The notes beneath the pieces are model-generated. The model was given only the letters and a program-made list of their open reading frames with translations, made no database searches and had not been told where the DNA came from. Shown in pieces: positions 1 to 64,000 of a stretch of 64,000 bases of DNA. Within the stretch, counting starts at the first letter, position 1, and every line of letters starts with the position of its first letter. This DNA is from an uncultured Eubacteriales bacterium (GTDB lineage: Bacteria; Bacillota; Clostridia; Oscillospirales; Oscillospiraceae): contig ONEB01000001.1 of the NCBI GenBank assembly GCA_900316745.1, positions 179,094 to 243,093 on the forward strand. Reading direction: 5' to 3'. Made by a program: the position numbers and the translations under genes.

Positions 1-44
1 AGGGGTTTTTGAGAAAATATTAAATAAATTTGTTTATCATTTTC

Positions 45-73
45 TTGACAATCCTAAACACATCTGCTATAAT
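45..73 (+). promoter_or_regulatory. Sigma-A promoter of the XRE regulator
   Basis: TTGACA at 45-50, a 17-bp spacer and TATAAT at 68-73 preceded by TG (extended -10). The ribosome site AGGAGG follows at 92-97 and the start codon at 106. It probably drives the whole accessory gene string that follows. Confidence 0.85.
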
Positions 74-105
74 CAATACAAGTACATATGTAGGAGGTTT
101 TTCCT

Positions 106-633
106 ATGGCAATCGGTGAAAGGATACGTTTCATCCGCAATCTGCGGGGAATGACGCAGAAATATCTCGGTACACTGGTCGGCTTTCCGGAGAAGACTGC
201 CGATATTCGCATGGCGCAGTATGAAGCTGGATCACGCACCCCGAAGGAGGATCTGACCAAAGCTTTGGCACATGCGCTCGAAGTGTCGCCGCTGGCGCTG
301 GATATTCCCGATATAGACAGTTATCTCGGGCTGATGCATACCCTGTTCGCCCTGGAGGATCGCTATGGCCTGACCATCGAGACCAGAGACGGAGAGGTTG
401 TTTTTCGCATTGATCCCCGGAAGGGGAGGGACGCCGCCCGTGTCTCTGAAATGGTCTATGCATGGGCTCCCGTTGCGGAAAAGTACCGGGCCGGGGAGAT
501 CAGCAAGGAAGAATATGACAAGTGGCGCTATAACTATCCGCAGTACGACGATACGCAGATCTGGGCCAAGGTGCCGTCGCAGGAATTCAGCGACGCTATG
601 GTCAAGGCATTTAAGCGCAAGCTCAAAGAGTGA
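106..633 (+). CDS. XRE-family helix-turn-helix regulator with long C-terminal domain
   Basis: A 175-residue protein. Residues 4-63 match a Cro/CI-type helix-turn-helix, with a recognition region ending in AQYEAGSRTP. The remaining 110 residues are an uncharacterised domain rich in Tyr, Trp and charged residues (for example YNYPQYDDTQIW near 143-154). The ATG at 106 has AGGAGG nine bases upstream and a strong promoter. It is the first gene of a same-strand run of small accessory genes, so it may be a local repressor. Its last 40 codons occur again in pieces at 1666-1736 and 2133-2206, which suggests duplication and replacement at this locus. DNA binding is inferred from the family; the target is unknown. 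Confidence 0.85.
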   Translation: MAIGERIRFIRNLRGMTQKYLGTLVGFPEKTADIRMAQYEAGSRTPKEDLTKALAHALEVSPLALDIPDIDSYLGLMHTLFALEDRYGLTIETRDGEVVFRIDPRKGRDAARVSEMVYAWAPVAEKYRAGEISKEEYDKWRYNYPQYDDTQIWAKVPSQEFSDAMVKAFKRKLKE

Positions 634-660
634 TTACAAACGCCAAATGAGGATGCTTCA

Positions 661-1110
661 ATGAGAAAAACAGAACCTATTGAGCTGACTGTATTGTGCC
701 TGATCGAAGACGGAGATTGGATCCTGCTTCAGAACAGAGCGAAAAACGATTGGCGCGGTTTTGCGCTGCCGGGCGGTCATGTAGAACCGGGAGAGTCCGT
801 TGTTGACGCTGTCATTCGTGAAATGAAGGAAGAAACCGGTTTGACGGTCCTCGCGCCTCGATTGGTCGGGGTGAAGCAGTTTCCCATCGAAAGTGGAAGA
901 AACCTGGTTCTCCTGTTCAAGGCGACTCACTGGACAGGGGAGCTCCGATCCTCGGAAGAGGGTCATATGGAGTGGATCGAATACAGCCGCCTGCCGGAGC
1001 TGCAAACGGTGGACGACTTCGACGAGCTGCTTCGGGTCATCAACAGCCCGGAGCTGACGGAGTTTCAGTATCTGGTTTCCGGTGACGACTGGACGGTGTC
1101 GATTAAATGA
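661..1110 (+). CDS. NUDIX hydrolase
   Basis: 149 residues with a complete Nudix box at residues 39-61 (G-x5-E-x7-RE-x2-EE-x-G-L). These proteins hydrolyse nucleoside diphosphates linked to another group using Mg2+ held by the box glutamates. The N-terminus ELTVLCLIEDGDWILLQNR is the usual first strand pair of MutT/YjhB-like members. The substrate cannot be read from the sequence. It begins 27 bases after the XRE stop, so it is probably cotranscribed. The later Nudix gene at 2218 belongs to a different subfamily but occupies the same position relative to a copy of the XRE 3' end. Confidence 0.88.
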   Translation: MRKTEPIELTVLCLIEDGDWILLQNRAKNDWRGFALPGGHVEPGESVVDAVIREMKEETGLTVLAPRLVGVKQFPIESGRNLVLLFKATHWTGELRSSEEGHMEWIEYSRLPELQTVDDFDELLRVINSPELTEFQYLVSGDDWTVSIK

Positions 1111-1122
1111 GGGGAAGGGACA

Positions 1123-1665
1123 ATGAAAACAGTCATTCTATCGTTCAGCTCAAGAGCTGGCGGAAACTGCGCGCAGATCGGGAAGCTGATCCGCGCCCTG
1201 ACGAGGGACACTGTTTTGTACGATTTTTCAGAGTTTTCTCTGCATCCCTGCGGCGGCTGCGGCTATGAATGCTTCGCTGCGCGGGAGAACTGCCCATATA
1301 TTGATGATTTGGAGTGTGAGATGCTGGAGGCCATCATACACAGTGAAATGACGTATTTCATACTGCCGAATTACTGTGATTATCCCTGTTCCATTTTCTT
1401 CGCATTCAATGAACGCAGCCAATGCTTCTTTCAGGGAAGACCGGAGCTTTTGGATGCTTATCTGAAAGTGCCGAAACGCAGCATCGTTGTCAGCAATACA
1501 AACACGGAGCATTTTGCAGAAGCACTGTCGTATCAGATGGACCGGGAGCCGGAAATCCTGTTTTTGTCCGCGAAAAAGTATGGCAAGGCCAGCATCAAAG
1601 GCGATCTGCTGACAGATGAGAAGGTAATACAAGCAATTACAGCATTTGTGAATACCGCTTCATGA
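1123..1665 (+). CDS. Flavodoxin-fold NADPH-dependent FMN reductase-like protein
   Basis: 180 residues. The N-terminus has a strand followed by SFSSRAGGNC, resembling the FMN phosphate-binding loop of flavodoxin-fold reductases. A cysteine group at residues 43, 46, 50 and 57 (CGGC-x3-C-x6-C) resembles that of iron-sulfur flavoproteins and could bind a metal or cluster. It lies 12 bases after the Nudix gene with a GGGAAGGGA ribosome site, so probably the same transcript. The stop codon at 1663-1665 is directly followed by a relic of the XRE gene. The partner reductant and the substrate are unknown. Confidence 0.7.
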   Translation: MKTVILSFSSRAGGNCAQIGKLIRALTRDTVLYDFSEFSLHPCGGCGYECFAARENCPYIDDLECEMLEAIIHSEMTYFILPNYCDYPCSIFFAFNERSQCFFQGRPELLDAYLKVPKRSIVVSNTNTEHFAEALSYQMDREPEILFLSAKKYGKASIKGDLLTDEKVIQAITAFVNTAS

Positions 1666-1736
1666 CAGCAGGGGCGGATACGACAAGCGGCAATATAACT
1701 ATTCGCAGTACGACGATACACAGATCTGGGCTAAGG
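1666..1736 (+). pseudogene. Relic of the XRE regulator 3' end, part A
   Basis: Bases 1676-1736 align without gaps to 511-571 of the XRE gene with about eight mismatches, and weaker similarity reaches back to about 1666. In the equivalent frame it reads GYDKRQYNYSQYDDTQIWAK against EYDKWRYNYPQYDDTQIWAK. It has no start codon or open frame of its own. The matching sequence stops at the AAGG at 1733-1736 and resumes at about 2133 after the mazG-like insert. Confidence 0.8.
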
Positions 1737-1746
1737 AGAGTAGCAA

Positions 1747-2073
1747 ATGGGAGATTTTACTATTTCTGAAATGAAGGAGATGCAGCAGCATCTCCAGGAA
1801 AAGTATAAGGACAAATGGGAAGGTGTCGCCCCGGAGATTGGGCAGAACAAGCTGCTTTGGATGATCGGGGAGATCGGCGAGGTCATCGACGTAATCAAGC
1901 AGAACGGTTCCGGTCCCATCATGGAGGACCCAGCCATCCGCGCTCACCTTGTGGAGGAAATGGCGGACGTGCTGATGTACTACAACGACATCCTGCTGTG
2001 CTTCGACATCTCCCAAGAGGAATTGAAACAGGCTTATACAGAGAAGTTTCAGCGAAATATGACCCGTTGGTAA
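1747..2073 (+). CDS. MazG-like nucleotide pyrophosphohydrolase
   Basis: 108 residues with the paired acidic helices of the MazG/dUTPase-like all-alpha NTP pyrophosphatases: an E-x-x-E-x-x-D pattern near residues 42-48 (EIGEVID) and a second E-E-x-x-D near 71-75 (EEMAD). The family hydrolyses (d)NTPs to monophosphates with Mg2+. The ribosome site AGGAGA at 1734-1739 lies just inside the boundary between the XRE relic and the insert. The gene sits on a 399-bp segment (about 1737-2132) that interrupts the relic, which suggests cassette-like acquisition. The natural substrate is not evident. Confidence 0.8.
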   Translation: MGDFTISEMKEMQQHLQEKYKDKWEGVAPEIGQNKLLWMIGEIGEVIDVIKQNGSGPIMEDPAIRAHLVEEMADVLMYYNDILLCFDISQEELKQAYTEKFQRNMTRW

Positions 2074-2132
2074 GAGAAAACGCCATGAACGATCACAACA
2101 CACGCATGCGTAAACGATGATCGAGGAAAAGG

Positions 2133-2206
2133 GTTCTTCTCAGGAATTCAGCGACGCTATTGTGAAAGCGTTCAAGAAAAATCCAAAGAATAGTTCAAAC
2201 GGAAAC
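2133..2206 (+). pseudogene. Relic of the XRE regulator 3' end, part B
   Basis: Bases 2141-2206 match 580-645 of the XRE gene, including an identical 18-base core from CAGGAATTC to GACGCTAT, with a one-base deletion near 2180 that puts the relic out of frame. Similarity continues past the XRE stop and almost up to the start codon of the next gene, as it does upstream of the first Nudix gene. It completes the relic begun at 1666-1736. Confidence 0.8.
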
Positions 2207-2217
2207 TTGGGGCTGTT

Positions 2218-2742
2218 ATGGAAAGCAAGGAAATCTGGGATCTGTATAATGAAAACCGAGAACTGACCGGACAGGATCAGATCCGTGGTGAAGAGATTCC
2301 GCAGGGATACTATCATCTGGTTGTTCATGTCTGGATCAGGAACAGTAATGGCAAATTCCTGATCTCGCAACGTAGCGCAGATCGTCCTATGCATCCGCTC
2401 AAATGGGAGTGTGTCGGAGGCTCTGTACTCAAAGGAGAGGACAGCTTGACGGGAGCTCTTCGGGAAACAAAAGAAGAAGTGGGTTTGTCTCTGAAACCTA
2501 AAGACGGGAAGATAGTGCGTTCAACAATTGGCAGAATCGTGAATGGTATCAGATTTTCAGATATTGTTGATGTGTGGCTATTCACGTATGACGGTCCAGT
2601 ATCGTTGGAAGCAGCCACGACAAACGAAGTGGCTCAGAGTTCCTGGCTTGACAAGGAACAGATAAAAGAATTATTCGATAAGGGTGACTTAGTTGATACT
2701 CTCGGATATTTCTTCGAGGAAAAACAGCTCGGTGGAGAATGA
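2218..2742 (+). CDS. NUDIX hydrolase, IPP-isomerase-like subfamily
   Basis: 174 residues with a full Nudix box at residues 68-90 (G-x5-E-x7-RE-x2-EE-x-G-L). The N-terminus (WDLYNENRELTGQ, then QGYYHLVVHVWI) resembles Nudix proteins related to isopentenyl-diphosphate isomerase (YfcD type) rather than MutT. It begins at ATG 2218 with only a weak GGGG ribosome site. It follows the second copy of the XRE 3' end, just as the first Nudix gene follows the intact XRE gene. A strong hairpin terminator at 2778-2820 ends the accessory string. The substrate is unknown. Confidence 0.85.
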   Translation: MESKEIWDLYNENRELTGQDQIRGEEIPQGYYHLVVHVWIRNSNGKFLISQRSADRPMHPLKWECVGGSVLKGEDSLTGALRETKEEVGLSLKPKDGKIVRSTIGRIVNGIRFSDIVDVWLFTYDGPVSLEAATTNEVAQSSWLDKEQIKELFDKGDLVDTLGYFFEEKQLGGE

Positions 2743-2777
2743 AATCATACATTGTATATACTTAGAAAAAAGTGACG

Positions 2778-2820
2778 AAAAAAGAGCTATCTGACTTTCA
2801 CAATCAGACAGCTCTTTTTT
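2778..2820. terminator. Bidirectional rho-independent terminator
   Basis: A 17-base arm at 2778-2794 pairs with 2804-2820 with one mismatch, around a 9-base loop. The outer parts are A6 on the left and T6 on the right, so it can end the accessory operon on the plus strand and guaA on the minus strand. Confidence 0.9.
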
Positions 2821-2829
2821 CGTTATTCG

Positions 2830-2923
2830 ATGGAGTTATTTCAGATGTTGCCAAAACGTTGCCAAACGCCGTTTTGAAAGTTCAGAAATCCAGTATTTAT
2901 GCGGGTTTCCGGCGTTTTTGCGA

Positions 2924-2942
<19 letters not shown>
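2830..2942. other. Possible attachment-site scar at the guaA 3' end
   Basis: A frame open on the plus strand from 2772 to 2969 reads across this stretch into the antisense of the last guaA codons (residues KTLPNAVLKVQKSS, then DYSHSIVAGG). Integrases of elements inserted at guaA often end next to ATTCCCACTCGAT. No integrase gene and no second copy of the guaA end is present in the window, so this is at most one end of an old element. The lower-GC accessory genes on the left fit this idea. Confidence 0.35.
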
Positions 2943-4450
<1,508 letters not shown>

Positions 4451-4490
4451 AGGCAGTCGCTCCTTTATGCTCGATTCAAAGATGTTCTAT

Positions 4491-4519
4491 ATTGTATGCC
4501 TCTATGGCTCATTTTGCAA
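4491..4519 (-). promoter_or_regulatory. Promoter of guaA
   Basis: On the minus strand TTGCAA (4519-4514), a 17-bp spacer and TACAAT (4496-4491), about 40 bases upstream of the GTG start. Confidence 0.7.
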
Positions 4520-4563
4520 GACTTTTCGACCGCCGCACAGCGCGAATTCCGCTCCGTCACGCA

Positions 4564-4592
4564 TTGACTTTGCCCTGTGGATGGGGTATGCT
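4564..4592 (+). promoter_or_regulatory. Promoter of mgtE
   Basis: TTGACT at 4564-4569, a 17-bp spacer and TATGCT at 4587-4592. The leader to the ATG at 4630 is only about 30 bases, too short for an M-box magnesium riboswitch. Confidence 0.75.
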
Positions 4593-4629
4593 GTCATCGA
4601 CAGGTTGTCCGGGAAAGGAGGAGGCAGAA

Positions 4630-6027
4630 ATGGAAAGCAAGGCCATCCGAACGGATTACACAACGCAGATCACCGCGCTGATCCGCAGCAACGACTCCCC
4701 GAAGGCGATGATGCAGCATCTGGAGGACTACCACGCAAACGACATTGCCGACGCGATCGAGACTCTGACGGAGACCGAACGCAGGCGCTTTTTCCGGATC
4801 TGCGCGCCCGACATGCTCGCCGAGGTATTTGAGTACGCGGAGGAGAACGCCGCAGGCAGCTATCTCGGTGAGATGGACATCCGCAAGGCGGCGGACATCA
4901 TCTCACGGCTCGACACGGACACCGCCGTGGACGTGCTGCGCGAGCTGGACAAGGAAAAACGCACGCTCATCATCGACATGGTCGATCCCGACGTGCGCAC
5001 GGAGCTGAAGCTGATCGCCTCGTTCGACGAGGACGAGATCGGCAGCCGCATGACCACAAACTGCATCATCCTGCGCGAGGGCATGACGATCAAGCAGGCG
5101 ATGAACGAGCTGGTGCGGCAGGCGGAGGAAAACGACAACATCTCGACACTCTTTGTCGTGGACGAGACACAGGTGTTCTCCGGCGCGATCGATCTGAAGG
5201 ATCTCATCACCGCGCGCAGCAGCGTGCCGCTGGAGGATCTCATCGCGACTTCTTTCCCCTATGTCTACGCCTCGGAGCAGACAGCGGACTGCCTTGAACG
5301 GCTGAAGGACTATTCCGAAAGCATCGTTCCGGTGCTGGACGACGGCAACCGCCTGCTCGGCGTCATCACGGCGCAGAGCATCATTGAGGTCGTGGACGAG
5401 GAGATGGGCGAGGACTACGCCCGTCTGGCCGGTCTGACCGCCGAAGAGGATCTGAACGAGCCGCTCGGTCAGAGCATGCGCAAGCGCATGCCATGGCTGC
5501 TGGTGCTGCTGGCGCTGGGCATCGTGGTGTCCACGGTCGTCGGCGCATTTGAGACCGTGGTCGCGCAGCTCACGCTCATCATGGCGTTTCAGTCGCTGAT
5601 CCTCGACATGGCGGGCAACGTGGGCACGCAGTCGCTTGCGGTGACCATCCGCGTGCTGACAGACGAGACGCTCACATTCAGGCAGAAGATGCACCTCGTG
5701 CTGAAAGAGACGCGGGTCGGCATGTTCAACGGCCTGCTGCTGGGCGTAGTCTCCTTTGTGCTGATCGGGCTTTACGTCTATCTTTTCAAGCACAAGGATT
5801 TCCTGTTCTCCTTTGCGCTCTCGGGCTGCATCGGGGTCTCGCTGCTCGTTGCGATGCTCATCTCCAGCGCGGTCGGCACCCTGATTCCTCTCTTTTTCAA
5901 GAAGATCAAGGTCGATCCCGCCGTTGCCTCGGGTCCGCTGATCACAACGGTGAACGACCTCGTCGCGGTCGTGATCTACTACGGGCTGAGCTGGCTGCTG
6001 CTGTTGAACGTACTGCATCTGGCATAA
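4630..6027 (+). CDS. mgtE: Magnesium transporter MgtE
   Basis: 465 residues from ATG 4630, chosen because AAAGGAGG lies just upstream; an upstream in-frame extension lacks a ribosome site. Layout is typical of MgtE: an N-terminal superhelical domain (about 15-125), two CBS domains (about 130-255) that sense cytosolic Mg2+, a plug helix, and five membrane helices from about residue 285 to the end. The conserved pore motif AGNVGTQS is present. It should form a homodimeric Mg2+ channel in the cytoplasmic membrane. Monocistronic, with a strong terminator shared with the convergent comM. Confidence 0.95.
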   Translation: MESKAIRTDYTTQITALIRSNDSPKAMMQHLEDYHANDIADAIETLTETERRRFFRICAPDMLAEVFEYAEENAAGSYLGEMDIRKAADIISRLDTDTAVDVLRELDKEKRTLIIDMVDPDVRTELKLIASFDEDEIGSRMTTNCIILREGMTIKQAMNELVRQAEENDNISTLFVVDETQVFSGAIDLKDLITARSSVPLEDLIATSFPYVYASEQTADCLERLKDYSESIVPVLDDGNRLLGVITAQSIIEVVDEEMGEDYARLAGLTAEEDLNEPLGQSMRKRMPWLLVLLALGIVVSTVVGAFETVVAQLTLIMAFQSLILDMAGNVGTQSLAVTIRVLTDETLTFRQKMHLVLKETRVGMFNGLLLGVVSFVLIGLYVYLFKHKDFLFSFALSGCIGVSLLVAMLISSAVGTLIPLFFKKIKVDPAVASGPLITTVNDLVAVVIYYGLSWLLLLNVLHLA

Positions 6028-6039
6028 TGAAAGCATGAA

Positions 6040-6074
6040 AAATCGCCCTTCCCGATAACCGGGAAGGGCGATTT
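6040..6074. terminator. Bidirectional terminator between mgtE and comM
   Basis: A perfect 15-base inverted repeat (6040-6054 and 6060-6074) around a 5-base loop, with A/T-rich outer ends on both sides, lies between convergent genes. Confidence 0.9.
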
Positions 6075-6085
6075 GCTGTTTCGTC

Positions 6086-7600
6086 TTATAACCCCGCGTT
6101 GATGTCATAGGTGCGGTACTGCACCGCCTCGGCGATATGGGTGGGCAGGATATTCTCGCTTCCGGCGAGGTCCGCGATCGTGCGGGCAACGCGGAGAATG
6201 CGGTCGTGGCTGCGGGCGGTGAGCCCCAGGGCGTCAAACGCCTGATGCAGCAGCGCCTCTCCCTGCGCGTCCAGCGCGCAGTAGTCGGCAAGCGCGCGCT
6301 GCCCCATGTGGGCGTTGGTGTCGCTGTCGTTGCCAAAGCGCCTGTGCTGCACTTCCCTGGCCTTGTCCACACGCGCGCGGATGGCGGCGGAGGGCTCGCC
6401 GTTCGGCTTCTCGCGCAGGGATTCGAAGTCCAGCGCGTCCACCTCGATGATCATATCCATACGGTCCAGCAGCGGGCCGGAGATCTTGCGGTGATAGCGG
6501 CGCACCTCCTGCGGCGTGCAGGTGCAGCGCCCGGAGGGGTGCCCGTACCAGCCGCATTTGCAGGGGTTCATGGCGCACACCAGCATAAAGCGGCTGGGGT
6601 ACGTCACAGAGCCGATCGTGCGGGAGATCGTGATAACGCCGTCTTCCAGCGGCTGGCGCATCGTCTCCAGCACATCCTTATGAAACTCCGGCAGCTCATC
6701 GAGAAACAGCACGCCGTTGTGCGCAAGACTCATCTCGCCGGGCTTGAGCGTCGCCCCGCCCGCCATCGCGGCGGCGGAGACGGAGTGATGCGGCGCGCGG
6801 AACGGCCGCTGCTCCACCACGGGCGTGGCGCTGTCCGTGAGACCCATTACGGAATAGATCTCCGTCGTCTGGAGCATTTCGTCGCGCGTCATGGCGGGCA
6901 GAATGCCCGGAAGGCGCTTGGCAAGCATGCTCTTGCCCGCGCCCGGCGGGCCGACAAGCAGGACATTGTGTCCGCCTGCGGCGGCGATCTCCAGCGCGCG
7001 CTTGACATAGAGCTGGGATTTGACCTCGGAAAAATCAAAGGGAAACGCCGTCTCATGGCCGAGCTCCGGCGCCCTGGCGGGGACGAGTCTTCGCTCACCG
7101 TGCAGGTGCTCGACCAGCGCCTTGACATGGTGCACGGGATAGACCGTGAGTCCCTCGGCAAAGGCGGCCTCGGCGGCGTTCTCCGCGGGCACAAAGAGCT
7201 CCGTGACACCCATGCGCACGGCGGCGAGCGCCATCGGCAGCACGCCCGGGACAGGGCGCACCTCACCGCCAAGCGTGACCTCGCCGACGAAGGCGGTCGC
7301 GGCGGGCGGCTGCTTGACGTCTCCCGTGATGCACAGAATGCTCATCAGCACCGGGAGATCATAGACCGAGCCCTCCTTGCGCGTGTCCGCAGGGGCGAGA
7401 TTCACGGTCAGATGGCACACGGGAAAGCGCATGCCGTTATTCTTGATGGCGGAGCGCACGCGGTCGCGCGCCTCCTTCACAGCGGCGTCCGGCAGGCCGA
7501 CGATATCAAAGCGCGGCAGACCGTTCGACGACGAACATTCCACCGTCACCCCGAAGCCGCCGACGCCCTGACAGCCGAGCGATGTGATCCGAGATAGCAT
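6086..7600 (-). CDS. comM: YifB/ComM family Mg-chelatase-like AAA+ ATPase
   Basis: 504 residues. The N-terminal ChlI-like domain (about 20-170) precedes an AAA+ Mg-chelatase domain with Walker A GPPGAGKS at residues 217-224, followed by a C-terminal domain. The zinc-like cysteines of the family (CAMNPCKCGWYG) are present. ComM of other bacteria is a helicase promoting branch migration during natural transformation; that role here is inferred. Start ATG 7600 has AGGAGG upstream. It is the last gene of the minus-strand block, 24 bases after aspS. Confidence 0.93.
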   Translation of the reverse strand: MLSRITSLGCQGVGGFGVTVECSSSNGLPRFDIVGLPDAAVKEARDRVRSAIKNNGMRFPVCHLTVNLAPADTRKEGSVYDLPVLMSILCITGDVKQPPAATAFVGEVTLGGEVRPVPGVLPMALAAVRMGVTELFVPAENAAEAAFAEGLTVYPVHHVKALVEHLHGERRLVPARAPELGHETAFPFDFSEVKSQLYVKRALEIAAAGGHNVLLVGPPGAGKSMLAKRLPGILPAMTRDEMLQTTEIYSVMGLTDSATPVVEQRPFRAPHHSVSAAAMAGGATLKPGEMSLAHNGVLFLDELPEFHKDVLETMRQPLEDGVITISRTIGSVTYPSRFMLVCAMNPCKCGWYGHPSGRCTCTPQEVRRYHRKISGPLLDRMDMIIEVDALDFESLREKPNGEPSAAIRARVDKAREVQHRRFGNDSDTNAHMGQRALADYCALDAQGEALLHQAFDALGLTARSHDRILRVARTIADLAGSENILPTHIAEAVQYRTYDINAGL

Positions 7601-7624
7601 GGTTTCCTCCTGACAGCGTCAGTG

Positions 7625-9406
7625 TTACGCCTCTTCCTCCTGCACGAGGGCGATGTGCAGCTCATCAAGCTGCTTTTGCTCGACAACGCTCGGCGCGCCC
7701 ATCATGACGTCCTGCGCGTTCTTGTTCATCGGGAACGGGATGATCTCGCGGATCGACTCCTCGCCCGCGAGCAGCATAACCATGCGGTCCACGCCCGGGG
7801 CGATGCCCGCGTGCGGGGGCGCGCCGTAGCAGAACGCGTTGTACATGGCGGGGAACTTCGCTTTCACGTCCTCCTCGCCGAGGCGCACCAGCTCGAAGGC
7901 CTTGATCATGATCTCGGGATCATGGTTACGCACAGCGCCGGAACTGAGCTCCACACCGTTGCACACGAGGTCATACTGGAAGGCATAGATGCTCAGCGGG
8001 TCGACCTCGCCGCGCTCGGCCTTCTCCAAAATCTCCAGGCCGCCGTTCGGCATGGAGAACGGGTTGTGGCAGAACTCCAGCTCGCCGGACTCCTCGCCGA
8101 TCTCATACATCGGGAAGTCGACGATCCAGCAGAATTCATAGCGCTCGACGTCCATGTGGCCCGGAACGGTCGTGCCGAGCATCTTTCTGAGGACGCCGGC
8201 GGTCTTCTGCGCGTCGCGCTTCTTGCCCGCCGTGACGCCGACAAAGCAGCCGGGTTTTAAGCCAAGGGCCTCGGTCAGCTCCGCCTGCTTCGGCGCAAGG
8301 AACTTTGCCACGCCGCCCGCGAAGTTGCCCTGCTCGTCCACCTTGAACCAATAGGGCTTCTGACCGGCCTGCACCTCAACGGCGGCGCAGAGCTTGTCCA
8401 CGGCCTTGCGCGCGAGGGCGCAGTCGGTGACGACGATTGCCTTGACGGTATTGCCCGGGGCAAAGGGCGCGAACTCCCCGTTCTCGGCGAGGGCGGTGAT
8501 GTCCTGCACCTCGAGGTCGATGCGCAGGTCGGGCTTGTCCGAGCCGTAGCGATCCATCGCATCGTTGAACGCAATGCGCTTGAACGGCGCTTCGGACGCG
8601 ATGTTGTACTTGCCGTACTTGGCGAAGATCGGCGGGAGCACGTCCTCCAGAACGGCGAAGACGTCGTCCTGATCGGCAAAGGCCATTTCCATGTCCAGCT
8701 GATAGAATTCGCCGGGGCTGCGGTCACCGCGCGCGTCCTCATCGCGGAAGCAGGGCGCGATCTGGAAATAGCGGTCAAAGCCGGAGGTCATCAAAAGCTG
8801 CTTAAACTGCTGCGGCGCCTGCGGCAGGGCGTAGAACTTGCCGGGGTGCTTGCGCGCGGGCACGAGATAGTCGCGCGCGCCCTCGGGGCTGGACGCCGTG
8901 AGGATCGGGGTCGTGATCTCCAGGAAACCGTGGGCGGTCATCGCCTGACGCAGGGCGGCGACGACGTTGCAGCGCAGGATGATATTCTGCTTGACGGCGG
9001 GGTTGCGCAGATCGAGATAGCGGTATTTAAGCCTCAGAGACTCGTCGGCGTCGCGGCTGCGGTTGATCTCAAACGGCAGCTCGTTGTAGAGGCACTTGCC
9101 GAGCACCTCGATCTTGTCGGGCACGACCTCGATATCGCCGGTCGCCTGCTTGGGGTTTTTGCTCGCGCGCTCGCGCACGGTGCCCTCGACGGCGATGGTG
9201 CTCTCCTTGTTCAGGGGCTTTACGACCGCCATCATGTCCTCGGTCTCAATGACGACCTGCGTCGTGCCGTAGAAGTCGCGCACGACGACGAACGCCAGAT
9301 TCTGACCGACCTCGCGGACGTTTTCCATCCAGCCGACGATGCGCACGCGCTCGCCGACGTTTTCGATTCTCAGTTCATTGCAGTTGTGGGTGCGATTCTG
9401 GAACAT
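7625..9406 (-). CDS. aspS: Aspartate--tRNA ligase
   Basis: 593 residues, a normal length for the bacterial class IIb enzyme. An N-terminal anticodon-binding OB fold is followed by the catalytic domain with motif 2 (CFRDEDARGDR) and the bacterial GAD insertion, and motif 3 near the C-terminus (GIAPGVDRMVMLL). Motif 2 continues SPGEFYQLDMEM rather than the commoner QPEFTQLD. It charges tRNA-Asp. Follows hisS by 35 bases, a common synthetase pair, so they are probably cotranscribed. ATG 9406 has GGAAG upstream. Confidence 0.96.
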   Translation of the reverse strand: MFQNRTHNCNELRIENVGERVRIVGWMENVREVGQNLAFVVVRDFYGTTQVVIETEDMMAVVKPLNKESTIAVEGTVRERASKNPKQATGDIEVVPDKIEVLGKCLYNELPFEINRSRDADESLRLKYRYLDLRNPAVKQNIILRCNVVAALRQAMTAHGFLEITTPILTASSPEGARDYLVPARKHPGKFYALPQAPQQFKQLLMTSGFDRYFQIAPCFRDEDARGDRSPGEFYQLDMEMAFADQDDVFAVLEDVLPPIFAKYGKYNIASEAPFKRIAFNDAMDRYGSDKPDLRIDLEVQDITALAENGEFAPFAPGNTVKAIVVTDCALARKAVDKLCAAVEVQAGQKPYWFKVDEQGNFAGGVAKFLAPKQAELTEALGLKPGCFVGVTAGKKRDAQKTAGVLRKMLGTTVPGHMDVERYEFCWIVDFPMYEIGEESGELEFCHNPFSMPNGGLEILEKAERGEVDPLSIYAFQYDLVCNGVELSSGAVRNHDPEIMIKAFELVRLGEEDVKAKFPAMYNAFCYGAPPHAGIAPGVDRMVMLLAGEESIREIIPFPMNKNAQDVMMGAPSVVEQKQLDELHIALVQEEEA

Positions 9407-9441
9407 GGTGATACTTCCTTTATGTATGGTCTTTGATTTCT

Positions 9442-10800
9442 TCAGTTTTCGCGGATGACGGCGCCGGCGTTTTTCTCGGCGATGGCGGCGGTGAGCATGG
9501 CCTCCGCCTCATCGGCGGTGAGCGTCTGCTGCTCGCCGGTGGCCATGTCCTTCACCGAGCACTTGCCCTCGCGGAGCTCGTCCTCGCCGAGGAAGATGAC
9601 AAACGGAATGGCGAGCTTGTCGGCATAAGCGATCTTGGCCTTGAACTTCTTCTTCTCGCCGTAGAGCTGCACGCGCAGGCCGGCGCTGCGCAGCTTTGTT
9701 GCCAGCGCGATCGCGCCGGAGAGCTCGTCCGTCATCGGCAGGATCAGCACGTCGGCAGGCGCGGTGAGCACGTCCTCGGAGAGCATGCCCTGCTCCTGCA
9801 GGACATAGAACAGGCGCGTCAGGCCGATGGAGATGCCGACGCCGGGCAGCGCCTTGTTCGTGTAGTACTCGGCGAGGTTATCATACCGTCCGCCGGAGCA
9901 GACCGAGCCGATCTCGGGGTGGTCGGTCATCACGGTCTCATAGACGGTACCGGTGTAGTAGTCCAGCCCGCGCGCGATTGTGAGGTCAATCTCGAAGTTT
10001 TCCTCCGGCACGCCGAACTCCGGCAGGTAGGCGGCGACGGTTCTGAGCTCGTCGAGGCCGAGGTCAAAGACCTCGTTTCTGCCGCGCCAGCCCTCAAGAA
10101 ACTGCAGCTTCTCGGCGCTCGTGCCAGCGACGGTGATAAAGCGCAGGATCTCGTCGGCGGCAGTCTCGTCCACGCCGCACTCGGAGAGCAGCAGCTCGCG
10201 CACCTTGTCAGGCCCGATCTTATCGAGCTTGTCGATCGTGCGCATGACGTCCTGCGCGCGCTCGGTGAGCCCCAGGAGCGCGAAAAAGCCGTTTAAGACC
10301 TTGCGGTTGTTCACGCGGATGCGAAAACGCTTCAGTCCCAGGCGCGTGAACGTCTGGTAGATGATGGCGGGGATCTCCGCCTCGTTCAGGATGTCCAGCG
10401 CGCCGTCGCCGATGACGTCGATATCCGCCTGATAAAACTCGCGGAAGCGGCCGCGCTGCGCGCGCTCGCCGCGCCAGACCTTGCCGATCTGATAGCGGCG
10501 GAACGGGAACGTGAGTTGCCCGTAGTTGAGCGCCACATACTTTGCCAGCGGCACCGTAAGATCGAAGCGGAGCGCCAGATCGTGGTCGCCCTTGTTAAAG
10601 CGGTAGATCTGCTTTTCCGTCTCGCCGCCGCCCTTGGCAAGCAGCACCTCAGACGCCTCGATCGCGGGCGTATCCAGCGGCGTGAAGCCGTAGCGCGCGT
10701 AGGTCTCGCGCAGGACGGAGAGCAACTTCTCCATCTGCGCCTGCTTCGGCGGAAGCAGCTCCATAAAGCCGGACAGGGTCCGGGGTTTTACTCTTTCCAT
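9442..10800 (-). CDS. hisS: Histidine--tRNA ligase
   Basis: 452 residues. Class II synthetase with the HisRS signatures RGLDYYTGTVYE (histidine A) and CSGGRYDNL, and the C-terminal anticodon-binding domain. It charges tRNA-His. ATG 10800 is preceded by AAAGGA. The leader from the upstream gene is about 85 bases and holds only a hairpin at 10832-10867, so there is no room for a T-box. Confidence 0.96.
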   Translation of the reverse strand: MERVKPRTLSGFMELLPPKQAQMEKLLSVLRETYARYGFTPLDTPAIEASEVLLAKGGGETEKQIYRFNKGDHDLALRFDLTVPLAKYVALNYGQLTFPFRRYQIGKVWRGERAQRGRFREFYQADIDVIGDGALDILNEAEIPAIIYQTFTRLGLKRFRIRVNNRKVLNGFFALLGLTERAQDVMRTIDKLDKIGPDKVRELLLSECGVDETAADEILRFITVAGTSAEKLQFLEGWRGRNEVFDLGLDELRTVAAYLPEFGVPEENFEIDLTIARGLDYYTGTVYETVMTDHPEIGSVCSGGRYDNLAEYYTNKALPGVGISIGLTRLFYVLQEQGMLSEDVLTAPADVLILPMTDELSGAIALATKLRSAGLRVQLYGEKKKFKAKIAYADKLAIPFVIFLGEDELREGKCSVKDMATGEQQTLTADEAEAMLTAAIAEKNAGAVIREN

Positions 10801-10831
10801 AAACTGTATGTCCTTTCCGTTTCATGACAGC

Positions 10832-10867
10832 ACAAAACCCCGCTCTGACGTGAGCGGTGTTTTGTGG
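10832..10867. terminator. Hairpin between mgsA-like gene and hisS
   Basis: Arms 10832-10846 and 10853-10867 pair with one mismatch (CACAAAAC-CCGCTC type stem, 6-base loop). The T-run lies inside the stem rather than after it, so it could be a weak terminator or attenuator ahead of hisS. Confidence 0.55.
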
Positions 10868-10885
10868 GATACGTATGCTGCGCGG

Positions 10886-11278
10886 TTATCCTTTGATGAT
10901 TTCGCGCCAGTCGAGGTCGCCGCGGCTCAGGCCGAGGACGAGCATTTCCGCCGTCGCGACATTGGAGGCAAACGGGATGCGCTGCTGGTCGCACAGGCGC
11001 GCCATGCGGTTGACATCGTCGAATCCGTTCTCGTGCTCGGGATCGCACAGGAACAGCACCAGATCGATCTCGTTATAGGAAATGCGCGCGTCGATCTGCT
11101 GGCACCCCTGCGAGGAGTGCAGATAGGTCTCGACGTTCAGCCCGGTCGCGTCGCTGATGAGCTTTCCCGTGGTGCGCGTGGAGCAAAGATTGTGCTTTGC
11201 CAGCACGCCGCAGTAAGCGATGCAGAACTGCACCATCAGCTCTTTTTTCCGGTCATGTGCGATCAATGCAATATTCAT
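10886..11278 (-). CDS. Methylglyoxal-synthase-like protein with altered active site
   Basis: 130 residues from ATG 11278 (GGAGGA eight bases upstream). The fold is clear: AHDRKKELMVQF, then the phosphate-binding STRTTGKLI and the ending NVATAEMLV, all as in MgsA, which converts dihydroxyacetone phosphate to methylglyoxal. But the catalytic Asp of the G-G-D-Q-Q motif (Asp71 in E. coli) is Cys59 here (QGCQQ), and the position of catalytic His98 is Phe86, with one residue deleted in that loop. An Asp near the Asp101 position is kept. The phosphate-site loop SGP is also changed. It may therefore bind a phosphorylated ligand without making methylglyoxal. It lies between PBP2 and hisS. Confidence 0.8.
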   Translation of the reverse strand: MNIALIAHDRKKELMVQFCIAYCGVLAKHNLCSTRTTGKLISDATGLNVETYLHSSQGCQQIDARISYNEIDLVLFLCDPEHENGFDDVNRMARLCDQQRIPFASNVATAEMLVLGLSRGDLDWREIIKG

Positions 11279-11338
11279 AGACAAATCCTCCATAGGTATG
11301 TGCGGTTACGATCTATCTCAAACCTGCGGAACGCGCTC

Positions 11339-13402
11339 TCACTGAAGCAGAGCCAACTCCGTTTCCACAGCGGTGCTGAGCGTTTTTTCGGTGAAGTAGG
11401 CGTCGAGCACATCGCGGGCGATGCTCGCGATGCTTGCGCCGGAGGTACCGTGCTCCACCACGACGGCGACGGCGATCTGAGGATCGTCATACGGGGCGTA
11501 GCAGATGAAGATGGCGTTGTTGACCTGGTTTTCGCCGACCTGCGCGGTGCCGGTCTTGGCGGCAACAAGCGGGGTATAGCCGCCGAACGTGGAATAAGCC
11601 GAGCCCTGCGGGTCGTTGGCGACGAGGTACATGCCCTGCTGCACGGCCTTCCAGTTGTAGTCCGGTGAATCCACAGTCGACATCACCTCGTGCTGCGCGG
11701 AGGCGATCTCGGTGGAGTAGTCATAGCTGCGCACGGTCTTCATGATGGAGGCCGAGTGGCGCACGCCGCCGTTGGCGATCGTGGCGCAGTATTCCGCCAG
11801 CTGCATCGGCGTAAAGAGGCTCAGCGACTGGCCGATCGACGCCTGCAGCGTGTCGCCCTTGTACCACGCCGCGCCCTCGCGCGCCTTCTTCAGCTCCTCG
11901 GACGCCATCTGGCCGGTGCTCTCGGGGATCTCGATGCCGGTGTGCTGGCCGAGACCGAACGCCGCAGCGTACTTGCCGAGGGTCTCGATCTTCAAACTGT
12001 CGCCGACGGTGAAGAAGAACACGTTGCACGAGTCGCGCAGGGCGTCCGTGACGTTGTCCGTGCCGTGCGAGCCGGGATAAACCCAGCAGTGCGGCGCGTA
12101 GCCGGTGTCCTCATACTTGGTGAAGACGCCTTCGCAATTGAAGTATGTGTTGGTGGTGATGACGCCCTCTGTCAAACCGGCAATGGCGGTGCAGGGCTTG
12201 AACGTGGAGCCCGGCTCGTAGGCGCCGTCGAGCGCGCGGTTGATGAGCGGGCGGTGCGTGTCATCGTGGTTGAGCTCAGAGGCGTAGTCCGAGTCCGACA
12301 TGGCGCGCTGGAGGTCATAGCTCGGGTAGCTCGCCATGGCGAGAGGCTCGCCAGTTTTGACCTCGACGGCGACGACCGCGCCGCCGGTGCCGACCTTGGT
12401 GCCTTCGGGATCGTCGGCGTTCTGGCGCATGTTCTCAATGCCGGTGGCGAGCGCCTTTTCGGTCGCGCCCTGCAGATCGAGGTCGATCGTGAGGCTCACA
12501 TTGTTGCCGGGTTCGGGCTCGGTGGTATAGGACGTGTTCGTGATCGTGCCGGCGGCGTTGCGCGTGACGATGGCGGTGCCGTCCTTTCCGTGGAGCTGGC
12601 TTTCAAAGGCATATTCCGCGCCGGATTTGCCCACCGTGGCGTCCATGGAATACCCAAGCGCGCCGTAGGTCTGGTACTCGCTTGCGGTCATAAGACCGGT
12701 CTGGCCGAGGATATGCGGGGCGAGGCTGGTGTTGTACTGCCGCTTGAACGAGACCGCGACCTCAAAGCCGCGCACGTTCTGCTCCATGAGCGCGGCGATC
12801 AGATCCATGCTCGCGTCCTCGACGAAAACATAGTCCGCCGTGGGCGTGACGTAGCGCACCTTCAGCTCATAGCGGATGCCGGCGATCGTGCGCATGTCCT
12901 CTGCCGAGTAGTTGTTGTTGATTTTGAATTTATCGCGAAAAACGCTCATGAGCTCCACGGCGCTGGCGTCCTGCGGAAGATCCACGCTCTCCAGATAGGC
13001 GTTTAAGAGCGTGCGCTGCAGCTCGTTCATGCGCGTGTACTCAAAGGGCGGCTTTTTCGTGATGGGGAGCGTATCGGTATAGGTGTCGCCGCAGGATTGC
13101 ACCGCGTGCACCATCTGCAAAATGGCGGCGTTGGGGTCATCCTGCGCCAGAAGCGCCTCGGCGTTGAGCACGATGTTGTTGATGCTCGTGTTCGACACCA
13201 GCACGCGCCCGTAGCGGTCGAGGATATTGCCGCGCGCGGCGACCACGCGCTGCGCGGTGGCGACGTTGTTGCGGCTCTCCTCATAGTAGGCGCGCCCCTC
13301 TACGATCTGCAGTTTATAAAGCGCCACGAAGAAGATCACGAGCAGCACGGCGAGAATCGCTCCCATGACGCCCGTTCTTCCGGGTCTTACGGGTTTATCC
13401 AT
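11339..13402 (-). CDS. mrdA: Penicillin-binding protein 2 (class B transpeptidase)
   Basis: 687 residues from ATG 13402 (AAAGGA upstream; it overlaps the mreD stop by 8 bases). One N-terminal membrane helix at about 13-32, a dimerisation/pedestal region, then the transpeptidase with all three motifs: STFK at 399-402, SCN at 458-460 and KTG at 616-618. It cross-links peptidoglycan during cell elongation in the periplasm-equivalent space. Its place after mreC and mreD supports an elongasome PBP2 rather than a division or sporulation enzyme. Beta-lactams would acylate Ser399. Confidence 0.93.
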   Translation of the reverse strand: MDKPVRPGRTGVMGAILAVLLVIFFVALYKLQIVEGRAYYEESRNNVATAQRVVAARGNILDRYGRVLVSNTSINNIVLNAEALLAQDDPNAAILQMVHAVQSCGDTYTDTLPITKKPPFEYTRMNELQRTLLNAYLESVDLPQDASAVELMSVFRDKFKINNNYSAEDMRTIAGIRYELKVRYVTPTADYVFVEDASMDLIAALMEQNVRGFEVAVSFKRQYNTSLAPHILGQTGLMTASEYQTYGALGYSMDATVGKSGAEYAFESQLHGKDGTAIVTRNAAGTITNTSYTTEPEPGNNVSLTIDLDLQGATEKALATGIENMRQNADDPEGTKVGTGGAVVAVEVKTGEPLAMASYPSYDLQRAMSDSDYASELNHDDTHRPLINRALDGAYEPGSTFKPCTAIAGLTEGVITTNTYFNCEGVFTKYEDTGYAPHCWVYPGSHGTDNVTDALRDSCNVFFFTVGDSLKIETLGKYAAAFGLGQHTGIEIPESTGQMASEELKKAREGAAWYKGDTLQASIGQSLSLFTPMQLAEYCATIANGGVRHSASIMKTVRSYDYSTEIASAQHEVMSTVDSPDYNWKAVQQGMYLVANDPQGSAYSTFGGYTPLVAAKTGTAQVGENQVNNAIFICYAPYDDPQIAVAVVVEHGTSGASIASIARDVLDAYFTEKTLSTAVETELALLQ

Positions 13403-13937
13403 GTTCAGGTTCCTTTGTATTCGCGGTGCGGACACGCTTGCGCGCCGCGCCGCGGCTGATATAGAAATACGGGATGGCAAGCGGCAGGCTCACGATCGTC
13501 TGGCGGAGCGCCGCGCCCAGAAGCGGCGCAAACGCCGCGCCCTTAAAGATCCAGGGACGGAACATCTGCGCAAAGCCCGTGATCAGAAAGCCGAGCATGC
13601 ACAGGCACAGAAATCCCAGGAGCGTCCGGTTGACGAGATATTCCGACGCCATGCCGGCGCCGAAGCCGATGAACGGCAAAAGCGTGAGAAACAGGACATT
13701 CGTTTCCGGATAGCCCATGTCGCAGAGAAAGCCTGCGGCAAGCCCAAACACCGCGCCCCACACGGAGCCATGGAACATCGCCACGGCGATGACCACGGCG
13801 GGGACGAACATGGCATGCACGCCCCACAGGCGCACGCGGGCGAAGATCGTGTTCTGCGCAAGGATCGTCACGATGAGATACAGCGCGCACCAGAGCGCCG
13901 AGCGGATCGCGCGTTTGTTGATGAGATCACGCCACAT
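13395..13937 (-). CDS. mreD: Rod shape-determining protein MreD
   Basis: 180 residues, highly hydrophobic with about five membrane helices and a short basic C-terminal tail. Family size and position between mreC and PBP2 identify it; MreD sequences themselves are weakly conserved. It links cytoplasmic MreB filaments to the wall-synthesis enzymes. It starts 3 bases after mreC and ends inside the PBP2 start, suggesting translational coupling. No mreB is seen in the window. Confidence 0.88.
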   Translation of the reverse strand: MWRDLINKRAIRSALWCALYLIVTILAQNTIFARVRLWGVHAMFVPAVVIAVAMFHGSVWGAVFGLAAGFLCDMGYPETNVLFLTLLPFIGFGAGMASEYLVNRTLLGFLCLCMLGFLITGFAQMFRPWIFKGAAFAPLLGAALRQTIVSLPLAIPYFYISRGAARKRVRTANTKEPEHG

Positions 13938-13940
13938 GCC

Positions 13941-14789
13941 TTACTCCACCACTTCAAAGTCCTTGATGATGAACACCTGCAGAAGATTGCTGAGATCGCA
14001 GGCCGGCGTCACGACGCCGAACGTCTGCTGACCGCCCGCAGCGGTGCGCACCTCTTCCACGGTGCCGACGACGAGTCCGGCGGGATATGCGCCGCCCTTG
14101 CCGGAGGTGAGCACGGTGTCACCCGGGAAGAGGCTCACGCCCTCCATGAGATAGCCGAGCTTCGTTTTGCCCTCCTGCATAAGCGAGAAATCGCCGGTGA
14201 TCATGCCGGTCGCGCCGCTGTTGGAGACATAGCCGCCGGCGCTGAGATCGATATCGATCACAGTGCGCACCGTCGCCCAGCCGGAGCCGACCTCCGTCAC
14301 CTGGCCGACGAGCGAGCCGCCCTCGGTGATGACGCAGTCGCCCGGCTCGATGCCGGCCTCCTCGCCCTTGCTGATCGTGATCATGCTCGACCAGTTCGAG
14401 GCAGAGAACGCGACGACCTTTGCCGCCTCGAGCTTGAAGTCGGAGTGGCGCTGGCTCAGATCCAGCAGATCGCGCAGACGCTCGTTCTCCTGCACGGCCT
14501 CTCTCCCCTCGCGGGCTTCCCGCTGCGCCGACGCGAGCTCCTCGCGCAGGCGCTGGTTTTCAGCCTTGAGCGTGTCATAGCGGTAGATGTTGCCGTACAT
14601 GCTCTCCAGCCAGCCCGTGAACGTGACAGACGCCTGCTGGAACGGTTCGCGCAAAATGCCGTCCAGATTCGTCAGAAAGCCCGCCTTGCCGCCCAGCGCG
14701 CCGACCACCGCGCCGACGATGATCGCCGCCACGATGACCACGGCAAGCAGCCGCAGGCCGTTGGTTTTCAAAAATTTCTTCCAGTTCAT
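13941..14789 (-). CDS. mreC: Rod shape-determining protein MreC
   Basis: 282 residues: a membrane anchor at about 12-34, a coiled coil at about 70-112, then the two beta-barrel domains of MreC, which sit outside the membrane and bind PBP2. The start overlaps the maf stop by four bases (ATGA type), so the genes are cotranslated. Confidence 0.93.
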   Translation of the reverse strand: MNWKKFLKTNGLRLLAVVIVAAIIVGAVVGALGGKAGFLTNLDGILREPFQQASVTFTGWLESMYGNIYRYDTLKAENQRLREELASAQREAREGREAVQENERLRDLLDLSQRHSDFKLEAAKVVAFSASNWSSMITISKGEEAGIEPGDCVITEGGSLVGQVTEVGSGWATVRTVIDIDLSAGGYVSNSGATGMITGDFSLMQEGKTKLGYLMEGVSLFPGDTVLTSGKGGAYPAGLVVGTVEEVRTAAGGQQTFGVVTPACDLSNLLQVFIIKDFEVVE

Positions 14790-15358
14790 AAGAGTTCTGT
14801 CCCAAATAGTTTCAGCATTTGTCCGAGCGCACAGACAGGCAGGCCCATGACATTGAAGAAGTCGCCGTCGATGCCGGAGATCAGAAGCGAGCCTTTGCCC
14901 TGAATGCCGTAAGCGCCGGCCTTGTCCATCGGCTCGCCGGTGGCGATATAGCCTGCGATCTCCGCGTCCGTCAGGGCGCGGAAGTGCACATCGGTCGCCT
15001 CGGCATGGGTGCGCGTCTGCGCGCCGCGGATCACGGCGACGCCGGTGTAGACCGTATGCGCACGGCCGGAGAGCGCGCGGAGCATCCGCGCGGCATCCGC
15101 CTCGTCATGGGGCTTGCCGAACACGGCGTCATCGAGGCACACGATGGTGTCCGCGCCGATCACGATGTCATCGGCACTGCACCGCTGCGCGACCTCGCGC
15201 GCCTTGTGCAGCGCAAGCGCCTCGGCAAGCGCGCCGCCGGTGAGACCCGGGTCGGCGATCTCCTCGCCCACGGCGGGCAGGATCTTTAAGGGGTGCACAC
15301 CCAAAAGCTCCATCAGCTCCCGTCTGCGGGGAGATGCGGAGGCGAGTACATACTGCAA
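14786..15358 (-). CDS. maf: Maf-family nucleoside triphosphate pyrophosphatase
   Basis: 190 residues with the Maf signature at the N-terminus (LASASPRRRELM) and the catalytic region IVIGADTIV. Family members hydrolyse dTTP, UTP and modified nucleotides to monophosphates and are often encoded beside mreBCD, as here. Specificity cannot be read with certainty. It sits 18 bases after the U32 peptidase gene. Confidence 0.93.
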   Translation of the reverse strand: MQYVLASASPRRRELMELLGVHPLKILPAVGEEIADPGLTGGALAEALALHKAREVAQRCSADDIVIGADTIVCLDDAVFGKPHDEADAARMLRALSGRAHTVYTGVAVIRGAQTRTHAEATDVHFRALTDAEIAGYIATGEPMDKAGAYGIQGKGSLLISGIDGDFFNVMGLPVCALGQMLKLFGTELL

Positions 15359-15376
15359 AACGGATTCCTCCAGTGA

Positions 15377-17464
15377 TTATTCCACGCCGCGATAGTAAAG
15401 CCCGCGTGTCAGGCCGTTCGGGCGGTAATCCGTGAGCCCCAGATAGCTCTTGGCGACCTCGACGCACTCATGCGGCGTCTCGGTGGTGAAGAGCAGTCTC
15501 GCGCCCCAGAGTCCCGCCGTTTCATAGTCCTCGTGCTTATCGGCGAGATAAAGCTTGTGGGCATTGAAGATGATGTTCCGGCAGCCGAACGTGCGCACGA
15601 CCGGGAACGACGATCCGCGCCGATCCGTAAGCGCGTTCGGGACATGGCAGTTACAGCGGCCGGCGCTGTTTTTGATGACGCACTGCTCCGTGACCATGCA
15701 CGGGAGGCGTCCGTAGACGATCGCCTCGGTGTCGATGGCCTTGGAGAGGTCGCGGATCTGCGCCATGCGCAGCTCAAACGACGCCGTGACGGACTGGAAA
15801 CCCGCCTGCCGCAGCAGATCAAGCGTATAGGAGTTAAAGACGTTCAGGCCGAAGTCGCCGCGCATCTTCATGCCCGCGCGGCTCGAGAGCACGATATGAC
15901 CGAGGTTTCCGACCACGGTCTGCCGCACGCCATAGCTCCACGCCGTGCGCAGGAGATCGGAGATCTCCTCGTTCTGCTCATCGGTGATGATGCGCGGCAG
16001 CACAGCCGCGATCGGGATGTGCAGATCCTGAAACGGCTCGAGCAGCTCCGGGTTTTCGCCGATGATCTCGACCGGAATATACATCAGATCCGGCTGGAGC
16101 GCCGCAAGCGCGGGCGTGAGCTGGTCGGGCTTTGTGACCTGATAGATCTGCACCGGCGTCGTATAGCGGTTGTGCCCCTCGGGCATCGGCGGAATGGGCA
16201 GGCTCCGGCGCTCGGGCGCCTTGGCGCGCGCCTCCTTCAGCTCCGTGATCAGGCGGCGGCGCAGATCGTTCAGCGCTCCGGTCGGGACAAAGAGCCCGTC
16301 GTCCACGATGGTCTCAATGGATTCGGCATAGTACGGCGTGCCGCCGGTTTTGGAAAACTGATCGCGCAGCGCCTCATCCGTGAGCGCGGTACTGCGCGCG
16401 GCCTCGGGCACACTGCCGGAGGCAACAGCGCGGTAGCCGTCCAGATCCTGCGCCGCGGCGCGGATGGGCTGACCCGCCTGCGCGACGACATAAAAGTGCA
16501 CGGGCACGCGCCGCCGTTCCCCGTCGCCGTACTGCTTGCGGGCGGCGGTGAACAGCTTTTCGGCAGGGCGGTCGTTCTCGGTGCGGGTGCCGAGCATGTC
16601 AGGCCCTTTCTCTCCGAGGAAATACCCCTGTGTGAAGCCCTGCCGCGAGAACGCAAGCGACAGGCGGCTGCGCTCCTCCGGCGTCGGGCGGCGGTGTTCG
16701 CGGATGCAGCGGGCATACACGTCCGTCACGACGGCGACGTATTCCGGCCGCTTCATGCGCCCCTCGATCTTCACGCAGGCAACGCCCGCGTCCTCCAGAT
16801 CGGCCAGATAGTCCACAAGGCAGTTATCTTTCAGGCTCAGAGGATATTCATCCATGCGCCCGCCCATGCTGTACTGCATGCGGCAGGGCTGCGCGCAGGC
16901 GCCGCGGTTGCCGCTGCGGCGGCCGATCAGTGCGCTCATGTAGCACTGTCCGGAATAGCAGAAGCACAGCGCGCCGTGCACGAAGACCTCGGTCTCGATG
17001 GAGCAGTGCTGCGTGATGTAGCGGATTTGTTCCAGACTCAGCTCGCGCGAGAGCACGACACGGGTGCAGCCCATCTCCGCCGCGGCCTCCGCCCCGGCGA
17101 GATCGTGCACGCTCATCTGTGTGCTCGCATGCAGCGGCAGGTCGGGCAGCGCCTCGCGCAGGACGCGCAGCAGACCCAGATCCTGCACCAGCACGGCGTC
17201 CGCCCCCAGATCGGAGGCGCGCCGCGCCAGATCCACCGCCTGCGCTATCTCGCGGTCGCCCACAAGGGTGTTCATCGTGACATACACCTTGCAGCCGCGG
17301 ATGTGGCAGTAGCGCACGGCCTTGGCAAATTCTTCTTCGGTAAAATTGTTTGCACCGCGGCGCGCGTTATACGCGCCGAAGCCCAGATAAACCGCGTCCG
17401 CCCCGTTTTGCACCGCCGCGATGACGGCGTCGGGACTTCCGGCGGGAGATAGCAGTTCCAGCAT
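15377..17464 (-). CDS. Peptidase U32 family protein
   Basis: 695 residues. The N-terminal half is a U32 TIM-barrel domain beginning LLSPAGSPDAV and carrying the U32 signature around VHGALCFCYSGQCYMS, plus CAQPC. A second region near the C-terminus has further cysteines (GRCNCHVPNAL). Some U32 proteins (RlhA, TrhP) hydroxylate RNA bases with an iron-sulfur cluster held by such cysteines, so an RNA-modifying role is as plausible as proteolysis. It is the first gene after the promoter at 17551-17579 and heads the maf-mre-PBP2 operon. Confidence 0.9.
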   Translation of the reverse strand: MLELLSPAGSPDAVIAAVQNGADAVYLGFGAYNARRGANNFTEEEFAKAVRYCHIRGCKVYVTMNTLVGDREIAQAVDLARRASDLGADAVLVQDLGLLRVLREALPDLPLHASTQMSVHDLAGAEAAAEMGCTRVVLSRELSLEQIRYITQHCSIETEVFVHGALCFCYSGQCYMSALIGRRSGNRGACAQPCRMQYSMGGRMDEYPLSLKDNCLVDYLADLEDAGVACVKIEGRMKRPEYVAVVTDVYARCIREHRRPTPEERSRLSLAFSRQGFTQGYFLGEKGPDMLGTRTENDRPAEKLFTAARKQYGDGERRRVPVHFYVVAQAGQPIRAAAQDLDGYRAVASGSVPEAARSTALTDEALRDQFSKTGGTPYYAESIETIVDDGLFVPTGALNDLRRRLITELKEARAKAPERRSLPIPPMPEGHNRYTTPVQIYQVTKPDQLTPALAALQPDLMYIPVEIIGENPELLEPFQDLHIPIAAVLPRIITDEQNEEISDLLRTAWSYGVRQTVVGNLGHIVLSSRAGMKMRGDFGLNVFNSYTLDLLRQAGFQSVTASFELRMAQIRDLSKAIDTEAIVYGRLPCMVTEQCVIKNSAGRCNCHVPNALTDRRGSSFPVVRTFGCRNIIFNAHKLYLADKHEDYETAGLWGARLLFTTETPHECVEVAKSYLGLTDYRPNGLTRGLYYRGVE

Positions 17465-17550
17465 AGTTTCCTCGATCCGTTTGCCGCGGAAAAAGCAGGC
17501 GCAGGAGCGCTCTTTTTCCGTCTGGGCAAACTCCCAGTAATACAGGGTAC

Positions 17551-17579
17551 ATTATACAAAACAATCCCCCCGGTGTCAA
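17551..17579 (-). promoter_or_regulatory. Promoter of the U32-maf-mreCD-PBP2 operon
   Basis: Minus strand TTGACA (17579-17574), 17-bp spacer, TATAAT (17556-17551), 87 bases upstream of the U32 start: a consensus promoter. Confidence 0.9.
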
Positions 17580-17670
17580 CCGCGCGGCGCCCTCCGGAGG
17601 GGCTCGAAACCGCCCGGATCGGCGCAGGAAAAAAGATTTCAGAAAAATTTTAAAAAAATTTCGAAAAACG

Positions 17671-17702
17671 TTAAACCGAATCCGCAGCCGGTGCGTCTAT
17701 GG
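17671..17702 (+). promoter_or_regulatory. ECF-type promoter matching the sigma-factor promoter at 53.7 kb
   Basis: TTAAAC (17671-17676), 17-bp spacer, CGTCTATGG (17694-17702), then AGTGAA. The element at 53724-53755 has the same boxes, the same spacing and the same GTGAA after one variable base, while the spacers differ. The AAAC/CGTC core agrees with known Gram-positive ECF promoters. It lies 69 bases upstream of the lipoprotein start. Confidence 0.75.
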
Positions 17703-17770
17703 AGTGAAAACACCGGGCAGGGGCAAGACAGACAGCCGCCGCCCGAAGTAAAAAAAGGAGATGCACCACC

Positions 17771-18097
17771 ATGAAAAAACGCACCCACATCACCCGCGCG
17801 CTCGCCTACGTCCTCGCGCTCGTCCTGCTGACCACCGCGCTGACCGCCTGCGGCGGCGGAAGCACGCTCAGCGGCACCTACCGCTCCAACGATCTGATCG
17901 CCCAGGCGTTCACATTCTCCGGCGACACCGTGATGATGTCCGCCTTCGGCATCAACGCCAACGGTCACTATACGATCAGCGGCGACACGATCGAGATCAC
18001 CTACTCGCTCTTCGGCATGGATTACACCTGGAGCCAGTCGTTTTCCCGCGACGGCAGCAGCATTTTCATCGGCGGGACGGAATTCATCAAGCAGTAA
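17771..18097 (+). CDS. Small beta-rich lipoprotein
   Basis: 108 residues. Signal peptide with basic start, hydrophobic stretch and lipobox LTAC around residue 27, so it should be a membrane-anchored surface lipoprotein. The mature part is mostly alternating polar/hydrophobic strands with Gly turns, ending GGTEFIK, resembling small DUF5640-like proteins of gut Clostridia; function unknown. AAGGAG precedes the ATG. First gene behind the ECF-type promoter and followed by three membrane-associated small proteins. Confidence 0.8.
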   Translation: MKKRTHITRALAYVLALVLLTTALTACGGGSTLSGTYRSNDLIAQAFTFSGDTVMMSAFGINANGHYTISGDTIEITYSLFGMDYTWSQSFSRDGSSIFIGGTEFIKQ

Positions 18098-18136
18098 CCC
18101 ACACCAACCACTATTGATCTGAGAGGAGATATCATC

Positions 18137-18412
18137 ATGAGAAAAACGTACGCACACAATTCGATCATCATCGGCTTCCTCGTCGGGCTGCTCGTCGCGC
18201 TCCAGACGGAAAGCATCGTTCTCGGCGCACTCTCCTGCATCGCGGTGTCCGTCGTCGGCTTCATTCTGATCCGGCTTCTGGAGAACGCCGTGGACAAGGG
18301 CGTGGACGCCGTCGCGGACAAGACCGCGCAGGCCATCCGCAGCCGCAAAGCGAAAAACGGCGCCTGCGCTCCGGCGCAGAACACCACGCGTTTCCCGGGC
18401 AATCACCGCTAA
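18137..18412 (+). CDS. Small membrane protein with basic cytoplasmic tail
   Basis: 91 residues: two closely spaced hydrophobic segments (about 9-25 and 29-47) then an amphipathic basic tail. The tail RSRKAKNGACAP resembles that of the 63-residue protein at 18921 (AAKRRKTCAP), and both have an AVD motif after the membrane segment, so the two are probably distant paralogues. AGGAGA precedes the ATG. Function unknown. Confidence 0.7.
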   Translation: MRKTYAHNSIIIGFLVGLLVALQTESIVLGALSCIAVSVVGFILIRLLENAVDKGVDAVADKTAQAIRSRKAKNGACAPAQNTTRFPGNHR

Positions 18413-18429
18413 AGAAAGGAGTCCATACC

Positions 18430-18909
18430 ATGGCAGTCACCATTTTGATCATCGCCGCAGCAGTCGGGATCGGGATCTTTTTCGGCGCGCGGCAGGCAAA
18501 GCAGACCAAAGCGCTCCTGGCAGACGGAAAAATGATCCGCCGCGACATGCATTTTGCCGAAAAGGGCGAGGAATTCACCGCCCGGATCGGCACGCCGCAG
18601 GATCTGCGCACCGCGCTCGAGTCCAGGCCGTTTCCGTGCAGCGTAAACGGCAGCACTCGTTCAGCCGTCACCTTTACCGGTTCAACGTTTGCCGCCCGCC
18701 TCCTCCAGACGGCTTTCGACGCCGCCTCAGGAATCGGGGTCTATCGGTTTGAATTCACGCGCTTTAAGCAGCGCAACGGCATGTATGAGGAGTCCAACGC
18801 CATGAACATGCTGATGACATCGGTGGAAAAGGCGTTTCTGCAGCTCGATCCGAACACCGGCGTGAAGCCCTATGCGCTGGATTTGAGAACCAAGCACACG
18901 ATCTTCTGA
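18430..18909 (+). CDS. Membrane-anchored protein of unknown function
   Basis: 159 residues with one N-terminal membrane helix (about 3-20, TILIIAAAVGIGIFFGARQ) and a soluble domain that looks cytoplasmic from the positive residues following the helix. It contains a single cysteine near residue 64 and no motif I can name. AAAGGAG lies upstream of ATG 18430; 17 bases separate it from the previous stop. Its place within the lipoprotein/small-membrane-protein cluster suggests a shared envelope role. Confidence 0.7.
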   Translation: MAVTILIIAAAVGIGIFFGARQAKQTKALLADGKMIRRDMHFAEKGEEFTARIGTPQDLRTALESRPFPCSVNGSTRSAVTFTGSTFAARLLQTAFDAASGIGVYRFEFTRFKQRNGMYEESNAMNMLMTSVEKAFLQLDPNTGVKPYALDLRTKHTIF

Positions 18910-18920
18910 GGAGGCACATC

Positions 18921-19112
18921 ATGGGACCTTTTCTCGCGCTCTTTGCGATCACGGCCGTCGTCATGCTCATCGTGGAATTTCTCGGCAACAAGGCCGTGGA
19001 CGGCATGGAAAACGCCGTGCGCAGCAGCATGGCGGCAAAGCGCCGCAAAACTTGCGCGCCGAGCGCGCCGACGGAGCGTCTCTCCGAGCGCTACACCCCG
19101 CGCGAGCGCTGA
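18921..19112 (+). CDS. Small membrane protein, paralogue of the 91-residue protein
   Basis: 63 residues: one membrane helix (about 3-20) then a basic tail with RRKTCAP and an arginine-rich end. Short, but supported by GAGGAG upstream of ATG 18921, an 11-base gap from the preceding gene and a terminator 18 bases downstream. The tail motif is shared with the protein at 18137. Confidence 0.6.
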   Translation: MGPFLALFAITAVVMLIVEFLGNKAVDGMENAVRSSMAAKRRKTCAPSAPTERLSERYTPRER

Positions 19113-19129
19113 AACGGCAGCGCAAAACG

Positions 19130-19171
19130 CCGGCTTTGCCCCGAATCTGTTGGGCAAAGCCGGTCGTTTTT
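19130..19171 (+). terminator. Terminator of the small envelope-protein cluster
   Basis: 12-base perfect stem (19130-19141 with 19152-19163), 10-base loop, then TCG and a T6 run. Confidence 0.9.
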
Positions 19172-19184
19172 TCTCGCATTTTGC

Positions 19185-19213
19185 TTGACGCTTCCGGCAG
19201 ATTGTACTATATT
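19185..19213 (+). promoter_or_regulatory. Promoter of the zinc-ribbon membrane protein
   Basis: TTGACG (19185-19190), 17-bp spacer, TATATT (19208-19213), 43 bases upstream of the start. Confidence 0.75.
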
Positions 19214-19255
19214 GAAAATTGTCCGTGCAGTGACACGGATGAAAGGATGAAAAGC

Positions 19256-20335
19256 ATGAAATGTAAACATTGCGGCGCAGAGATCCCGGAATGGATGGAT
19301 TTCTGCCCTGAATGCGCGAAGAGCGTAAATGATCCCGTGCCGGAGGCGGACGCTCCCGCCGGAGAAGCCGCTCCCGTCAAAGCGGAAGAGGAATTGAAGA
19401 AGGCCGCGACCGTCGAGTTCGATGACGAGGAGGAAGAGGAGCTGGTTCCGGAGGTCTACCAGTCCCCCCAGCGCCCGAAGAAAACGCGCAGGAGAAAGAA
19501 AAAACGCAGCCACGGTTTCCTGTGGTTCCTGCTGGGCGTGGTGCTCACGGCAGCCGTCGGCTGGGCGCTGCTCCACTTCGGCGTTCTCTCCACGAAAGCC
19601 GACCAGCCCATCGTCGTCTCCGCAGACTCGGCCTACACCGCGCCTGCCGACGCCATCAACGCCTACGCCAAGGGTCTGAAAGACGGCGATCTGAAAGATA
19701 TGCTCAAGACGTTTGCCGCCGAGACCTATCTCCAGCATGTGCCGACCGCGCAGAATTACACCACCAATTTCGACGGCGGCGAGGTGCTGAAGATCTGGGG
19801 CGCTTCCTCCGCGGAGCTGCAGGCAGCCGGGACCCCGCTGTCGCAGGCAGTCGCCGCCGAGAAAGTGCGCAGCTATCTGACCGACCGCATCCTGGATCAG
19901 TTCACCTATCCCCTGTATCACAACAGCGAGTACTACGGCTATGATCAGGAGACCGGGCTGTATCTCATCCTCGCGAAGAACGAGGACGATATGAACGACT
20001 TCATCTCCAAGCTTCCCGAGAACGCCCCGTTCAAGGAAGTGACGATCGGCGATGCGTTCGAGGTCAGCGACAAGCTCTCCGAGGAGGCCGCTGAGACCTA
20101 CAAGGCGCAGATGGAAGCGCAGAAGACCGCTTTCGGCGCCGACGACGTGGCGTTCTACTATCTCTCGCTCAACATCGACGGCGAGGATTACCTGCTCGGC
20201 ATGGAGCTCGTGCAGTACGACGGCAAGTGGTACAACAACGATCCGTATCTCTACGGGCTTGTTCTGAAGGACGATTACAAGAACAACTCCTACGGCGGAC
20301 TGGTTCCTGTTGCCGCGATCGACAGCTGGCAGTAA
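19256..20335 (+). CDS. Zinc-ribbon membrane protein with extracytoplasmic domain
   Basis: 359 residues from ATG 19256 (AAAGG nine bases upstream; an ATG at 19247 is too close to it). An N-terminal zinc ribbon (CKHCG and CPEC) in the cytoplasm is followed by an acidic linker, a basic run KKTRRRKKKRS just before a single membrane helix (about 85-105), and about 250 exported residues with ADAINAYAKGLKDGD, reminiscent of NTF2-like or DUF4878-like domains. The exported part has no recognisable catalytic site. Such ribbon-TM-sensor proteins are common in Firmicutes but mostly uncharacterised. Single-gene unit with its own promoter and terminator. Confidence 0.8.
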   Translation: MKCKHCGAEIPEWMDFCPECAKSVNDPVPEADAPAGEAAPVKAEEELKKAATVEFDDEEEEELVPEVYQSPQRPKKTRRRKKKRSHGFLWFLLGVVLTAAVGWALLHFGVLSTKADQPIVVSADSAYTAPADAINAYAKGLKDGDLKDMLKTFAAETYLQHVPTAQNYTTNFDGGEVLKIWGASSAELQAAGTPLSQAVAAEKVRSYLTDRILDQFTYPLYHNSEYYGYDQETGLYLILAKNEDDMNDFISKLPENAPFKEVTIGDAFEVSDKLSEEAAETYKAQMEAQKTAFGADDVAFYYLSLNIDGEDYLLGMELVQYDGKWYNNDPYLYGLVLKDDYKNNSYGGLVPVAAIDSWQ

Positions 20336-20348
20336 GCGCAAAAAATGT

Positions 20349-20380
20349 ACACCCCTCCGGATGCTCCGGAGGGGTGTTTT
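20349..20380 (+). terminator. Terminator after the zinc-ribbon gene
   Basis: 13-base perfect stem (20349-20361 with 20365-20377), TGC loop, then T-run. It lies between convergent genes and can serve both. Confidence 0.9.
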
Positions 20381-20417
20381 GCACAGATAGAGTTTACATA
20401 ATGTTGTTTACATGATT

Positions 20418-21311
20418 TTAGCCAAGCAGCAGCTTCGCGCTCAGCTCCGGGTTGTTGGTGCCGTCATACTCAGCGGCGCACCTGCCCGCGCGCAGGGCGC
20501 AGAGCACCGTCTCGCGCAGGTCGCGGTCATGCAGATACGCCCAGACGAGCGCGGCCATGACGGCGTCGCCTCCGCCGGTGGTGTTCACAAGGCGCGTCGG
20601 GAGGCAAGGCAGCATCACGCGCTCTGTGCCCTCCCCCGCCAGGATGCCCATGCTTCCCATGCTGAGAAACACGCGGCGCACGCCCTGCTCCAAAAGCGCC
20701 GAGACGATCTGCTCAGGCTCGCTCTCGCCGGTGAGATTGGCGCCCTCGGTGATGTTGGGCTTGAACGTATGAATGCGGCGGAGCATCCCGCGCAGGCGTT
20801 CCGCTTTTGTGACGGAGACCGGATCGACGAAGAGCGGCGGGGTGACATGCTCACCGATCCACTGCAGCGTCTCCGCCGGGAGATTGCCCTCCGCGACAAC
20901 GACTGCCGCACCGTTGATAACATCGAGATGCTCTGACAGATAATCCGGCGTGATGCGGGCGGAGCTGTCCGTGTCGTTCAGCCCGAGCTGCATTTCCCCG
21001 CGCTCATCCGTGATATAGAGATAGGACGAGGTAAACACGCCCGGGATCGTCTGCGCGCAGGAGAGGTCCATGCCCAGCCGCGCGCAGCTGTCACGCAGCG
21101 CGGCGCCGTTGGGATCGTCTCCGAAGACGGTCACGAAGCGCACATCCTCCCCCAGCAGGCACAGATCATGCGCAATGTTGCGCCCCACACCGCCGGGCGT
21201 GAGCCGCACCGTGCCGGGATTGGAGTCCCGGAAGATCAGCTTTTTCTGCGGTCTGCCGCAGATGTCCATGTTCACCGCGCCGATCACGACGACATAACGA
21301 TTGTGTTTCAT
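20418..21311 (-). CDS. PfkB-family carbohydrate kinase, pseudouridine kinase-like
   Basis: 297 residues of the ribokinase/PfkB fold. The N-terminus VIGAVNMDICG, the DSNPG segment and GGVGRNIAHDL are characteristic of pseudouridine kinases (PsuK), which phosphorylate pseudouridine for breakdown by PsuG. The C-terminal catalytic motif is TTGGGDA, where most members have TGAGDA; the base Asp is kept. No psuG or transporter lies nearby, so the substrate is inferred from sequence only. It follows glgP after about 50 bases containing a hairpin. Confidence 0.8.
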   Translation of the reverse strand: MKHNRYVVVIGAVNMDICGRPQKKLIFRDSNPGTVRLTPGGVGRNIAHDLCLLGEDVRFVTVFGDDPNGAALRDSCARLGMDLSCAQTIPGVFTSSYLYITDERGEMQLGLNDTDSSARITPDYLSEHLDVINGAAVVVAEGNLPAETLQWIGEHVTPPLFVDPVSVTKAERLRGMLRRIHTFKPNITEGANLTGESEPEQIVSALLEQGVRRVFLSMGSMGILAGEGTERVMLPCLPTRLVNTTGGGDAVMAALVWAYLHDRDLRETVLCALRAGRCAAEYDGTNNPELSAKLLLG

Positions 21312-21330
21312 TTTTCGCCTCTAAAGATTT

Positions 21331-21353
21331 CCCTGCGGCGTTTTGCCGCAGGG
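21331..21353. terminator. Hairpin between glgP and the PfkB kinase
   Basis: A 9-base stem (21331-21339 with 21345-21353). The T-rich run follows on the plus strand only, so on the transcribed minus strand it may attenuate rather than end transcription. Confidence 0.45.
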
Positions 21354-21362
21354 AGAAGTTTT

Positions 21363-23771
21363 TTATTTAACGTTCCAGATATTTTTCGCATACTCGAGAA
21401 TCGCGCGGTCGGCGGCGAAGAAGCCGCTCTCGGCCGTGTTCACAAGAGACATGCGTCCGCGCTCCACAGGATCGGAGATGATGGAGTACATGCGGTCATG
21501 GCAGTTTACATAACTTTCGAAGTCCGCGAGCAGCATGTACGGGTCGCCGCCGTACATCAGGCCGCCGGTGAGGTCGGAATAGCTCTCGCCGTCGGAAAAA
21601 CCGGTGTTCAGGCGATCCAGCACGCGGTGCAGGCGGAAGCTCGACTGCACATAGTTCATCGGCTGATAGCCGCTCGCTTTCAGCGCATTGACTTCCTCGG
21701 TGCGCAGGCCGAAGAGGAACATGTTGCGGTCGCCCAGGCGCTCAAACATCTCGACGTTTGCGCCGTCGAGCGTGCCGATCGTGACGGCGCCGTTCATCAT
21801 CATCTTCATGTTGCCGGTGCCGGAGGCCTCCTTGCCGGCGGTGGAGATCTGCTCGGAGACCTGCACGGCGGGCATCAGAACCTCGGCGACGGAGACGCGG
21901 TAATTCTCCACGAAGTGCACCTGGAGTCTGCCCTTGCAGACGGGATCGTTGTTGACGTCGTTTGCCAGCGAGCAGAGCATCTGGATGATGCGCTTTGCGG
22001 TGACATAGCCCGCCGCGGCCTTGGCGCCGAAGAGGAACGTGCGCGGCTTAAACTCCATGTTCGGATCATCGTGCAGGCGCTGCTGCAGGTGGATGATGAG
22101 CATGGCGCACAGAAGCTGGCGCTTATACTCGTGCAGACGCTTGACCTGCACATCGAGGATCGCGTCGGTGTTGAGCGTGAAATCGGAGGTTTTGGAGAGG
22201 TATCTGGCGAGGCGCTGCTTGTTCTCCTGCTTGATCGCCTCGACGCGCGCCTGCACGACGCTGTCGGTGGCAAAGTCTTTCAGGCGGTCCATCTCCTCCG
22301 GGTGCAGGAGATAGTTGTCGCTGCCGAGCAGATCACACACGAGGCTGTGCAGACCGGGGTTGATCTGCGCGAGCCAGCGACGGTGGTCGATGCCGTTCGT
22401 GACATAGGTGAAGCGGCTCGGATTTAAGCTGCACACATCGCGGAAGAGGTCGTTTTTCAGGATCTCGCCGTGGAGCTTGGACACGCCGTTGACGATCTTG
22501 CACGCGGCGAGGCAGAGGTTTGCCATGTGCACCTTGCCGCCCGTGATGATGAGGCTGCCGCCCACGCGGTAGTCATCGCCGAACTTCTCGCGCAGGTAGT
22601 CGCACCAGCGGCGGTTGATCTCGCAGATGATCTCCCAGATACGGGGCATCTGGCTCTGTACCAGACCCTGCGGCCAGGTCTCGAGTGCCTCGGACATGAC
22701 GGTGTGGTTCGTGTAGTTGAAGCAGTCTTTCACGATCTGCCACGCCTCGTCCCATTCCAGACGATCCTCATCCATGAAGATGCGCATGAGCTCGGGGATC
22801 ATGAGCGTCGGGTGCGTGTCGTTGATCTGGATGGAGTGGTGCTCGGCGAAGTTCTTCACGGTGCCGAAGTTGGCGCGGTGCTCGCGGACGATGCTCTGCG
22901 CGGTGGCGGACACGAAGAAATACTGCTGGCGGATGCGCAGGGTCTTGCCTTCGATATGGTCATCGGCGGGATAGAGCACCTTCGTGATGACCTCGGCCAT
23001 GGTGCGGTTTTCCATGCTCTTGACATAGTTGCCGGTGGAGAAGAGATACATATCCAGATCGTTCGTGCTGTGCGCCTCCCAGAGGCGGAGCTTATTGATG
23101 CGGGAATTGCCGAAGCCCGCGATGAGCATATCGCGCGGCACGGCGAGCACGCTCTCATAGCCCTTCAGCTCACCGTGGAAGTGGCCGTACTCGTCCCAGT
23201 GCGGCTCGACGCGGCCGCCGAAGCGCACCTCGACGGTGTCCTCATAACGGGGCACGAGCCAGCTCTCGGCGGCGCTGCGCCAGTTATCCGCGACCTCGAC
23301 CTGTCTGCCGTTTTCGATCTTCTGGCGGAACATGCCGAGCTCATAGCACAGGCTGTAACCGGAGGCGGGGATGTCCTGCGTCGCCATGGAATCGAGATAG
23401 CACGCGGCGAGACGGCCCAGGCCGCCGTTGCCGAGACCGGCGTCGGGCTCGGTCTCAAAAATATCCGAAGCGCTGCGTCCCATATCCTCGAGCGCGCCGG
23501 AAAGCGCGTCGGCAATGCCGAGGTTAAAGGCATTCTTCATCAGCGAACGTCCCATGAGAAACTCCATGGACAGATAGTGCACCTCGCGCTCAGGAGGCGT
23601 CGTGGCGTCAAACGTGAGCACGCGGGACATGATCTCGCGGATCACGATGGCGCTCGCCTGAAACACCTGCGCGTCTGTTGCAATATCCGCTGTAACGCCG
23701 AAGCGCGCACAAAGCTTGTCTTCGATCGCGCTGCGCAGCTCGTCACGGGAGATTTCGTTGGTAATACTCAT
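21363..23771 (-). CDS. glgP: Glycogen/starch/alpha-glucan phosphorylase
   Basis: 802 residues from ATG 23771; a TTG 33 bases upstream has no ribosome site, while AAAGGA precedes the ATG. It releases glucose-1-phosphate from glycogen using pyridoxal phosphate. The family PLP signature EASGTGNMKMMMNGA is present near residue 650, and the N-terminus carries EFLMGRSL and GLGNGGLGRLAACYLDS. Downstream of glgD and glgC, forming a synthesis/breakdown cluster without glgA or glgB in the window. Confidence 0.96.
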   Translation of the reverse strand: MSITNEISRDELRSAIEDKLCARFGVTADIATDAQVFQASAIVIREIMSRVLTFDATTPPEREVHYLSMEFLMGRSLMKNAFNLGIADALSGALEDMGRSASDIFETEPDAGLGNGGLGRLAACYLDSMATQDIPASGYSLCYELGMFRQKIENGRQVEVADNWRSAAESWLVPRYEDTVEVRFGGRVEPHWDEYGHFHGELKGYESVLAVPRDMLIAGFGNSRINKLRLWEAHSTNDLDMYLFSTGNYVKSMENRTMAEVITKVLYPADDHIEGKTLRIRQQYFFVSATAQSIVREHRANFGTVKNFAEHHSIQINDTHPTLMIPELMRIFMDEDRLEWDEAWQIVKDCFNYTNHTVMSEALETWPQGLVQSQMPRIWEIICEINRRWCDYLREKFGDDYRVGGSLIITGGKVHMANLCLAACKIVNGVSKLHGEILKNDLFRDVCSLNPSRFTYVTNGIDHRRWLAQINPGLHSLVCDLLGSDNYLLHPEEMDRLKDFATDSVVQARVEAIKQENKQRLARYLSKTSDFTLNTDAILDVQVKRLHEYKRQLLCAMLIIHLQQRLHDDPNMEFKPRTFLFGAKAAAGYVTAKRIIQMLCSLANDVNNDPVCKGRLQVHFVENYRVSVAEVLMPAVQVSEQISTAGKEASGTGNMKMMMNGAVTIGTLDGANVEMFERLGDRNMFLFGLRTEEVNALKASGYQPMNYVQSSFRLHRVLDRLNTGFSDGESYSDLTGGLMYGGDPYMLLADFESYVNCHDRMYSIISDPVERGRMSLVNTAESGFFAADRAILEYAKNIWNVK

Positions 23772-23874
23772 AGATTCTTTTCGTCCTTTCCATACGGGGT
23801 CCAATTGATAAACGATATATCAAGAACAGTGCCGTGTCTGCATGGGCACTGATGCATGCCGTTTTAAGGGCAAA

Positions 23875-23906
23875 TGTCATCCCACGCTGTCAAACGTGGG
23901 ATGACA
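23875..23906 (-). terminator. Hairpin between glgD and glgP
   Basis: A perfect 12-base stem (23875-23886 with 23895-23906), 8-base loop, followed on the minus strand by TTTGCCCTT. It may partly end the glgCD transcript ahead of glgP. Confidence 0.6.
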
Positions 23907-23932
23907 CCGCTTGTTTCTGTTTTTTGCCGGGA

Positions 23933-25036
23933 TCAGAGCTTGCTTCTCTTGGGGATCACGAGCGGGAGCTTCTCGCTGCCCGCGAGCAGTTCATGCTCGG
24001 AGACGGTGACGTCCTTGTCCGCGATGATGTATTTCATCGTCGCGTCGGATGCGACCGTCGTATCCTGCATCAGAATGCAGTTTTCCACCACCGCGCCGGG
24101 CGCAACGCGCACGCCGCGGAAGAGGATGCTGTTTTTGACGCTGCCTTCGATGTAGCAGCCATCGGCGATGAGGCTGTTTTCCACGCGCGCCTGCTCGCCG
24201 TAATAGGTGCTCACGTCGGAGCGCTCTTTCGTGCGGACCGGGCGGTCAGCCGGGAAGAGATCGCCGCGCGGGCCGGGCTTGAGCATGGCCATGCTGGCGC
24301 TGTAATAGTCGGCAACGGAGTCGATGCGCTTCAGGAAGCCCTCGTGCTGAAAGAGGTCGATCTTCCCGCCGTCGGCAAGGTAGGCCGCAAGGCAGTCGGT
24401 GTGGAAGTGGAAGCGGTTGGCCGCTTCGCAGCGATCCAGCAGCTGAAGCAGCACATCCTTGCGCGCGATATAGATCTCGGAGGCCGCTTCGCCCGCGCCG
24501 TGTCCGACCTGGCGGAACAGGAGCTGTTTGGCCAGACCGTCCTCTCCCGCGACGAAGCGATAGTGCTCCACGTCGGGATCGCAGCTCGTGGTCACGGCGG
24601 TGATGCCGCAGCCGGAGCGCAGATGCTGGCGGATCGCAGCGGTGAGATCGAGGTTGCAGAGCACATCGGCGGGATAGAGCACGATGTGATCCTGCGGGAT
24701 ATCGCGCAGATACCCCATGACGGCGTTGAGCGCCTCGGCGGTGCCGGCATAGTCGCCGCCGCGGTTGTCGCCGAAGGGCGGCAGCAGACGCATGCCGCCG
24801 CGGCGGCGGGAGATATCCCACGCCTTGCCGCCTGCCACATGGTCAAGCAGAGACTGGAAATCGCGCTGCATGATAACGCCGACGTCGCGCACGCCCGCGT
24901 TGGAGAGGCAGGACAGCGCAAAGTCAATCAGGCGGTAGCGCCCGGCAAACGGCAGCGACGCGTTCGTGCGGGTGCGGGTCAGCTCGCCCAGGGCGGCGGA
25001 GCTGTGATAGGCATAGACGATACCATGGACATCCAT
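23933..25036 (-). CDS. glgD: Glucose-1-phosphate adenylyltransferase-like subunit GlgD
   Basis: 367 residues, shorter than GlgC. Nucleotidyltransferase-like N-terminal domain plus left-handed beta-helix C-terminus with hexapeptide pattern (for example VENSLIADGCYIEGSVKNS). The GlgC catalytic start GGxGxRL is replaced by HSSAALGEL, as in GlgD, which is inactive alone and modulates GlgC. Its start overlaps the glgC stop by one base, so expression is coupled. Confidence 0.93.
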   Translation of the reverse strand: MDVHGIVYAYHSSAALGELTRTRTNASLPFAGRYRLIDFALSCLSNAGVRDVGVIMQRDFQSLLDHVAGGKAWDISRRRGGMRLLPPFGDNRGGDYAGTAEALNAVMGYLRDIPQDHIVLYPADVLCNLDLTAAIRQHLRSGCGITAVTTSCDPDVEHYRFVAGEDGLAKQLLFRQVGHGAGEAASEIYIARKDVLLQLLDRCEAANRFHFHTDCLAAYLADGGKIDLFQHEGFLKRIDSVADYYSASMAMLKPGPRGDLFPADRPVRTKERSDVSTYYGEQARVENSLIADGCYIEGSVKNSILFRGVRVAPGAVVENCILMQDTTVASDATMKYIIADKDVTVSEHELLAGSEKLPLVIPKRSKL

Positions 25037-26244
25037 TATGACTGCACCTCCGAACTCTCATAGATCATGGCACTCGGCGGCACGGCAACGCCCGCGCCGA
25101 CACGGACCTCGGGGCCGATCGTGGCGACGCCCCAGCCTTCACTGCCGTCGGGCTCGGCGCCGACATGCGCGCCCGCGCCGATATGGGCGTTCTCGCCCAC
25201 GATGGCATACTCCACGACCGCGCCCGGCTCGATGACCGCGCCCGGCATGATCACGCTGTACAGCACCTTCGCGCCCGCGCCGACCTTGACGGAGTGGGAC
25301 AGGACGGAGTTTTCAACCTTGCCGTCCACATCGCAGCCCTCGGTGACGATGGAGTGGATGATGCGGCCGCTCTCGCCGACATAGTGCGGCGGACGGATCG
25401 GGCTGCGCGCCCGGATCGGCCACTGGGGATCGAAGAGGTTCAGGCTCGTGGTGGAGAGCATATCCATGTTCGCGTCCCAGAGGCTGGTGATCGTGCCGAC
25501 GTCGCGCCAGTAGCCCTCAAACCGATAGGGCAGCAGCTTCTCGCCGGCGGCGAGCATCTTGGGGATGATGTTTTTGCCGAAGTCCTTGCTGGAGTTCGGG
25601 TCGTTCTCATCCTCGATGAGCGCCTGGCGCAGCTTTTTCCAGTCGAAGATGTAGATGCCCATGGAGGCGAGGTCGCTCTTCGGGTGGGCGGGCTTTTCTT
25701 CAAACTCGTTGATAAAGCCGTCCTCGCCGACGTTCATGATGCCGAAGCGGGTGGCCTCTTCCATGGAGACCTGAATGACCGCGATGGTGCACGCGGCTTC
25801 CGCCTCACGGTGCTTGCGGAGCATATCGGCATAGTCCATCTTATAGACATGGTCGCCCGAGAGGATGAGGACGTGATCGGGATCATACATCTCGATGAAA
25901 TCAATGTTCTGATAAATGGCGTTCGCCGTGCCGGAGAACCAGGAGCCGCGCTCCCCGGCGCTCTGATAGGGCGGCAGAATGTAGACGCCGCCGTCCGTAG
26001 TGTCGAGATCCCAGGGCTGTCCGCTGCCCACATAGCGGTTGAGCTGCAGGGGCTGATACTGCGTCAGGACGCCGACGGTATCAATGCCGGAGTTGGCGCA
26101 GTTCGACAGGGGAAAGTCGATGATACGGTACTTGCCGCCGAAAGGCATGCCGGGCTTTGCGACCTTCGCCGTGAGTGCATAAAGACGCGAGCCCTGTCCG
26201 CCGGCCAGCAGCATGGCAATACAGGTTTTCTTCAGAATGACCAC
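25036..26244 (-). CDS. glgC: Glucose-1-phosphate adenylyltransferase GlgC
   Basis: About 400 residues. It makes ADP-glucose for glycogen synthesis. The pyrophosphorylase motif [14 protein letters not shown], the substrate loop [11 protein letters not shown] and the C-terminal beta-helix are present. The start is unclear: the only ribosome site, AAGGAG at 26249-26244, overlaps the GTG at 26244. A CTG at 26235 is 8 bases downstream of it and gives the N-terminus (M)[12 protein letters not shown], the usual one for the family. A CTG start is therefore likely; ATT 26238 is another option. First gene of glgC-glgD-glgP. Confidence 0.94.
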
Positions 26245-26331
26245 TCCTTCCCGACCGCACGGATCGCGCGATCGTTTTATTTCTCTTTTCTCTGTTTTTT
26301 TAGCGGGAGGACCGTTCCCGCAGCGGGTACG

Positions 26332-26925
26332 TTATTTCTGGTTATAACGCGTCATGGCAGCGTCGGCGCCCTCGCTGATATAACAGATGCAGGCGTCGGC
26401 TGCGCGCAGGGCCGCCTCCTCCATGAGCGCGGCGTCCTCGTTTTTGAACGTGCCGAGCACCCAGTCTGCCATGTCGTAGTCCGGGTGCGGCGGAGCTCCC
26501 ACGCCCAGACGCACGCGCGGAAAGGCGTCCGTGCCGAGGTGGGAGATGATGTTCTTCAGCCCGTTCTGACCGCCCGCGGAGCCCTTTTTGCGCACGCGCA
26601 GGCGCCCGACGGGCAGGTGCACCTCATCCGAGACGACGAGCACGCGCTCCGGCGGGATCTTATAGAACTTCGCCGCCGCGCCGACGGCCTCGCCGGAGAG
26701 GTTCATGTAGGTCTGCGGCTTCATGAGCATGACCTCATGCCCCGCGATCTCGCAGCGCGCGGTGAGCGCGCGAAACCGCAGCCGGTCGATGCGCACGCCG
26801 AGCTTCTGGCTCAGAGCGTCGCCCGCCATATAGCCCGCGTTGTGGCGCGTGCCGTGGTAGCGCAGGCCGGGATTGCCGAGGAACACGAGCAGCCACTCCA
26901 CGCCGCCGCTTCGCTTCAGCAGCAT
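26332..26925 (-). CDS. pth: Peptidyl-tRNA hydrolase
   Basis: 197 residues. Cleaves peptidyl-tRNA released from stalled ribosomes. Family motifs FLGNPGLRYHGTRHNAGY with the catalytic His, and SDEVHLPVGRLRVRKKGSAGGQNGLK, are present. Most Pth proteins start within a few residues of GLGNPG, so the first eight residues from ATG 26925 may not be translated; a GTG at 26901 is an alternative. It starts three bases after prs. Confidence 0.94.
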   Translation of the reverse strand: MLLKRSGGVEWLLVFLGNPGLRYHGTRHNAGYMAGDALSQKLGVRIDRLRFRALTARCEIAGHEVMLMKPQTYMNLSGEAVGAAAKFYKIPPERVLVVSDEVHLPVGRLRVRKKGSAGGQNGLKNIISHLGTDAFPRVRLGVGAPPHPDYDMADWVLGTFKNEDAALMEEAALRAADACICYISEGADAAMTRYNQK

Positions 26926-26928
26926 GGC

Positions 26929-27891
<963 letters not shown>

Positions 27892-27959
27892 CTTTCGTGT
27901 ACCTCTCAGTTTTCTTTATAAAGCGATAGATTTGCATACCTGTCGCATGATACAGATTC

Positions 27960-27988
27960 ATTATAACAGCAAATTGTCCGGATGGAAA
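27960..27988 (-). promoter_or_regulatory. Probable promoter of prs-pth
   Basis: Minus-strand TATAAT (27965-27960) is clear; the -35 at 17 bp is a poor TTTCCA (27988-27983). About 70 bases upstream of the prs start. Confidence 0.45.
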
Positions 27989-28105
27989 GAGAAACCGCGC
28001 GATTCGAATCCAAATTTTTTCCCGTTTTCCGCGCAGCTTTTGTCAAATTGATGAATTTTCGGGTACTTTGTTGTGTAAAATGACGGCTGCTTTCTCGCTT
28101 CGGCA

Positions 28106-28134
28106 TTGACATCACAGAGGGATTTCGTTATAAT
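28106..28134 (+). promoter_or_regulatory. Promoter of prfB
   Basis: TTGACA (28106-28111), 17-bp spacer, TATAAT (28129-28134). Transcription should begin near 28141, which rules out the GTG at 28152 as a leadered start. Confidence 0.9.
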
Positions 28135-28190
28135 CTATACTGTATTATTTTGTGCATATCAAAATCTTAGCTGAAAGTAGTGAACGTATT

Positions 28191-29300
28191 TTGCTGATCC
28201 AATTTGAAGAATACAAAAACAAGCTCGCGAATATGCGCCAGCCGCTCGACGAGCTTGGCGCGGCGCTCAAGCTCGACCAGGCGCGCAACGAGGTTGAAAA
28301 GCTGGAGGAGGAGAGCGCGCAGGAGGGCTTCTGGAACGACACAGAAAACAGCCAGAAGGTCCAGAAGCGCATCAGCTCCCTGAAAAACAAGATCGAGAAA
28401 TATGATCGTCTGTGCACGCAGTACGACGATATGCTCACGATCTGCGAGATGGCGCTCGAGGAGGACGACGACTCCATGTTCGAAGAGCTGGAGCAGGAAT
28501 ACAAGGCCTTCGAGGAAAAGCTCGAGACCATGCGTCTGCAGACGCTGCTCACCGGCGAGTATGACGCGAACAACGCCATCCTCACGTTCCACGCCGGCGC
28601 CGGCGGCACCGAAGCGCAGGACTGGACGCAGATGCTCTACCGCATGTATAACATGTGGGCAGAGCGCCACGGCTACACCTGCAAGGTGCTCGACTATCTC
28701 GACGGCGAAGAGGCCGGTATCAAGAGCGCGACGCTCCAGATCAACGGCGAGAACGCTTACGGCTTCCTTAAGAGCGAAAACGGCGTGCACCGTCTTGTGC
28801 GCGTGAGCCCCTTTGACGCCAACGCCCGCCGGCAGACGAGCTTTGCCGCCGTGGAGGTCATGCCCGAGATCACCGAGGACAACGAGATCGAGCTGCGCGA
28901 CGAGGACATCAAGATGGACGTCTACCGCTCCTCCGGTGCGGGCGGTCAGAAAGTCAACAAGACCTCCTCCGCCGTACGCCTTACGCACATCCCCACCGGT
29001 ATCGTCGTGGCAAGCCAGGTCGAGCGCAGCCACTTCCAGAACCTCGAAAACTGCAAAAACATGCTCCGTGCCCGCCTCGCCGAAATCAAAGAACGCGAGC
29101 ATCTGGAAAAGATCTCCGACATCAAGGGCGTCCAGATGAAGATCGAATGGGGCAGCCAGATCCGCAACTATGTCTTCATGCCCTACACGCTTGTGAAGGA
29201 CACGCGAACCGGCTTTGAAAACGGCAACGTTCAGGCCGTGATGGACGGCGATCTCGACGGCTTCATCAACGCTTATCTGAGCATGAACGCCAAGCACTGA
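28191..29300 (+). CDS. prfB: Peptide chain release factor 2
   Basis: About 369 residues. Reads UGA/UAA and triggers peptidyl-tRNA hydrolysis. The GGQ motif (SGAGGQKVNKT) and the RF2-type recognition region SPFDANARRQTSF are present. The +1 frameshift site found early in many prfB genes (CUUUGAC) is absent: the equivalent stretch is open in frame as LGAALKLDQ. No ATG or clear ribosome site marks the N-terminus; in-frame ATT, TTG, CTG and ATC lie at 28188-28199, and TTG 28191 gives the expected length. Monocistronic or with the lipoprotein 34 bases downstream. Confidence 0.93.
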   Translation: MLIQFEEYKNKLANMRQPLDELGAALKLDQARNEVEKLEEESAQEGFWNDTENSQKVQKRISSLKNKIEKYDRLCTQYDDMLTICEMALEEDDDSMFEELEQEYKAFEEKLETMRLQTLLTGEYDANNAILTFHAGAGGTEAQDWTQMLYRMYNMWAERHGYTCKVLDYLDGEEAGIKSATLQINGENAYGFLKSENGVHRLVRVSPFDANARRQTSFAAVEVMPEITEDNEIELRDEDIKMDVYRSSGAGGQKVNKTSSAVRLTHIPTGIVVASQVERSHFQNLENCKNMLRARLAEIKEREHLEKISDIKGVQMKIEWGSQIRNYVFMPYTLVKDTRTGFENGNVQAVMDGDLDGFINAYLSMNAKH

Positions 29301-29334
29301 GCGCCGGAGAGCGTCACAGAAAGAGAGGAATCAC

Positions 29335-30444
29335 ATGAACCGCAGAATCCTTTGCATTTTGCTCCTGGCGGCGCTCGTGCTGACCGGATGCGCGCATCCC
29401 ACAGCAGAGGAGCCCGCAGTCTCCGCCGAGCCGCGGTATCTCACACGCATCAATTTCTATTCCGGAGGCGGCTCCCTCCTGGATCAGTTCCGGATCGAAT
29501 ACGACCCGACCGGCATGCCCGTGAAGATCTCCAGCGGAATCATGGCGGATCAGAAATATGACAGCTCGCTCGGCGGCGCACCGCTTCTGCCGGCAGGCGT
29601 GAAGCTCGACCAGGCCGACAGCTCCTATCAGGCGATTCTTCTCGCCCCCTGCGAGGGCGGCACGGCGCTGCTCGTATCCGGAACGGCGCAGGAGCCGCTC
29701 TGGGGTATGGTTCTGAGCGGCAGCGACTATTCCGAACGCAACGGTTATCTTACAAAAGTGACCGCGAGTGACGGCAGCTACATTGCTCTCTTCTACAGCA
29801 CCCTCAGCGACGCCTCCGCCACTGAAAACAATCTGGAGGACACCTCCTTCCCTGTCACGGACGATTCCGCCTATTACGGCTATGACGCGGTGCTCACAAC
29901 GCTTGGCGCTGCGATCGTCGCCTTTGAACGCGGCGAGCCCGCCACGCTCAGCGACCTGCTCTTCTCCCCCCTCTATGACTCCGAGCCGAAAAAGAGCGAC
30001 ATCGGTTATACTTTCGTCGATCTGGACAGCAACGGCACAATGGAGCTGCTGGTCGGCAGCAAGGGACAGTTTGCCCGCTCCGTGATCTATAACCTCTATG
30101 CCATCTACAACGGCAGAATCGTGAATGTCCTCTCCGGCACGGACACCGTCCGGCATTCGCTCTCGTCCGGCAACGAGATCCTGGTTGACACGAAGAATGA
30201 TGCCGGCCAGACCGTGTTCGCCGTTTACAGCTACTACAACAGCAGTGTGCGCATGACCGAGGCCGTCATTCAGGGCGGCGGCGAGCGGTTCCATACCACG
30301 CAGAGCATCAATGACGACACCACATACGAACCCATCAGCTTGACGGAAGCGTCTGCGATCCAGGAGCAGTACACCGCCGTTGAGATCGAATTCACACCGC
30401 TCAGCGAATACATTGAGGCCGCCGGTCTCAACGCCGAGGCATAA
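29335..30444 (+). CDS. Lipoprotein of unknown function
   Basis: 369 residues with a signal peptide and lipobox LTGC at about residue 19. The exported part has no motif I recognise; it contains a segment FVDLDSNGTMELLVG like the FG-GAP/VCBS-type calcium-binding turns found in other Clostridia lipoproteins. AGAGAGGA lies upstream of ATG 29335. It follows prfB on the same strand and is followed by a hairpin. Confidence 0.8.
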   Translation: MNRRILCILLLAALVLTGCAHPTAEEPAVSAEPRYLTRINFYSGGGSLLDQFRIEYDPTGMPVKISSGIMADQKYDSSLGGAPLLPAGVKLDQADSSYQAILLAPCEGGTALLVSGTAQEPLWGMVLSGSDYSERNGYLTKVTASDGSYIALFYSTLSDASATENNLEDTSFPVTDDSAYYGYDAVLTTLGAAIVAFERGEPATLSDLLFSPLYDSEPKKSDIGYTFVDLDSNGTMELLVGSKGQFARSVIYNLYAIYNGRIVNVLSGTDTVRHSLSSGNEILVDTKNDAGQTVFAVYSYYNSSVRMTEAVIQGGGERFHTTQSINDDTTYEPISLTEASAIQEQYTAVEIEFTPLSEYIEAAGLNAEA

Positions 30445-30462
30445 CAACAGCACAACGCATAA

Positions 30463-30493
30463 AACCGCCGGAAGCAATTTGCTTCCGGCGGTT
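30463..30493. terminator. Hairpin after the lipoprotein gene
   Basis: A perfect 15-base inverted repeat (30463-30477 and 30479-30493) with a one-base centre and no T-run after it, so it may be a weak terminator or mRNA-stabilising structure. Confidence 0.6.
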
Positions 30494-30511
30494 GAGTAAG
30501 GACAGATTTCT

Positions 30512-31723
30512 ATGCAAACCATTCTGATCATCGGCGCGGGTGCAAGCGGCATGATGGCTGCGCTCACGGCTGCCGAGAACCATCATCATGTCATATTGCT
30601 GGAGCGGCAGGCGCGCGTGGGGCGCAAGCTCCTAGCCACAGGCAACGGGCGCTGCAATCTCACGAACATCCACGCCGATCTCTCCCATTATCACGGCGAG
30701 GAGGCGGACTTTGCAGCGCACGCGCTGCAGGCGTTTTCGGCACAGGACGCGCTCGACTGGTTTCACGCAAACGGTCTTCTCACCGTGACGGAGCCCTCCG
30801 GGCGGGTCTACCCGCTCTCGAACAGCGCCAACAGCGTGCTCGACGTGCTGCGCTTTGCGATCGCGGAGCGGGAGAACATCGACCTGCGCACAGGCGTCTG
30901 CGTCACGGCGCTGCGCCGCACCGGAAGCGGCTTTTCGGCTCAGACCGAGGGCGGGACCATCCGCGCCGACAAGGTGATTGTCGCCTGCGGCGGCATGGCC
31001 GGAGGAAAACTCGGCGGCGTGCAGGACGGCTATACCCTCCTTGCCGCCCTCGGGCATACGCGCACGGCGCTCCACCCCGCGCTCGTGCAGCTCACGACGG
31101 ATCCGACCTATCCCCGCGCGCTCAAGGGCGTGCGCGCCGACGCGCGGCTGACGCTGCGCACGAAGCGCACCGTGCTCGCCCAGCGCGAGGGCGAGGTGCA
31201 GTTCACGGAAAAGGGCGTCTCCGGCCCGGCGGCATTCGATCTCGCGCGCGCCGTCTCCACCGGCGGCGAGGGGCTCACGCTCGTCTGTGACCTCCTGCGC
31301 GGCTACGCGCCGCAGGAGGTGCTCGCGCTGCTCCAGCAGCGCCAAAAAACCGCGCCGCATCTCACCGCCGAGGATCTGCTCACCGGCGCGCTGCACAACC
31401 GGCTCGGCAAAACGATCATTCGTTATGTAAACCTAAAGGCCGATACGCCCGTCCCTGCGCTGACGCGTGATGAGCTGCGGCAGATCGCCCGCGCCTGCAA
31501 GGGCTTCACGCTGCCGGTGCGCGGCACGGAGGGCTTTGCCGGGGCACAGGTGACGGCGGGCGGCATCCGCTGCGCGGAGTTTGACCCCAAGACGATGCAG
31601 AGCCGCCTCGTGCCGGGGCTCTACGCCTGCGGCGAGGTTCTGGATATCGACGGAGACTGCGGCGGGTTTAATCTCCAGTGGGCGTGGTCGAGCGGGAGAA
31701 TTGCCGGGAGGACTTTGGCATGA
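30512..31723 (+). CDS. HI0933/YhiN-family flavoprotein
   Basis: 403 residues. N-terminal FAD-binding Rossmann motif GAGASGMMAALTAAE, then VGRKLLATGNGRCNLTN typical of the HI0933 (YhiN/BaiN) family. Some members reduce bile-acid intermediates, others have no known substrate, so I give no specific reaction. The C-terminal GDCGGFNLQWAWSSGRIAG is the second FAD-contact motif. Its stop overlaps the next gene's start (ATGA, 31720-31723), giving a two-gene flavoprotein unit. Confidence 0.9.
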   Translation: MQTILIIGAGASGMMAALTAAENHHHVILLERQARVGRKLLATGNGRCNLTNIHADLSHYHGEEADFAAHALQAFSAQDALDWFHANGLLTVTEPSGRVYPLSNSANSVLDVLRFAIAERENIDLRTGVCVTALRRTGSGFSAQTEGGTIRADKVIVACGGMAGGKLGGVQDGYTLLAALGHTRTALHPALVQLTTDPTYPRALKGVRADARLTLRTKRTVLAQREGEVQFTEKGVSGPAAFDLARAVSTGGEGLTLVCDLLRGYAPQEVLALLQQRQKTAPHLTAEDLLTGALHNRLGKTIIRYVNLKADTPVPALTRDELRQIARACKGFTLPVRGTEGFAGAQVTAGGIRCAEFDPKTMQSRLVPGLYACGEVLDIDGDCGGFNLQWAWSSGRIAGRTLA

Positions 31724-33300
31724 TTGCGATTTCCAACATCAAGTTAAAGCCCGGGGAGCCGGAGACGCTGCTGAAGAAAAAGGCGGCGAAAGCGCTCGGC
31801 GTTGACCCCGGGCGGATCGAATCGCTCACCATCCGCAAAAAATCACTGGACGCCCGGCGCAAGCCGGAGCTCTGGTATATCTACACGGTCGGCGTGACAG
31901 TCTCCGGCAGCGAGGAAAAGCTCGCCGCCCGGTGCCGGCAGGCGTCCGTTGTGCACGACGTCCCCTACCCCATTCCGCATGTGGAAAGCTGCGCGGAGCG
32001 TCCGGTCGTGATCGGCTTCGGCCCCGCGGGCATGTTCGCGGCGCTGCTGCTCGCCAAGGCGGGCGCGCGCCCGATCGTATTGGAGCGCGGACAGGATGTG
32101 GACACGCGCTGCAAAAAGGTGGAGTCGTTCCGCGCGGGCGGGGTGTTTGATCCCGAGAGCAACGTGCAGTTCGGCGAGGGCGGCGCGGGGACATTCTCCG
32201 ACGGCAAGCTCAACACGAACACGCACGACAAGCGCATCCGCTGGGTGCTGGAGCAGTTTGCCGAGCACGGCGCGCCGGAGCACATTGTCTACGACGCCAA
32301 GCCCCACATCGGCACGGACGTGCTGGTAGACGTGGTGCGCGCAATCCGCGAGGACGTGATCGCCCTCGGCGGCGAGGTGCGCTTTCAGCACCGCGTGACA
32401 GGCATCGAATCCAAAGACGGCGCGCTCACGGCGCTGACCGTCAGCACGCCCGAGGGCGAGCAGCGTCTGGAGACGCGCCGCGCGATCCTCGCCATCGGTC
32501 ACAGCGCGCGCGACACGTTCCGCGCCGTACACGCGGCGGGCATACCGATGGAGCCGAAGCCCTTTTCGATGGGCGTGCGCATTGAGCACAGGCAAAGCGC
32601 GATCGACTTTGCGCAGTACGGCAGGCCGCGCGGAGACGCGCTCCCGCCCGCGGACTACGCGCTGAACTGCCGCACCGAGCATGGCAGCGCGTATACGTTC
32701 TGCATGTGCCCCGGCGGCGAGGTGTTCGCCGCGGCGTCGGAGGTCGGCGGCGTCGTGACAAACGGCATGAGCCGCTCAAAGCGCGACGGCGAGAACGCCA
32801 ACGCCGCCCTGCTCGTGACGCTGCATCCGGAGGATTTCCCGGGAGATGGGGTTTTCGCCGGAATGGAATGGCAGCGCGCGATCGAGCAGGCGGCTTTCCG
32901 GTACGGCGGCGAGAACTATCACGCCCCGGCGCAGCTCGCGGGCGACTTTCTCGCAGGCGTGCCCAGCACGGGCGCGCGCAGCGTGCAGCCATCCTATCGT
33001 CCCGGCGTGAAATGGGGCGATCTGTGCGCCGTGCTGCCTGAGCAGATCACGACCGTCCTGCGCGAGGCGATCCCCGCGCTCGGCAGGAAGCTCCGCGGCT
33101 TTGACGATCCCGACGCCGTGCTAACGGCGCCGGAGACGCGCTCTTCCTCCCCCGTGCGCATTCCGCGCGGCGAGGACTATTGCAGCGCCGCTGCCGAGGG
33201 ACTCTACCCCTGCGGAGAGGGCGCAGGCTACGCCGGCGGCATCACCAGCGCCGCCGTGGACGGTATACGCTGCGCTGAAGCAATTTTGAAAACATTGTAA
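31720..33300 (+). CDS. FAD-dependent dehydrogenase (COG2509-like)
   Basis: 526 residues from ATG 31720 (GGGAGGA upstream). Residues 1-95 form a small alpha/beta domain, followed by the FAD motif VVIGFGPAGMFAALLLAKAG and further conserved blocks FGEGGAGTFSDGKLNT and GEGAGYAGGITSAAVDG, typical of this uncharacterised dehydrogenase family. Substrate unknown. Translationally coupled to the HI0933-type gene. Confidence 0.9.
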   Translation: MIAISNIKLKPGEPETLLKKKAAKALGVDPGRIESLTIRKKSLDARRKPELWYIYTVGVTVSGSEEKLAARCRQASVVHDVPYPIPHVESCAERPVVIGFGPAGMFAALLLAKAGARPIVLERGQDVDTRCKKVESFRAGGVFDPESNVQFGEGGAGTFSDGKLNTNTHDKRIRWVLEQFAEHGAPEHIVYDAKPHIGTDVLVDVVRAIREDVIALGGEVRFQHRVTGIESKDGALTALTVSTPEGEQRLETRRAILAIGHSARDTFRAVHAAGIPMEPKPFSMGVRIEHRQSAIDFAQYGRPRGDALPPADYALNCRTEHGSAYTFCMCPGGEVFAAASEVGGVVTNGMSRSKRDGENANAALLVTLHPEDFPGDGVFAGMEWQRAIEQAAFRYGGENYHAPAQLAGDFLAGVPSTGARSVQPSYRPGVKWGDLCAVLPEQITTVLREAIPALGRKLRGFDDPDAVLTAPETRSSSPVRIPRGEDYCSAAAEGLYPCGEGAGYAGGITSAAVDGIRCAEAILKTL

Positions 33301-33308
33301 AATAAGCG

Positions 33309-33342
33309 AAAAAGCCTTTCCTGCACGCAGGAAAGGCTTTTT
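33309..33342. terminator. Bidirectional terminator
   Basis: A perfect 16-base inverted repeat (33309-33324 with 33327-33342) with A5/T6 ends between convergent genes. Confidence 0.92.
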
Positions 33343-33346
33343 TGAT

Positions 33347-33934
33347 TCACAAGATGAGATTTACCGCGCAAAGCGCAAGGGCGATCGCCATGACGATGTC
33401 GGCGGTTTTCTGGCGGTGGGAGAACAGCGCCTTGAGTCTGGCGCCGGCGAAGATCCAGATGAGGTTGCACATCGGCCCCGTGAACACGAGAAAGATGCCG
33501 ACGCCGATGAGCCACGCCCATGAATCCGTGTACGGCAGAACGAAGGTGCTGAGCGTGGTGATGCAGAACAAAATGACCTTGCCATTCGTGAGATTCACGA
33601 GCAGTCCCGTGCGAAAGCCCGGCCGGCGCTCCTCCTGCTCGGGGTCTGCTCCGGCGGCGCGCAGCATGTGCCACGCCATCCAGAGGATGTACGCCGCGCC
33701 CACCCACGAGAGATAGCGCACATAGTCGCCGAGCACGCTTCCCAGCAGACGGTTGAGCAGCACGGCGGCCATGCTGTCGATGAAAAAGCCCGTAATCAGC
33801 CCACGCCACTGCCGCAGCGCGACAGCCGTGCCGTAATGCATCGACGTCGAGAGCGAGCAGAGATTTGCCGGTCCCGGCGTGATGGCGGTAATATAGCAGT
33901 ATAACAAAAAGGCAGGTATGACCGATACCGGCAT
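33347..33934 (-). CDS. LysE/RhtB-family amino acid exporter
   Basis: 195 residues with about six membrane helices. The N-terminal ITPGPANL motif is diagnostic of the LysE/RhtB family of amino acid exporters in the cytoplasmic membrane, and GLLVNLTNGKVILF corresponds to the conserved LNPK region. Substrate not deducible. Confidence 0.88.
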   Translation of the reverse strand: MPVSVIPAFLLYCYITAITPGPANLCSLSTSMHYGTAVALRQWRGLITGFFIDSMAAVLLNRLLGSVLGDYVRYLSWVGAAYILWMAWHMLRAAGADPEQEERRPGFRTGLLVNLTNGKVILFCITTLSTFVLPYTDSWAWLIGVGIFLVFTGPMCNLIWIFAGARLKALFSHRQKTADIVMAIALALCAVNLIL

Positions 33935-34046
33935 GGCGCCGTCTCCTTTCTCTGGAAAAAAATCTCCCGCACCGGATGTGGCGCGGGAGATTCTGAAATT
34001 TATTTTGCGACGCCGGAGAGCTGCGTCGTGCGTAGGGAAGCTGAGA

Positions 34047-35030
34047 TTACTTCTTCTGCTGAGCCTCGAGCTTCTTGTTCTTGGGAATGCCCCAGATCAG
34101 CGCCGGGAGAACGACGACGATGAGCGCATAGTAGCCGTCATAGCCGTAGACCTTGGTGGTGATCGTGGTCAGGCCAAGCAGGCTGATGGAGAAGCAGAGC
34201 GCGATGGCGATGATCGCAACGATCACGCGGCGCAGGGTCTCATTCTGGATGCCCGCAATGAACTCGCCCTCGCTGCTGAACTTCGCGAGCTTCGGAGCGA
34301 AACGCTGCACCATCGTGAAGATCAGGGTCACGCAGGTGGACACGAACGCGCAGAACAGAAGCACGGAGAAGATCACGAGCAGGATCTTGACACCGATGAG
34401 GGTCAGGACGGTCTGGTTCGGGATGCCGGTGGCGTTGGCAAAGCCGACGAGGTCGGAGCCCTCGAGGGTGCCGGCTTCGGCCATGGCAGTGGCCTTCGCC
34501 TTCAGAGCGGCGAGCAGCGGATACCACTTGGAGAGCATGAACGCGGACAGGCTCAGCGCGATGCCGTTCATAAGCCAGCCGAGGAAGCAGGCGCGGTTGG
34601 TGCCCTTGACGTTCATCTCGTTGGAGGCGGCGATCATCGGCGGAATGGACACGCACTGGAACGCGCAGTAAACGAGCGTGGCACGGAAAATGGAGAAGCC
34701 GGTCTGCGGGGTGTAATCCGCAAGGTCAACACCGAACTTGGCGGTAAGATCGTTCACCATGCCGAGCTTCAAAAGGCCGACGACCACGATGATGCCGGTG
34801 ATGACCATGATGGCCACGGACAGAACCGTGGAGGCGGCGGCAACGAGCTTGACGCCGAAGATGCTCAGGATGACGAGCAGGGCCACGATCAGGAGGTTGA
34901 AGACGACCTTCATGGCGCCCACATAGGGAACGCCGAGGAAGTTTGCCAGAACCTCACCGGCGCCGGCGACGGCGGCGGCGACAGCGGCCAGAATGATGAC
35001 GATGTAGAAGATCTCAAACAGGATCTCCAT
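34047..35030 (-). CDS. YkvI-like membrane transporter, 5'-truncated
   Basis: 327 residues from an internal ATG, with 8-9 membrane helices. It resembles the YkvI family of putative amino-acid-type transporters. The frame stays open and meaningful upstream of this ATG (DTFAALYPNPK, to about 35063) and is then cut by the start of a ketopantoate-reductase-like gene on the other strand, so the first helices (with the usual GAGFATG-type motif) are missing. There is no ribosome site at ATG 35030. Probably non-functional, unless the junction is an assembly fault. Confidence 0.7.
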   Translation of the reverse strand: MEILFEIFYIVIILAAVAAAVAGAGEVLANFLGVPYVGAMKVVFNLLIVALLVILSIFGVKLVAAASTVLSVAIMVITGIIVVVGLLKLGMVNDLTAKFGVDLADYTPQTGFSIFRATLVYCAFQCVSIPPMIAASNEMNVKGTNRACFLGWLMNGIALSLSAFMLSKWYPLLAALKAKATAMAEAGTLEGSDLVGFANATGIPNQTVLTLIGVKILLVIFSVLLFCAFVSTCVTLIFTMVQRFAPKLAKFSSEGEFIAGIQNETLRRVIVAIIAIALCFSISLLGLTTITTKVYGYDGYYALIVVVLPALIWGIPKNKKLEAQQKK

Positions 35031-35067
35031 TTTCGGGTTCGGATACAGCGCGGCGAACGTGTCCTTT

Positions 35068-36064
35068 ATGTATGGCTCCGGCGCTGCCGGCAGCGTCTTC
35101 GCTTCCTATCTGCGCAAGGGCGGTGCGGACATCATCCTCATCGACCGCTATGAGGCGCACATGAAGAAGGTTGCCGAGGAAGGCATGCTCTTCACGATCC
35201 ATTGACTACAACTATCAGCTGCAGGGCTTCCGCACCTACACCAGCGCTGAAGCCGCCGCCGCGGCCGAGGGCAAGGTCGACTGCATCATCTACATGACCA
35301 AGGCCACCCAGCTTGAGCAGGCCATCCAGGACTCCATGCCCGTCATCGGCGACAACACCGTCGCCTGCAGCCTCATCAACGGCCTCGGCAACGATGACAA
35401 CCTCTTCAAGGTCTTCCCGAAAGAGCGCTGCATCATCGGCTCCGGCGTTCTGGGCACGGCGCTCCCCGAGCCCGCGCACTGCATCTCCACCCCCGCCGGC
35501 GGCGTGCAGATGAACTTCGGCGGCGCCACCCGCAACGAGCTGTGCGACGCGGTCTGCGCCGAGATGCTCAAGTGCTATCGCGAGGGCGGCTGCGACGCCT
35601 ACTGGCGTGACGGCGAGCCGGGCACCGACAACAACATCTACAAGTTCATCTGGAAGAAAGTCTGCGTCAACGCGACCGTCAACACCGTCTGCGCCGTTCT
35701 GCGTCTGAAGATCGGCCAGGTCGAGGCGGATCCGTTCGGCCAGTGGCTGTTCCACGGTGTCATCCGTGAGACCTGCGCCGTCGCCACCGCGAAGGGCGTG
35801 CCGATGGACGCCGACGAGTTCATCGCGCATGATCATCAGGATATCGTCACCAACATCGCTGACTACTATCCCTCCATGTGCCAGGATATGCTCTTCAACA
35901 AGCGCCAGACCGAGATCGACGTGCTCAACGGCAAGATTGCCGAGTACGGCGCGGAGCTGGGCATCCCCACTCCCTGCTGCACCGTTCTGAGCCAGATCGT
36001 CCGCTGCATCCAAGGCAACTACGAGAACCAGTATCTCGCGGACTACCTGAAGTATCAGAAGTAA
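35068..36064 (+). pseudogene. Ketopantoate-reductase-like gene, truncated and frameshifted
   Basis: About 330 codons related to 2-dehydropantoate 2-reductase (ApbA/PanE). It begins GSGAAGSVFASYLRKGGAD, matching the intact paralogue at 36134 but missing the first six or so codons. The frame stops at TGA 35203-35205 after FTIH and continues one base shifted as DYNYQLQGFRTY to 36064. Removing one T near 35203 restores the frame. The rest, including NGLGND and the C-terminal helical domain, is well preserved, so the damage is recent or a sequencing error. Confidence 0.8.
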
Positions 36065-36080
36065 GCTCAAACGAACAACG

Positions 36081-36110
36081 CCCCGCCGGCCGGTGCTCCG
36101 GTCGGCGGGG
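36081..36110. terminator. Hairpin between the two reductase genes
   Basis: GC-rich inverted repeat (arms 36081-36093 and 36098-36110, one mismatch) without a T-run; it sits just before the AAGGAG of the next gene. Confidence 0.5.
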
Positions 36111-36133
36111 ATTCTCATAAGGAGTTGGATTCT

Positions 36134-37087
36134 ATGAAGATCGCAATGGTCGGCTCCGGCGCTGCCGGAAGCGTGTTTGCCGCCTACCTGCGCCGCGGCG
36201 GCGCGGAGCTCTGGCTCATCGACAAATACAAGGCGCACATGGATAAGATTGCCGCCGACGGGCTTGTGTTCCGCACGCCCGAGGGCGAGGAGGTGCTCAC
36301 GGGCTTTCACACCGCGCCCGACGCGCGTGACATCGGCGTGATGGACATGGTCATCCTCATGGTGAAAGCCACGCAGACTGCGGACGTCATGGAGGCCACC
36401 ATGCCCGCCATCGGCGAGGACACCGTTGTCGTAAGTCTCCAGAACGGGCTCGGCAACGACGAGGTGCTCGCGCAGTTCGTCCCCGAGGACCGCATCATGT
36501 ACGGCAGCGGTCTGATCGGCACGGAGCTCGCCGGCCCCGGCGTCTGCGTCTCAAAGCCCGAGGAGGGCGTGATGATGCACTTCGGCGCCGTGCACAACAA
36601 TCCCAAGACCGACGCTGCCGGCAAGGCGCTGGAGGCGTGCTTCACGGCGGGCGGCTGTCTGGCGAGCTTCGATGAGGACGTGCGCCCCTATGTGTGGAAA
36701 AAGGTCATTGCCAACTCCGGCTACAACGGCGTCAGCGCCGTGATGCGCATGCGCGTCAAAGACGTTTTCTCGGATCCCTTCGGCATGAAGATCGTCCGCC
36801 ACGTCTGGGAGGAGGGCTGCGCCGTCGCCGAGGCCATGGGCATCGGGGATCTGCGTCCGCTGATGGTGCTGGAGGAGCCGAAGATCCTCGCCGGACTCGG
36901 AAACTATTATCCCTCCATGGCGCAGGACGCCGTGCTGCATCAGCGCCAGACCGAGATCAGCGTTCTCAACGGCGCGATCGCCCGCTACGGCGAGCGCCTC
37001 GGCATCCCCACGCCCTACAACACCGCCATTTCCGAGATCATTTCCTGCATCCAGAACAACTACGACAAGCAGTATGTAAAAGCGTAA
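36134..37087 (+). CDS. 2-dehydropantoate 2-reductase family protein
   Basis: 317 residues from ATG 36134 (AAGGAG nine bases upstream). An N-terminal NAD(P)-binding Rossmann fold (MVGSGAAGSVFAAYLRRGG) and the C-terminal helical ApbA_C domain. The family reduces ketopantoate to pantoate in CoA synthesis. Two tandem copies, and the absence here of other pan genes, make another 2-keto-acid substrate possible. Paralogue of the broken gene at 35068. Confidence 0.88.
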   Translation: MKIAMVGSGAAGSVFAAYLRRGGAELWLIDKYKAHMDKIAADGLVFRTPEGEEVLTGFHTAPDARDIGVMDMVILMVKATQTADVMEATMPAIGEDTVVVSLQNGLGNDEVLAQFVPEDRIMYGSGLIGTELAGPGVCVSKPEEGVMMHFGAVHNNPKTDAAGKALEACFTAGGCLASFDEDVRPYVWKKVIANSGYNGVSAVMRMRVKDVFSDPFGMKIVRHVWEEGCAVAEAMGIGDLRPLMVLEEPKILAGLGNYYPSMAQDAVLHQRQTEISVLNGAIARYGERLGIPTPYNTAISEIISCIQNNYDKQYVKA

Positions 37088-37098
37088 TCCGCACATAC

Positions 37099-37131
37099 AA
37101 AAATCCCGCAGAATACTCTGCGGGATTTTTT
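37099..37131. terminator. Bidirectional terminator
   Basis: A 14-base perfect stem (37099-37112 with 37117-37130), 4-base loop and flanking A/T runs between convergent genes. Confidence 0.92.
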
Positions 37132-37144
37132 GTTTGCAGTCGTG

Positions 37145-38038
37145 TCATGCGTTTGCTTCGACGAGCGCGTCATACCAGCTCTGCATGATATCGACGGCCT
37201 TGACGCTTTTATCGGCAAACCGCGCCACATAGTAGTCCACCTGATCCTCGCGCACGACGCCGATCGTATTCGGCTCGCTGAGATAGAAGCGCAGCTGCAC
37301 ATTTTCGTCCGGGAGATTCAGGACGATGTATTCCCCGTCCGGCGCGTCTCCGTTCTCCCAGAGCTCGAATACCGTGCCGTCGAGCAGCTGGTCAAAATAG
37401 GCGGACTTCTTCACGCCGCCAGGCTGCTGCTCGCCATAGGCAGTGGCGCTGATGGTGAAAGAAGCGTCGTCCTGATAAGCCGCGCGGGCAAGCAGACCGT
37501 CCAGATCCGTGTCCGATACTGTAAAAGCTTCCAGACCCTCGTTCTCGGCGCGGAATGCTTCCGGCACACCGCCCGCCCACTCACTGAGCGTGCTCCACTG
37601 ATCCATATCCTCCTCGGTGATCGTGCCGTCACGGAAAATGCGCAGGTCCGACGGATGATAGAGGCAGTAATAATTCCCCTCTGCATCCCGCGCAAAAACC
37701 TCCGCGCCCTGAAAATCGGCCATGCGCAGCTCGTGCAGGGTATCCTCGTCGATCCTGGCGGCGGTAAAGAGCCAGCCTGCGCCGTCAGGAGCGCCGCTCG
37801 CCTCAACAGAGGCCTTTTCGCTGACAACAAAGCTCGCGTCATCCGGGTCAGTCTCCACGATCACGAGGTCCGCGTACTGCGCGGGCACCGTGAGCTTCAT
37901 GTCGCCGCAGGTAAACACAGCGTCCTCGGCGGGCGCCTGCGCCGCGTCTTCTCCGGCGGGCTCGGAGGCGCAGGCTGCGAGCGAAAACATCATCGCCAGC
38001 GTCAGCACGAGCGCCAAAATCCAATGCATTCGTTTCAT
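37145..38038 (-). CDS. Lipoprotein of unknown function
   Basis: 297 residues from ATG 38038 (AAAGGAGGAG upstream). Signal peptide with lipobox SLAAC at about residue 23, then a short Ala/Glu linker and an exported domain of mixed strands and helices without a motif I can name. Single-gene unit with its own promoter, divergent from pspA. Confidence 0.8.
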   Translation of the reverse strand: MKRMHWILALVLTLAMMFSLAACASEPAGEDAAQAPAEDAVFTCGDMKLTVPAQYADLVIVETDPDDASFVVSEKASVEASGAPDGAGWLFTAARIDEDTLHELRMADFQGAEVFARDAEGNYYCLYHPSDLRIFRDGTITEEDMDQWSTLSEWAGGVPEAFRAENEGLEAFTVSDTDLDGLLARAAYQDDASFTISATAYGEQQPGGVKKSAYFDQLLDGTVFELWENGDAPDGEYIVLNLPDENVQLRFYLSEPNTIGVVREDQVDYYVARFADKSVKAVDIMQSWYDALVEANA

Positions 38039-38067
38039 TTGCACTCCTCCTTTGCAGATCTGTACCC

Positions 38068-38096
38068 ACTCTACACCAGAACCCGCAACTTCGCAA
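38068..38096 (-). promoter_or_regulatory. Promoter of the lipoprotein at 37145
   Basis: Minus strand TTGCGA (38096-38091), 17-bp spacer, TAGAGT (38073-38068), 30 bases upstream of the start. Confidence 0.55.
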
Positions 38097-38164
38097 GCCC
38101 ATTTACGCAAGATATTCGGCACATCCTGTTAGAATTGCACAATTTTGAACGTTCATTCTTGTCG

Positions 38165-38193
38165 TTGCCTTTTGGATGCTAAAGTGCTATACT
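38165..38193 (+). promoter_or_regulatory. Promoter of the pspA-TPM operon
   Basis: TTGCCT (38165-38170), 17-bp spacer, TATACT (38188-38193) with a TGC extended -10. Confidence 0.7.
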
Positions 38194-38256
38194 GTATGTG
38201 GATAAACAGGCATCCATATTGAAATTGTACATTTTATTTTACAGGAGGAATTTATT

Positions 38257-38934
38257 ATGAGCATTCTTTCCCGTTTCAAAGACATCATTGCGGCCGACAT
38301 CAACGCGCTGCTCGACAAAGCGGAGGATCCCGCCAAGATGATCGATCATTATCTCATCAAGGCCAAAGAGGATCTGGCGCAGGTCAAGAAAGAGACCGCC
38401 GCCGTCATGGCGGAAGAGACCCGCGCCAAACGCGTTCTGGACGACGCCAAGGCCGGCGTGAAGAAGTATGAAGACCTCGCAAAAAAGGCGCTGCTTGCCG
38501 GCAACGAGGGCGACGCCCGCGTGTTCATCGCCCGTAAGCAGGAGCTGGAGCAGAATCTCGCCGTGGCTGAGAAGACCTTCGGTGTCGCCACTTCCAACGC
38601 AGACAAGATGCGCCAGATGTATGAAAAGCTCTCCAACGACGTGCAGACGCTGCAGCAGCGCCGCGCCAACATCAAGGCGACCGTTGCCGTCGCGAAGACG
38701 CAGGAGCGCATCAATGACGCGACCGCTTCCGCCAACAGCGCAAAGGGCTCGCTCGCCGCGTTTGACCGCATGGAGGAAAAGGCGCAGGAGATGCTCGACA
38801 AGGCCAATGCCGAGGCTGAGCTGAACGGCGCTGTGGAATCCGCCACCACCTCTCTTGAGGACAAGTACGGCGCGGGCTCCGTCACCTCCGTGGATGACGA
38901 ACTCGCGGCGCTCAAGGCGGAGCTGGGGCTTTAA
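38257..38934 (+). CDS. PspA/IM30 family envelope-stress protein
   Basis: 225 residues, almost entirely helical coiled coil as in PspA/Vipp1/LiaH: N-terminal amphipathic helix (ILSRFKDIIAADINALLDKAEDP), then long charged helices. These proteins are ESCRT-III relatives that coat and repair the inner face of the cytoplasmic membrane. The C-terminal tail has SLEDKYG at 199-205, a motif repeated twice in the protein encoded next. AGGAGG precedes the ATG. Cotranscribed with the TPM-like protein 3 bases downstream. Confidence 0.93.
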   Translation: MSILSRFKDIIAADINALLDKAEDPAKMIDHYLIKAKEDLAQVKKETAAVMAEETRAKRVLDDAKAGVKKYEDLAKKALLAGNEGDARVFIARKQELEQNLAVAEKTFGVATSNADKMRQMYEKLSNDVQTLQQRRANIKATVAVAKTQERINDATASANSAKGSLAAFDRMEEKAQEMLDKANAEAELNGAVESATTSLEDKYGAGSVTSVDDELAALKAELGL

Positions 38935-38937
38935 CGC

Positions 38938-40167
38938 ATGCCCGGCGGAAAAGCCGGCGGCGGCGGACATAGCTCCGGCGGCGGACGGATCGGCGGCGGA
39001 GGCGGCGGACGGATCGGCGGCAGCCGCCCCTCCGGCGGGTACTCCGGCGGCTTCGGATCTGGGGACTTCGGCGGAAGCTTCTGGCAGGGCATGCTGTTCG
39101 GCAGCATGATGTCCGACCGGCGCCGTCCCAGCAGCTATCAGGGCACGCCGCACCATACCGGCTATAACACCCAACAGGGCCCGTTTCATCAGCAGCCCAC
39201 ATTCGGCCAGACCCCGCAGCAGCAGCAATACCAGCAGGCGAAGGATTCCTACTACGGGCAGCGCAGATCGAGCGGCATCGGCTGCATCACGGCGCTGATC
39301 ATCCTGTTCGTGTTCTTCGCGGTCTTCGCGCTCATGGCGAACACCTCTTCCGGCGGCATTCCGCAGTCCACCGTGGACCGCACGAAGCTCGACTCCAAGT
39401 ATGTCACCAAAACCGGATATTTTGAGGATCACACCGGCTGGATCACCAGCTCCTCGCGACTGGAAAGAGGCCTCCGCACGTTCTATGAAAAAACCGGCGT
39501 CCAGCCCTTCCTCTATGTCGTGCAGGACATCAACGGCGACACGAATCCCTCGAATACCGAGATGGACGCGTTCTGTGCGCAGCTCTATGACGAGCTTTTC
39601 GAGGACGAGGGTCATATCCTTGTCGTGTCCTATGACTATATCGGCTACTGGTACTACGTCGGTCACAGCGCCGAGACCGTGTTCGACGCTGAGGCGCAGG
39701 ACATTTTCGAGACCTATATCGACCACTATGCCGATGATCTGGTCTACGACCAGATCGGGCTCGACGAGTTTTACGGCAGCGTGTTCTCCGACACCGCGAA
39801 CCGCATCATGCAGGTGACGCCGAACTACACCGTGTATCTCGGCATCGCCGTCGTGGTTCTGGTCATTCTCTTCCTCCTCTTCCGCTGGTGGCAGAAGGTC
39901 AAGGAGCAGAAGAACAAGGAGGCGCAGCACGCCGAAGCGATCCTGAACGCGGACATCAACGACCTCGCGAACGATCCGAAGCTCAGCGATCTGGAGGACA
40001 AATACGAATCCTATCCCGCCTCCGCACCGAGCGCATCCACTGCCGAAAAGGCAAAGGACGACAAGCCGTCTTACAGCCCGTTCGGCAAGGTGGACACCTA
40101 CGAATCCGCGCGCGAGCAGGAGCTGAAAAGCCCCACGCTGCAGGATCTCGAGGATAAGTACAGATAA
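38938..40167 (+). CDS. TPM-like membrane protein with Gly-rich N-terminus
   Basis: 409 residues. A Gly/Ser/Arg-rich low-complexity start (1-45), a Gln-rich stretch (about 79-100), a membrane helix at about 115-134, an exported TPM-like domain (about 145-290: VDRTKLDSKY, VQDINGDTNP), a second helix at about 299-317, and a cytoplasmic tail ending in two LEDKY motifs (352-356 and 404-408). The pspA neighbour carries the same motif, and both tails are cytoplasmic. TPM-domain proteins have been linked to membrane or photosystem maintenance. A membrane-stress partnership with PspA is inferred. Confidence 0.8.
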   Translation: MPGGKAGGGGHSSGGGRIGGGGGGRIGGSRPSGGYSGGFGSGDFGGSFWQGMLFGSMMSDRRRPSSYQGTPHHTGYNTQQGPFHQQPTFGQTPQQQQYQQAKDSYYGQRRSSGIGCITALIILFVFFAVFALMANTSSGGIPQSTVDRTKLDSKYVTKTGYFEDHTGWITSSSRLERGLRTFYEKTGVQPFLYVVQDINGDTNPSNTEMDAFCAQLYDELFEDEGHILVVSYDYIGYWYYVGHSAETVFDAEAQDIFETYIDHYADDLVYDQIGLDEFYGSVFSDTANRIMQVTPNYTVYLGIAVVVLVILFLLFRWWQKVKEQKNKEAQHAEAILNADINDLANDPKLSDLEDKYESYPASAPSASTAEKAKDDKPSYSPFGKVDTYESAREQELKSPTLQDLEDKYR

Positions 40168-40182
40168 AGACCACAAAAAAAT

Positions 40183-40219
40183 CCGCTGTCCGGAAAGCTT
40201 CCGAACAGCGGGTTTTTTT
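40183..40219. terminator. Terminator after the pspA-TPM operon
   Basis: 13-base stem with one mismatch (40183-40195 with 40199-40211), AGC loop, preceded by A7 and followed by T7; it can serve both convergent genes. Confidence 0.9.
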
Positions 40220-40227
40220 ATTTGCAT

Positions 40228-41778
40228 TTACCGAGTCGCGTATTTGTGCAGGATCTTGGCCAGCTGACCGCGGGTCGCCTCACCCTTCGGGCTGAACGAG
40301 CCGTCGCTCATACCGTCGACGATGCCGTTCTGCACCGCCCAGATCACGGCAGGCACCGCGTAGGGGCTCACGCGGGCGGCGTCGGTGAACTGGAGCGAGC
40401 CGGTGGGCGCCGAATCGCCGGAGTAGCGGAAGAGCATCGAGACCATCTGCTCGCGCGTGACGCTCGCGTCAGGCACGAACGTCGTGTCGGTCACGCCGTT
40501 GATGACGCCGGCGTTGTAGCACCAGATGACTGCCTTTTCATACCAGGAGCCGGGCTTCACATCCGTGAACGGGCAGCTCTTGCCGGTCACGTCCGGCGTG
40601 TTCGCCATGCGGTAGAGCACCGTTGCGAACTGCGCGCGGGTCGTTGTCCCCTGCGGCTGGAACGTGGTGTTCGTCATGCCGTCCATAAGGCCGTTCTGCC
40701 AGCAGTAAACCACATCATCGTAGAACCAGTCGGTGGTCTTGACATCGTTGAACGGGAAGCCGCCGCGCTCGGGCAGCTGCGCGAGGATCTGATTCATCAT
40801 GTAGACGTGACCCGCCTCCGTGGGATGGCAGTCGGCCACGATCTTATCGAAGAACGTCTCGTCCGTGAACGGCACGGTGTCGCAGATCTCGGTCTGCATC
40901 ACATCGGCATACTTGTAGCCGAGCGCATCCGCCTGCTGCTGCAGATAGTTGTTCATGCCGTTGACGATCATATCCGCCATCTGGCCGACCTTGGCCCAGG
41001 ACGTGTTCGTCAGGCGAACCTCCTTGAACGGATTGTACATGCCCACGACCACGAGCGTGGCGTTGGGGCTGATGGCCTTGATCGCATTAATCAGCGGCGT
41101 CCAGTTGGTGAGGAACGCATTGTAGCCGATGCTCATGTAGCGGAGGTACTCCTCGACCTCGAGGAAGAGGTTCATGCCCGGATCGTCGAGCTCCGCAGCC
41201 GTCTGCTTCATGGCATAGAGGAAGACGTCGTTCAGACCCAGTCCCACCGTAATCAGGTCGGACTTTTTCAGGTGATCGCGGTAGAAATTCTTCAGACCGA
41301 ACGCGCCGTAATAGTCCTTGAGCTCGTTGCGGATCGCGTCCGAGACCTGATATCTATCGTCGCCCGGATCGCTGGCGCTCTTGCGGCTGTCCATCCAGAA
41401 GAGGTAGTCGCTCATGCCGTTGAAATACATGGCGCGGAGGCTTTCGGCTTCGGGACTGGCGGAGTAATCGTCATCGAGCAGCCAGCGCGCCTCGACGGTG
41501 CGCATGCCGACATGGGACAGGGACTGGAAGTCCGCGCCGGTGGCGCTTGCGACCAGGCCGTGATATGCCTTCGGCACCGTAACGAATCCGCGGACGCTTC
41601 TGTCGTACGGACCGTAGCCGGCAGCAATGCTGTCGCCGATGCAGGTATAATAATCATACTGCTTCACATTCGACGCATCCGCCGCCTGTGCGGAAACGGC
41701 GAACACGCCGCCGATCATGACGATTGCCAGGAGCACGGCAAGCAGCCGCGCGGCGATATTTTGCTTCGTATAAGTCAT
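40228..41778 (-). CDS. Exported SGNH hydrolase with three SLH repeats
   Basis: 516 residues from ATG 41778 (GAGGTG upstream). Signal peptide 1-34 ending SAQAA, then an SGNH/GDSL hydrolase (about 40-340) with block I CIGDSIAAGYG, the GLND block and the catalytic DCHPTEAG. Three SLH domains (about 345-516) should bind it to secondary wall polymer at the surface. Likely deacetylates or deacylates a surface glycan or lipid; substrate unknown. Confidence 0.92.
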   Translation of the reverse strand: MTYTKQNIAARLLAVLLAIVMIGGVFAVSAQAADASNVKQYDYYTCIGDSIAAGYGPYDRSVRGFVTVPKAYHGLVASATGADFQSLSHVGMRTVEARWLLDDDYSASPEAESLRAMYFNGMSDYLFWMDSRKSASDPGDDRYQVSDAIRNELKDYYGAFGLKNFYRDHLKKSDLITVGLGLNDVFLYAMKQTAAELDDPGMNLFLEVEEYLRYMSIGYNAFLTNWTPLINAIKAISPNATLVVVGMYNPFKEVRLTNTSWAKVGQMADMIVNGMNNYLQQQADALGYKYADVMQTEICDTVPFTDETFFDKIVADCHPTEAGHVYMMNQILAQLPERGGFPFNDVKTTDWFYDDVVYCWQNGLMDGMTNTTFQPQGTTTRAQFATVLYRMANTPDVTGKSCPFTDVKPGSWYEKAVIWCYNAGVINGVTDTTFVPDASVTREQMVSMLFRYSGDSAPTGSLQFTDAARVSPYAVPAVIWAVQNGIVDGMSDGSFSPKGEATRGQLAKILHKYATR

Positions 41779-41799
41779 AATATTCACCTCGTATAGCAT

Positions 41800-41828
41800 A
41801 TAATAACAGAATGCACTCTGTTTTGCAA
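41800..41828 (-). promoter_or_regulatory. Promoter of the SGNH-SLH gene
   Basis: Minus strand TTGCAA (41828-41823), 17-bp spacer, TATTAT (41805-41800), 22 bases upstream of the start. Confidence 0.65.
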
Positions 41829-41955
41829 GCGTTATGTAAATGAATTTTTCTTGTTTTGTAATTCTTTTGAAACTTTTAAGGCTTTTCAGAACCTCCTCAA
41901 CATTTTTCACCTTTAGTAGTACGAAAAAATACACAAAAAGTTCCGTATGATGATA

Positions 41956-41990
41956 AAATCCCCGGCGTTTCGGAAAAACGCCGGGGATTT
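41956..41990 (-). terminator. Terminator of the glycerate kinase operon
   Basis: Perfect 15-base inverted repeat (41956-41970 with 41976-41990), 5-base loop, ending TTT on the minus strand after the small gene at 42012. Confidence 0.85.
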
Positions 41991-42011
41991 GTAACGAAGA
42001 TTGTTCAGATT

Positions 42012-42092
42012 TTACACGAGGAACACGATCACGGAGACGACTGTGCTTGTCAGACCGATCAGCGCGCCGAGTGTGGTGAAGGTGATATCCAT
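42012..42092 (-). CDS. 26-residue membrane microprotein
   Basis: Starts ATG 42092 with AAGGAG well placed upstream and ends TAA 42014-42012. The 26 residues are almost entirely hydrophobic with a single acidic residue at position 2 (MDITFTTLGALIGL then a valine-rich end), one membrane helix. It begins 15 bases after the glycerate kinase stop and is followed by a strong terminator, so it is the last gene of that transcript. Too short for homology claims; it could be a regulator or stabiliser of a membrane protein. Confidence 0.6.
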   Translation of the reverse strand: MDITFTTLGALIGLTSTVVSVIVFLV

Positions 42093-42107
42093 TGGGTCGT
42101 TCTCCTT

Positions 42108-43247
42108 TTACTTTTGCAGCTTCAGCACGCGGAAGACCTGCTCCACGGTGTCCGCCATATTCTTATACGCGTTCGTGCTCTCCATGGCCTCCTGACGGGA
42201 GACGACGGAGCGCAGGATCGGGAAGAAGGCGTCGATGCCGCTGTGATTGACCGCGACGGCGTCCGGCGTGACGACGCCGGCAAACGCCAGGACCGGCTTG
42301 CCGAATTCCTTGGCGATGTTCGCGACGCCGACGGGCGCCTTGCCCATGCAGGTCTGTGCGTCCATCTTGCCCTCGCCGGTGACGACAACGTCAGCATCGC
42401 GCACGAAGTCGGACAGATGCGTCTCCTCCAGCACGATCTTGATGCCGCTCTCGAGCACCGCGTTTGTGAATGTACGGAACGCAAAGCCGAGACCGCCGGC
42501 CGCGCCTGTGCCGGGATACTTGGCGTCGCTCTCGGGATTGTAGCCTTTGGCGAGCGCGGCAAACTCCGAAAGCCACTTGTCCATCTTGAGGATGTCTGAC
42601 GGGGTCGCACCCTTCTGCGGGCCGTAGACGGCGCTCGCGCCGCGCTCACCGCAGAGCGGATTCGTCACATCGCAGGCGATGCGGAACGTGCAGTCGCGCA
42701 GCTCCGGAATCACATGCTCGTCCGTGATCGTGTGCAGCTCCTCCAGCCCCTTTGCGCCGAAAGACACCTGCGCGCCGTTTTCGTTCAGCAGGCCATAGCC
42801 CAGCGCCTGCAGCATACCGACGCCGCCGTCGTTCGTGGCGCTGCCGCCGATGCCGACGATGAAATGACGGCAGCCCTTGGCAATGGCGTCGCGGATGACC
42901 TCGCCGACGCCGTAGCTCGTGGCGTTCATCGGATTCAACTCCGCTTCGGGGACGAGCGTGATGCCCGCCGCGCCCGACATCTCCACGATGGCGAGACTGC
43001 GCTCAGGCAGGATGCCGTACAGGCACTCGACCGGACGCCCGAGGGGACCCGTGACCAGAACGCGCTCGAGCTGGCCGCCCATGCCGACCGTGAGCGCCTC
43101 GACCGTGCCCTCGCCGCCATCGGCGAGCGGACGCACAATGACCTCGGCCTCAGGATCGGCGCGCAGCACGCCCTCGCGGATGGCGCTTCCGGCCTCAAGC
43201 GAGGTCAGGCTGCCCTTGAGAGAATCGATTGCGACGACAACTTTCAT
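42108..43247 (-). CDS. Glycerate kinase (GarK/GlxK family)
   Basis: 379 residues from ATG 43247 (AAAGGAG upstream). Phosphorylates glycerate, usually to 2-phosphoglycerate in this family. Family blocks: VVAIDSLKGSLTS at the start, ADGGEGTVEAL, GIGGSATNDGGVGMLQALG and VTGEGKMDAQTCMGK. The divergent CdaR-type regulator is the usual partner for sugar-diacid/glycerate genes. Confidence 0.94.
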   Translation of the reverse strand: MKVVVAIDSLKGSLTSLEAGSAIREGVLRADPEAEVIVRPLADGGEGTVEALTVGMGGQLERVLVTGPLGRPVECLYGILPERSLAIVEMSGAAGITLVPEAELNPMNATSYGVGEVIRDAIAKGCRHFIVGIGGSATNDGGVGMLQALGYGLLNENGAQVSFGAKGLEELHTITDEHVIPELRDCTFRIACDVTNPLCGERGASAVYGPQKGATPSDILKMDKWLSEFAALAKGYNPESDAKYPGTGAAGGLGFAFRTFTNAVLESGIKIVLEETHLSDFVRDADVVVTGEGKMDAQTCMGKAPVGVANIAKEFGKPVLAFAGVVTPDAVAVNHSGIDAFFPILRSVVSRQEAMESTNAYKNMADTVEQVFRVLKLQK

Positions 43248-43299
43248 GGTTGTTTCTCCTTTCCTATATATCCGTATACTGTTCGCTTTTTCTGATGCC

Positions 43300-43305
43300 A
43301 TTATA
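43300..43305 (-). promoter_or_regulatory. Extended -10 of the glycerate kinase promoter
   Basis: Minus strand TGCTATAAT; the -35 at 17 bp (TACGAA) is poor, which suits an activator-dependent promoter. Confidence 0.5.
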
Positions 43306-43350
43306 GCAAAGGCGCCGCCCGTTTCGTATGGTTTGCAGAACAATAATGCA

Positions 43351-43379
43351 TTGCAAAAACTAAGTATTTATGGTATAAA
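43351..43379 (+). promoter_or_regulatory. Promoter of the CdaR-type regulator
   Basis: TTGCAA (43351-43356), 17-bp spacer, TATAAA (43374-43379) with a TGG extended -10. Confidence 0.65.
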
Positions 43380-43410
43380 GAACGTAAATTCGTCACAGGG
43401 AGGGGTCGTG

Positions 43411-44532
43411 ATGGCGGCAGTCAAAAAACGTCTGGCCATCCAGATCGTGCAGGCGGTCAAGGACGTGTGCGGACACGACATCAACTTCATCGATCCGAGC
43501 GGCATGATCTACACCAGCACGGATGAGACGCGCATCGGGCAGTTTCATGAGATCGGGCGCGAGGCGGCACGGCGCGGCGAGACGATTGCGGTCGAGCGTG
43601 ACGACGCCTATGACGGCACGCACCGCGGCGTGAACATCCCCGTGCACCACAACGGCGAGGTCATCGCCGTCATCGGCATCACGGGCGACCCCGACGAGGT
43701 GCAGAAGTACGGTGTGCTGGCGCAGAAAATCACCGCCCTGATTCTCCGCGAGCACGAGCTGGAGGAACAGAGCGGCAATGAAAAAGCACGGATGCACCAT
43801 GTCATCCGCGCACTGGCGCTCGGCGAGCACCTGAACTATGAATTTTACCGTTCGTTCCTGGAGCAGCTCGGCGTTGACCGCAGCGTCGAACGCGCCGCAG
43901 TCGTGGTGCACACGGGCGAGGTTGAAAACCTCACGGCGCTCAAAAGCGAGCTGCACCGCGCACTGCGGCACCGGAACGTGACGCTCTATACATTCTGCTA
44001 TCCGAACGAATACATTCTGCTGCTCGGCCACGACGAGATCACGCCCGTGACCGAGGCGCTGCGGGAGCTCTCCGCCGAACACCCCGGCGCGCTGCGCATC
44101 GGCGTGGGCAGCTTTGAAAAGCTTTCGCGCCAGTCGCGCTCGTATGAAGCGGCGACGATCGCCCGCCGGAGCTTAAAGCCCGGTGAGACGATCGCGTTTT
44201 TCGATGCGCTGGATCTGGAGATCCTGCTCGGCGCCCTGCCGGGCGAAGCGCGCGAGCGGTATCTCACGAAAACCGTCGCCGCCCTCCCCGACGCCGACCG
44301 CGCGCTGCTGCGCGCCTACTTTGACGCCGACATGTCCTTAAAGCAGACCGCCGAGGCGTTGTATCTGCACAAAAACACCCTGCAATACCGCCTTAACCGT
44401 ATTGCGCGCGAGACGGGCTACAACCCGCGCGTGTTCACGGACGCCGCGCGCCTCTATCTCGCGCTGAAGCTCGACGCGCTTTCCGGGAAAAAACCGCATC
44501 GCGCCCGTGATCTCCGGAACACTTTCCTGTGA
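43411..44532 (+). CDS. CdaR-family sugar-diacid/glycerate-responsive regulator
   Basis: 373 residues from ATG 43411 (AGGGAGGGG upstream; GTG 43408 is possible). The N-terminal diacid-recognition domain (about 1-130: RLAIQIVQAVKDVCGHDINFID) is followed by a central region and a C-terminal PucR-type helix-turn-helix (MSLKQTAEALYLHKNTLQYRL). CdaR activates glycerate and glucarate/galactarate genes in response to such acids. It is divergent from the glycerate kinase and shares the control region with it, so that gene is the likely target. Confidence 0.93.
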   Translation: MAAVKKRLAIQIVQAVKDVCGHDINFIDPSGMIYTSTDETRIGQFHEIGREAARRGETIAVERDDAYDGTHRGVNIPVHHNGEVIAVIGITGDPDEVQKYGVLAQKITALILREHELEEQSGNEKARMHHVIRALALGEHLNYEFYRSFLEQLGVDRSVERAAVVVHTGEVENLTALKSELHRALRHRNVTLYTFCYPNEYILLLGHDEITPVTEALRELSAEHPGALRIGVGSFEKLSRQSRSYEAATIARRSLKPGETIAFFDALDLEILLGALPGEARERYLTKTVAALPDADRALLRAYFDADMSLKQTAEALYLHKNTLQYRLNRIARETGYNPRVFTDAARLYLALKLDALSGKKPHRARDLRNTFL

Positions 44533-44557
44533 CAACCGATGTGTTCTGTGATATAGT
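44529..44557 (+). promoter_or_regulatory. Possible promoter of the MATE gene
   Basis: GTGACA (44529-44534), 17-bp spacer, TATAGT (44552-44557), 31 bases upstream of the start. Confidence 0.5.
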
Positions 44558-44588
44558 ATACATTACCGAATTGTAAGAGGCGAAATGC

Positions 44589-45959
44589 ATGCGCGCAAAG
44601 CACCCCGACAGACATACCTATCTCACCCAGGCGCCGATCCCCGGGCTGATCTGGGCGCTCGCCGTTCCGACGATCATCAGCATGCTCGTGACCGGCATTT
44701 ACAACACCGCCGACACCTATTTCGTCGGGCGCATCTCCACCGAGGCGACCGCCGCGGTGGGACTGGTGTTCTCGGTGCAGGCGATCATCCAGGCGCTGGG
44801 CTTTTTCTGCGGGCACGGCTCCGGAAACTGCCTTTCGCGGATGCTCGGCGCGGGACGCCGGCAGGACGCCGAGGAGATGGCGGCGACGGGCTTTGCCCTC
44901 GCGCTGGGGCTCGGCGTGATCGTCGCAGCCGTCGGCAACGTGTTTGCAGACACCCTCGCGGACTTCATCGGCGCGACGGACGCCTCCCGCGCGGACACGA
45001 TGGCCTATATGCGCATCATCCTGCTCGGCGCGCCGTTTATGATGGGGCAGTTCGTCATTAACAACCAGCTCCGCTTTCAGGGCAGCGCCATGTATGCCAT
45101 GGTGGGACTCATGCTCGGCGCGGTGATGAACATCGGGCTCGATCCCCTCCTGATGTTCGTGTTCGGGCTCGGTGTGCGCGGCGCGGCGATCGCGACGGTC
45201 TGCGGCCAGATCACGAGCTTCATCGCCCTGATCATCGGCTCGCGCCGGGGCGAAAACCTGCGTCTGAACCTGAAAAACGTGCGGATGAATCTCTCAAATC
45301 TCCTGCAGATCGTAAACGGCGGCATGCCCTCGCTCGCGCGGCAGGGACTCGCGGCGGTCTCGACGCTGCTTCTCAACCGCTACGCGCGCATCTATGGCGG
45401 CGACGCCGCCATTGCGGGCATGTCCATCGTGACGCGCGTTCTGATGCTGAACGTCTCGGTGCTCATCGGCTTCGGGCAGGCGTATCAGCCCGTGTGCTCG
45501 TATAACTACGGCGCGGGGCTGTACACCCGCGTGCGGGAGGGCTATCGCTACTGCGTGAAATACGGCACGGTCATGATGACCACGGCGGGCATCCTGTGCG
45601 TGGTGTTCGCGCCGACGGTCGTGGGATGGTTCCGCGACGACCCGGACGTGATCCCGATCGGCGCGGCGGCCCTGCGTTGGCAGGCGGCCGTTCTGCCGCT
45701 GCTCACAACCTCGATCCTCACGAACATGATGCTCCAGTCGATGGGCAAGGGCGTAAAGGCGTCCATTACATCGTCTGCGCGCAACGGCATCTTCTTTATC
45801 CCGCTCATCCTGATCCTGCCGCACTTCTTCGGTCTTGCAGGCGTGGAGATGACGCAGGCGTGGGCGGATGTGCTCACGTTCCTGCTCGCCGTGCCGATGG
45901 CATACAGCGAGCTGAAGCACATGAAAACAGACCGGATCCCCGAAGGAGGCAAACCATGA
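44589..45959 (+). CDS. MATE-family efflux transporter
   Basis: 456 residues with 12 predicted membrane helices and a repeated two-bundle layout. N-terminal IPGLIWALAVPTIISMLVTGIYNTADTYFVG and GNCLSRMLGAGR are typical of the DinF/NorM-like MATE family, which expels cationic compounds with Na+ or H+. Its stop overlaps the next gene (ATGA). Confidence 0.92.
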   Translation: MRAKHPDRHTYLTQAPIPGLIWALAVPTIISMLVTGIYNTADTYFVGRISTEATAAVGLVFSVQAIIQALGFFCGHGSGNCLSRMLGAGRRQDAEEMAATGFALALGLGVIVAAVGNVFADTLADFIGATDASRADTMAYMRIILLGAPFMMGQFVINNQLRFQGSAMYAMVGLMLGAVMNIGLDPLLMFVFGLGVRGAAIATVCGQITSFIALIIGSRRGENLRLNLKNVRMNLSNLLQIVNGGMPSLARQGLAAVSTLLLNRYARIYGGDAAIAGMSIVTRVLMLNVSVLIGFGQAYQPVCSYNYGAGLYTRVREGYRYCVKYGTVMMTTAGILCVVFAPTVVGWFRDDPDVIPIGAAALRWQAAVLPLLTTSILTNMMLQSMGKGVKASITSSARNGIFFIPLILILPHFFGLAGVEMTQAWADVLTFLLAVPMAYSELKHMKTDRIPEGGKP

Positions 45960-46594
45960 AACGAAAAATCGCAATTCTCATGAATCTCTTTGTCGGCGTG
46001 ATGAGCTACGCCGCGTGGCTCTGGATGGTCTTTGCCGTCAGCCACGGCGGTCCGCTCACGGCGGGCGGGCTGTTCAGTCTGAAATTTTTCACGGTCCTCT
46101 CGAACCTCCTGGACGGCGCGGTCTGCCTCGTCTTCGCCGCGCGCCTGCTGGGCAGCGGCTGGGTGACGCAGCGGCTGAAAACCTGGCGGCTTGTGGGCGC
46201 CTCCGCCGCGGGACTCACATTTGCCACGGTCATGCTCTTTCTCGGTCCCGCTTACGGGTATCAGTACATGTTCAACGGGCCGAACTTCTTTCTGCATTTC
46301 CTGCTGCCGGTGCTGTCCATGCTGAGCTTCATCCTCTTTGAGCGCGAGGGCACGATCCCCTACCGCTATACGCTCTACGCGATGCTGCCGGTGCTTCTCT
46401 ACACCATCGGGTATCTCCTGAACATCATCGTGCAGGGCGTCGGCGAGGGGCCGACCCGCCACGACTTCTACGGCTTTCTCCTCTGGGGCGTGCCGGTCGG
46501 CGTCGGGATCTTCATCGCGCTCACGCTGCTCACATGGGGACTCGCCCTGCTGATGCGCAAGCTCGGCGGCGCAGTCGAAACCGTCAGACATTAA
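45956..46594 (+). CDS. Pr6Pr-like six-helix membrane protein
   Basis: 212 residues with six membrane helices. FFTVLSNLL, the hydrophobic NFFLHFLLPVLSMLSFILFE and DFYGFLLWG resemble the Pr6Pr/FAR-17a-AIG1-like family, whose role in bacteria is unclear. It overlaps the MATE stop by four bases and has GGAGG upstream of ATG 45956, so both are coexpressed. Confidence 0.75.
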   Translation: MKRKIAILMNLFVGVMSYAAWLWMVFAVSHGGPLTAGGLFSLKFFTVLSNLLDGAVCLVFAARLLGSGWVTQRLKTWRLVGASAAGLTFATVMLFLGPAYGYQYMFNGPNFFLHFLLPVLSMLSFILFEREGTIPYRYTLYAMLPVLLYTIGYLLNIIVQGVGEGPTRHDFYGFLLWGVPVGVGIFIALTLLTWGLALLMRKLGGAVETVRH

Positions 46595-46626
46595 AAACGC
46601 TCCCTCCGCACACGGAGGGAGCGTTT
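46593..46626 (+). terminator. Terminator of the MATE/Pr6Pr operon
   Basis: Perfect 15-base stem (46593-46607 with 46612-46626), CACA loop, A4/T4 ends. Confidence 0.9.
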
Positions 46627-46642
46627 TGATAGCCTCGCAGAG

Positions 46643-46824
46643 TTTGCGGCGCGCACGCCGCAAATATCATCCGATCATTTTTGCCCCACGGCTTCGCCGC
46701 GGGCGCAAAAATACTGATCGCGAAACGGAGGAGCCTCTCGGGCAAATGCAGGCATTTGCAGCCGAGGCTCCTCCGTGAAGCGCAATCTTTCTCAAATGAA
46801 ATGTGCAAGGCGCATTTCATTTGA
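46643..46824. repeat. Array of four unrelated hairpins between convergent genes
   Basis: Four inverted repeats in 180 bases: 46643-46651/46656-46664; about 46677-46692/46696-46712 with outer GATC/GATC extension; 46726-46749/46752-46775 (24-base arms, almost fully paired); and 46793-46806/46810-46823. They follow the MATE terminator and form the 3' untranslated region of proS on the minus strand. No coding frame or transposase was found. The origin is unknown. Confidence 0.7.
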
Positions 46825-46832
46825 AGCAAAGC

Positions 46833-48269
46833 TTAGTATGCAACGCCCCAGTAAATCATGTGCTTGGCGGGCTTGCCGCAGATCGGGCAGGTATCGCCGA
46901 GGTGCTCCTGCTCAAACGGGATACAGCGGCTGGACATGCCGGCTTTCTCTTTCATGTCGAGCTCGCACTGCAGATCGCCGCACCACATGGTCTTGATGAA
47001 GCCGCCCCTGGTCTCCTGCAGCTCCTTGGCCTCCTCAAGCGAGTGCGCCTCGAAGATGTGGCTGTCGAGGTTGGCCTTGGCCTTGTCGAACAGGCCCTGC
47101 TGCACATCGTTCAGCAGCTCGGGGATGCGCGTCTCGAGCTCGTCGAGCGCGACGACAATCTTCTCGCCGTTGTCGCGGCGGACGGCGACGCACTGGCCCT
47201 TTTCCATGTCCTTGGGGCCGATCTCGACGCGCAGCGGCACGCCCTTCATCTCCCAGTTGGCAAACTTCCAGCCGGGGCTGTTGTCGCTGAAGTCGCCCTT
47301 GCAGCGGATGCCCGCGGCCTTGAGACGGCTGACGAGCTCCTCGGCCTTCTCGGTGACGCCGGGCTTGTGCGCCGCGATGGGCAGCACGATGACCTGGATC
47401 GGCGCGATTTTGGGCGGCAGCACAAGGCCGCTGTTGTCGCCGTGGGTCATGATGAGACCGCCGATGACGCGCGTGGACATGCCCCACGAGGTCTCAAACG
47501 GGTGGGCGAGCTTGTTTTCCTTATTCGTAAAGGTGATGTCAAATGCCTTGGCAAAGCCGTCGCCGAAGTAGTGGCTGGTGCCGGACTGGAGCGCCTTGTG
47601 GTCGTGCATCATGCACTCGACGGTATAGGTGTTCTCGGCGCCGGCGAACTTTTCTTTCTCGGTCTTGTCGCCGCGGATGACGGGCATCGCCATGTCATTT
47701 TCCAGTGTATCGGCGTAGATCTCGAGCATTTGCAGTGTCTCGGCGCGCGCCTCTTCCTCGGTGGCATGGATCGTATGACCCTCCTGCCAGAGGAACTCGC
47801 GGCCGCGCAGGAACGGGCGGGTCGTCTTCTCCCAGCGGAGCACGCTGCACCACTGGTTATACAGGCACGGCAGGTCGCGCCAGCTGTGCACGACGTGGCT
47901 CCAGTGCTGGCAGAACAGCGTCTCGGACGTCGGGCGGACGCACAGGCGCTCGGGCAGCTCCTCGCTGCCGCCGACCGTGACCCACGCGCACTCCGGCGCG
48001 AAGCCCTCGACGTGGTCCTTCTCCTGCTGCAGGAGGCTTTCGGGAATAAGCATCGGCATGGCGACGTTTTCATGTCCCGTCTCCTTGAATTTCCGGTCCA
48101 GCGTGTGCATGATGTTCTCCCAGATGGCATAGCCATAGGGGCGCATGATGAACAGGCCCTTTACCGCGGAATAGTCCACGAGTTCCGCCTTGATGCAGAC
48201 GTCCGTGAACCACTGGGCAAAGTCGACCTCCATGTCGGTGATCTGCTCGACTTTTTTCTCTTTGGCCAT
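46833..48269 (-). CDS. proS: Proline--tRNA ligase, archaeal/eukaryote-type
   Basis: 478 residues. Class II synthetase without the bacterial INS editing insertion. The catalytic block RPTSETLFCQHW and the motif FLRGREFLWQEGHT, plus the C-terminal zinc-binding domain (CGDLQCE, then CPICGKP) and terminal tyrosine (IYWGVAY), identify the type 3 (archaeal/eukaryote-like) ProRS found in some Firmicutes. It charges tRNA-Pro. Own promoter at 48326-48354. Confidence 0.96.
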   Translation of the reverse strand: MAKEKKVEQITDMEVDFAQWFTDVCIKAELVDYSAVKGLFIMRPYGYAIWENIMHTLDRKFKETGHENVAMPMLIPESLLQQEKDHVEGFAPECAWVTVGGSEELPERLCVRPTSETLFCQHWSHVVHSWRDLPCLYNQWCSVLRWEKTTRPFLRGREFLWQEGHTIHATEEEARAETLQMLEIYADTLENDMAMPVIRGDKTEKEKFAGAENTYTVECMMHDHKALQSGTSHYFGDGFAKAFDITFTNKENKLAHPFETSWGMSTRVIGGLIMTHGDNSGLVLPPKIAPIQVIVLPIAAHKPGVTEKAEELVSRLKAAGIRCKGDFSDNSPGWKFANWEMKGVPLRVEIGPKDMEKGQCVAVRRDNGEKIVVALDELETRIPELLNDVQQGLFDKAKANLDSHIFEAHSLEEAKELQETRGGFIKTMWCGDLQCELDMKEKAGMSSRCIPFEQEHLGDTCPICGKPAKHMIYWGVAY

Positions 48270-48325
48270 AGCTGTTGAATCTCCTTGTATCAGAACTCAA
48301 AATCAGGTTGCAATGTAACTGAATT

Positions 48326-48354
48326 ATTTTATGCAATTCCGCTTCGCTTGTCAA
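48326..48354 (-). promoter_or_regulatory. Promoter of proS
   Basis: Minus strand TTGACA (48354-48349), 17-bp spacer, TAAAAT (48331-48326), 57 bases upstream of the ATG. Confidence 0.85.
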
Positions 48355-48404
48355 GCAAAACCCCGTTTTTTAACAGATTCCGACGGAAAAATCGATTTTC
48401 ACTC

Positions 48405-48433
48405 TTGACGATGCGTCCGTTGTCCCATATAAT
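48405..48433 (+). promoter_or_regulatory. Promoter of the DUF1700-like operon
   Basis: TTGACG (48405-48410), 17-bp spacer, TATAAT (48428-48433). Confidence 0.85.
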
Positions 48434-48492
48434 ATTTTATTGGTATAGCGTCGAGCGCCCATAGGCCGACGCGCCATCTGGAGGTGACACCT

Positions 48493-49707
48493 ATCAACAG
48501 ACAGAGCTACATGGCGGAGATCAGCAGCCTGCTCGGGCTGATCACCGACGAGCATACCCGCGAAGTGCTCATTGCCAAGATGGAGCACATGTTTGATGCG
48601 GCTGAGGATGAGCAGAAGCTCATCAACGATATCGGCAGCCCCACGAAGGTCGCTGTCGCGTTGATCCGCTATGCGGACAACGGCGTCGTCACACCGGAAG
48701 CGGCAGTCGTGATCGACTCCGTGGCTGACGACGAGCTGGAGCAGGAAGAAGAATTTGAAACCATCGAGGCGCTCTCTGAGCAGCCGGAGCTTCTGATTCC
48801 CGAGACGGATGAGACCGAACCCACGGCCGAGGAAGCCTCCGAGCCGGCGGAAGCAGCTGCCGAGGCAGCCGAAGAAGCCCCCGCAGCGGCTGAAGAAGCG
48901 GCTGAGGCGGTCGAAGAGAAAGCGGAAGCGGCTCCTGCCGCAGCCGAAGAAGAGCTCGATCTGCTCGAGGTCCTGACCGGCGCAGCGGAGGAAGCCCCCG
49001 CCGTCGAGGCCGATAAGAGTGTGGACGAGCCCGCAGCGGAAGAGCAGGCCGCGCCGGAAGTCGGCGGCTTCTCCGAGGCTGGCGACCTTGCCTCTGACGA
49101 GGCTGAGGCCATTGAGGAAGAAGCGCGCGAACAGATCCGCGAGCCCGAGACCGACACCTCTGCAGAGGCGGAAGCGACCGAGGCAGAGGCGGAAGCGACC
49201 GAGGCAGAGGCGGAAGAGGCACAGCCGGAAGCGCCGGAGCAGACGCCCGCCCCTGAGGCGGAGGCCGCGCTCTCTGACGCGGATTCTGATGTGGAGACGC
49301 TGGAAGAATCCGCAGCCGACGCCGTCGACGTGCCGGAAGACTTCGAAAAGGACGCTCCGCTCACGATCACAAAGGTCAACACGTTCCTTGCCATTTTGTA
49401 TTTCATCATCCCGGGTCTGGTCATCGGTCTGCCGGTGTTCCTGGTGCTCGTGGTTTTGAACCTTGCGTTCCTGCTCGTCGCCGCTGCGGTGATTACGGCT
49501 GCGGTGCTGCTCGTGCTCACGGGCCTGACGCCGCTCGGTCTGCCTGACAAGCTGCTCTGCTTCGGCGGAGCCGCCGCCGCTGCCGCGATCGGTCTGGTTC
49601 TGCTGTGGTTCACGATCTGGTTCCTGCTCTGCGTGACCTGCGGCTGGGTCCGCCTCATGACGCGCGGCGGCAAGGCCATCAGCCGGAAGGAGGTCGAGAT
49701 CGTATGA
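48493..49707 (+). CDS. DUF1700-like acidic membrane protein
   Basis: About 404 residues. The N-terminus (INRQSYMAEISSLLGLITDEH) resembles DUF1700 proteins, which pair with PadR-type regulators; a PadR gene is not seen here. It is followed by a long Glu/Ala-rich region (about 75-270) and four membrane helices near the C-terminus. The ribosome site GGAGG (48480-48484) is eight bases from an ATC at 48493, while the GTG at 48484 overlaps it and the ATG at 48511 lacks any, so an AUC start is the best fit. It is overlapped by the next gene. Confidence 0.75.
   Translation: MNRQSYMAEISSLLGLITDEHTREVLIAKMEHMFDAAEDEQKLINDIGSPTKVAVALIRYADNGVVTPEAAVVIDSVADDELEQEEEFETIEALSEQPELLIPETDETEPTAEEASEPAEAAAEAAEEAPAAAEEAAEAVEEKAEAAPAAAEEELDLLEVLTGAAEEAPAVEADKSVDEPAAEEQAAPEVGGFSEAGDLASDEAEAIEEEAREQIREPETDTSAEAEATEAEAEATEAEAEEAQPEAPEQTPAPEAEAALSDADSDVETLEESAADAVDVPEDFEKDAPLTITKVNTFLAILYFIIPGLVIGLPVFLVLVVLNLAFLLVAAAVITAAVLLVLTGLTPLGLPDKLLCFGGAAAAAAIGLVLLWFTIWFLLCVTCGWVRLMTRGGKAISRKEVEIV
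49159..49221 (+). repeat. Three tandem 21-base repeats in the acidic region
   Basis: Units at 49159-49179, 49180-49200 and 49201-49221 encode (S/E)AEAEAT-type heptads; the units differ by a few bases at the outer ends. They lie within the Glu/Ala-rich linker and are a likely site of length variation. Confidence 0.8.
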
Positions 49708-49928
49708 AGAAAGCATGGAAGATCATCCTCATCATCGCGCTCGTCGTACTGATTCTCGGCGAAGTCGCGCTCGGCGTGGGTCTGCTCATGCAGGGCAGCC
49801 CGCAGACCGTGTGGGACACCGCAAGCGACATGTTCCATTTCAACGACATCATCGCGTTCCTCCAGTCTGACGACGTGCAGCAGCCGATCCGCAACTGCAA
49901 CGAATGGGTGCAGGCCATCGTTCGGTAA
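49704..49928 (+). CDS. Small membrane-anchored protein
   Basis: 74 residues from ATG 49704 (AAGGAGG upstream), overlapping the previous stop by four bases. One membrane helix (about 7-29, IILIIALVVLILGEVALGVG) and a short soluble tail. Function unknown; the coupling suggests a partner of the DUF1700-like protein. Confidence 0.75.
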   Translation: MKKAWKIILIIALVVLILGEVALGVGLLMQGSPQTVWDTASDMFHFNDIIAFLQSDDVQQPIRNCNEWVQAIVR

Positions 49929-49936
49929 TAACACTG

Positions 49937-49972
49937 CTTCCCCGTTCCGCTGAGAACGGGGAAGTTTTTTTT
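49937..49972 (+). terminator. Terminator of the DUF1700-like operon
   Basis: Perfect 11-base stem (49937-49947 with 49954-49964), 6-base loop, then T8. Confidence 0.95.
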
Positions 49973-49987
49973 GTCGGAAATTGCCGG

Positions 49988-50003
49988 AACGGAACTTTTC
50001 GTT
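49988..50003. promoter_or_regulatory. Operator-like palindrome 1 of the lexA-like gene
   Basis: AACGGAACTTTTCGTT, an imperfect 16-base palindrome just upstream of the -35. Its left half repeats inverted in the second element at 50046-50061. Confidence 0.5.
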
Positions 50004-50009
50004 TTGCTC

Positions 50010-50039
50010 TTGACAAGGGCTTTTCCGCTGTGCTATGAT
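50010..50039 (+). promoter_or_regulatory. Promoter of the lexA-like/Y-polymerase operon
   Basis: TTGACA (50010-50015), 18-bp spacer, TATGAT (50034-50039) with a TGC extended -10. It lies between two operator-like palindromes. Confidence 0.8.
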
Positions 50040-50045
50040 ACAGAA

Positions 50046-50061
50046 AACGAAACGTTCCGTT
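50046..50061. promoter_or_regulatory. Operator-like palindrome 2 of the lexA-like gene
   Basis: AACGAAACGTTCCGTT, a 16-base palindrome with one mismatch, over the expected transcription start. A related AAACGTTT lies at 50067-50074. Likely self-binding sites of the LexA-like protein. Confidence 0.6.
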
Positions 50062-50102
50062 ATAAAAAACGTTTCCCATGCAACCATAAGGAGGCGTACC
50101 CC

Positions 50103-50720
50103 ATGAGAAAACTGGACGAAGGCAGACGCGCAAAGATTCTGGCATACATCAACACCTTTTATGACCAGAGCGCCGCTCCCCCATCCGTGCGAGAGATCGC
50201 GGAGGGAACGGGGCTTCCTGTGGCGACTGTACACCGCTATCTCGTGGACATGAAGCAGTCCGGCGAGCTGCGCTATGAGGGGCGCCGCAGCATCAACACG
50301 CCCCGCATCCACAAGGAGGTCCACATGATGAGCGCGCCGGTGCTCGGCTCGGTCAGCTGCGGTCCCGGCCAGTGGGAGGAAGAGGACGTGCTGGAATACA
50401 TCCGTCTGCCGGAGAGCTTTTACGGCGAGGGCGAGTTCTTCGTGCTCGTGGCAAAGGGCGAATCCATGGTGGACGCGGGCATCAGCCCGGGCGACTACGT
50501 CGTGATCCGCAAGCAGAACACCGCCCATGAAGGCGATATCGTCGTGGCGCTGTATGACGAGGGGCTGAGCAACCTCAAGCTCCTCGCGCGCGAGGGCGAC
50601 CGGCTCGTGCTGCGCTCGTGCAACGCCGACCGCGCGCAGTATCCGGATATCCCGGTCGAGGCGCTTCAGGTGCAGGGCGTGGCCGTGGGCGTGATGCACC
50701 GCTTTTCCGGGCGGGTGTGA
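50103..50720 (+). CDS. LexA-like self-cleaving repressor
   Basis: 205 residues from ATG 50103 (AAGGAGG upstream). N-terminal winged helix (about 5-65) and C-terminal S24 peptidase domain. The catalytic pair is Ser121 (KGESMVDAG) and Lys159 (LSNLKLL); the expected cleavage bond is Cys86-Gly87 (SVSCGPG), as in UmuD, rather than Ala-Gly of LexA. It heads an operon with a Y-family polymerase and a YolD-like protein, so RecA-stimulated self-cleavage should induce mutagenic bypass. It may be the main LexA or a dedicated paralogue. Confidence 0.9.
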   Translation: MRKLDEGRRAKILAYINTFYDQSAAPPSVREIAEGTGLPVATVHRYLVDMKQSGELRYEGRRSINTPRIHKEVHMMSAPVLGSVSCGPGQWEEEDVLEYIRLPESFYGEGEFFVLVAKGESMVDAGISPGDYVVIRKQNTAHEGDIVVALYDEGLSNLKLLAREGDRLVLRSCNADRAQYPDIPVEALQVQGVAVGVMHRFSGRV

Positions 50721-50723
50721 GCC

Positions 50724-51995
50724 ATGGCACAGCACACCTATCTCTGCATCGACTTAAAGTCGTTTTATGCCTCGGTAGAGTGTGTGGAGCGCGGGCTCGA
50801 TCCCATGACGGCGCGGCTCGTCGTCGCGGACCCGGAGCGGTCCACGGGCACGATCTGTCTCGCGGTGTCGCCGGAGCTCAAGCGCCTCGGCGTGCGCAAC
50901 CGCTGCCGCGTCTATGAGATCCCGAAGAATCTCGACTATATCATGGCCGTGCCGCGCATGCAGCTGTACATTGACTACGCCGCCGAGATCTACGGCATCT
51001 ATCTGGAGCACATCGCCCCGGAGGACATGCACGTCTACTCGATCGACGAGGTGTTTCTGGACGTGACGCGGTATCTGTCGCTCTACGGCTTTACGCCGCG
51101 GCAGATGGCGGCGTTTCTGATGGACGAGGTGCGCAGCCGCCTCGGCATCCGCGCCACCTGCGGCATCGGCACAAACCTCTATCTGGCAAAGATCGCGCTG
51201 GACATCCACGCCAAGCATGCGCCGGACTTTATCGCCGAGCTCGACGAGCGGACCTACTGCGAAACGCTCTGGACCCACCGTCCGCTCACGGACTTCTGGC
51301 GCGTCGGCCCCGGCACGGTGCGGCGGCTGGAACGGCTGGGACTGTATACCATGCGTGACGTCGCCCACGCCGACGAGGACGCGCTCTACAAGACCTTCGG
51401 CATCGACGCAGAGCTGCTGATCGACCACGCGTGGGGGCGCGAGAGCGCCACGATGGAGGATATCCACCACTATCACGCGCGCAGCACGTCCCTTTCAAGC
51501 GGACAGGTGCTCATGCGCGACTATGCCTTTGACGAGGGCAAGATCATCCTGCGCGAGATGATGGAGCAGCTCGCGCTCGACATGATGGCGCAGGGCGTGG
51601 CGACCCGCTCGGTGACCGTCTGGATCGGCTACTCCGGCCGCACGGAGCACAAAGGCGCCAGCGGCACGGCGGCACTCGAAACCGAGACGAACAGCGCCCG
51701 CGCGCTGGTACAGGCAGTGCTGGAGGTCTATGAGCGCGTCGTGTCGCCTGAGCTGCCGATCCGCCGGGTCAACATCAGCTGCAACCAGCTTGTGTCCGAG
51801 ACGGACGTCTATCAATATTCCCTGCTCGAGGGCGACACGCGCGAGACGCTCGCGCGCGACCGCAGGCTGCAAAAGACGGTGCTGGAGCTCAAGAACCGAT
51901 TCGGAAAGAACGCCGTGCTCAAGGGCGTGGATCTCACGGACGCCGCCACCGCCATCGAGCGCAACGGACAGATCGGAGGGCATAAAAGTGGCTGA
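50724..51995 (+). CDS. Y-family (UmuC/DinB-like) DNA polymerase
   Basis: 423 residues. Palm metal residues are in CIDLKSFYASVE (Asp10) and SIDEVFLDV; the thumb, little finger and C-terminal IQ-like end (FGKNAVLKGVDLT) follow the Firmicutes UmuC/UvrX pattern. It copies damaged templates with low fidelity. It begins 3 bases after the LexA-like gene and overlaps the YolD-like gene by 8 bases, the usual SOS mutagenesis arrangement of Firmicutes. Confidence 0.95.
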   Translation: MAQHTYLCIDLKSFYASVECVERGLDPMTARLVVADPERSTGTICLAVSPELKRLGVRNRCRVYEIPKNLDYIMAVPRMQLYIDYAAEIYGIYLEHIAPEDMHVYSIDEVFLDVTRYLSLYGFTPRQMAAFLMDEVRSRLGIRATCGIGTNLYLAKIALDIHAKHAPDFIAELDERTYCETLWTHRPLTDFWRVGPGTVRRLERLGLYTMRDVAHADEDALYKTFGIDAELLIDHAWGRESATMEDIHHYHARSTSLSSGQVLMRDYAFDEGKIILREMMEQLALDMMAQGVATRSVTVWIGYSGRTEHKGASGTAALETETNSARALVQAVLEVYERVVSPELPIRRVNISCNQLVSETDVYQYSLLEGDTRETLARDRRLQKTVLELKNRFGKNAVLKGVDLTDAATAIERNGQIGGHKSG

Positions 51996-52326
51996 AATGA
52001 TCCGGGCAAAAATGCCCCCTGCCGCGCGCGCCAAGCAGTTCGCGCCGTTCGCCGCGCTGAGCGGTCTGGAGGCGGCGCTCGAACGCAAGCGCCGCGAACT
52101 TGAGCGCACCGAGCGCCCGATCCTGCCCGAGGAGCGCTGCGCGGACTTGAACGACGCGCTCTGCGCCCTGCAGGAGGATGACCGCGTGAAGCTGCGCTAC
52201 TACCGCCGCGGCGCGCAGCGCATGATCACGGGCATCGTCACCGGCATCGACTGCGTGACCCGCACGCTCACCATCGGCGAAACGCGCATCGCATTCAGCG
52301 ATCTGCTGGACCTGCAGAGGCTGTGA
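51988..52326 (+). CDS. YolD-like protein
   Basis: 112 residues from GTG 51988, supported by GGAGG seven bases upstream inside the polymerase gene. It resembles YolD, the small partner commonly encoded with UvrX/UmuC polymerases, and is thought to act as UmuD-like accessory factor. The central helical region is charged; the C-terminus (MITGIVTGIDCVTRTLTIG) is the beta-rich part. The stop overlaps the next gene by four bases. Confidence 0.85.
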   Translation: MAEMIRAKMPPAARAKQFAPFAALSGLEAALERKRRELERTERPILPEERCADLNDALCALQEDDRVKLRYYRRGAQRMITGIVTGIDCVTRTLTIGETRIAFSDLLDLQRL

Positions 52327-53642
52327 GCGCGCCGGCGAAAACACGGAAGGAAGCAGCAGCTTTGGATATGAAAGAGACCAAAACCGAATCGCGTCTGCGG
52401 TTTCTGCGATGGGCATGCATTGCCGTCCTCATCGCGGCGGCCGTCGGGCTGGGGATTCTCCGGCTGCGCGCGGATACCTCTGTGACCGTCCGGCTCCCGA
52501 ACTATCCGATCACGATCGACGGGCAGCAATGGGACAACCGCAACGCCGCCTATCCCCTGCTGACATACAGGGGCGTCACCTATCTGCCCGCGCCCGCGGC
52601 CCCGGCGCTGGGGCTGATGGTCAGGCGCGCGCCGGATACGGGGCTTGCCGTCTCACCGACCGGCGGCAGCGACAAGGACTACCGCCCGGAGAAGCAGGCT
52701 GCGCGCAACCCGAGGCGCAGCAGCGCCGCTGTGCTCACCTGCCCGGTCACCGTGGCGGGCGAGCCGTATGCGCGCGCGGACGCGCCGTTTCTGGAATACC
52801 GCGGCGTGGCGTATCTCCCGCTGACGGAGACGCTGTGCACAGGGCCGCTGTGTCTCGACTACACGTGGGACGACGACGCGGGGCTCTCGCTGCGCACCAC
52901 AGGCCGCCTGCGCGCGCCCACGGACACGCTGCCCCATTTCATTCTGCACACGGGCGGCGTGACAGAGGACGGGAAAACCGCCACCAACAGCATCGAGGCG
53001 GCGGAGCACTCCTACAACGCGGGCTATCGCTGGCTGGAGATCGACTTCAACTGGACACGCGACGAAGAGCTGGTCTGCATCCACGACTGGGGCAACTGGT
53101 GGCACCGCGTGGGCGTCACCTCGGAAATGCCCCTGTCTCTGGCAGACTTTGAGCGCATGGAGAAAAGCAGCATCCCCTTTCACTCCTTTACCCCCGCGCT
53201 GCTGGACGGCTGGCTGAAGGAGCACCCGGGCGCGATGGTCGTGACGGACGTCAAGGACGACAACGCGCTTGCCATGCGCTGGCTGTCGGAGCACTATCCC
53301 GGTCTGCGCGACCGTCTGATCGTGCAGATCTATGCTCTCGACGAATATGAGCCGATCCGCGCGCTGGGCTATGAGAACATCATCCTGACCATGTACCGCA
53401 TCCCCTGGGAGGAATTTCATGATCTGGAGCGTCTGACCGCATTCATCCGGGACAGCCGGATCCTTGCCGTCACCATGCCGGCGGAGGACAATGTCCGGGA
53501 TGTGTTTGACGCGCTGGTCTCCACGGGCATTCCGGTTTTCGTCCATACGCTGAACGATCCCGAGGCGCAGGCGCAGTGGATCCATGACGGCGCCTACGGC
53601 GTCTACACGGATTACGGCGACGTCCGCACGGAAACAGAATAA
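52323..53642 (+). CDS. Membrane-anchored GDPD-family phosphodiesterase with N-terminal extension
   Basis: About 439 residues if started at GTG 52323; TTG 52362 has an AAGGA ten bases upstream and may be the true start (426 residues). One membrane helix near residues 30-48, an extension of about 150 residues with two similar segments (YRGVTYLP and YRGVAYLP) like copper-amine-oxidase-N wall modules, then a glycerophosphodiester phosphodiesterase barrel: HTGG, NSIEAAEHSYNAG, WLEIDFNWTRDEELVCIHDW. It should cleave glycerophosphodiesters outside the membrane. Overlap with yolD suggests cotranscription with the damage-response operon. Confidence 0.85.
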   Translation: MSAPAKTRKEAAALDMKETKTESRLRFLRWACIAVLIAAAVGLGILRLRADTSVTVRLPNYPITIDGQQWDNRNAAYPLLTYRGVTYLPAPAAPALGLMVRRAPDTGLAVSPTGGSDKDYRPEKQAARNPRRSSAAVLTCPVTVAGEPYARADAPFLEYRGVAYLPLTETLCTGPLCLDYTWDDDAGLSLRTTGRLRAPTDTLPHFILHTGGVTEDGKTATNSIEAAEHSYNAGYRWLEIDFNWTRDEELVCIHDWGNWWHRVGVTSEMPLSLADFERMEKSSIPFHSFTPALLDGWLKEHPGAMVVTDVKDDNALAMRWLSEHYPGLRDRLIVQIYALDEYEPIRALGYENIILTMYRIPWEEFHDLERLTAFIRDSRILAVTMPAEDNVRDVFDALVSTGIPVFVHTLNDPEAQAQWIHDGAYGVYTDYGDVRTETE

Positions 53643-53647
53643 CCGAA

Positions 53648-53682
53648 CAAGGCTGCGAAGGGCATTCGCAGCCTTGTTTTTT
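53648..53682 (+). terminator. Terminator of the lexA-like operon
   Basis: Perfect 12-base stem (53648-53659 with 53665-53676), 5-base loop, then T6. Confidence 0.93.
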
Positions 53683-53701
53683 GCGGGCGGGATGCTATAA
53701 T
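53674..53701 (+). promoter_or_regulatory. Housekeeping-type promoter of the sigma-factor operon
   Basis: TTGTTT (53674-53679), 16-bp spacer, TATAAT (53696-53701) with a TGC extended -10. The -35 overlaps the T-run of the preceding terminator. It could give basal expression. Confidence 0.6.
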
Positions 53702-53723
53702 ATTAGAAAAATAAGCGCAATGA

Positions 53724-53755
53724 TTAAACCAAACGCCGCTTCACCGCGTCTATGG
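53724..53755 (+). promoter_or_regulatory. ECF-type autoregulatory promoter of the sigma factor
   Basis: TTAAAC (53724-53729), 17-bp spacer, CGTCTATGG (53747-53755), then GGTGAAGGAGG, whose end doubles as the ribosome site. The same boxes and spacing occur at 17671-17702. Placement 21 bases before the ATG fits autoregulation. Confidence 0.75.
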
Positions 53756-53775
53756 GGTGAAGGAGGGAACAGTAC

Positions 53776-55965
53776 ATGGATTCCTATGATCAGTCGCTTG
53801 TCTTTGCCGCGAAAAACGGCAACGAAAAAGCATTTGAGGCGCTTTACGAGCGCTACTACCAGAAGATCTACGCCCTGGCGCGCACGACGCTGAAAAACGA
53901 AGCCGACGCTGAGGATGTCCTGCAGCAGACCTTCGTGAGCGTCTGGCAGAACCTGCCGAAGCTTGAAAACACCGAAGCGTTCAGCACCTGGATCCAGCGC
54001 ATCACGCTCAACCACTGCCGCTCGCTTCTGCGGCGCAGGAAGGGCGACGCATCGCTCGACGCGCCGATCGACGACGCCTCGGACGGACTGGCGCCTGAGC
54101 CGGAGTCGGACCTCCTGCTGCCGCAGGTCTATGCCGAGCGCGAGGATCTGCGCGTGCGGCTCGGGCACATCCTCGACGAGCTGAGCGATGTGCAGCGCCA
54201 GACCATCCTGCTGTATTACTATAATGAGCTCTCCGTGGACGAGATTGCCCAGATCATGGACTGCAGCACCGGAACGGTGAAATCCCGTCTGTTTCTCGCC
54301 CGCAAGAGCATCCGCACTGAGATCGAAGAGCAGGAGCGCAAGAGCGGTCAGAAGTTCTACGGCGTCGTGGGGCTTCCGCTCGTCGCGCTGCGCGATCTGT
54401 TCAACCGCAGCGTTGCCGAGACGGCGCTCACCCCGGCAAAAGGCTCCGCCGTGCTGCGCCGCGTGCTCTATGCCTCCGACGCCGCCGGAAAGACCGCGGG
54501 ATCGGCAGCAGGCTCCGCCGCCGCAAAGAGCGCGGCAGCTGGGAAAGCCGCCGCCGGAGCCGCCGCGAAGAAAGGCGGCGCGGCGCTCTCAACGAAGATC
54601 ATCGCCGGGATTGCCGCCCTCGGGCTCGTCGGCAGCGGCGCATTCGGCGCCGCGCGCTATTTCAGCAGCCGCGACGACGCGGACGAAGACCGCGAGCCGC
54701 GCGCCGCCGTCACCGACATTGCAACCGAAGCGCACGAAGCAATCGACGCCGCCGCATTGTATCCCCGCCTGATCGACCGGCTGGATCAGTCGGGCGTCGT
54801 GGATTTCCCGGGGCAGCCGCTCGGCCACTCGCAGGTGACTTTCCACGACATGACGGAGGACGGCTCGCCGGAGCTCATCTACATCGTCGGCGCAGCCGAC
54901 GCCGCCGGCATTTCGGCGACGCTGCACATCGACGGCTGGTCGGACGGCGCGGTCGCGCCGCTCTATGAAGAGGCGCTGGGGCAGGACGGGCTTCCGTTCC
55001 GCCTGTCCGTCTTCTCCGCCGCGCGCGGCGCGGTCGATCTGTGCGTCGAGGACGTCAACGGCAGGCGGCGCTTTGAGCGCATCTCGCTCAGGCACGGCGA
55101 GCCGGAGACAGAGGCGATCAACGCCTCCGACGTGGATCCCTCCGGCGGCGCGCTGCTCGGCTATGACGATCTGGAGAGAGAAGCCGACGCACTTTTCCCG
55201 GCGGAGAACCGTGCGCTCTCCTTTTCCGGGGCACGGCAGTATCTGACATGGCTGCTGGAGCAGGGCGCGGACCCCGACGCGCGGCAGGAGATCGATCCCT
55301 CTCAGCTTCCGCTCCCGCTCGATCCGTTTCTGGTCAATTTCTATTCCCGCTCAGAGGCGGAATTCCACTATACCACGGCGTGCAGCGCCGACGGCACGGG
55401 CATTCTCGGCAGGATGCTCAACAATCCGAGCTGCGTGAATTTCACGCTCTACCCGGTCGACAGCTACGAGGCGCACTGGTCGGAACGCGATCCGCGCGGC
55501 TGGAGTGAAAACGCCGCCGGCTCCTATGCCCGCTTCCCGGCCGCTTCGATCGGCTGGATCACGAGCCGGGTCTTCAACCTCCCCGCCGAAGAGATGGCCC
55601 AGCTGTATCAGCGCGGTGAGGACGCGCGGCAGTATTATTATCAGGCGGGCGTCGGCTCGACCGCTGCCGCCTACTACGTCCCCATCGGCGGCGTCGGCAG
55701 CGACATGCTGGAGTTTGAGATCACCTATGCCGCGTTTGACGGCGCGCGCTATTACATTACCTACGACGCATACAGCACATGGGAGCAGCCGCGCGAATAT
55801 CTCAGCACGCACCATATCGTGCTCGCGCTCTGCACGGCGGAGGACGGCACGTCGTACTGGTCGGTGCTGCACCACAGCGCGGATGACCCCGGCGAGAGCT
55901 GGTACCGCAACGCGCCCGCTCCCGCCGCACAGGACATCTATGCTCTTCCCGTGCCGCGGAGCTGA
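53776..55965 (+). CDS. Membrane-tethered ECF sigma factor fused to a large extracytoplasmic domain
   Basis: 729 residues. Sigma-2 (about 15-88, with EDVLQQTFVSVWQNL) and sigma-4 (about 125-182, with LSVDEIAQIMDCSTGTVKSRLFLAR) are complete. An Ala/Gly/Lys-rich linker (about 235-270) leads to one membrane helix (about 273-295) and some 430 residues outside, containing VTFHDMTEDGSPELIYIVG and EEMAQLYQRGEDARQYYYQAG but no domain I can name. Ordinary ECF factors have about 180 residues and a separate anti-sigma factor; none is encoded here. Release by proteolysis or action at the membrane is inferred. First gene of an operon with a lipoprotein, carbonic anhydrase and SGNH lipoprotein. Confidence 0.88.
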   Translation: MDSYDQSLVFAAKNGNEKAFEALYERYYQKIYALARTTLKNEADAEDVLQQTFVSVWQNLPKLENTEAFSTWIQRITLNHCRSLLRRRKGDASLDAPIDDASDGLAPEPESDLLLPQVYAEREDLRVRLGHILDELSDVQRQTILLYYYNELSVDEIAQIMDCSTGTVKSRLFLARKSIRTEIEEQERKSGQKFYGVVGLPLVALRDLFNRSVAETALTPAKGSAVLRRVLYASDAAGKTAGSAAGSAAAKSAAAGKAAAGAAAKKGGAALSTKIIAGIAALGLVGSGAFGAARYFSSRDDADEDREPRAAVTDIATEAHEAIDAAALYPRLIDRLDQSGVVDFPGQPLGHSQVTFHDMTEDGSPELIYIVGAADAAGISATLHIDGWSDGAVAPLYEEALGQDGLPFRLSVFSAARGAVDLCVEDVNGRRRFERISLRHGEPETEAINASDVDPSGGALLGYDDLEREADALFPAENRALSFSGARQYLTWLLEQGADPDARQEIDPSQLPLPLDPFLVNFYSRSEAEFHYTTACSADGTGILGRMLNNPSCVNFTLYPVDSYEAHWSERDPRGWSENAAGSYARFPAASIGWITSRVFNLPAEEMAQLYQRGEDARQYYYQAGVGSTAAAYYVPIGGVGSDMLEFEITYAAFDGARYYITYDAYSTWEQPREYLSTHHIVLALCTAEDGTSYWSVLHHSADDPGESWYRNAPAPAAQDIYALPVPRS

Positions 55966-55979
55966 CTGTCGGAGAAAGG

Positions 55980-57017
55980 ATGAAGAAAATGAAACGAACG
56001 ACCATCTGCCTGACGCTCTGCCTTGCGCTGATGCTGACGCTGCTCACGGCCTGCGGGAACTTAAACGCGTTCGGCAGCGCGCCCATGTCCGCCGCCGAGG
56101 GCGGCTGCGAGCTGCAGAGCATGACGACTGAGAGCTTTTCCAACGGTGAAGCGGTGCAGTCGGTCACGATGCACTATGCCGCGAACGGTCTGGTGGAGTC
56201 CATCGAATCCGGCGCGCAGACGCAGGACGTAGAATACACGTTCGACGACAACGGCAGCCCCGTCACGATCGCGGTGAACACGGAGGACGACCCTTTCTCC
56301 GCGGAGCTTGAGATCGACTACGGCGGCATCACGACCGTGGCGCTCAAATCCCTCACCGTCAACGGCGAAACCGGCACGGATTTCAGCAGCCCGAACACGC
56401 TCATGTCGAACACCTTTCTCATGATCTTTCGCCTGATCGAGCACTTTGACGCTTTCCGCAACGCCACGCTCTATGTCCCCGACGCGTATACCGAGCAGCG
56501 CATGGCGGACGGCGAGGTCGTCTATCTCTCCACGCACTATGACAACATCAGCACGACCACGGAGATCCTGCCCAATCCCGACGGCGGCACGACGACCGTC
56601 ATCAGCACGGACGTCGGCGGCACACGCTCCGTCCAGAGCATCACGGCGGACGCGGAGCGCTGCCCGATCCGCTATTCCGTTTCCGGCGGCGGCAATCAGA
56701 TTGCCTTTGATATCGCATACACCGAGAACGAGGACGGCTCGCGCGTCGGCATGCCGGAGAACATTGACGTATCCGGCGAGGGCGACGGGATCGCCGAGCT
56801 GCAGCAGCAGCTGGGAAGCATAAAAGTCTGCAGATGCGCCTACGAGGACGGCAAGCTCACAATGGTTGAACAGTATCAGGTGATGCAGGCCTCCGGAAGC
56901 GACAACTCGCTTTTGAGCGCCGTGAACTATGACGCGCAGGGACGCATGACGCAGCAGACCACGTTCAACCCGCTCTCCGGAGAAAAGCTTCAGGTCACAA
57001 CCTGCACCTACCGATAA
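55980..57017 (+). CDS. Lipoprotein with repeat-like beta structure
   Basis: 345 residues with signal peptide and lipobox LTAC near residue 23. The mature part has repeated short YD/RHS-like strand-turn units (YAANGLVESIES, VEYTFDDNGSPV, VNYDAQGRMTQQTTF). ATG 55980 overlaps GGAGAAAGG; ATG 55989 is the other candidate. It begins 14 bases after the sigma-factor stop, so it is probably under the same two promoters and may be the ligand-binding or partner protein of the sensor domain. Function unknown. Confidence 0.8.
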   Translation: MKKMKRTTICLTLCLALMLTLLTACGNLNAFGSAPMSAAEGGCELQSMTTESFSNGEAVQSVTMHYAANGLVESIESGAQTQDVEYTFDDNGSPVTIAVNTEDDPFSAELEIDYGGITTVALKSLTVNGETGTDFSSPNTLMSNTFLMIFRLIEHFDAFRNATLYVPDAYTEQRMADGEVVYLSTHYDNISTTTEILPNPDGGTTTVISTDVGGTRSVQSITADAERCPIRYSVSGGGNQIAFDIAYTENEDGSRVGMPENIDVSGEGDGIAELQQQLGSIKVCRCAYEDGKLTMVEQYQVMQASGSDNSLLSAVNYDAQGRMTQQTTFNPLSGEKLQVTTCTYR

Positions 57018-57038
57018 CAGAAAAGAGGATCTGATCTT

Positions 57039-57590
57039 ATGACAGCAGCAGAAGCATTGGTTAGACTCAAGCGCGGAAACGCGGCCTACTGTGCCGGTGC
57101 GCATACAATCGGCGACACGGGCGCGCAGATCCGCCTGCACACGGCAGAGCACGGGCAGCAGCCCTACGCGATCGTGATCGCGTGCTCCGACTCGCGCGTG
57201 ATCCCCGAGGCAATTTTCGACGCGGGCATCGGCGAGCTCTTCGTGATCCGCGTGGCGGGCAACGTCATCGACAACCACCAGCTCGGCAGCATCGAATATG
57301 CCGCGTCCCATCTCGGCGCGAAGCTGCTCGTCGTGCTCGGACACACGCGCTGCGGCGCGGTGGACGCCGCCATGCACCACGATCCCGAGGGGTTTATCCG
57401 CTTCATCACGGACGAGATCAGCCTCGCCATTGCGGATGAGCAGGACGAGGAGGCCGCCTGCCGCTTAAACGCGCTGCACAGCGTCAAACGCATCGAGGAA
57501 AGTCTGGAGATCCGCCATCAGGAGGAGGCCGGACTCAGAGTGTGCGCCGCGCTCTACCATGTGGACACCGGCGCGGTGGAGTTTGTATGA
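57039..57590 (+). CDS. Beta-class carbonic anhydrase
   Basis: 183 residues. Zinc ligands Cys49, His102 and Cys105 with the Asp51-Arg53 dyad (ACSDSRVIPE and GHTRCGAV). Interconverts CO2 and bicarbonate in the cytoplasm. 21 bases after the lipoprotein; its stop overlaps the next start (ATGA). Its presence in the sigma-factor operon hints at pH or CO2 stress as the signal, which is inference. Confidence 0.94.
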   Translation: MTAAEALVRLKRGNAAYCAGAHTIGDTGAQIRLHTAEHGQQPYAIVIACSDSRVIPEAIFDAGIGELFVIRVAGNVIDNHQLGSIEYAASHLGAKLLVVLGHTRCGAVDAAMHHDPEGFIRFITDEISLAIADEQDEEAACRLNALHSVKRIEESLEIRHQEEAGLRVCAALYHVDTGAVEFV

Positions 57591-58270
57591 TGGCGCGCGG
57601 CATTCCCCTGCTGCTCTGCGCCGCTGCGCTGCTCGCACTCTCGGGCTGCGCGGCAAATGCCGCGCAGGACGCGACGCCCTCCCCTGCCGGAACGCCGTCC
57701 GCCGAACGGCCGCTGATCGTCTGCATGGGCGACAGCATCACCGCGGGCTATGGCGTGTATACGGACGACGAGAAGTACAGTGCCTGTCTGCAGGAGCTTC
57801 TGGGTGACAGCGCGCGCGTGATCGCATACGGCACGCCGGGCGAAACGCTCCTTGAGGCCTCCGTTTACAGCTCCCCGGCACTCCGAGCCGAGGCGGATAC
57901 GGTTTTGCTGCAGTTCGGCACGAATGACGCCTCTCCCTCCCTTTTCCGGCCCGACAGCTTCCGCGAGGCGGCGGAAACGCTGCTCGACACGCACATCGAA
58001 GCGCTGGGCGCGGAGCACGTTGCGTTTCTCCTGCCGCCGTGCGTCTACCCCGCCGGCGGAGACATTGCCTCGTTCGGCATGTCGGCGGAAAAGCTGAGCC
58101 AGGTGCGCGAGATCCTCACGCAGGTCTGCGCGGAAAAGAGCGTCGCGGTCGTGGATCTTTACAGCGCGACCTGCGACCACCCGGAGTGGTTCCCCGACGG
58201 CGTTCACCCGAACGCGGACGGCAACCGCGCGATCGCCGAGGCGATCTATGAGGCTTTGTTTTCTGAATAA
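57587..58270 (+). CDS. SGNH/GDSL hydrolase lipoprotein
   Basis: 227 residues from ATG 57587. Lipobox LSGC (Cys21). SGNH blocks: MGDSITAGYG (Ser50), FGTNDAS and DGVHPNADG with the catalytic Asp/His. It should be a surface esterase or deacetylase; the substrate is unknown. Last gene of the sigma-factor operon, followed by a strong terminator. Confidence 0.9.
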   Translation: MMARGIPLLLCAAALLALSGCAANAAQDATPSPAGTPSAERPLIVCMGDSITAGYGVYTDDEKYSACLQELLGDSARVIAYGTPGETLLEASVYSSPALRAEADTVLLQFGTNDASPSLFRPDSFREAAETLLDTHIEALGAEHVAFLLPPCVYPAGGDIASFGMSAEKLSQVREILTQVCAEKSVAVVDLYSATCDHPEWFPDGVHPNADGNRAIAEAIYEALFSE

Positions 58271-58280
58271 AAGAGCATAA

Positions 58281-58320
58281 AAAAACCACCCTGCGGTTGG
58301 AGGTCCGCAGGGTGGTTTTT
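58281..58320 (+). terminator. Terminator of the sigma-factor operon
   Basis: 16-base stem (58281-58296 with 58305-58320), 8-base loop, with A5 and T5 ends. The gene-free stretch to 58516 holds only an imperfect hairpin (about 58462-58496) downstream of gdhA. Confidence 0.93.
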
Positions 58321-58516
58321 GTTTGTGGTGTTCTTCCGCGATCTCAATGAAACCAGATCAAATTCGGTACGGATTTGATTTGGAGAGGAAGATCGGGGAA
58401 GCGTGTGAAAAGACCCCAAATCTTTGATTTGGTCGGTCGTTCCATGCGTTAGCTGATACGAAGCCGGCGGACATCAGGCAAAGCCTATGTCCGGCTGCAG
58501 AGTGGAGTGCGCCCGA

Positions 58517-59944
<1,428 letters not shown>

Positions 59945-60035
59945 TCAGTTTACTCCCCTTGCGGGAAGATTGCAATTAGTGAAAAGGGAAGAAATTTTAC
60001 CCATTTTTTGTGCAAATTTTATATTATCCGCAAGC

Positions 60036-60063
60036 ATTATATCGCACAGTTTGTCGAAATCAA
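60036..60063 (-). promoter_or_regulatory. Promoter of gdhA
   Basis: Minus strand TTGATT (60063-60058), 16-bp spacer, TATAAT (60041-60036). Confidence 0.65.
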
Positions 60064-60116
60064 CAAATCCTAATACTTGCATTAAAAATTCAAATAACAA
60101 CAGGTCTAAAAATCAA

Positions 60117-60145
60117 CAGTGCGGCCACTTTTCGTCGCCGCACTG
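60117..60145 (-). terminator. Terminator of the substrate-binding protein gene
   Basis: Perfect 9-base stem (60117-60125 with 60137-60145), 11-base loop, then TTGATTTTT on the minus strand. Confidence 0.8.
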
Positions 60146-60186
60146 CTGTCTGGTTCGATTATTTACATGGACGAAGATTCCCGAGC

Positions 60187-61146
60187 TCAGTCCAGTTCCA
60201 TCGCCTGGTAATCTGCCGGAGGCGTGATGCCGAGCTCTGCGCAGATTTCGGGATTGTACATCTTCACGGGGTTGTCGTCATAGCCGATGGCCATCTCAGA
60301 GATGTCCGCCTCGCCCTTGAGGATCTTGACCGCCATCTCGCCGGCCGCCTGACCGATCTTGTAGTAGTCGATGGAGAGCGTCGCAACGCCGAAAAGCTTG
60401 CAGGCGTTTGCCTCACCGGAGATGATGGGCACGCCGGAGCCGGAGGCGGCATTGTGGATCGCCTCGCCGCAGGTGGCGGCGGTGTTATCGGTCGGGATAT
60501 AGAGCGCGTCGCACTCGGAGCACGCCGTCGCGGTGACGCTGGCGACGTCGTTGGAGTCGGTAAAGGTATAGCGCGTGACATTCAGGCCCTTGCCGGTGAG
60601 ATAGGCCTCGACCTTATCCGCCTGGAAGACGGAGTTCGGCTCGGCGGAGCAATAGAGGATGCCAACGTTTTTGGCAGTCGGGCAGAGCTCGATGAGCATT
60701 TCGCCCTGCTTCTCCAGCGGAGCCTGGTCGCTCGTGCCGGAGATGTTGCCGCCGACCGTGCCGTCGAAGTTCTCGATCTTCAGCGCATCGCCGTAGTCGG
60801 TGATCGACGTGCCGAGGATGGGGATGCTCTGCGTGCCGTTCACTGCCGCAAGCAGCGCGGGCGTGGCGTTGGCAAGGATCAGATCCACATTGTCGGAAAC
60901 AAAGCCGTTGACGATCGTGGCGCAGTTTGCGCTGTCGCCGGAGGCGTTCTGCAGATCAAAGGAGACGTTCTCTTCGCCGAGACCTGCTTTCACGGCGTCC
61001 ATAAAGCCGTTGGTCGCGGCGTCGAGCGCATCATGCTGCACAAGCTGCACGATGCCGATGTAATATTCGCCGCCGCCGGTGTTTCCGCATGCGGCAAGGC
61101 TGAACAGCATGACTGCCGCCAGCAAAAGGATCATCCATTTTTTCAT
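60187..61146 (-). CDS. ABC transporter substrate-binding lipoprotein (ABC_sub_bind family)
   Basis: 319 residues from ATG 61146 (GGAGG upstream). Lipobox LAAC near residue 20; mature part starts with YYIGIVQLVQHDALDAATNGF, typical of the TrpX/YtlA-like ABC_sub_bind family with a two-lobe periplasmic-binding fold. Known relatives bind tryptophan or other amino acids. No permease or ATPase gene lies beside it, so it is an orphan in this window. Confidence 0.9.
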   Translation of the reverse strand: MKKWMILLLAAVMLFSLAACGNTGGGEYYIGIVQLVQHDALDAATNGFMDAVKAGLGEENVSFDLQNASGDSANCATIVNGFVSDNVDLILANATPALLAAVNGTQSIPILGTSITDYGDALKIENFDGTVGGNISGTSDQAPLEKQGEMLIELCPTAKNVGILYCSAEPNSVFQADKVEAYLTGKGLNVTRYTFTDSNDVASVTATACSECDALYIPTDNTAATCGEAIHNAASGSGVPIISGEANACKLFGVATLSIDYYKIGQAAGEMAVKILKGEADISEMAIGYDDNPVKMYNPEICAELGITPPADYQAMELD

Positions 61147-61202
61147 CTTGTTTTCCTCCACTCTCATTTGCAGGCGCGGAATGCTCCCGCCTGTATGGAA
61201 AC

Positions 61203-61231
61203 ACTTTAACGCTTTTCGGCGAAAAAGTCAA
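61203..61231 (-). promoter_or_regulatory. Promoter of the substrate-binding protein gene
   Basis: Minus strand TTGACT (61231-61226), 17-bp spacer, TAAAGT (61208-61203). Confidence 0.7.
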
Positions 61232-61344
61232 CGTGCAATCCCGATTTGGTCAGATTTCAGGCTTCTTCAGAGGCAGCGGCGCGCAGGGCGTATTTTTCTG
61301 CCGAAAATTCACATTTTCCTGTTTTATCTTTCGCCAATTCCTGC

Positions 61345-61350
61345 TACAAT
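61345..61350 (+). promoter_or_regulatory. Extended -10 of the P-type ATPase gene
   Basis: TGCTACAAT; no good -35 at 17 bp. Confidence 0.45.
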
Positions 61351-61385
61351 AGAATACTGTAAATTTGTAGTCGGAGGAATCCACG

Positions 61386-63860
61386 GTGGATCAATTACTG
61401 GAGAAACTTCAGCGCGGGAAAGAGAAGGAATCCGTGCAGTCCATGCGGCTGGACGTTCCGGTGCTGCGCGCAGACCCCGAACAGGGGCTCACGGCGGCGC
61501 AGGTGCGCGAGCGCATGGAAAGCGGCTGGGCAAACCTCCCGGTCGAGAGCGCGGGCAAGACGACAAAGCAGATCATTCTCTCGAACGTGTTTACCTATTT
61601 CAACATGCTGTTCTTTCTGCTGGCGCTGTGCGTGATCGCAGTCGGCTTCATCGAGCCGAAGCAGCTTCTAAACCTCACGTTCATGGGTGTCATCATCGTG
61701 AACACGGTCATCGGCATCGTGCAGGAGCTGCGCTCGAAAAAGACACTGGAAAAGCTCAACGTCCTCGCGGCGCCGCAGGGACGGGTCATCCGCGACGGCG
61801 CGGAGCAGACGGTCGCGACCGACCTGCTCGTGCGCGACGATATCGTGATCTTCTCGGGCGGCAACCAGATCTATGCCGACGCGGTGGTCGTCTCGGGCGA
61901 ATGCAGCGTGAACGAGGCGCTCATCACCGGCGAAGCGGACGAGATCAAGAAGCGCCCCGGGGACAAGCTCCTGTCCGGCAGCTTCCTCGTCAACGGCGAG
62001 TGCCGCGCGCGGCTCACTGAGGTCGGCGCGGACTCCTACGTCTCGCGGCTCACGCTGGAGGCCAAGCGCGCAAAGCCCCCGCGCAAGTCCGAAATGATGC
62101 GCTCGCTGGAAAGTCTCGTCAAGTGGATCGGCGTCCTCGTGATCCCGCTGGGCGTGATCATGTTCATCAAGGAGCATGTCTGGCTCGGCGACGCGATGCC
62201 GATCTCGGTCACATCCACGGTCGGCTCCATCATCGGCATGATCCCGGAGGGGCTGTACCTGCTCACGAGCCTTGCGCTCGTGGCGGGCGTCGTCCGTCTT
62301 GCGCAGCGCAAAACGCTGGTGCATGAGCTGGAGTGCATTGAGACGCTCGCGCGCGTGGATACGCTCTGCGTGGACAAGACCGGTACTGTGACCGAAAACA
62401 AGATGACCGTCGACGACGTACATCTTTTAAGCGAGGACCGCTTCACGCTCGACGATGTGCGCGCGATCATGGGCGACTACGTCTACGCCATGAAGGCCGA
62501 CAACGACACGATGGCGGCGCTGCGGCGCTATTTCACGGGCGTAGTCAGCCGCGAGGCGAGCGAGACGCTCCCGTTCTCCTCGGCGAAGAAATACGGCGGC
62601 GTCAGCTTCGGCGGCGAAACGTATCTGCTCGGCGCGCCGGACGTGCTGCTCGCGGCGCAAAACGGCGTCGACCTCACGGAGCTGATCGACGGCTACTCCG
62701 CCAAGGGCTGCCGCGTGCTGCTGCTGGGCATGTACGACGGCGCGCTCACGGACGAGGCGCCGACGGCGCCGCTTTTCCCCATCGCGCTGATTCTGCTCTC
62801 GAACAAGATCCGCGCCGAGGCGCACGACACGTTCGGCTACTTTGCCAAACAGGGCGTGCAGGTCAAGGTCATCTCCGGCGACAACGCGCTGGCGGTCTCC
62901 GAGGTCGCAAAGCGCGCCGGAATCGCGGGCGCGGAGGACTATGTGGACGCGCGCACGCTCAAAACGCCGGAGGACATCGCTGCCGCGGCGGAGGCCTACA
63001 ACGTCTTCGGTCGTGTGACGCCCGCGCAGAAGCGGCAGCTTGTGCAGGCGCTGAAAAAGAAAGGCCACACCGTCGCCATGACGGGTGACGGCGTAAACGA
63101 CGTGCTCGCGCTGAAGGAGGCCGACTGCTCCATCGCCGTGGCCTCCGGCAGCGAGGTCGCGTGTCAGGTCTCGAACATCGTGCTGATGGACAACAACTTC
63201 GCCTCCATGCCTTCCGTCGTCGCGGAGGGCAGGCGCGTGATCAACAACATCGAGCGCAGCGCCTCGCTCTATCTCGTGAAAAACATCTTCACATTCTTCC
63301 TCGCGTTCTTCACGCTGCTCGTGGTGCAGCCCTATCCGTTCTCCCCGGCGCAGCTGAGTCTGGTAAACGGACTGACGATCGGCATTCCGTCGTTCATTCT
63401 CGCCATGGAGCCGAACGAAAATCTCGTCTCCGGCAGGTTCATGCGCAACGTCATGTTCCGCGCCCTGCCCTCGGCGCTCACGGATCTGATCCTCGTGATC
63501 GGCGTGCTGGCGTTCTATATCGCGTTCGACTTTGACCGCTCCTCGCTCAGCACGATCTGCACGGGCATCATGGGCATCGTCGGCATGATGATGGTACACC
63601 AGACGAGCAAGCCCTACAACAACCTGCGCAGGGTGATGATCGTGTCGTTGTCGGTGGTATTCCTGATCGCCTACTGCTTCTTCCCGCAGTTCTTCACGCT
63701 CGTGAAGCTCGACTTCCAGAGCGTCCTGATCCTCGTCGTGCTGGGGCTGCTCGCCTGGCCGCTCCTGACGGTGCTCACACAGGCCTGCAACCGCATTCGC
63801 GACCGCTGGGCGCTCTACACCGAGGCCCGCGCGCAGGCGAAGAGAGCAAAGCAGAGCTGA
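61386..63860 (+). CDS. Cation-translocating P-type ATPase
   Basis: 824 residues from GTG 61386 (GGAGG upstream). A typical core with actuator TGE (181-183), phosphorylated Asp330 (DKTGT), membrane motif PEGL at 287-290 and hinge MTGDGVND, with about ten membrane helices. There are no N-terminal metal-binding CxxC domains or CPC motif, so heavy metals are unlikely; Ca2+, Mg2+ or K+ are candidates. It is shorter in the nucleotide-binding domain than PacL-type pumps. Monocistronic. Confidence 0.92.
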   Translation: MDQLLEKLQRGKEKESVQSMRLDVPVLRADPEQGLTAAQVRERMESGWANLPVESAGKTTKQIILSNVFTYFNMLFFLLALCVIAVGFIEPKQLLNLTFMGVIIVNTVIGIVQELRSKKTLEKLNVLAAPQGRVIRDGAEQTVATDLLVRDDIVIFSGGNQIYADAVVVSGECSVNEALITGEADEIKKRPGDKLLSGSFLVNGECRARLTEVGADSYVSRLTLEAKRAKPPRKSEMMRSLESLVKWIGVLVIPLGVIMFIKEHVWLGDAMPISVTSTVGSIIGMIPEGLYLLTSLALVAGVVRLAQRKTLVHELECIETLARVDTLCVDKTGTVTENKMTVDDVHLLSEDRFTLDDVRAIMGDYVYAMKADNDTMAALRRYFTGVVSREASETLPFSSAKKYGGVSFGGETYLLGAPDVLLAAQNGVDLTELIDGYSAKGCRVLLLGMYDGALTDEAPTAPLFPIALILLSNKIRAEAHDTFGYFAKQGVQVKVISGDNALAVSEVAKRAGIAGAEDYVDARTLKTPEDIAAAAEAYNVFGRVTPAQKRQLVQALKKKGHTVAMTGDGVNDVLALKEADCSIAVASGSEVACQVSNIVLMDNNFASMPSVVAEGRRVINNIERSASLYLVKNIFTFFLAFFTLLVVQPYPFSPAQLSLVNGLTIGIPSFILAMEPNENLVSGRFMRNVMFRALPSALTDLILVIGVLAFYIAFDFDRSSLSTICTGIMGIVGMMMVHQTSKPYNNLRRVMIVSLSVVFLIAYCFFPQFFTLVKLDFQSVLILVVLGLLAWPLLTVLTQACNRIRDRWALYTEARAQAKRAKQS

Positions 63861-63874
63861 AATCAATCAAAGCA

Positions 63875-63895
63875 GGGTCGGGCAACCCCCGACCC
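63875..63895 (+). terminator. GC-rich hairpin after the P-type ATPase
   Basis: 8-base stem (63875-63882 with 63888-63895) without an adjacent T-run. Confidence 0.5.
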
Positions 63896-63939
63896 CGCGC
63901 TAAAAAAGGGCGCGTTGCAAAATAGCGCGCAAAAGAAAA

Positions 63940-63973
63940 GCACCAGTTAGGTCCAAAAGGACTTGGCTGGTGC
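63940..63973. terminator. Terminator-like hairpin near the right edge
   Basis: Arms from 63940 and to 63973 (GCACCAG/CTGGTGC plus inner GGTCC/GGAC) with A-run before and T5 after; bidirectional. The convergent gene, if any, lies outside the window. Confidence 0.75.
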
Positions 63974-64000
63974 TCCTTTTTGCGTTAAGCTGTAAGTGTC

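Follow-up and report, generated by a model that had tools for sequence, protein, structure and literature searches.

The window analysed here is a stretch of 64,000 nucleotides from an uncultured Eubacteriales bacterium. On its forward strand, positions 53776-55965 hold one open reading frame of 729 codons, with an ATG start and without interruption, in which an ECF sigma factor is joined to a membrane helix and a tail of about 436 residues beyond that helix. The features of the locus are as follows:

53646-53678, no strand assigned: terminator-like inverted repeat, between the upstream GDPD gene and the fusion gene
53760-53766, + strand: consensus ribosome-binding site AAGGAGG, from the sequence, 9 nt before the ATG
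53776-55965, + strand: whole gene (ECF sigma, linker, predicted membrane helix, putative exported part), 729 aa
53776-54060, + strand: sigma region 2, residues 1-95 (Pfam Sigma70_r2 at 23-89; structure model)
54124-54330, + strand: sigma region 4, residues 117-185 (Pfam Sigma70_r4_2 at 128-178; structure model)
54337-54495, + strand: post-sigma4 module, residues 188-240 (conservation; structure model)
54496-54585, + strand: Ala/Gly/Ser-rich flexible linker, residues 241-270 (alignment; pLDDT <50 from residue 252)
54598-54654, + strand: predicted single transmembrane helix, residues 275-293 (hydropathy)
54667-55245, + strand: charged stalk and putative membrane-proximal exported region, residues 298-490 (DGSPELI motif)
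55258-55920, + strand: putative distal exported domain, residues 495-715 (recurs in other proteins)
55980-57017, + strand: lipoprotein gene (lipobox by pattern), its start 14 nt beyond the stop codon of the fusion gene

An earlier note on this DNA, made from the sequence alone, had claimed that intact sigma-2 and sigma-4 regions are followed in the same chain by an Ala-rich linker, one helix and a large exported part, and the single 729-codon frame confirms this layout. Both sigma regions are above the Pfam cut-offs, Sigma70_r2 at residues 23-89 (59.3 bits, cut-off 24) and Sigma70_r4_2 at residues 128-178 (56.9 bits, cut-off 25.7), as is Sigma70_ECF. NCBIfam likewise gives an ECF sigma factor, with TIGR02937 at 103.5 bits (cut-off 42.9), and the 25 of 110 NCBIfam families listed all match inside residues 1-195. 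With regions 2 and 4 present and no region 3 family matched, the window protein is an ECF (group IV) sigma factor. Across 50 fusions, the window protein and the 49 homologues described below, residues D47, Q50, W72, R171 and R176 are each conserved in 90% or more.

In the alignment of these fusions the order is sigma2, sigma4, a conserved segment, an Ala/Gly/Ser-rich linker (in most), a Gly/Ala-rich helix and a charged or proline-rich stalk. The post-sigma4 module comprises a conserved hydrophobic segment, G.K(F/L)YG..P.., which reads G.K[FL]YG..P.pfLL in many fusions, and two predicted helices at residues 201-215 and 220-240 (block pLDDT 75-83). Relative entropy is 1.85 bits for sigma2 and 2.27 for sigma4, and falls along the module from 2.02 bits (residues 188-200) to 1.40 (201-216) and 0.99 (217-240), so that residues 188-200 are conserved as strongly as sigma2. 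Single-protein Pfam scans covered 41 of the 50 fusions (all except L115, L124, L133, L137, L185, L187, L190, L192 and L194) and listed no known anti-sigma domain in any of them, and the HxxxCxxC zinc-finger pattern occurs in none of the 50 rows spanning sigma to helix. The lack of a known anti-sigma domain in these 41 fusions counts against the receptor reading given below and leaves a built-in inhibition, for which the post-sigma4 segment is a candidate, putative.

The structure model is confident for sigma2 and sigma4, with pLDDT of at least 90 by blocks over residues 1-90, and falls below 50 at residues 252-283. The modelled sigma takes a closed form; its top matches, compared as whole sigmas, are SigW-RsiW and CnrH-CnrY (TM-score by target 0.81-0.82), followed by RpoE-NepR (target-normalised 0.76-0.77), while ECF sigmas bound in holoenzyme score 0.30-0.44. 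Since several other anti-sigma complexes score little above holoenzyme (1or7 0.47-0.49, AlgU-MucA 0.46-0.48, SigK 0.55, SigE-ChrR 0.40-0.48), the closed model is weak evidence for a putative inhibited state.

Forty-nine homologues were gathered, 34 from the family of the window genome and 15 from elsewhere in the class. Selected for the length of their frames, all 49 keep sigma2 and sigma4, one helix and then a tail in one frame, three of the tails ending at contig ends (L115, L133, L138). Residues 1-305 searched against 300 family genomes gave matches at E <=1e-22 in 133; 37 family sigma regions with a long frame or a long match were fetched, which hold 34 fused proteins from 25 genomes, and at least 26 of the 300 genomes carry a fusion, the window's own included. 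A set of 291 class genomes added at least 15 further fusions from 10 genomes. The class matches listed that pass position 260 without a stop lie in frames of 396-796 aa, and most other class matches listed end near position 188, in frames of about 200 aa. Fusion counts are lower bounds throughout, since at most 5-8 candidates per genome are scored with these queries. Several genomes hold more than one fusion, with at least four each in G238 and G478 and at least three each in G261 and G297. In the window genome the fusion gene is the sole full match, four others being sigma-only in frames of 199-233 aa, and in nine other genomes of the genus the matches stop by residue 191, except two that run on through stops. 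Among the matches listed from 398 phylum genomes, only two reach position 260 or beyond without a stop, that of the window and that of G415, and each of these belongs to the class; in the plasmid collection no match covers 80% of residues 1-305. The sigma-helix-tail plan is thus found mainly, not wholly, in the class. Outside it, a frame of 551 aa in G923 (L217) joins sigma to an apparent helix, an acidic stalk and a repetitive tail with DxDxDG repeats, and a frame of 280 aa in G750 (L241) includes a hydrophobic segment but runs only 101 residues past sigma4, without a large tail; these two are possibly separate origins of the fusion.

Four of the class sigma matches listed lie in frames of 1049-1088 aa without a helix. 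In these (L198:3944-7123, L199:1527-4673, L200:3378-6551 and L201:1385-4615), which come from two other class families, sigma is fused to about 850-900 residues, and they represent another type of giant sigma fusion, one that is apparently soluble.

Some early material was set aside. A first collection scan of 53 loci gave matches to the sigma part only, many in Flavobacterium, and was used solely for outgroup rows. In one early search L078 and L079 were clear and L080-L083 weak (E 3e-4 to 0.008), and the locus of L080, a short frame, was later matched by profile at 1.2e-10. A mixed alignment of sigma and tails (A5) misaligned the tails and was replaced by two separate alignments (A6, A7). A6 excludes L126 (cut by a contig end), L147-L150 (not fused) and L198-L201 (fused, no helix), and retains L115, L133 and L138 despite their truncation at contig ends.

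A maximum likelihood tree of 111 sigma domains places all 50 fused rows together with L111 in one clade (97/85); the rows of the tree are these 50 and 61 others from the window genome and from the genus, family, class and first collection searches, all of them matches to searches with the window sigma and not a random sample, the outgroup rows from the first collection scan being thinned to every fourth. The fused label requires 2 changes on this tree against 36.7 in shuffles, and none of 500 shuffles is as low. L111 bears the non-fused label in this count, although it is itself a fusion with a broken frame. Two other rows labelled as non-fused, L172 and L180, are long helix-free fusions and fall outside the clade. 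The window protein groups with L115, L114 and L116 (100/100). For five pairs of relatives dN/dS is 0.12-0.29 in sigma and 0.27-0.57 in the tails, with 0.12-0.20 for the middle part in four pairs (undefined in the fifth). Values below 1 on either side of the helix in five of five pairs show that both ends are under constraint, and the tails evolve faster than sigma, as sensors would. Forty-nine homologues in the same order and one frame, together with dN/dS below 1, indicate that the fusion is more than chance.

Because fusions had been selected by frame length, 17 matches from the genus, family, class and phylum searches that run past sigma through stops were read separately. In 16 of them the sigma gene comes to a stop 1-21 residues beyond its sigma4 match, and a distinct ORF bearing a hydrophobic segment lies downstream; 15 times this ORF is in another frame, and in L240 it shares the sigma frame after a stop. 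Several of these following ORFs have HxxxCxxC near the start (by eye), a pattern that is a mark of zinc-finger anti-sigma factors, and the 16 are not fusions that have broken but sigma/anti-sigma pairs of the ordinary sort. In the remaining match, L241, the helix is in frame and the protein ends 101 residues past sigma4. The two-gene arrangement is thus normal outside the fused clade, and since 16 of 17 non-fused relatives keep a separate following ORF, the fusion takes the place of a separate gene. Within the clade only L111 is not one frame: its reading frame is lost at a run of A just after sigma4 (stop codon at 1984), and the linker, helix and tail beyond are encoded in a different frame, through sequencing error, decay or possibly slippage that would yield free sigma. 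Homologues consistently split into two genes near residue 190, the case named in the earlier note as telling against a fusion, were not seen; all 49 are in frame.

The window helix, at about residues 275-293, has a best 19-residue Kyte-Doolittle mean of 1.90, with net charge more positive on its N-side; an earlier hydropathy scan that skipped overlapping stretches had given it at 267-285 with a score of 1.64. No second segment in the tail of the window protein reaches 1.6 (best 1.5). Taken by itself this hydropathy is moderate, and it is the median of 2.17 among the relatives that makes the helix convincing: a helix is predicted after sigma4 in 50 of 50 rows (range 1.56-3.61), so that a lack of predicted membrane insertion at residues 273-295, which the earlier note had named as telling against its reading, is not seen. 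Net charge is higher on the N-side of the helix in 46 of the 50, lower in 1 and equal in 3, and when K and R alone are counted the N-side exceeds the C-side in 27 against 4, with 19 ties. No tail among the 50 fusions has a further segment of 1.6 or more. A post-sigma4 segment of at least 1.6 over 19 residues is found in 7 of 50 (L119, L128, L137, L185, L187, L189, L194), and over 15 residues in 21 of 50; if that segment were membrane-spanning, the tail would lie inside.

Beyond residue 189 the window protein has no Pfam match up to E = 1. Its tail gave nothing convincing against the PDB by sequence (best E 0.34) and nothing at E 0.001 against structures by fold, for which the tail model is poor (pLDDT 52.7). 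The exported part is therefore unmatched in Pfam, NCBIfam and the PDB, in keeping with the claim that it holds no recognised domain. The distal domain (residues 495-715) nevertheless recurs in other proteins: in two lipoproteins of one genome (L151, L211; lipoboxes by eye), in a membrane protein with a zinc ribbon and a helix (L152; zinc ribbon by eye), in a signal-peptide protein with SLH-like repeats (L209; both by eye), and in two distant sigma fusions of another family (L189, L192). It is rare: among 300 genomes of the family 5 carry it, and among 391 of the class 3 do, the window genome being one of them in each count. Its presence in lipoproteins, in the secreted SLH-like protein and in the zinc-ribbon membrane protein argues that it is an exported domain, and the fact that its profile matches the distant L189 and L192, but not the sigma neighbours L114 and L116 (L115 is cut), shows domain swapping.

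The tails of the first 35 proteins, some of them cut by contig ends, fall into 16 clusters at E 1e-3, with sizes of 11, 5, 4 and 3 and 12 single. Domains above the Pfam cut-off in other fusions are Big_2, RCC1, WG, SH3_3, lipocalin-like, DUF6273 and DUF3298. In the 35 proteins of the family set, Big_2 is found in three and RCC1, DUF6273 and DUF3298 in one each, with LRR in three, below cut-off where scanned singly; WG repeats, SH3_3 and lipocalin-like/DUF5640 occur in one each of 10 class members scanned singly. The DUF3298 of L136 scores 35.5 bits (cut-off 24.1), without a DUF4163 match, and a sequence search with this tail against the PDB matched no RsiV structure. The lysozyme receptor RsiV is described as having two outer domains, and DUF3298 is one of them (PMC5014341). 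A DG..EL motif, whose pattern was written post hoc after viewing the tails, occurs in 9 of the 50 tails, where shuffles give 0.2. Two loci (L117:3644-8022 and L145:2270-5885) hold tandem pairs of fusion genes in which the sigma parts are related and the tails belong to different clusters, which suggests duplication followed by tail replacement.

The lipoprotein gene at 55980-57017, whose product has no Pfam family above cut-off, is probably co-transcribed with the fusion gene. The inverted repeat at 53646-53678 suggests that the fusion gene may have its own promoter; 4 terminator-like repeats were found against 2.7 in shuffles, so chance matches are expected. The separate anti-sigma factor reported missing in the earlier note is indeed lacking from the two neighbouring proteins scanned, neither of which has an anti-sigma domain in Pfam, and none of seven window neighbour genes recurs in other fusion loci. 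A survey of 50 downstream regions (26 without a ribosome-site-led ORF, 5 at contig ends) found the downstream ORF exported in 11 of the 19 loci that have one, by a crude rule and without a control; genes right after fusions are possible targets or co-sensors. The window genome encodes a Peptidase_M50 (site-2 type) protein at 200 bits, a near universal family with some score above cut-off in 14 of 14 control genomes.

One-component transmembrane signalling, as first proposed from the sequence, is the best reading of the architecture, the conservation, the modular tails and the predicted topology, and about 50 relatives with the same plan and different outer domains suggest single-protein sensors that switch genes on when triggered. 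We think it fairly probable that the window protein is a transmembrane sigma receptor, silent at the membrane and released by site-1 and site-2 proteolysis. Sigma would lie in the cytoplasm and the tail outside, with one helix joining them. In the unstimulated cell the membrane tether would keep sigma from RNA polymerase, while the post-sigma4 module probably folds onto sigma, replacing a separate anti-sigma factor. A signal at the outer domain would lead to site-1 cleavage outside and then to site-2 cleavage in the Gly/Ala-rich helix by a RasP/RseP-type protease, and the freed sigma would then switch on its targets, of which the lipoprotein gene next door may be one. Processing of this kind is described for IutY, a single chain of sigma, helix and outer domain that is processed by Prc and RseP (PMC5411451), and for C. 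difficile sigmaV, whose release follows a first cut of RsiV, probably made by signal peptidase, and a second one made by RasP (PMC9044953). For the window protein itself we infer the inhibition, the signal or ligand, the cleavage, and the targets and promoters.

The main rival, which we regard as unlikely, holds that sigma stays tethered and is switched at the membrane by conformation or dimerisation, as in ToxR or CadC, without proteolysis. The layout of the window protein follows the ToxR-like plan, in which a single helix separates a DNA-binding part at the N terminus from a sensor at the C terminus, and the long flexible linker would let sigma reach RNA polymerase. A sigma factor, however, must load on polymerase and then stays behind at promoter escape, which favours a freed subunit, and IutY, the closest characterised protein, is described as cleaved.

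We consider it improbable that the tail is not outside, either with the helix uninserted or with two segments inserted, which would make the protein a soluble or peripheral sigma with an extension like those of ECF41 and ECF42. The moderate hydropathy of the window helix (1.90), the post-sigma4 segments noted above (7 of 50 over 19 residues, 21 of 50 over 15) and the existence in the class of separate helix-free sigma fusions of about 1050-1080 aa would fit such a protein; the recurrence of the tail domain in lipoproteins, an SLH-like protein and a zinc-ribbon membrane protein, the charge bias in 46 of 50 fusions and the surface-type domains on other tails argue against it. Constitutive cleavage soon after insertion, with the tail as secreted cargo or cell-wall protein and sigma reporting export capacity, is quite improbable: the same outer domain does occur in separate lipoproteins and in the SLH-like protein, but a conserved sigma-helix unit that bears many different tails, in several copies within a genome (at least four each in G238 and G478), looks like a receptor repertoire. 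That two genes were read as one through a missed stop or frameshift is hardly credible. In its favour, L111 breaks frame after sigma4, and of the 17 sigma relatives read from outside the fusions 16 are followed by a separate ORF; against it, 49 homologues show no break, and all five pairs compared have dN/dS below 1 in sigma as well as in the tail.

The released, membrane-tethered sigma that we favour belongs to a general kind already published, the fusion of sigma, helix and outer part, in IutY and ECF52 (PMC5411451, PMC5826349, PMC8999054), and the window protein and its 49 homologues are ECF sigma factors with a transmembrane regulatory extension. ECF sigmas with regulatory extensions have been reviewed, the transmembrane ones described there being IutY and ECF48, ECF52 and ECF53 (PMC8999054). 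IutY of Pseudomonas putida (ECF243), a sigma/anti-sigma hybrid, shares with the window protein a cytoplasmic ECF sigma, a single helix and a large outer domain, but its outer part is described as a CSS (FecR-type) anti-sigma domain signalled by a TonB-dependent receptor of the Gram-negative cell; the window protein has no Pfam match to that domain, and its relatives differ from one another in their tails. In ECF52 (SCO4117 of Streptomyces), taken together with ECF48 and ECF53, sigma, transmembrane part and outer domain likewise form one chain. ECF52 is defined by a zinc finger, a transmembrane region, a proline-rich extension and a carbohydrate-binding domain (PMC5826349), the zinc finger preceding the transmembrane region and the proline-rich stretch lying between that region and the outer domain, and is described as exclusive to Actinobacteria, with proteolytic release proposed. 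In contrast, a zinc-finger anti-sigma family of the ECF52 type is listed in none of the 41 fusions scanned singly, and the window protein has no Pfam match to a carbohydrate-binding module after residue 189. The sigmaV-RsiV system of Firmicutes resembles our proposal in its outer receptor domain, its single helix and the freeing of sigma by site-1 and site-2 proteolysis; RsiV, however, is a separate anti-sigma protein, whereas in the window sigma itself bears the helix and outer domain, and the RsiV-type DUF4163 and DUF3298 are absent from the window protein in Pfam. ECF262 (type SFB89493.1, Ruminococcus albus), ECF264 and ECF288 are listed with regulatory extensions, some in Firmicutes (PMC8999054, Table 2), and ECF262 may be the fused clade.

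The open-licence PMC literature, a scope outside which the main ECF classification papers fall, yielded no description of the clade. What appears new here is the lack of zinc-finger or FecR-type parts in the window protein and the swapping of outer domains across the clade. That these proteins form a distinct, paralogue-rich group of Clostridia-type membrane-tethered sigma receptors, with one fusion event, a post-sigma4 substitute for the anti-sigma factor and swapped sensors including an RsiV-type one, is a tentative proposal about which we are slightly more doubtful than confident. If true, it would add a third transmembrane mode of gene control beside two-component systems and sigma/anti-sigma pairs, widespread in Clostridia-type bacteria, with outer sensor domains swapped like the input domains of histidine kinases. 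In the portions of the review drawn on here, IutY is the only fused transmembrane sigma named as experimentally characterised for such activation, and SCO4117 is the best studied ECF52 (PMC8999054). If a large clade combines one conserved sigma-helix unit with many unrelated outer domains, fused sigmas would be a general receptor class, a source of one-protein sensor modules and of sensors that can be tested in bacteria for which genetic tools are few. The post-sigma4 segment, being conserved, offers a concrete candidate for a built-in inhibitor, which deletion could test.

In two of the fusions (L186:3038-5005 and L192:217-2109) a zinc ribbon lies ahead of the sigma domain, matched as Pfam Zn_Ribbon_1 in L186 and seen by eye in L192, which parallels the zinc-ribbon membrane protein L152 that shares the outer domain of the window protein.
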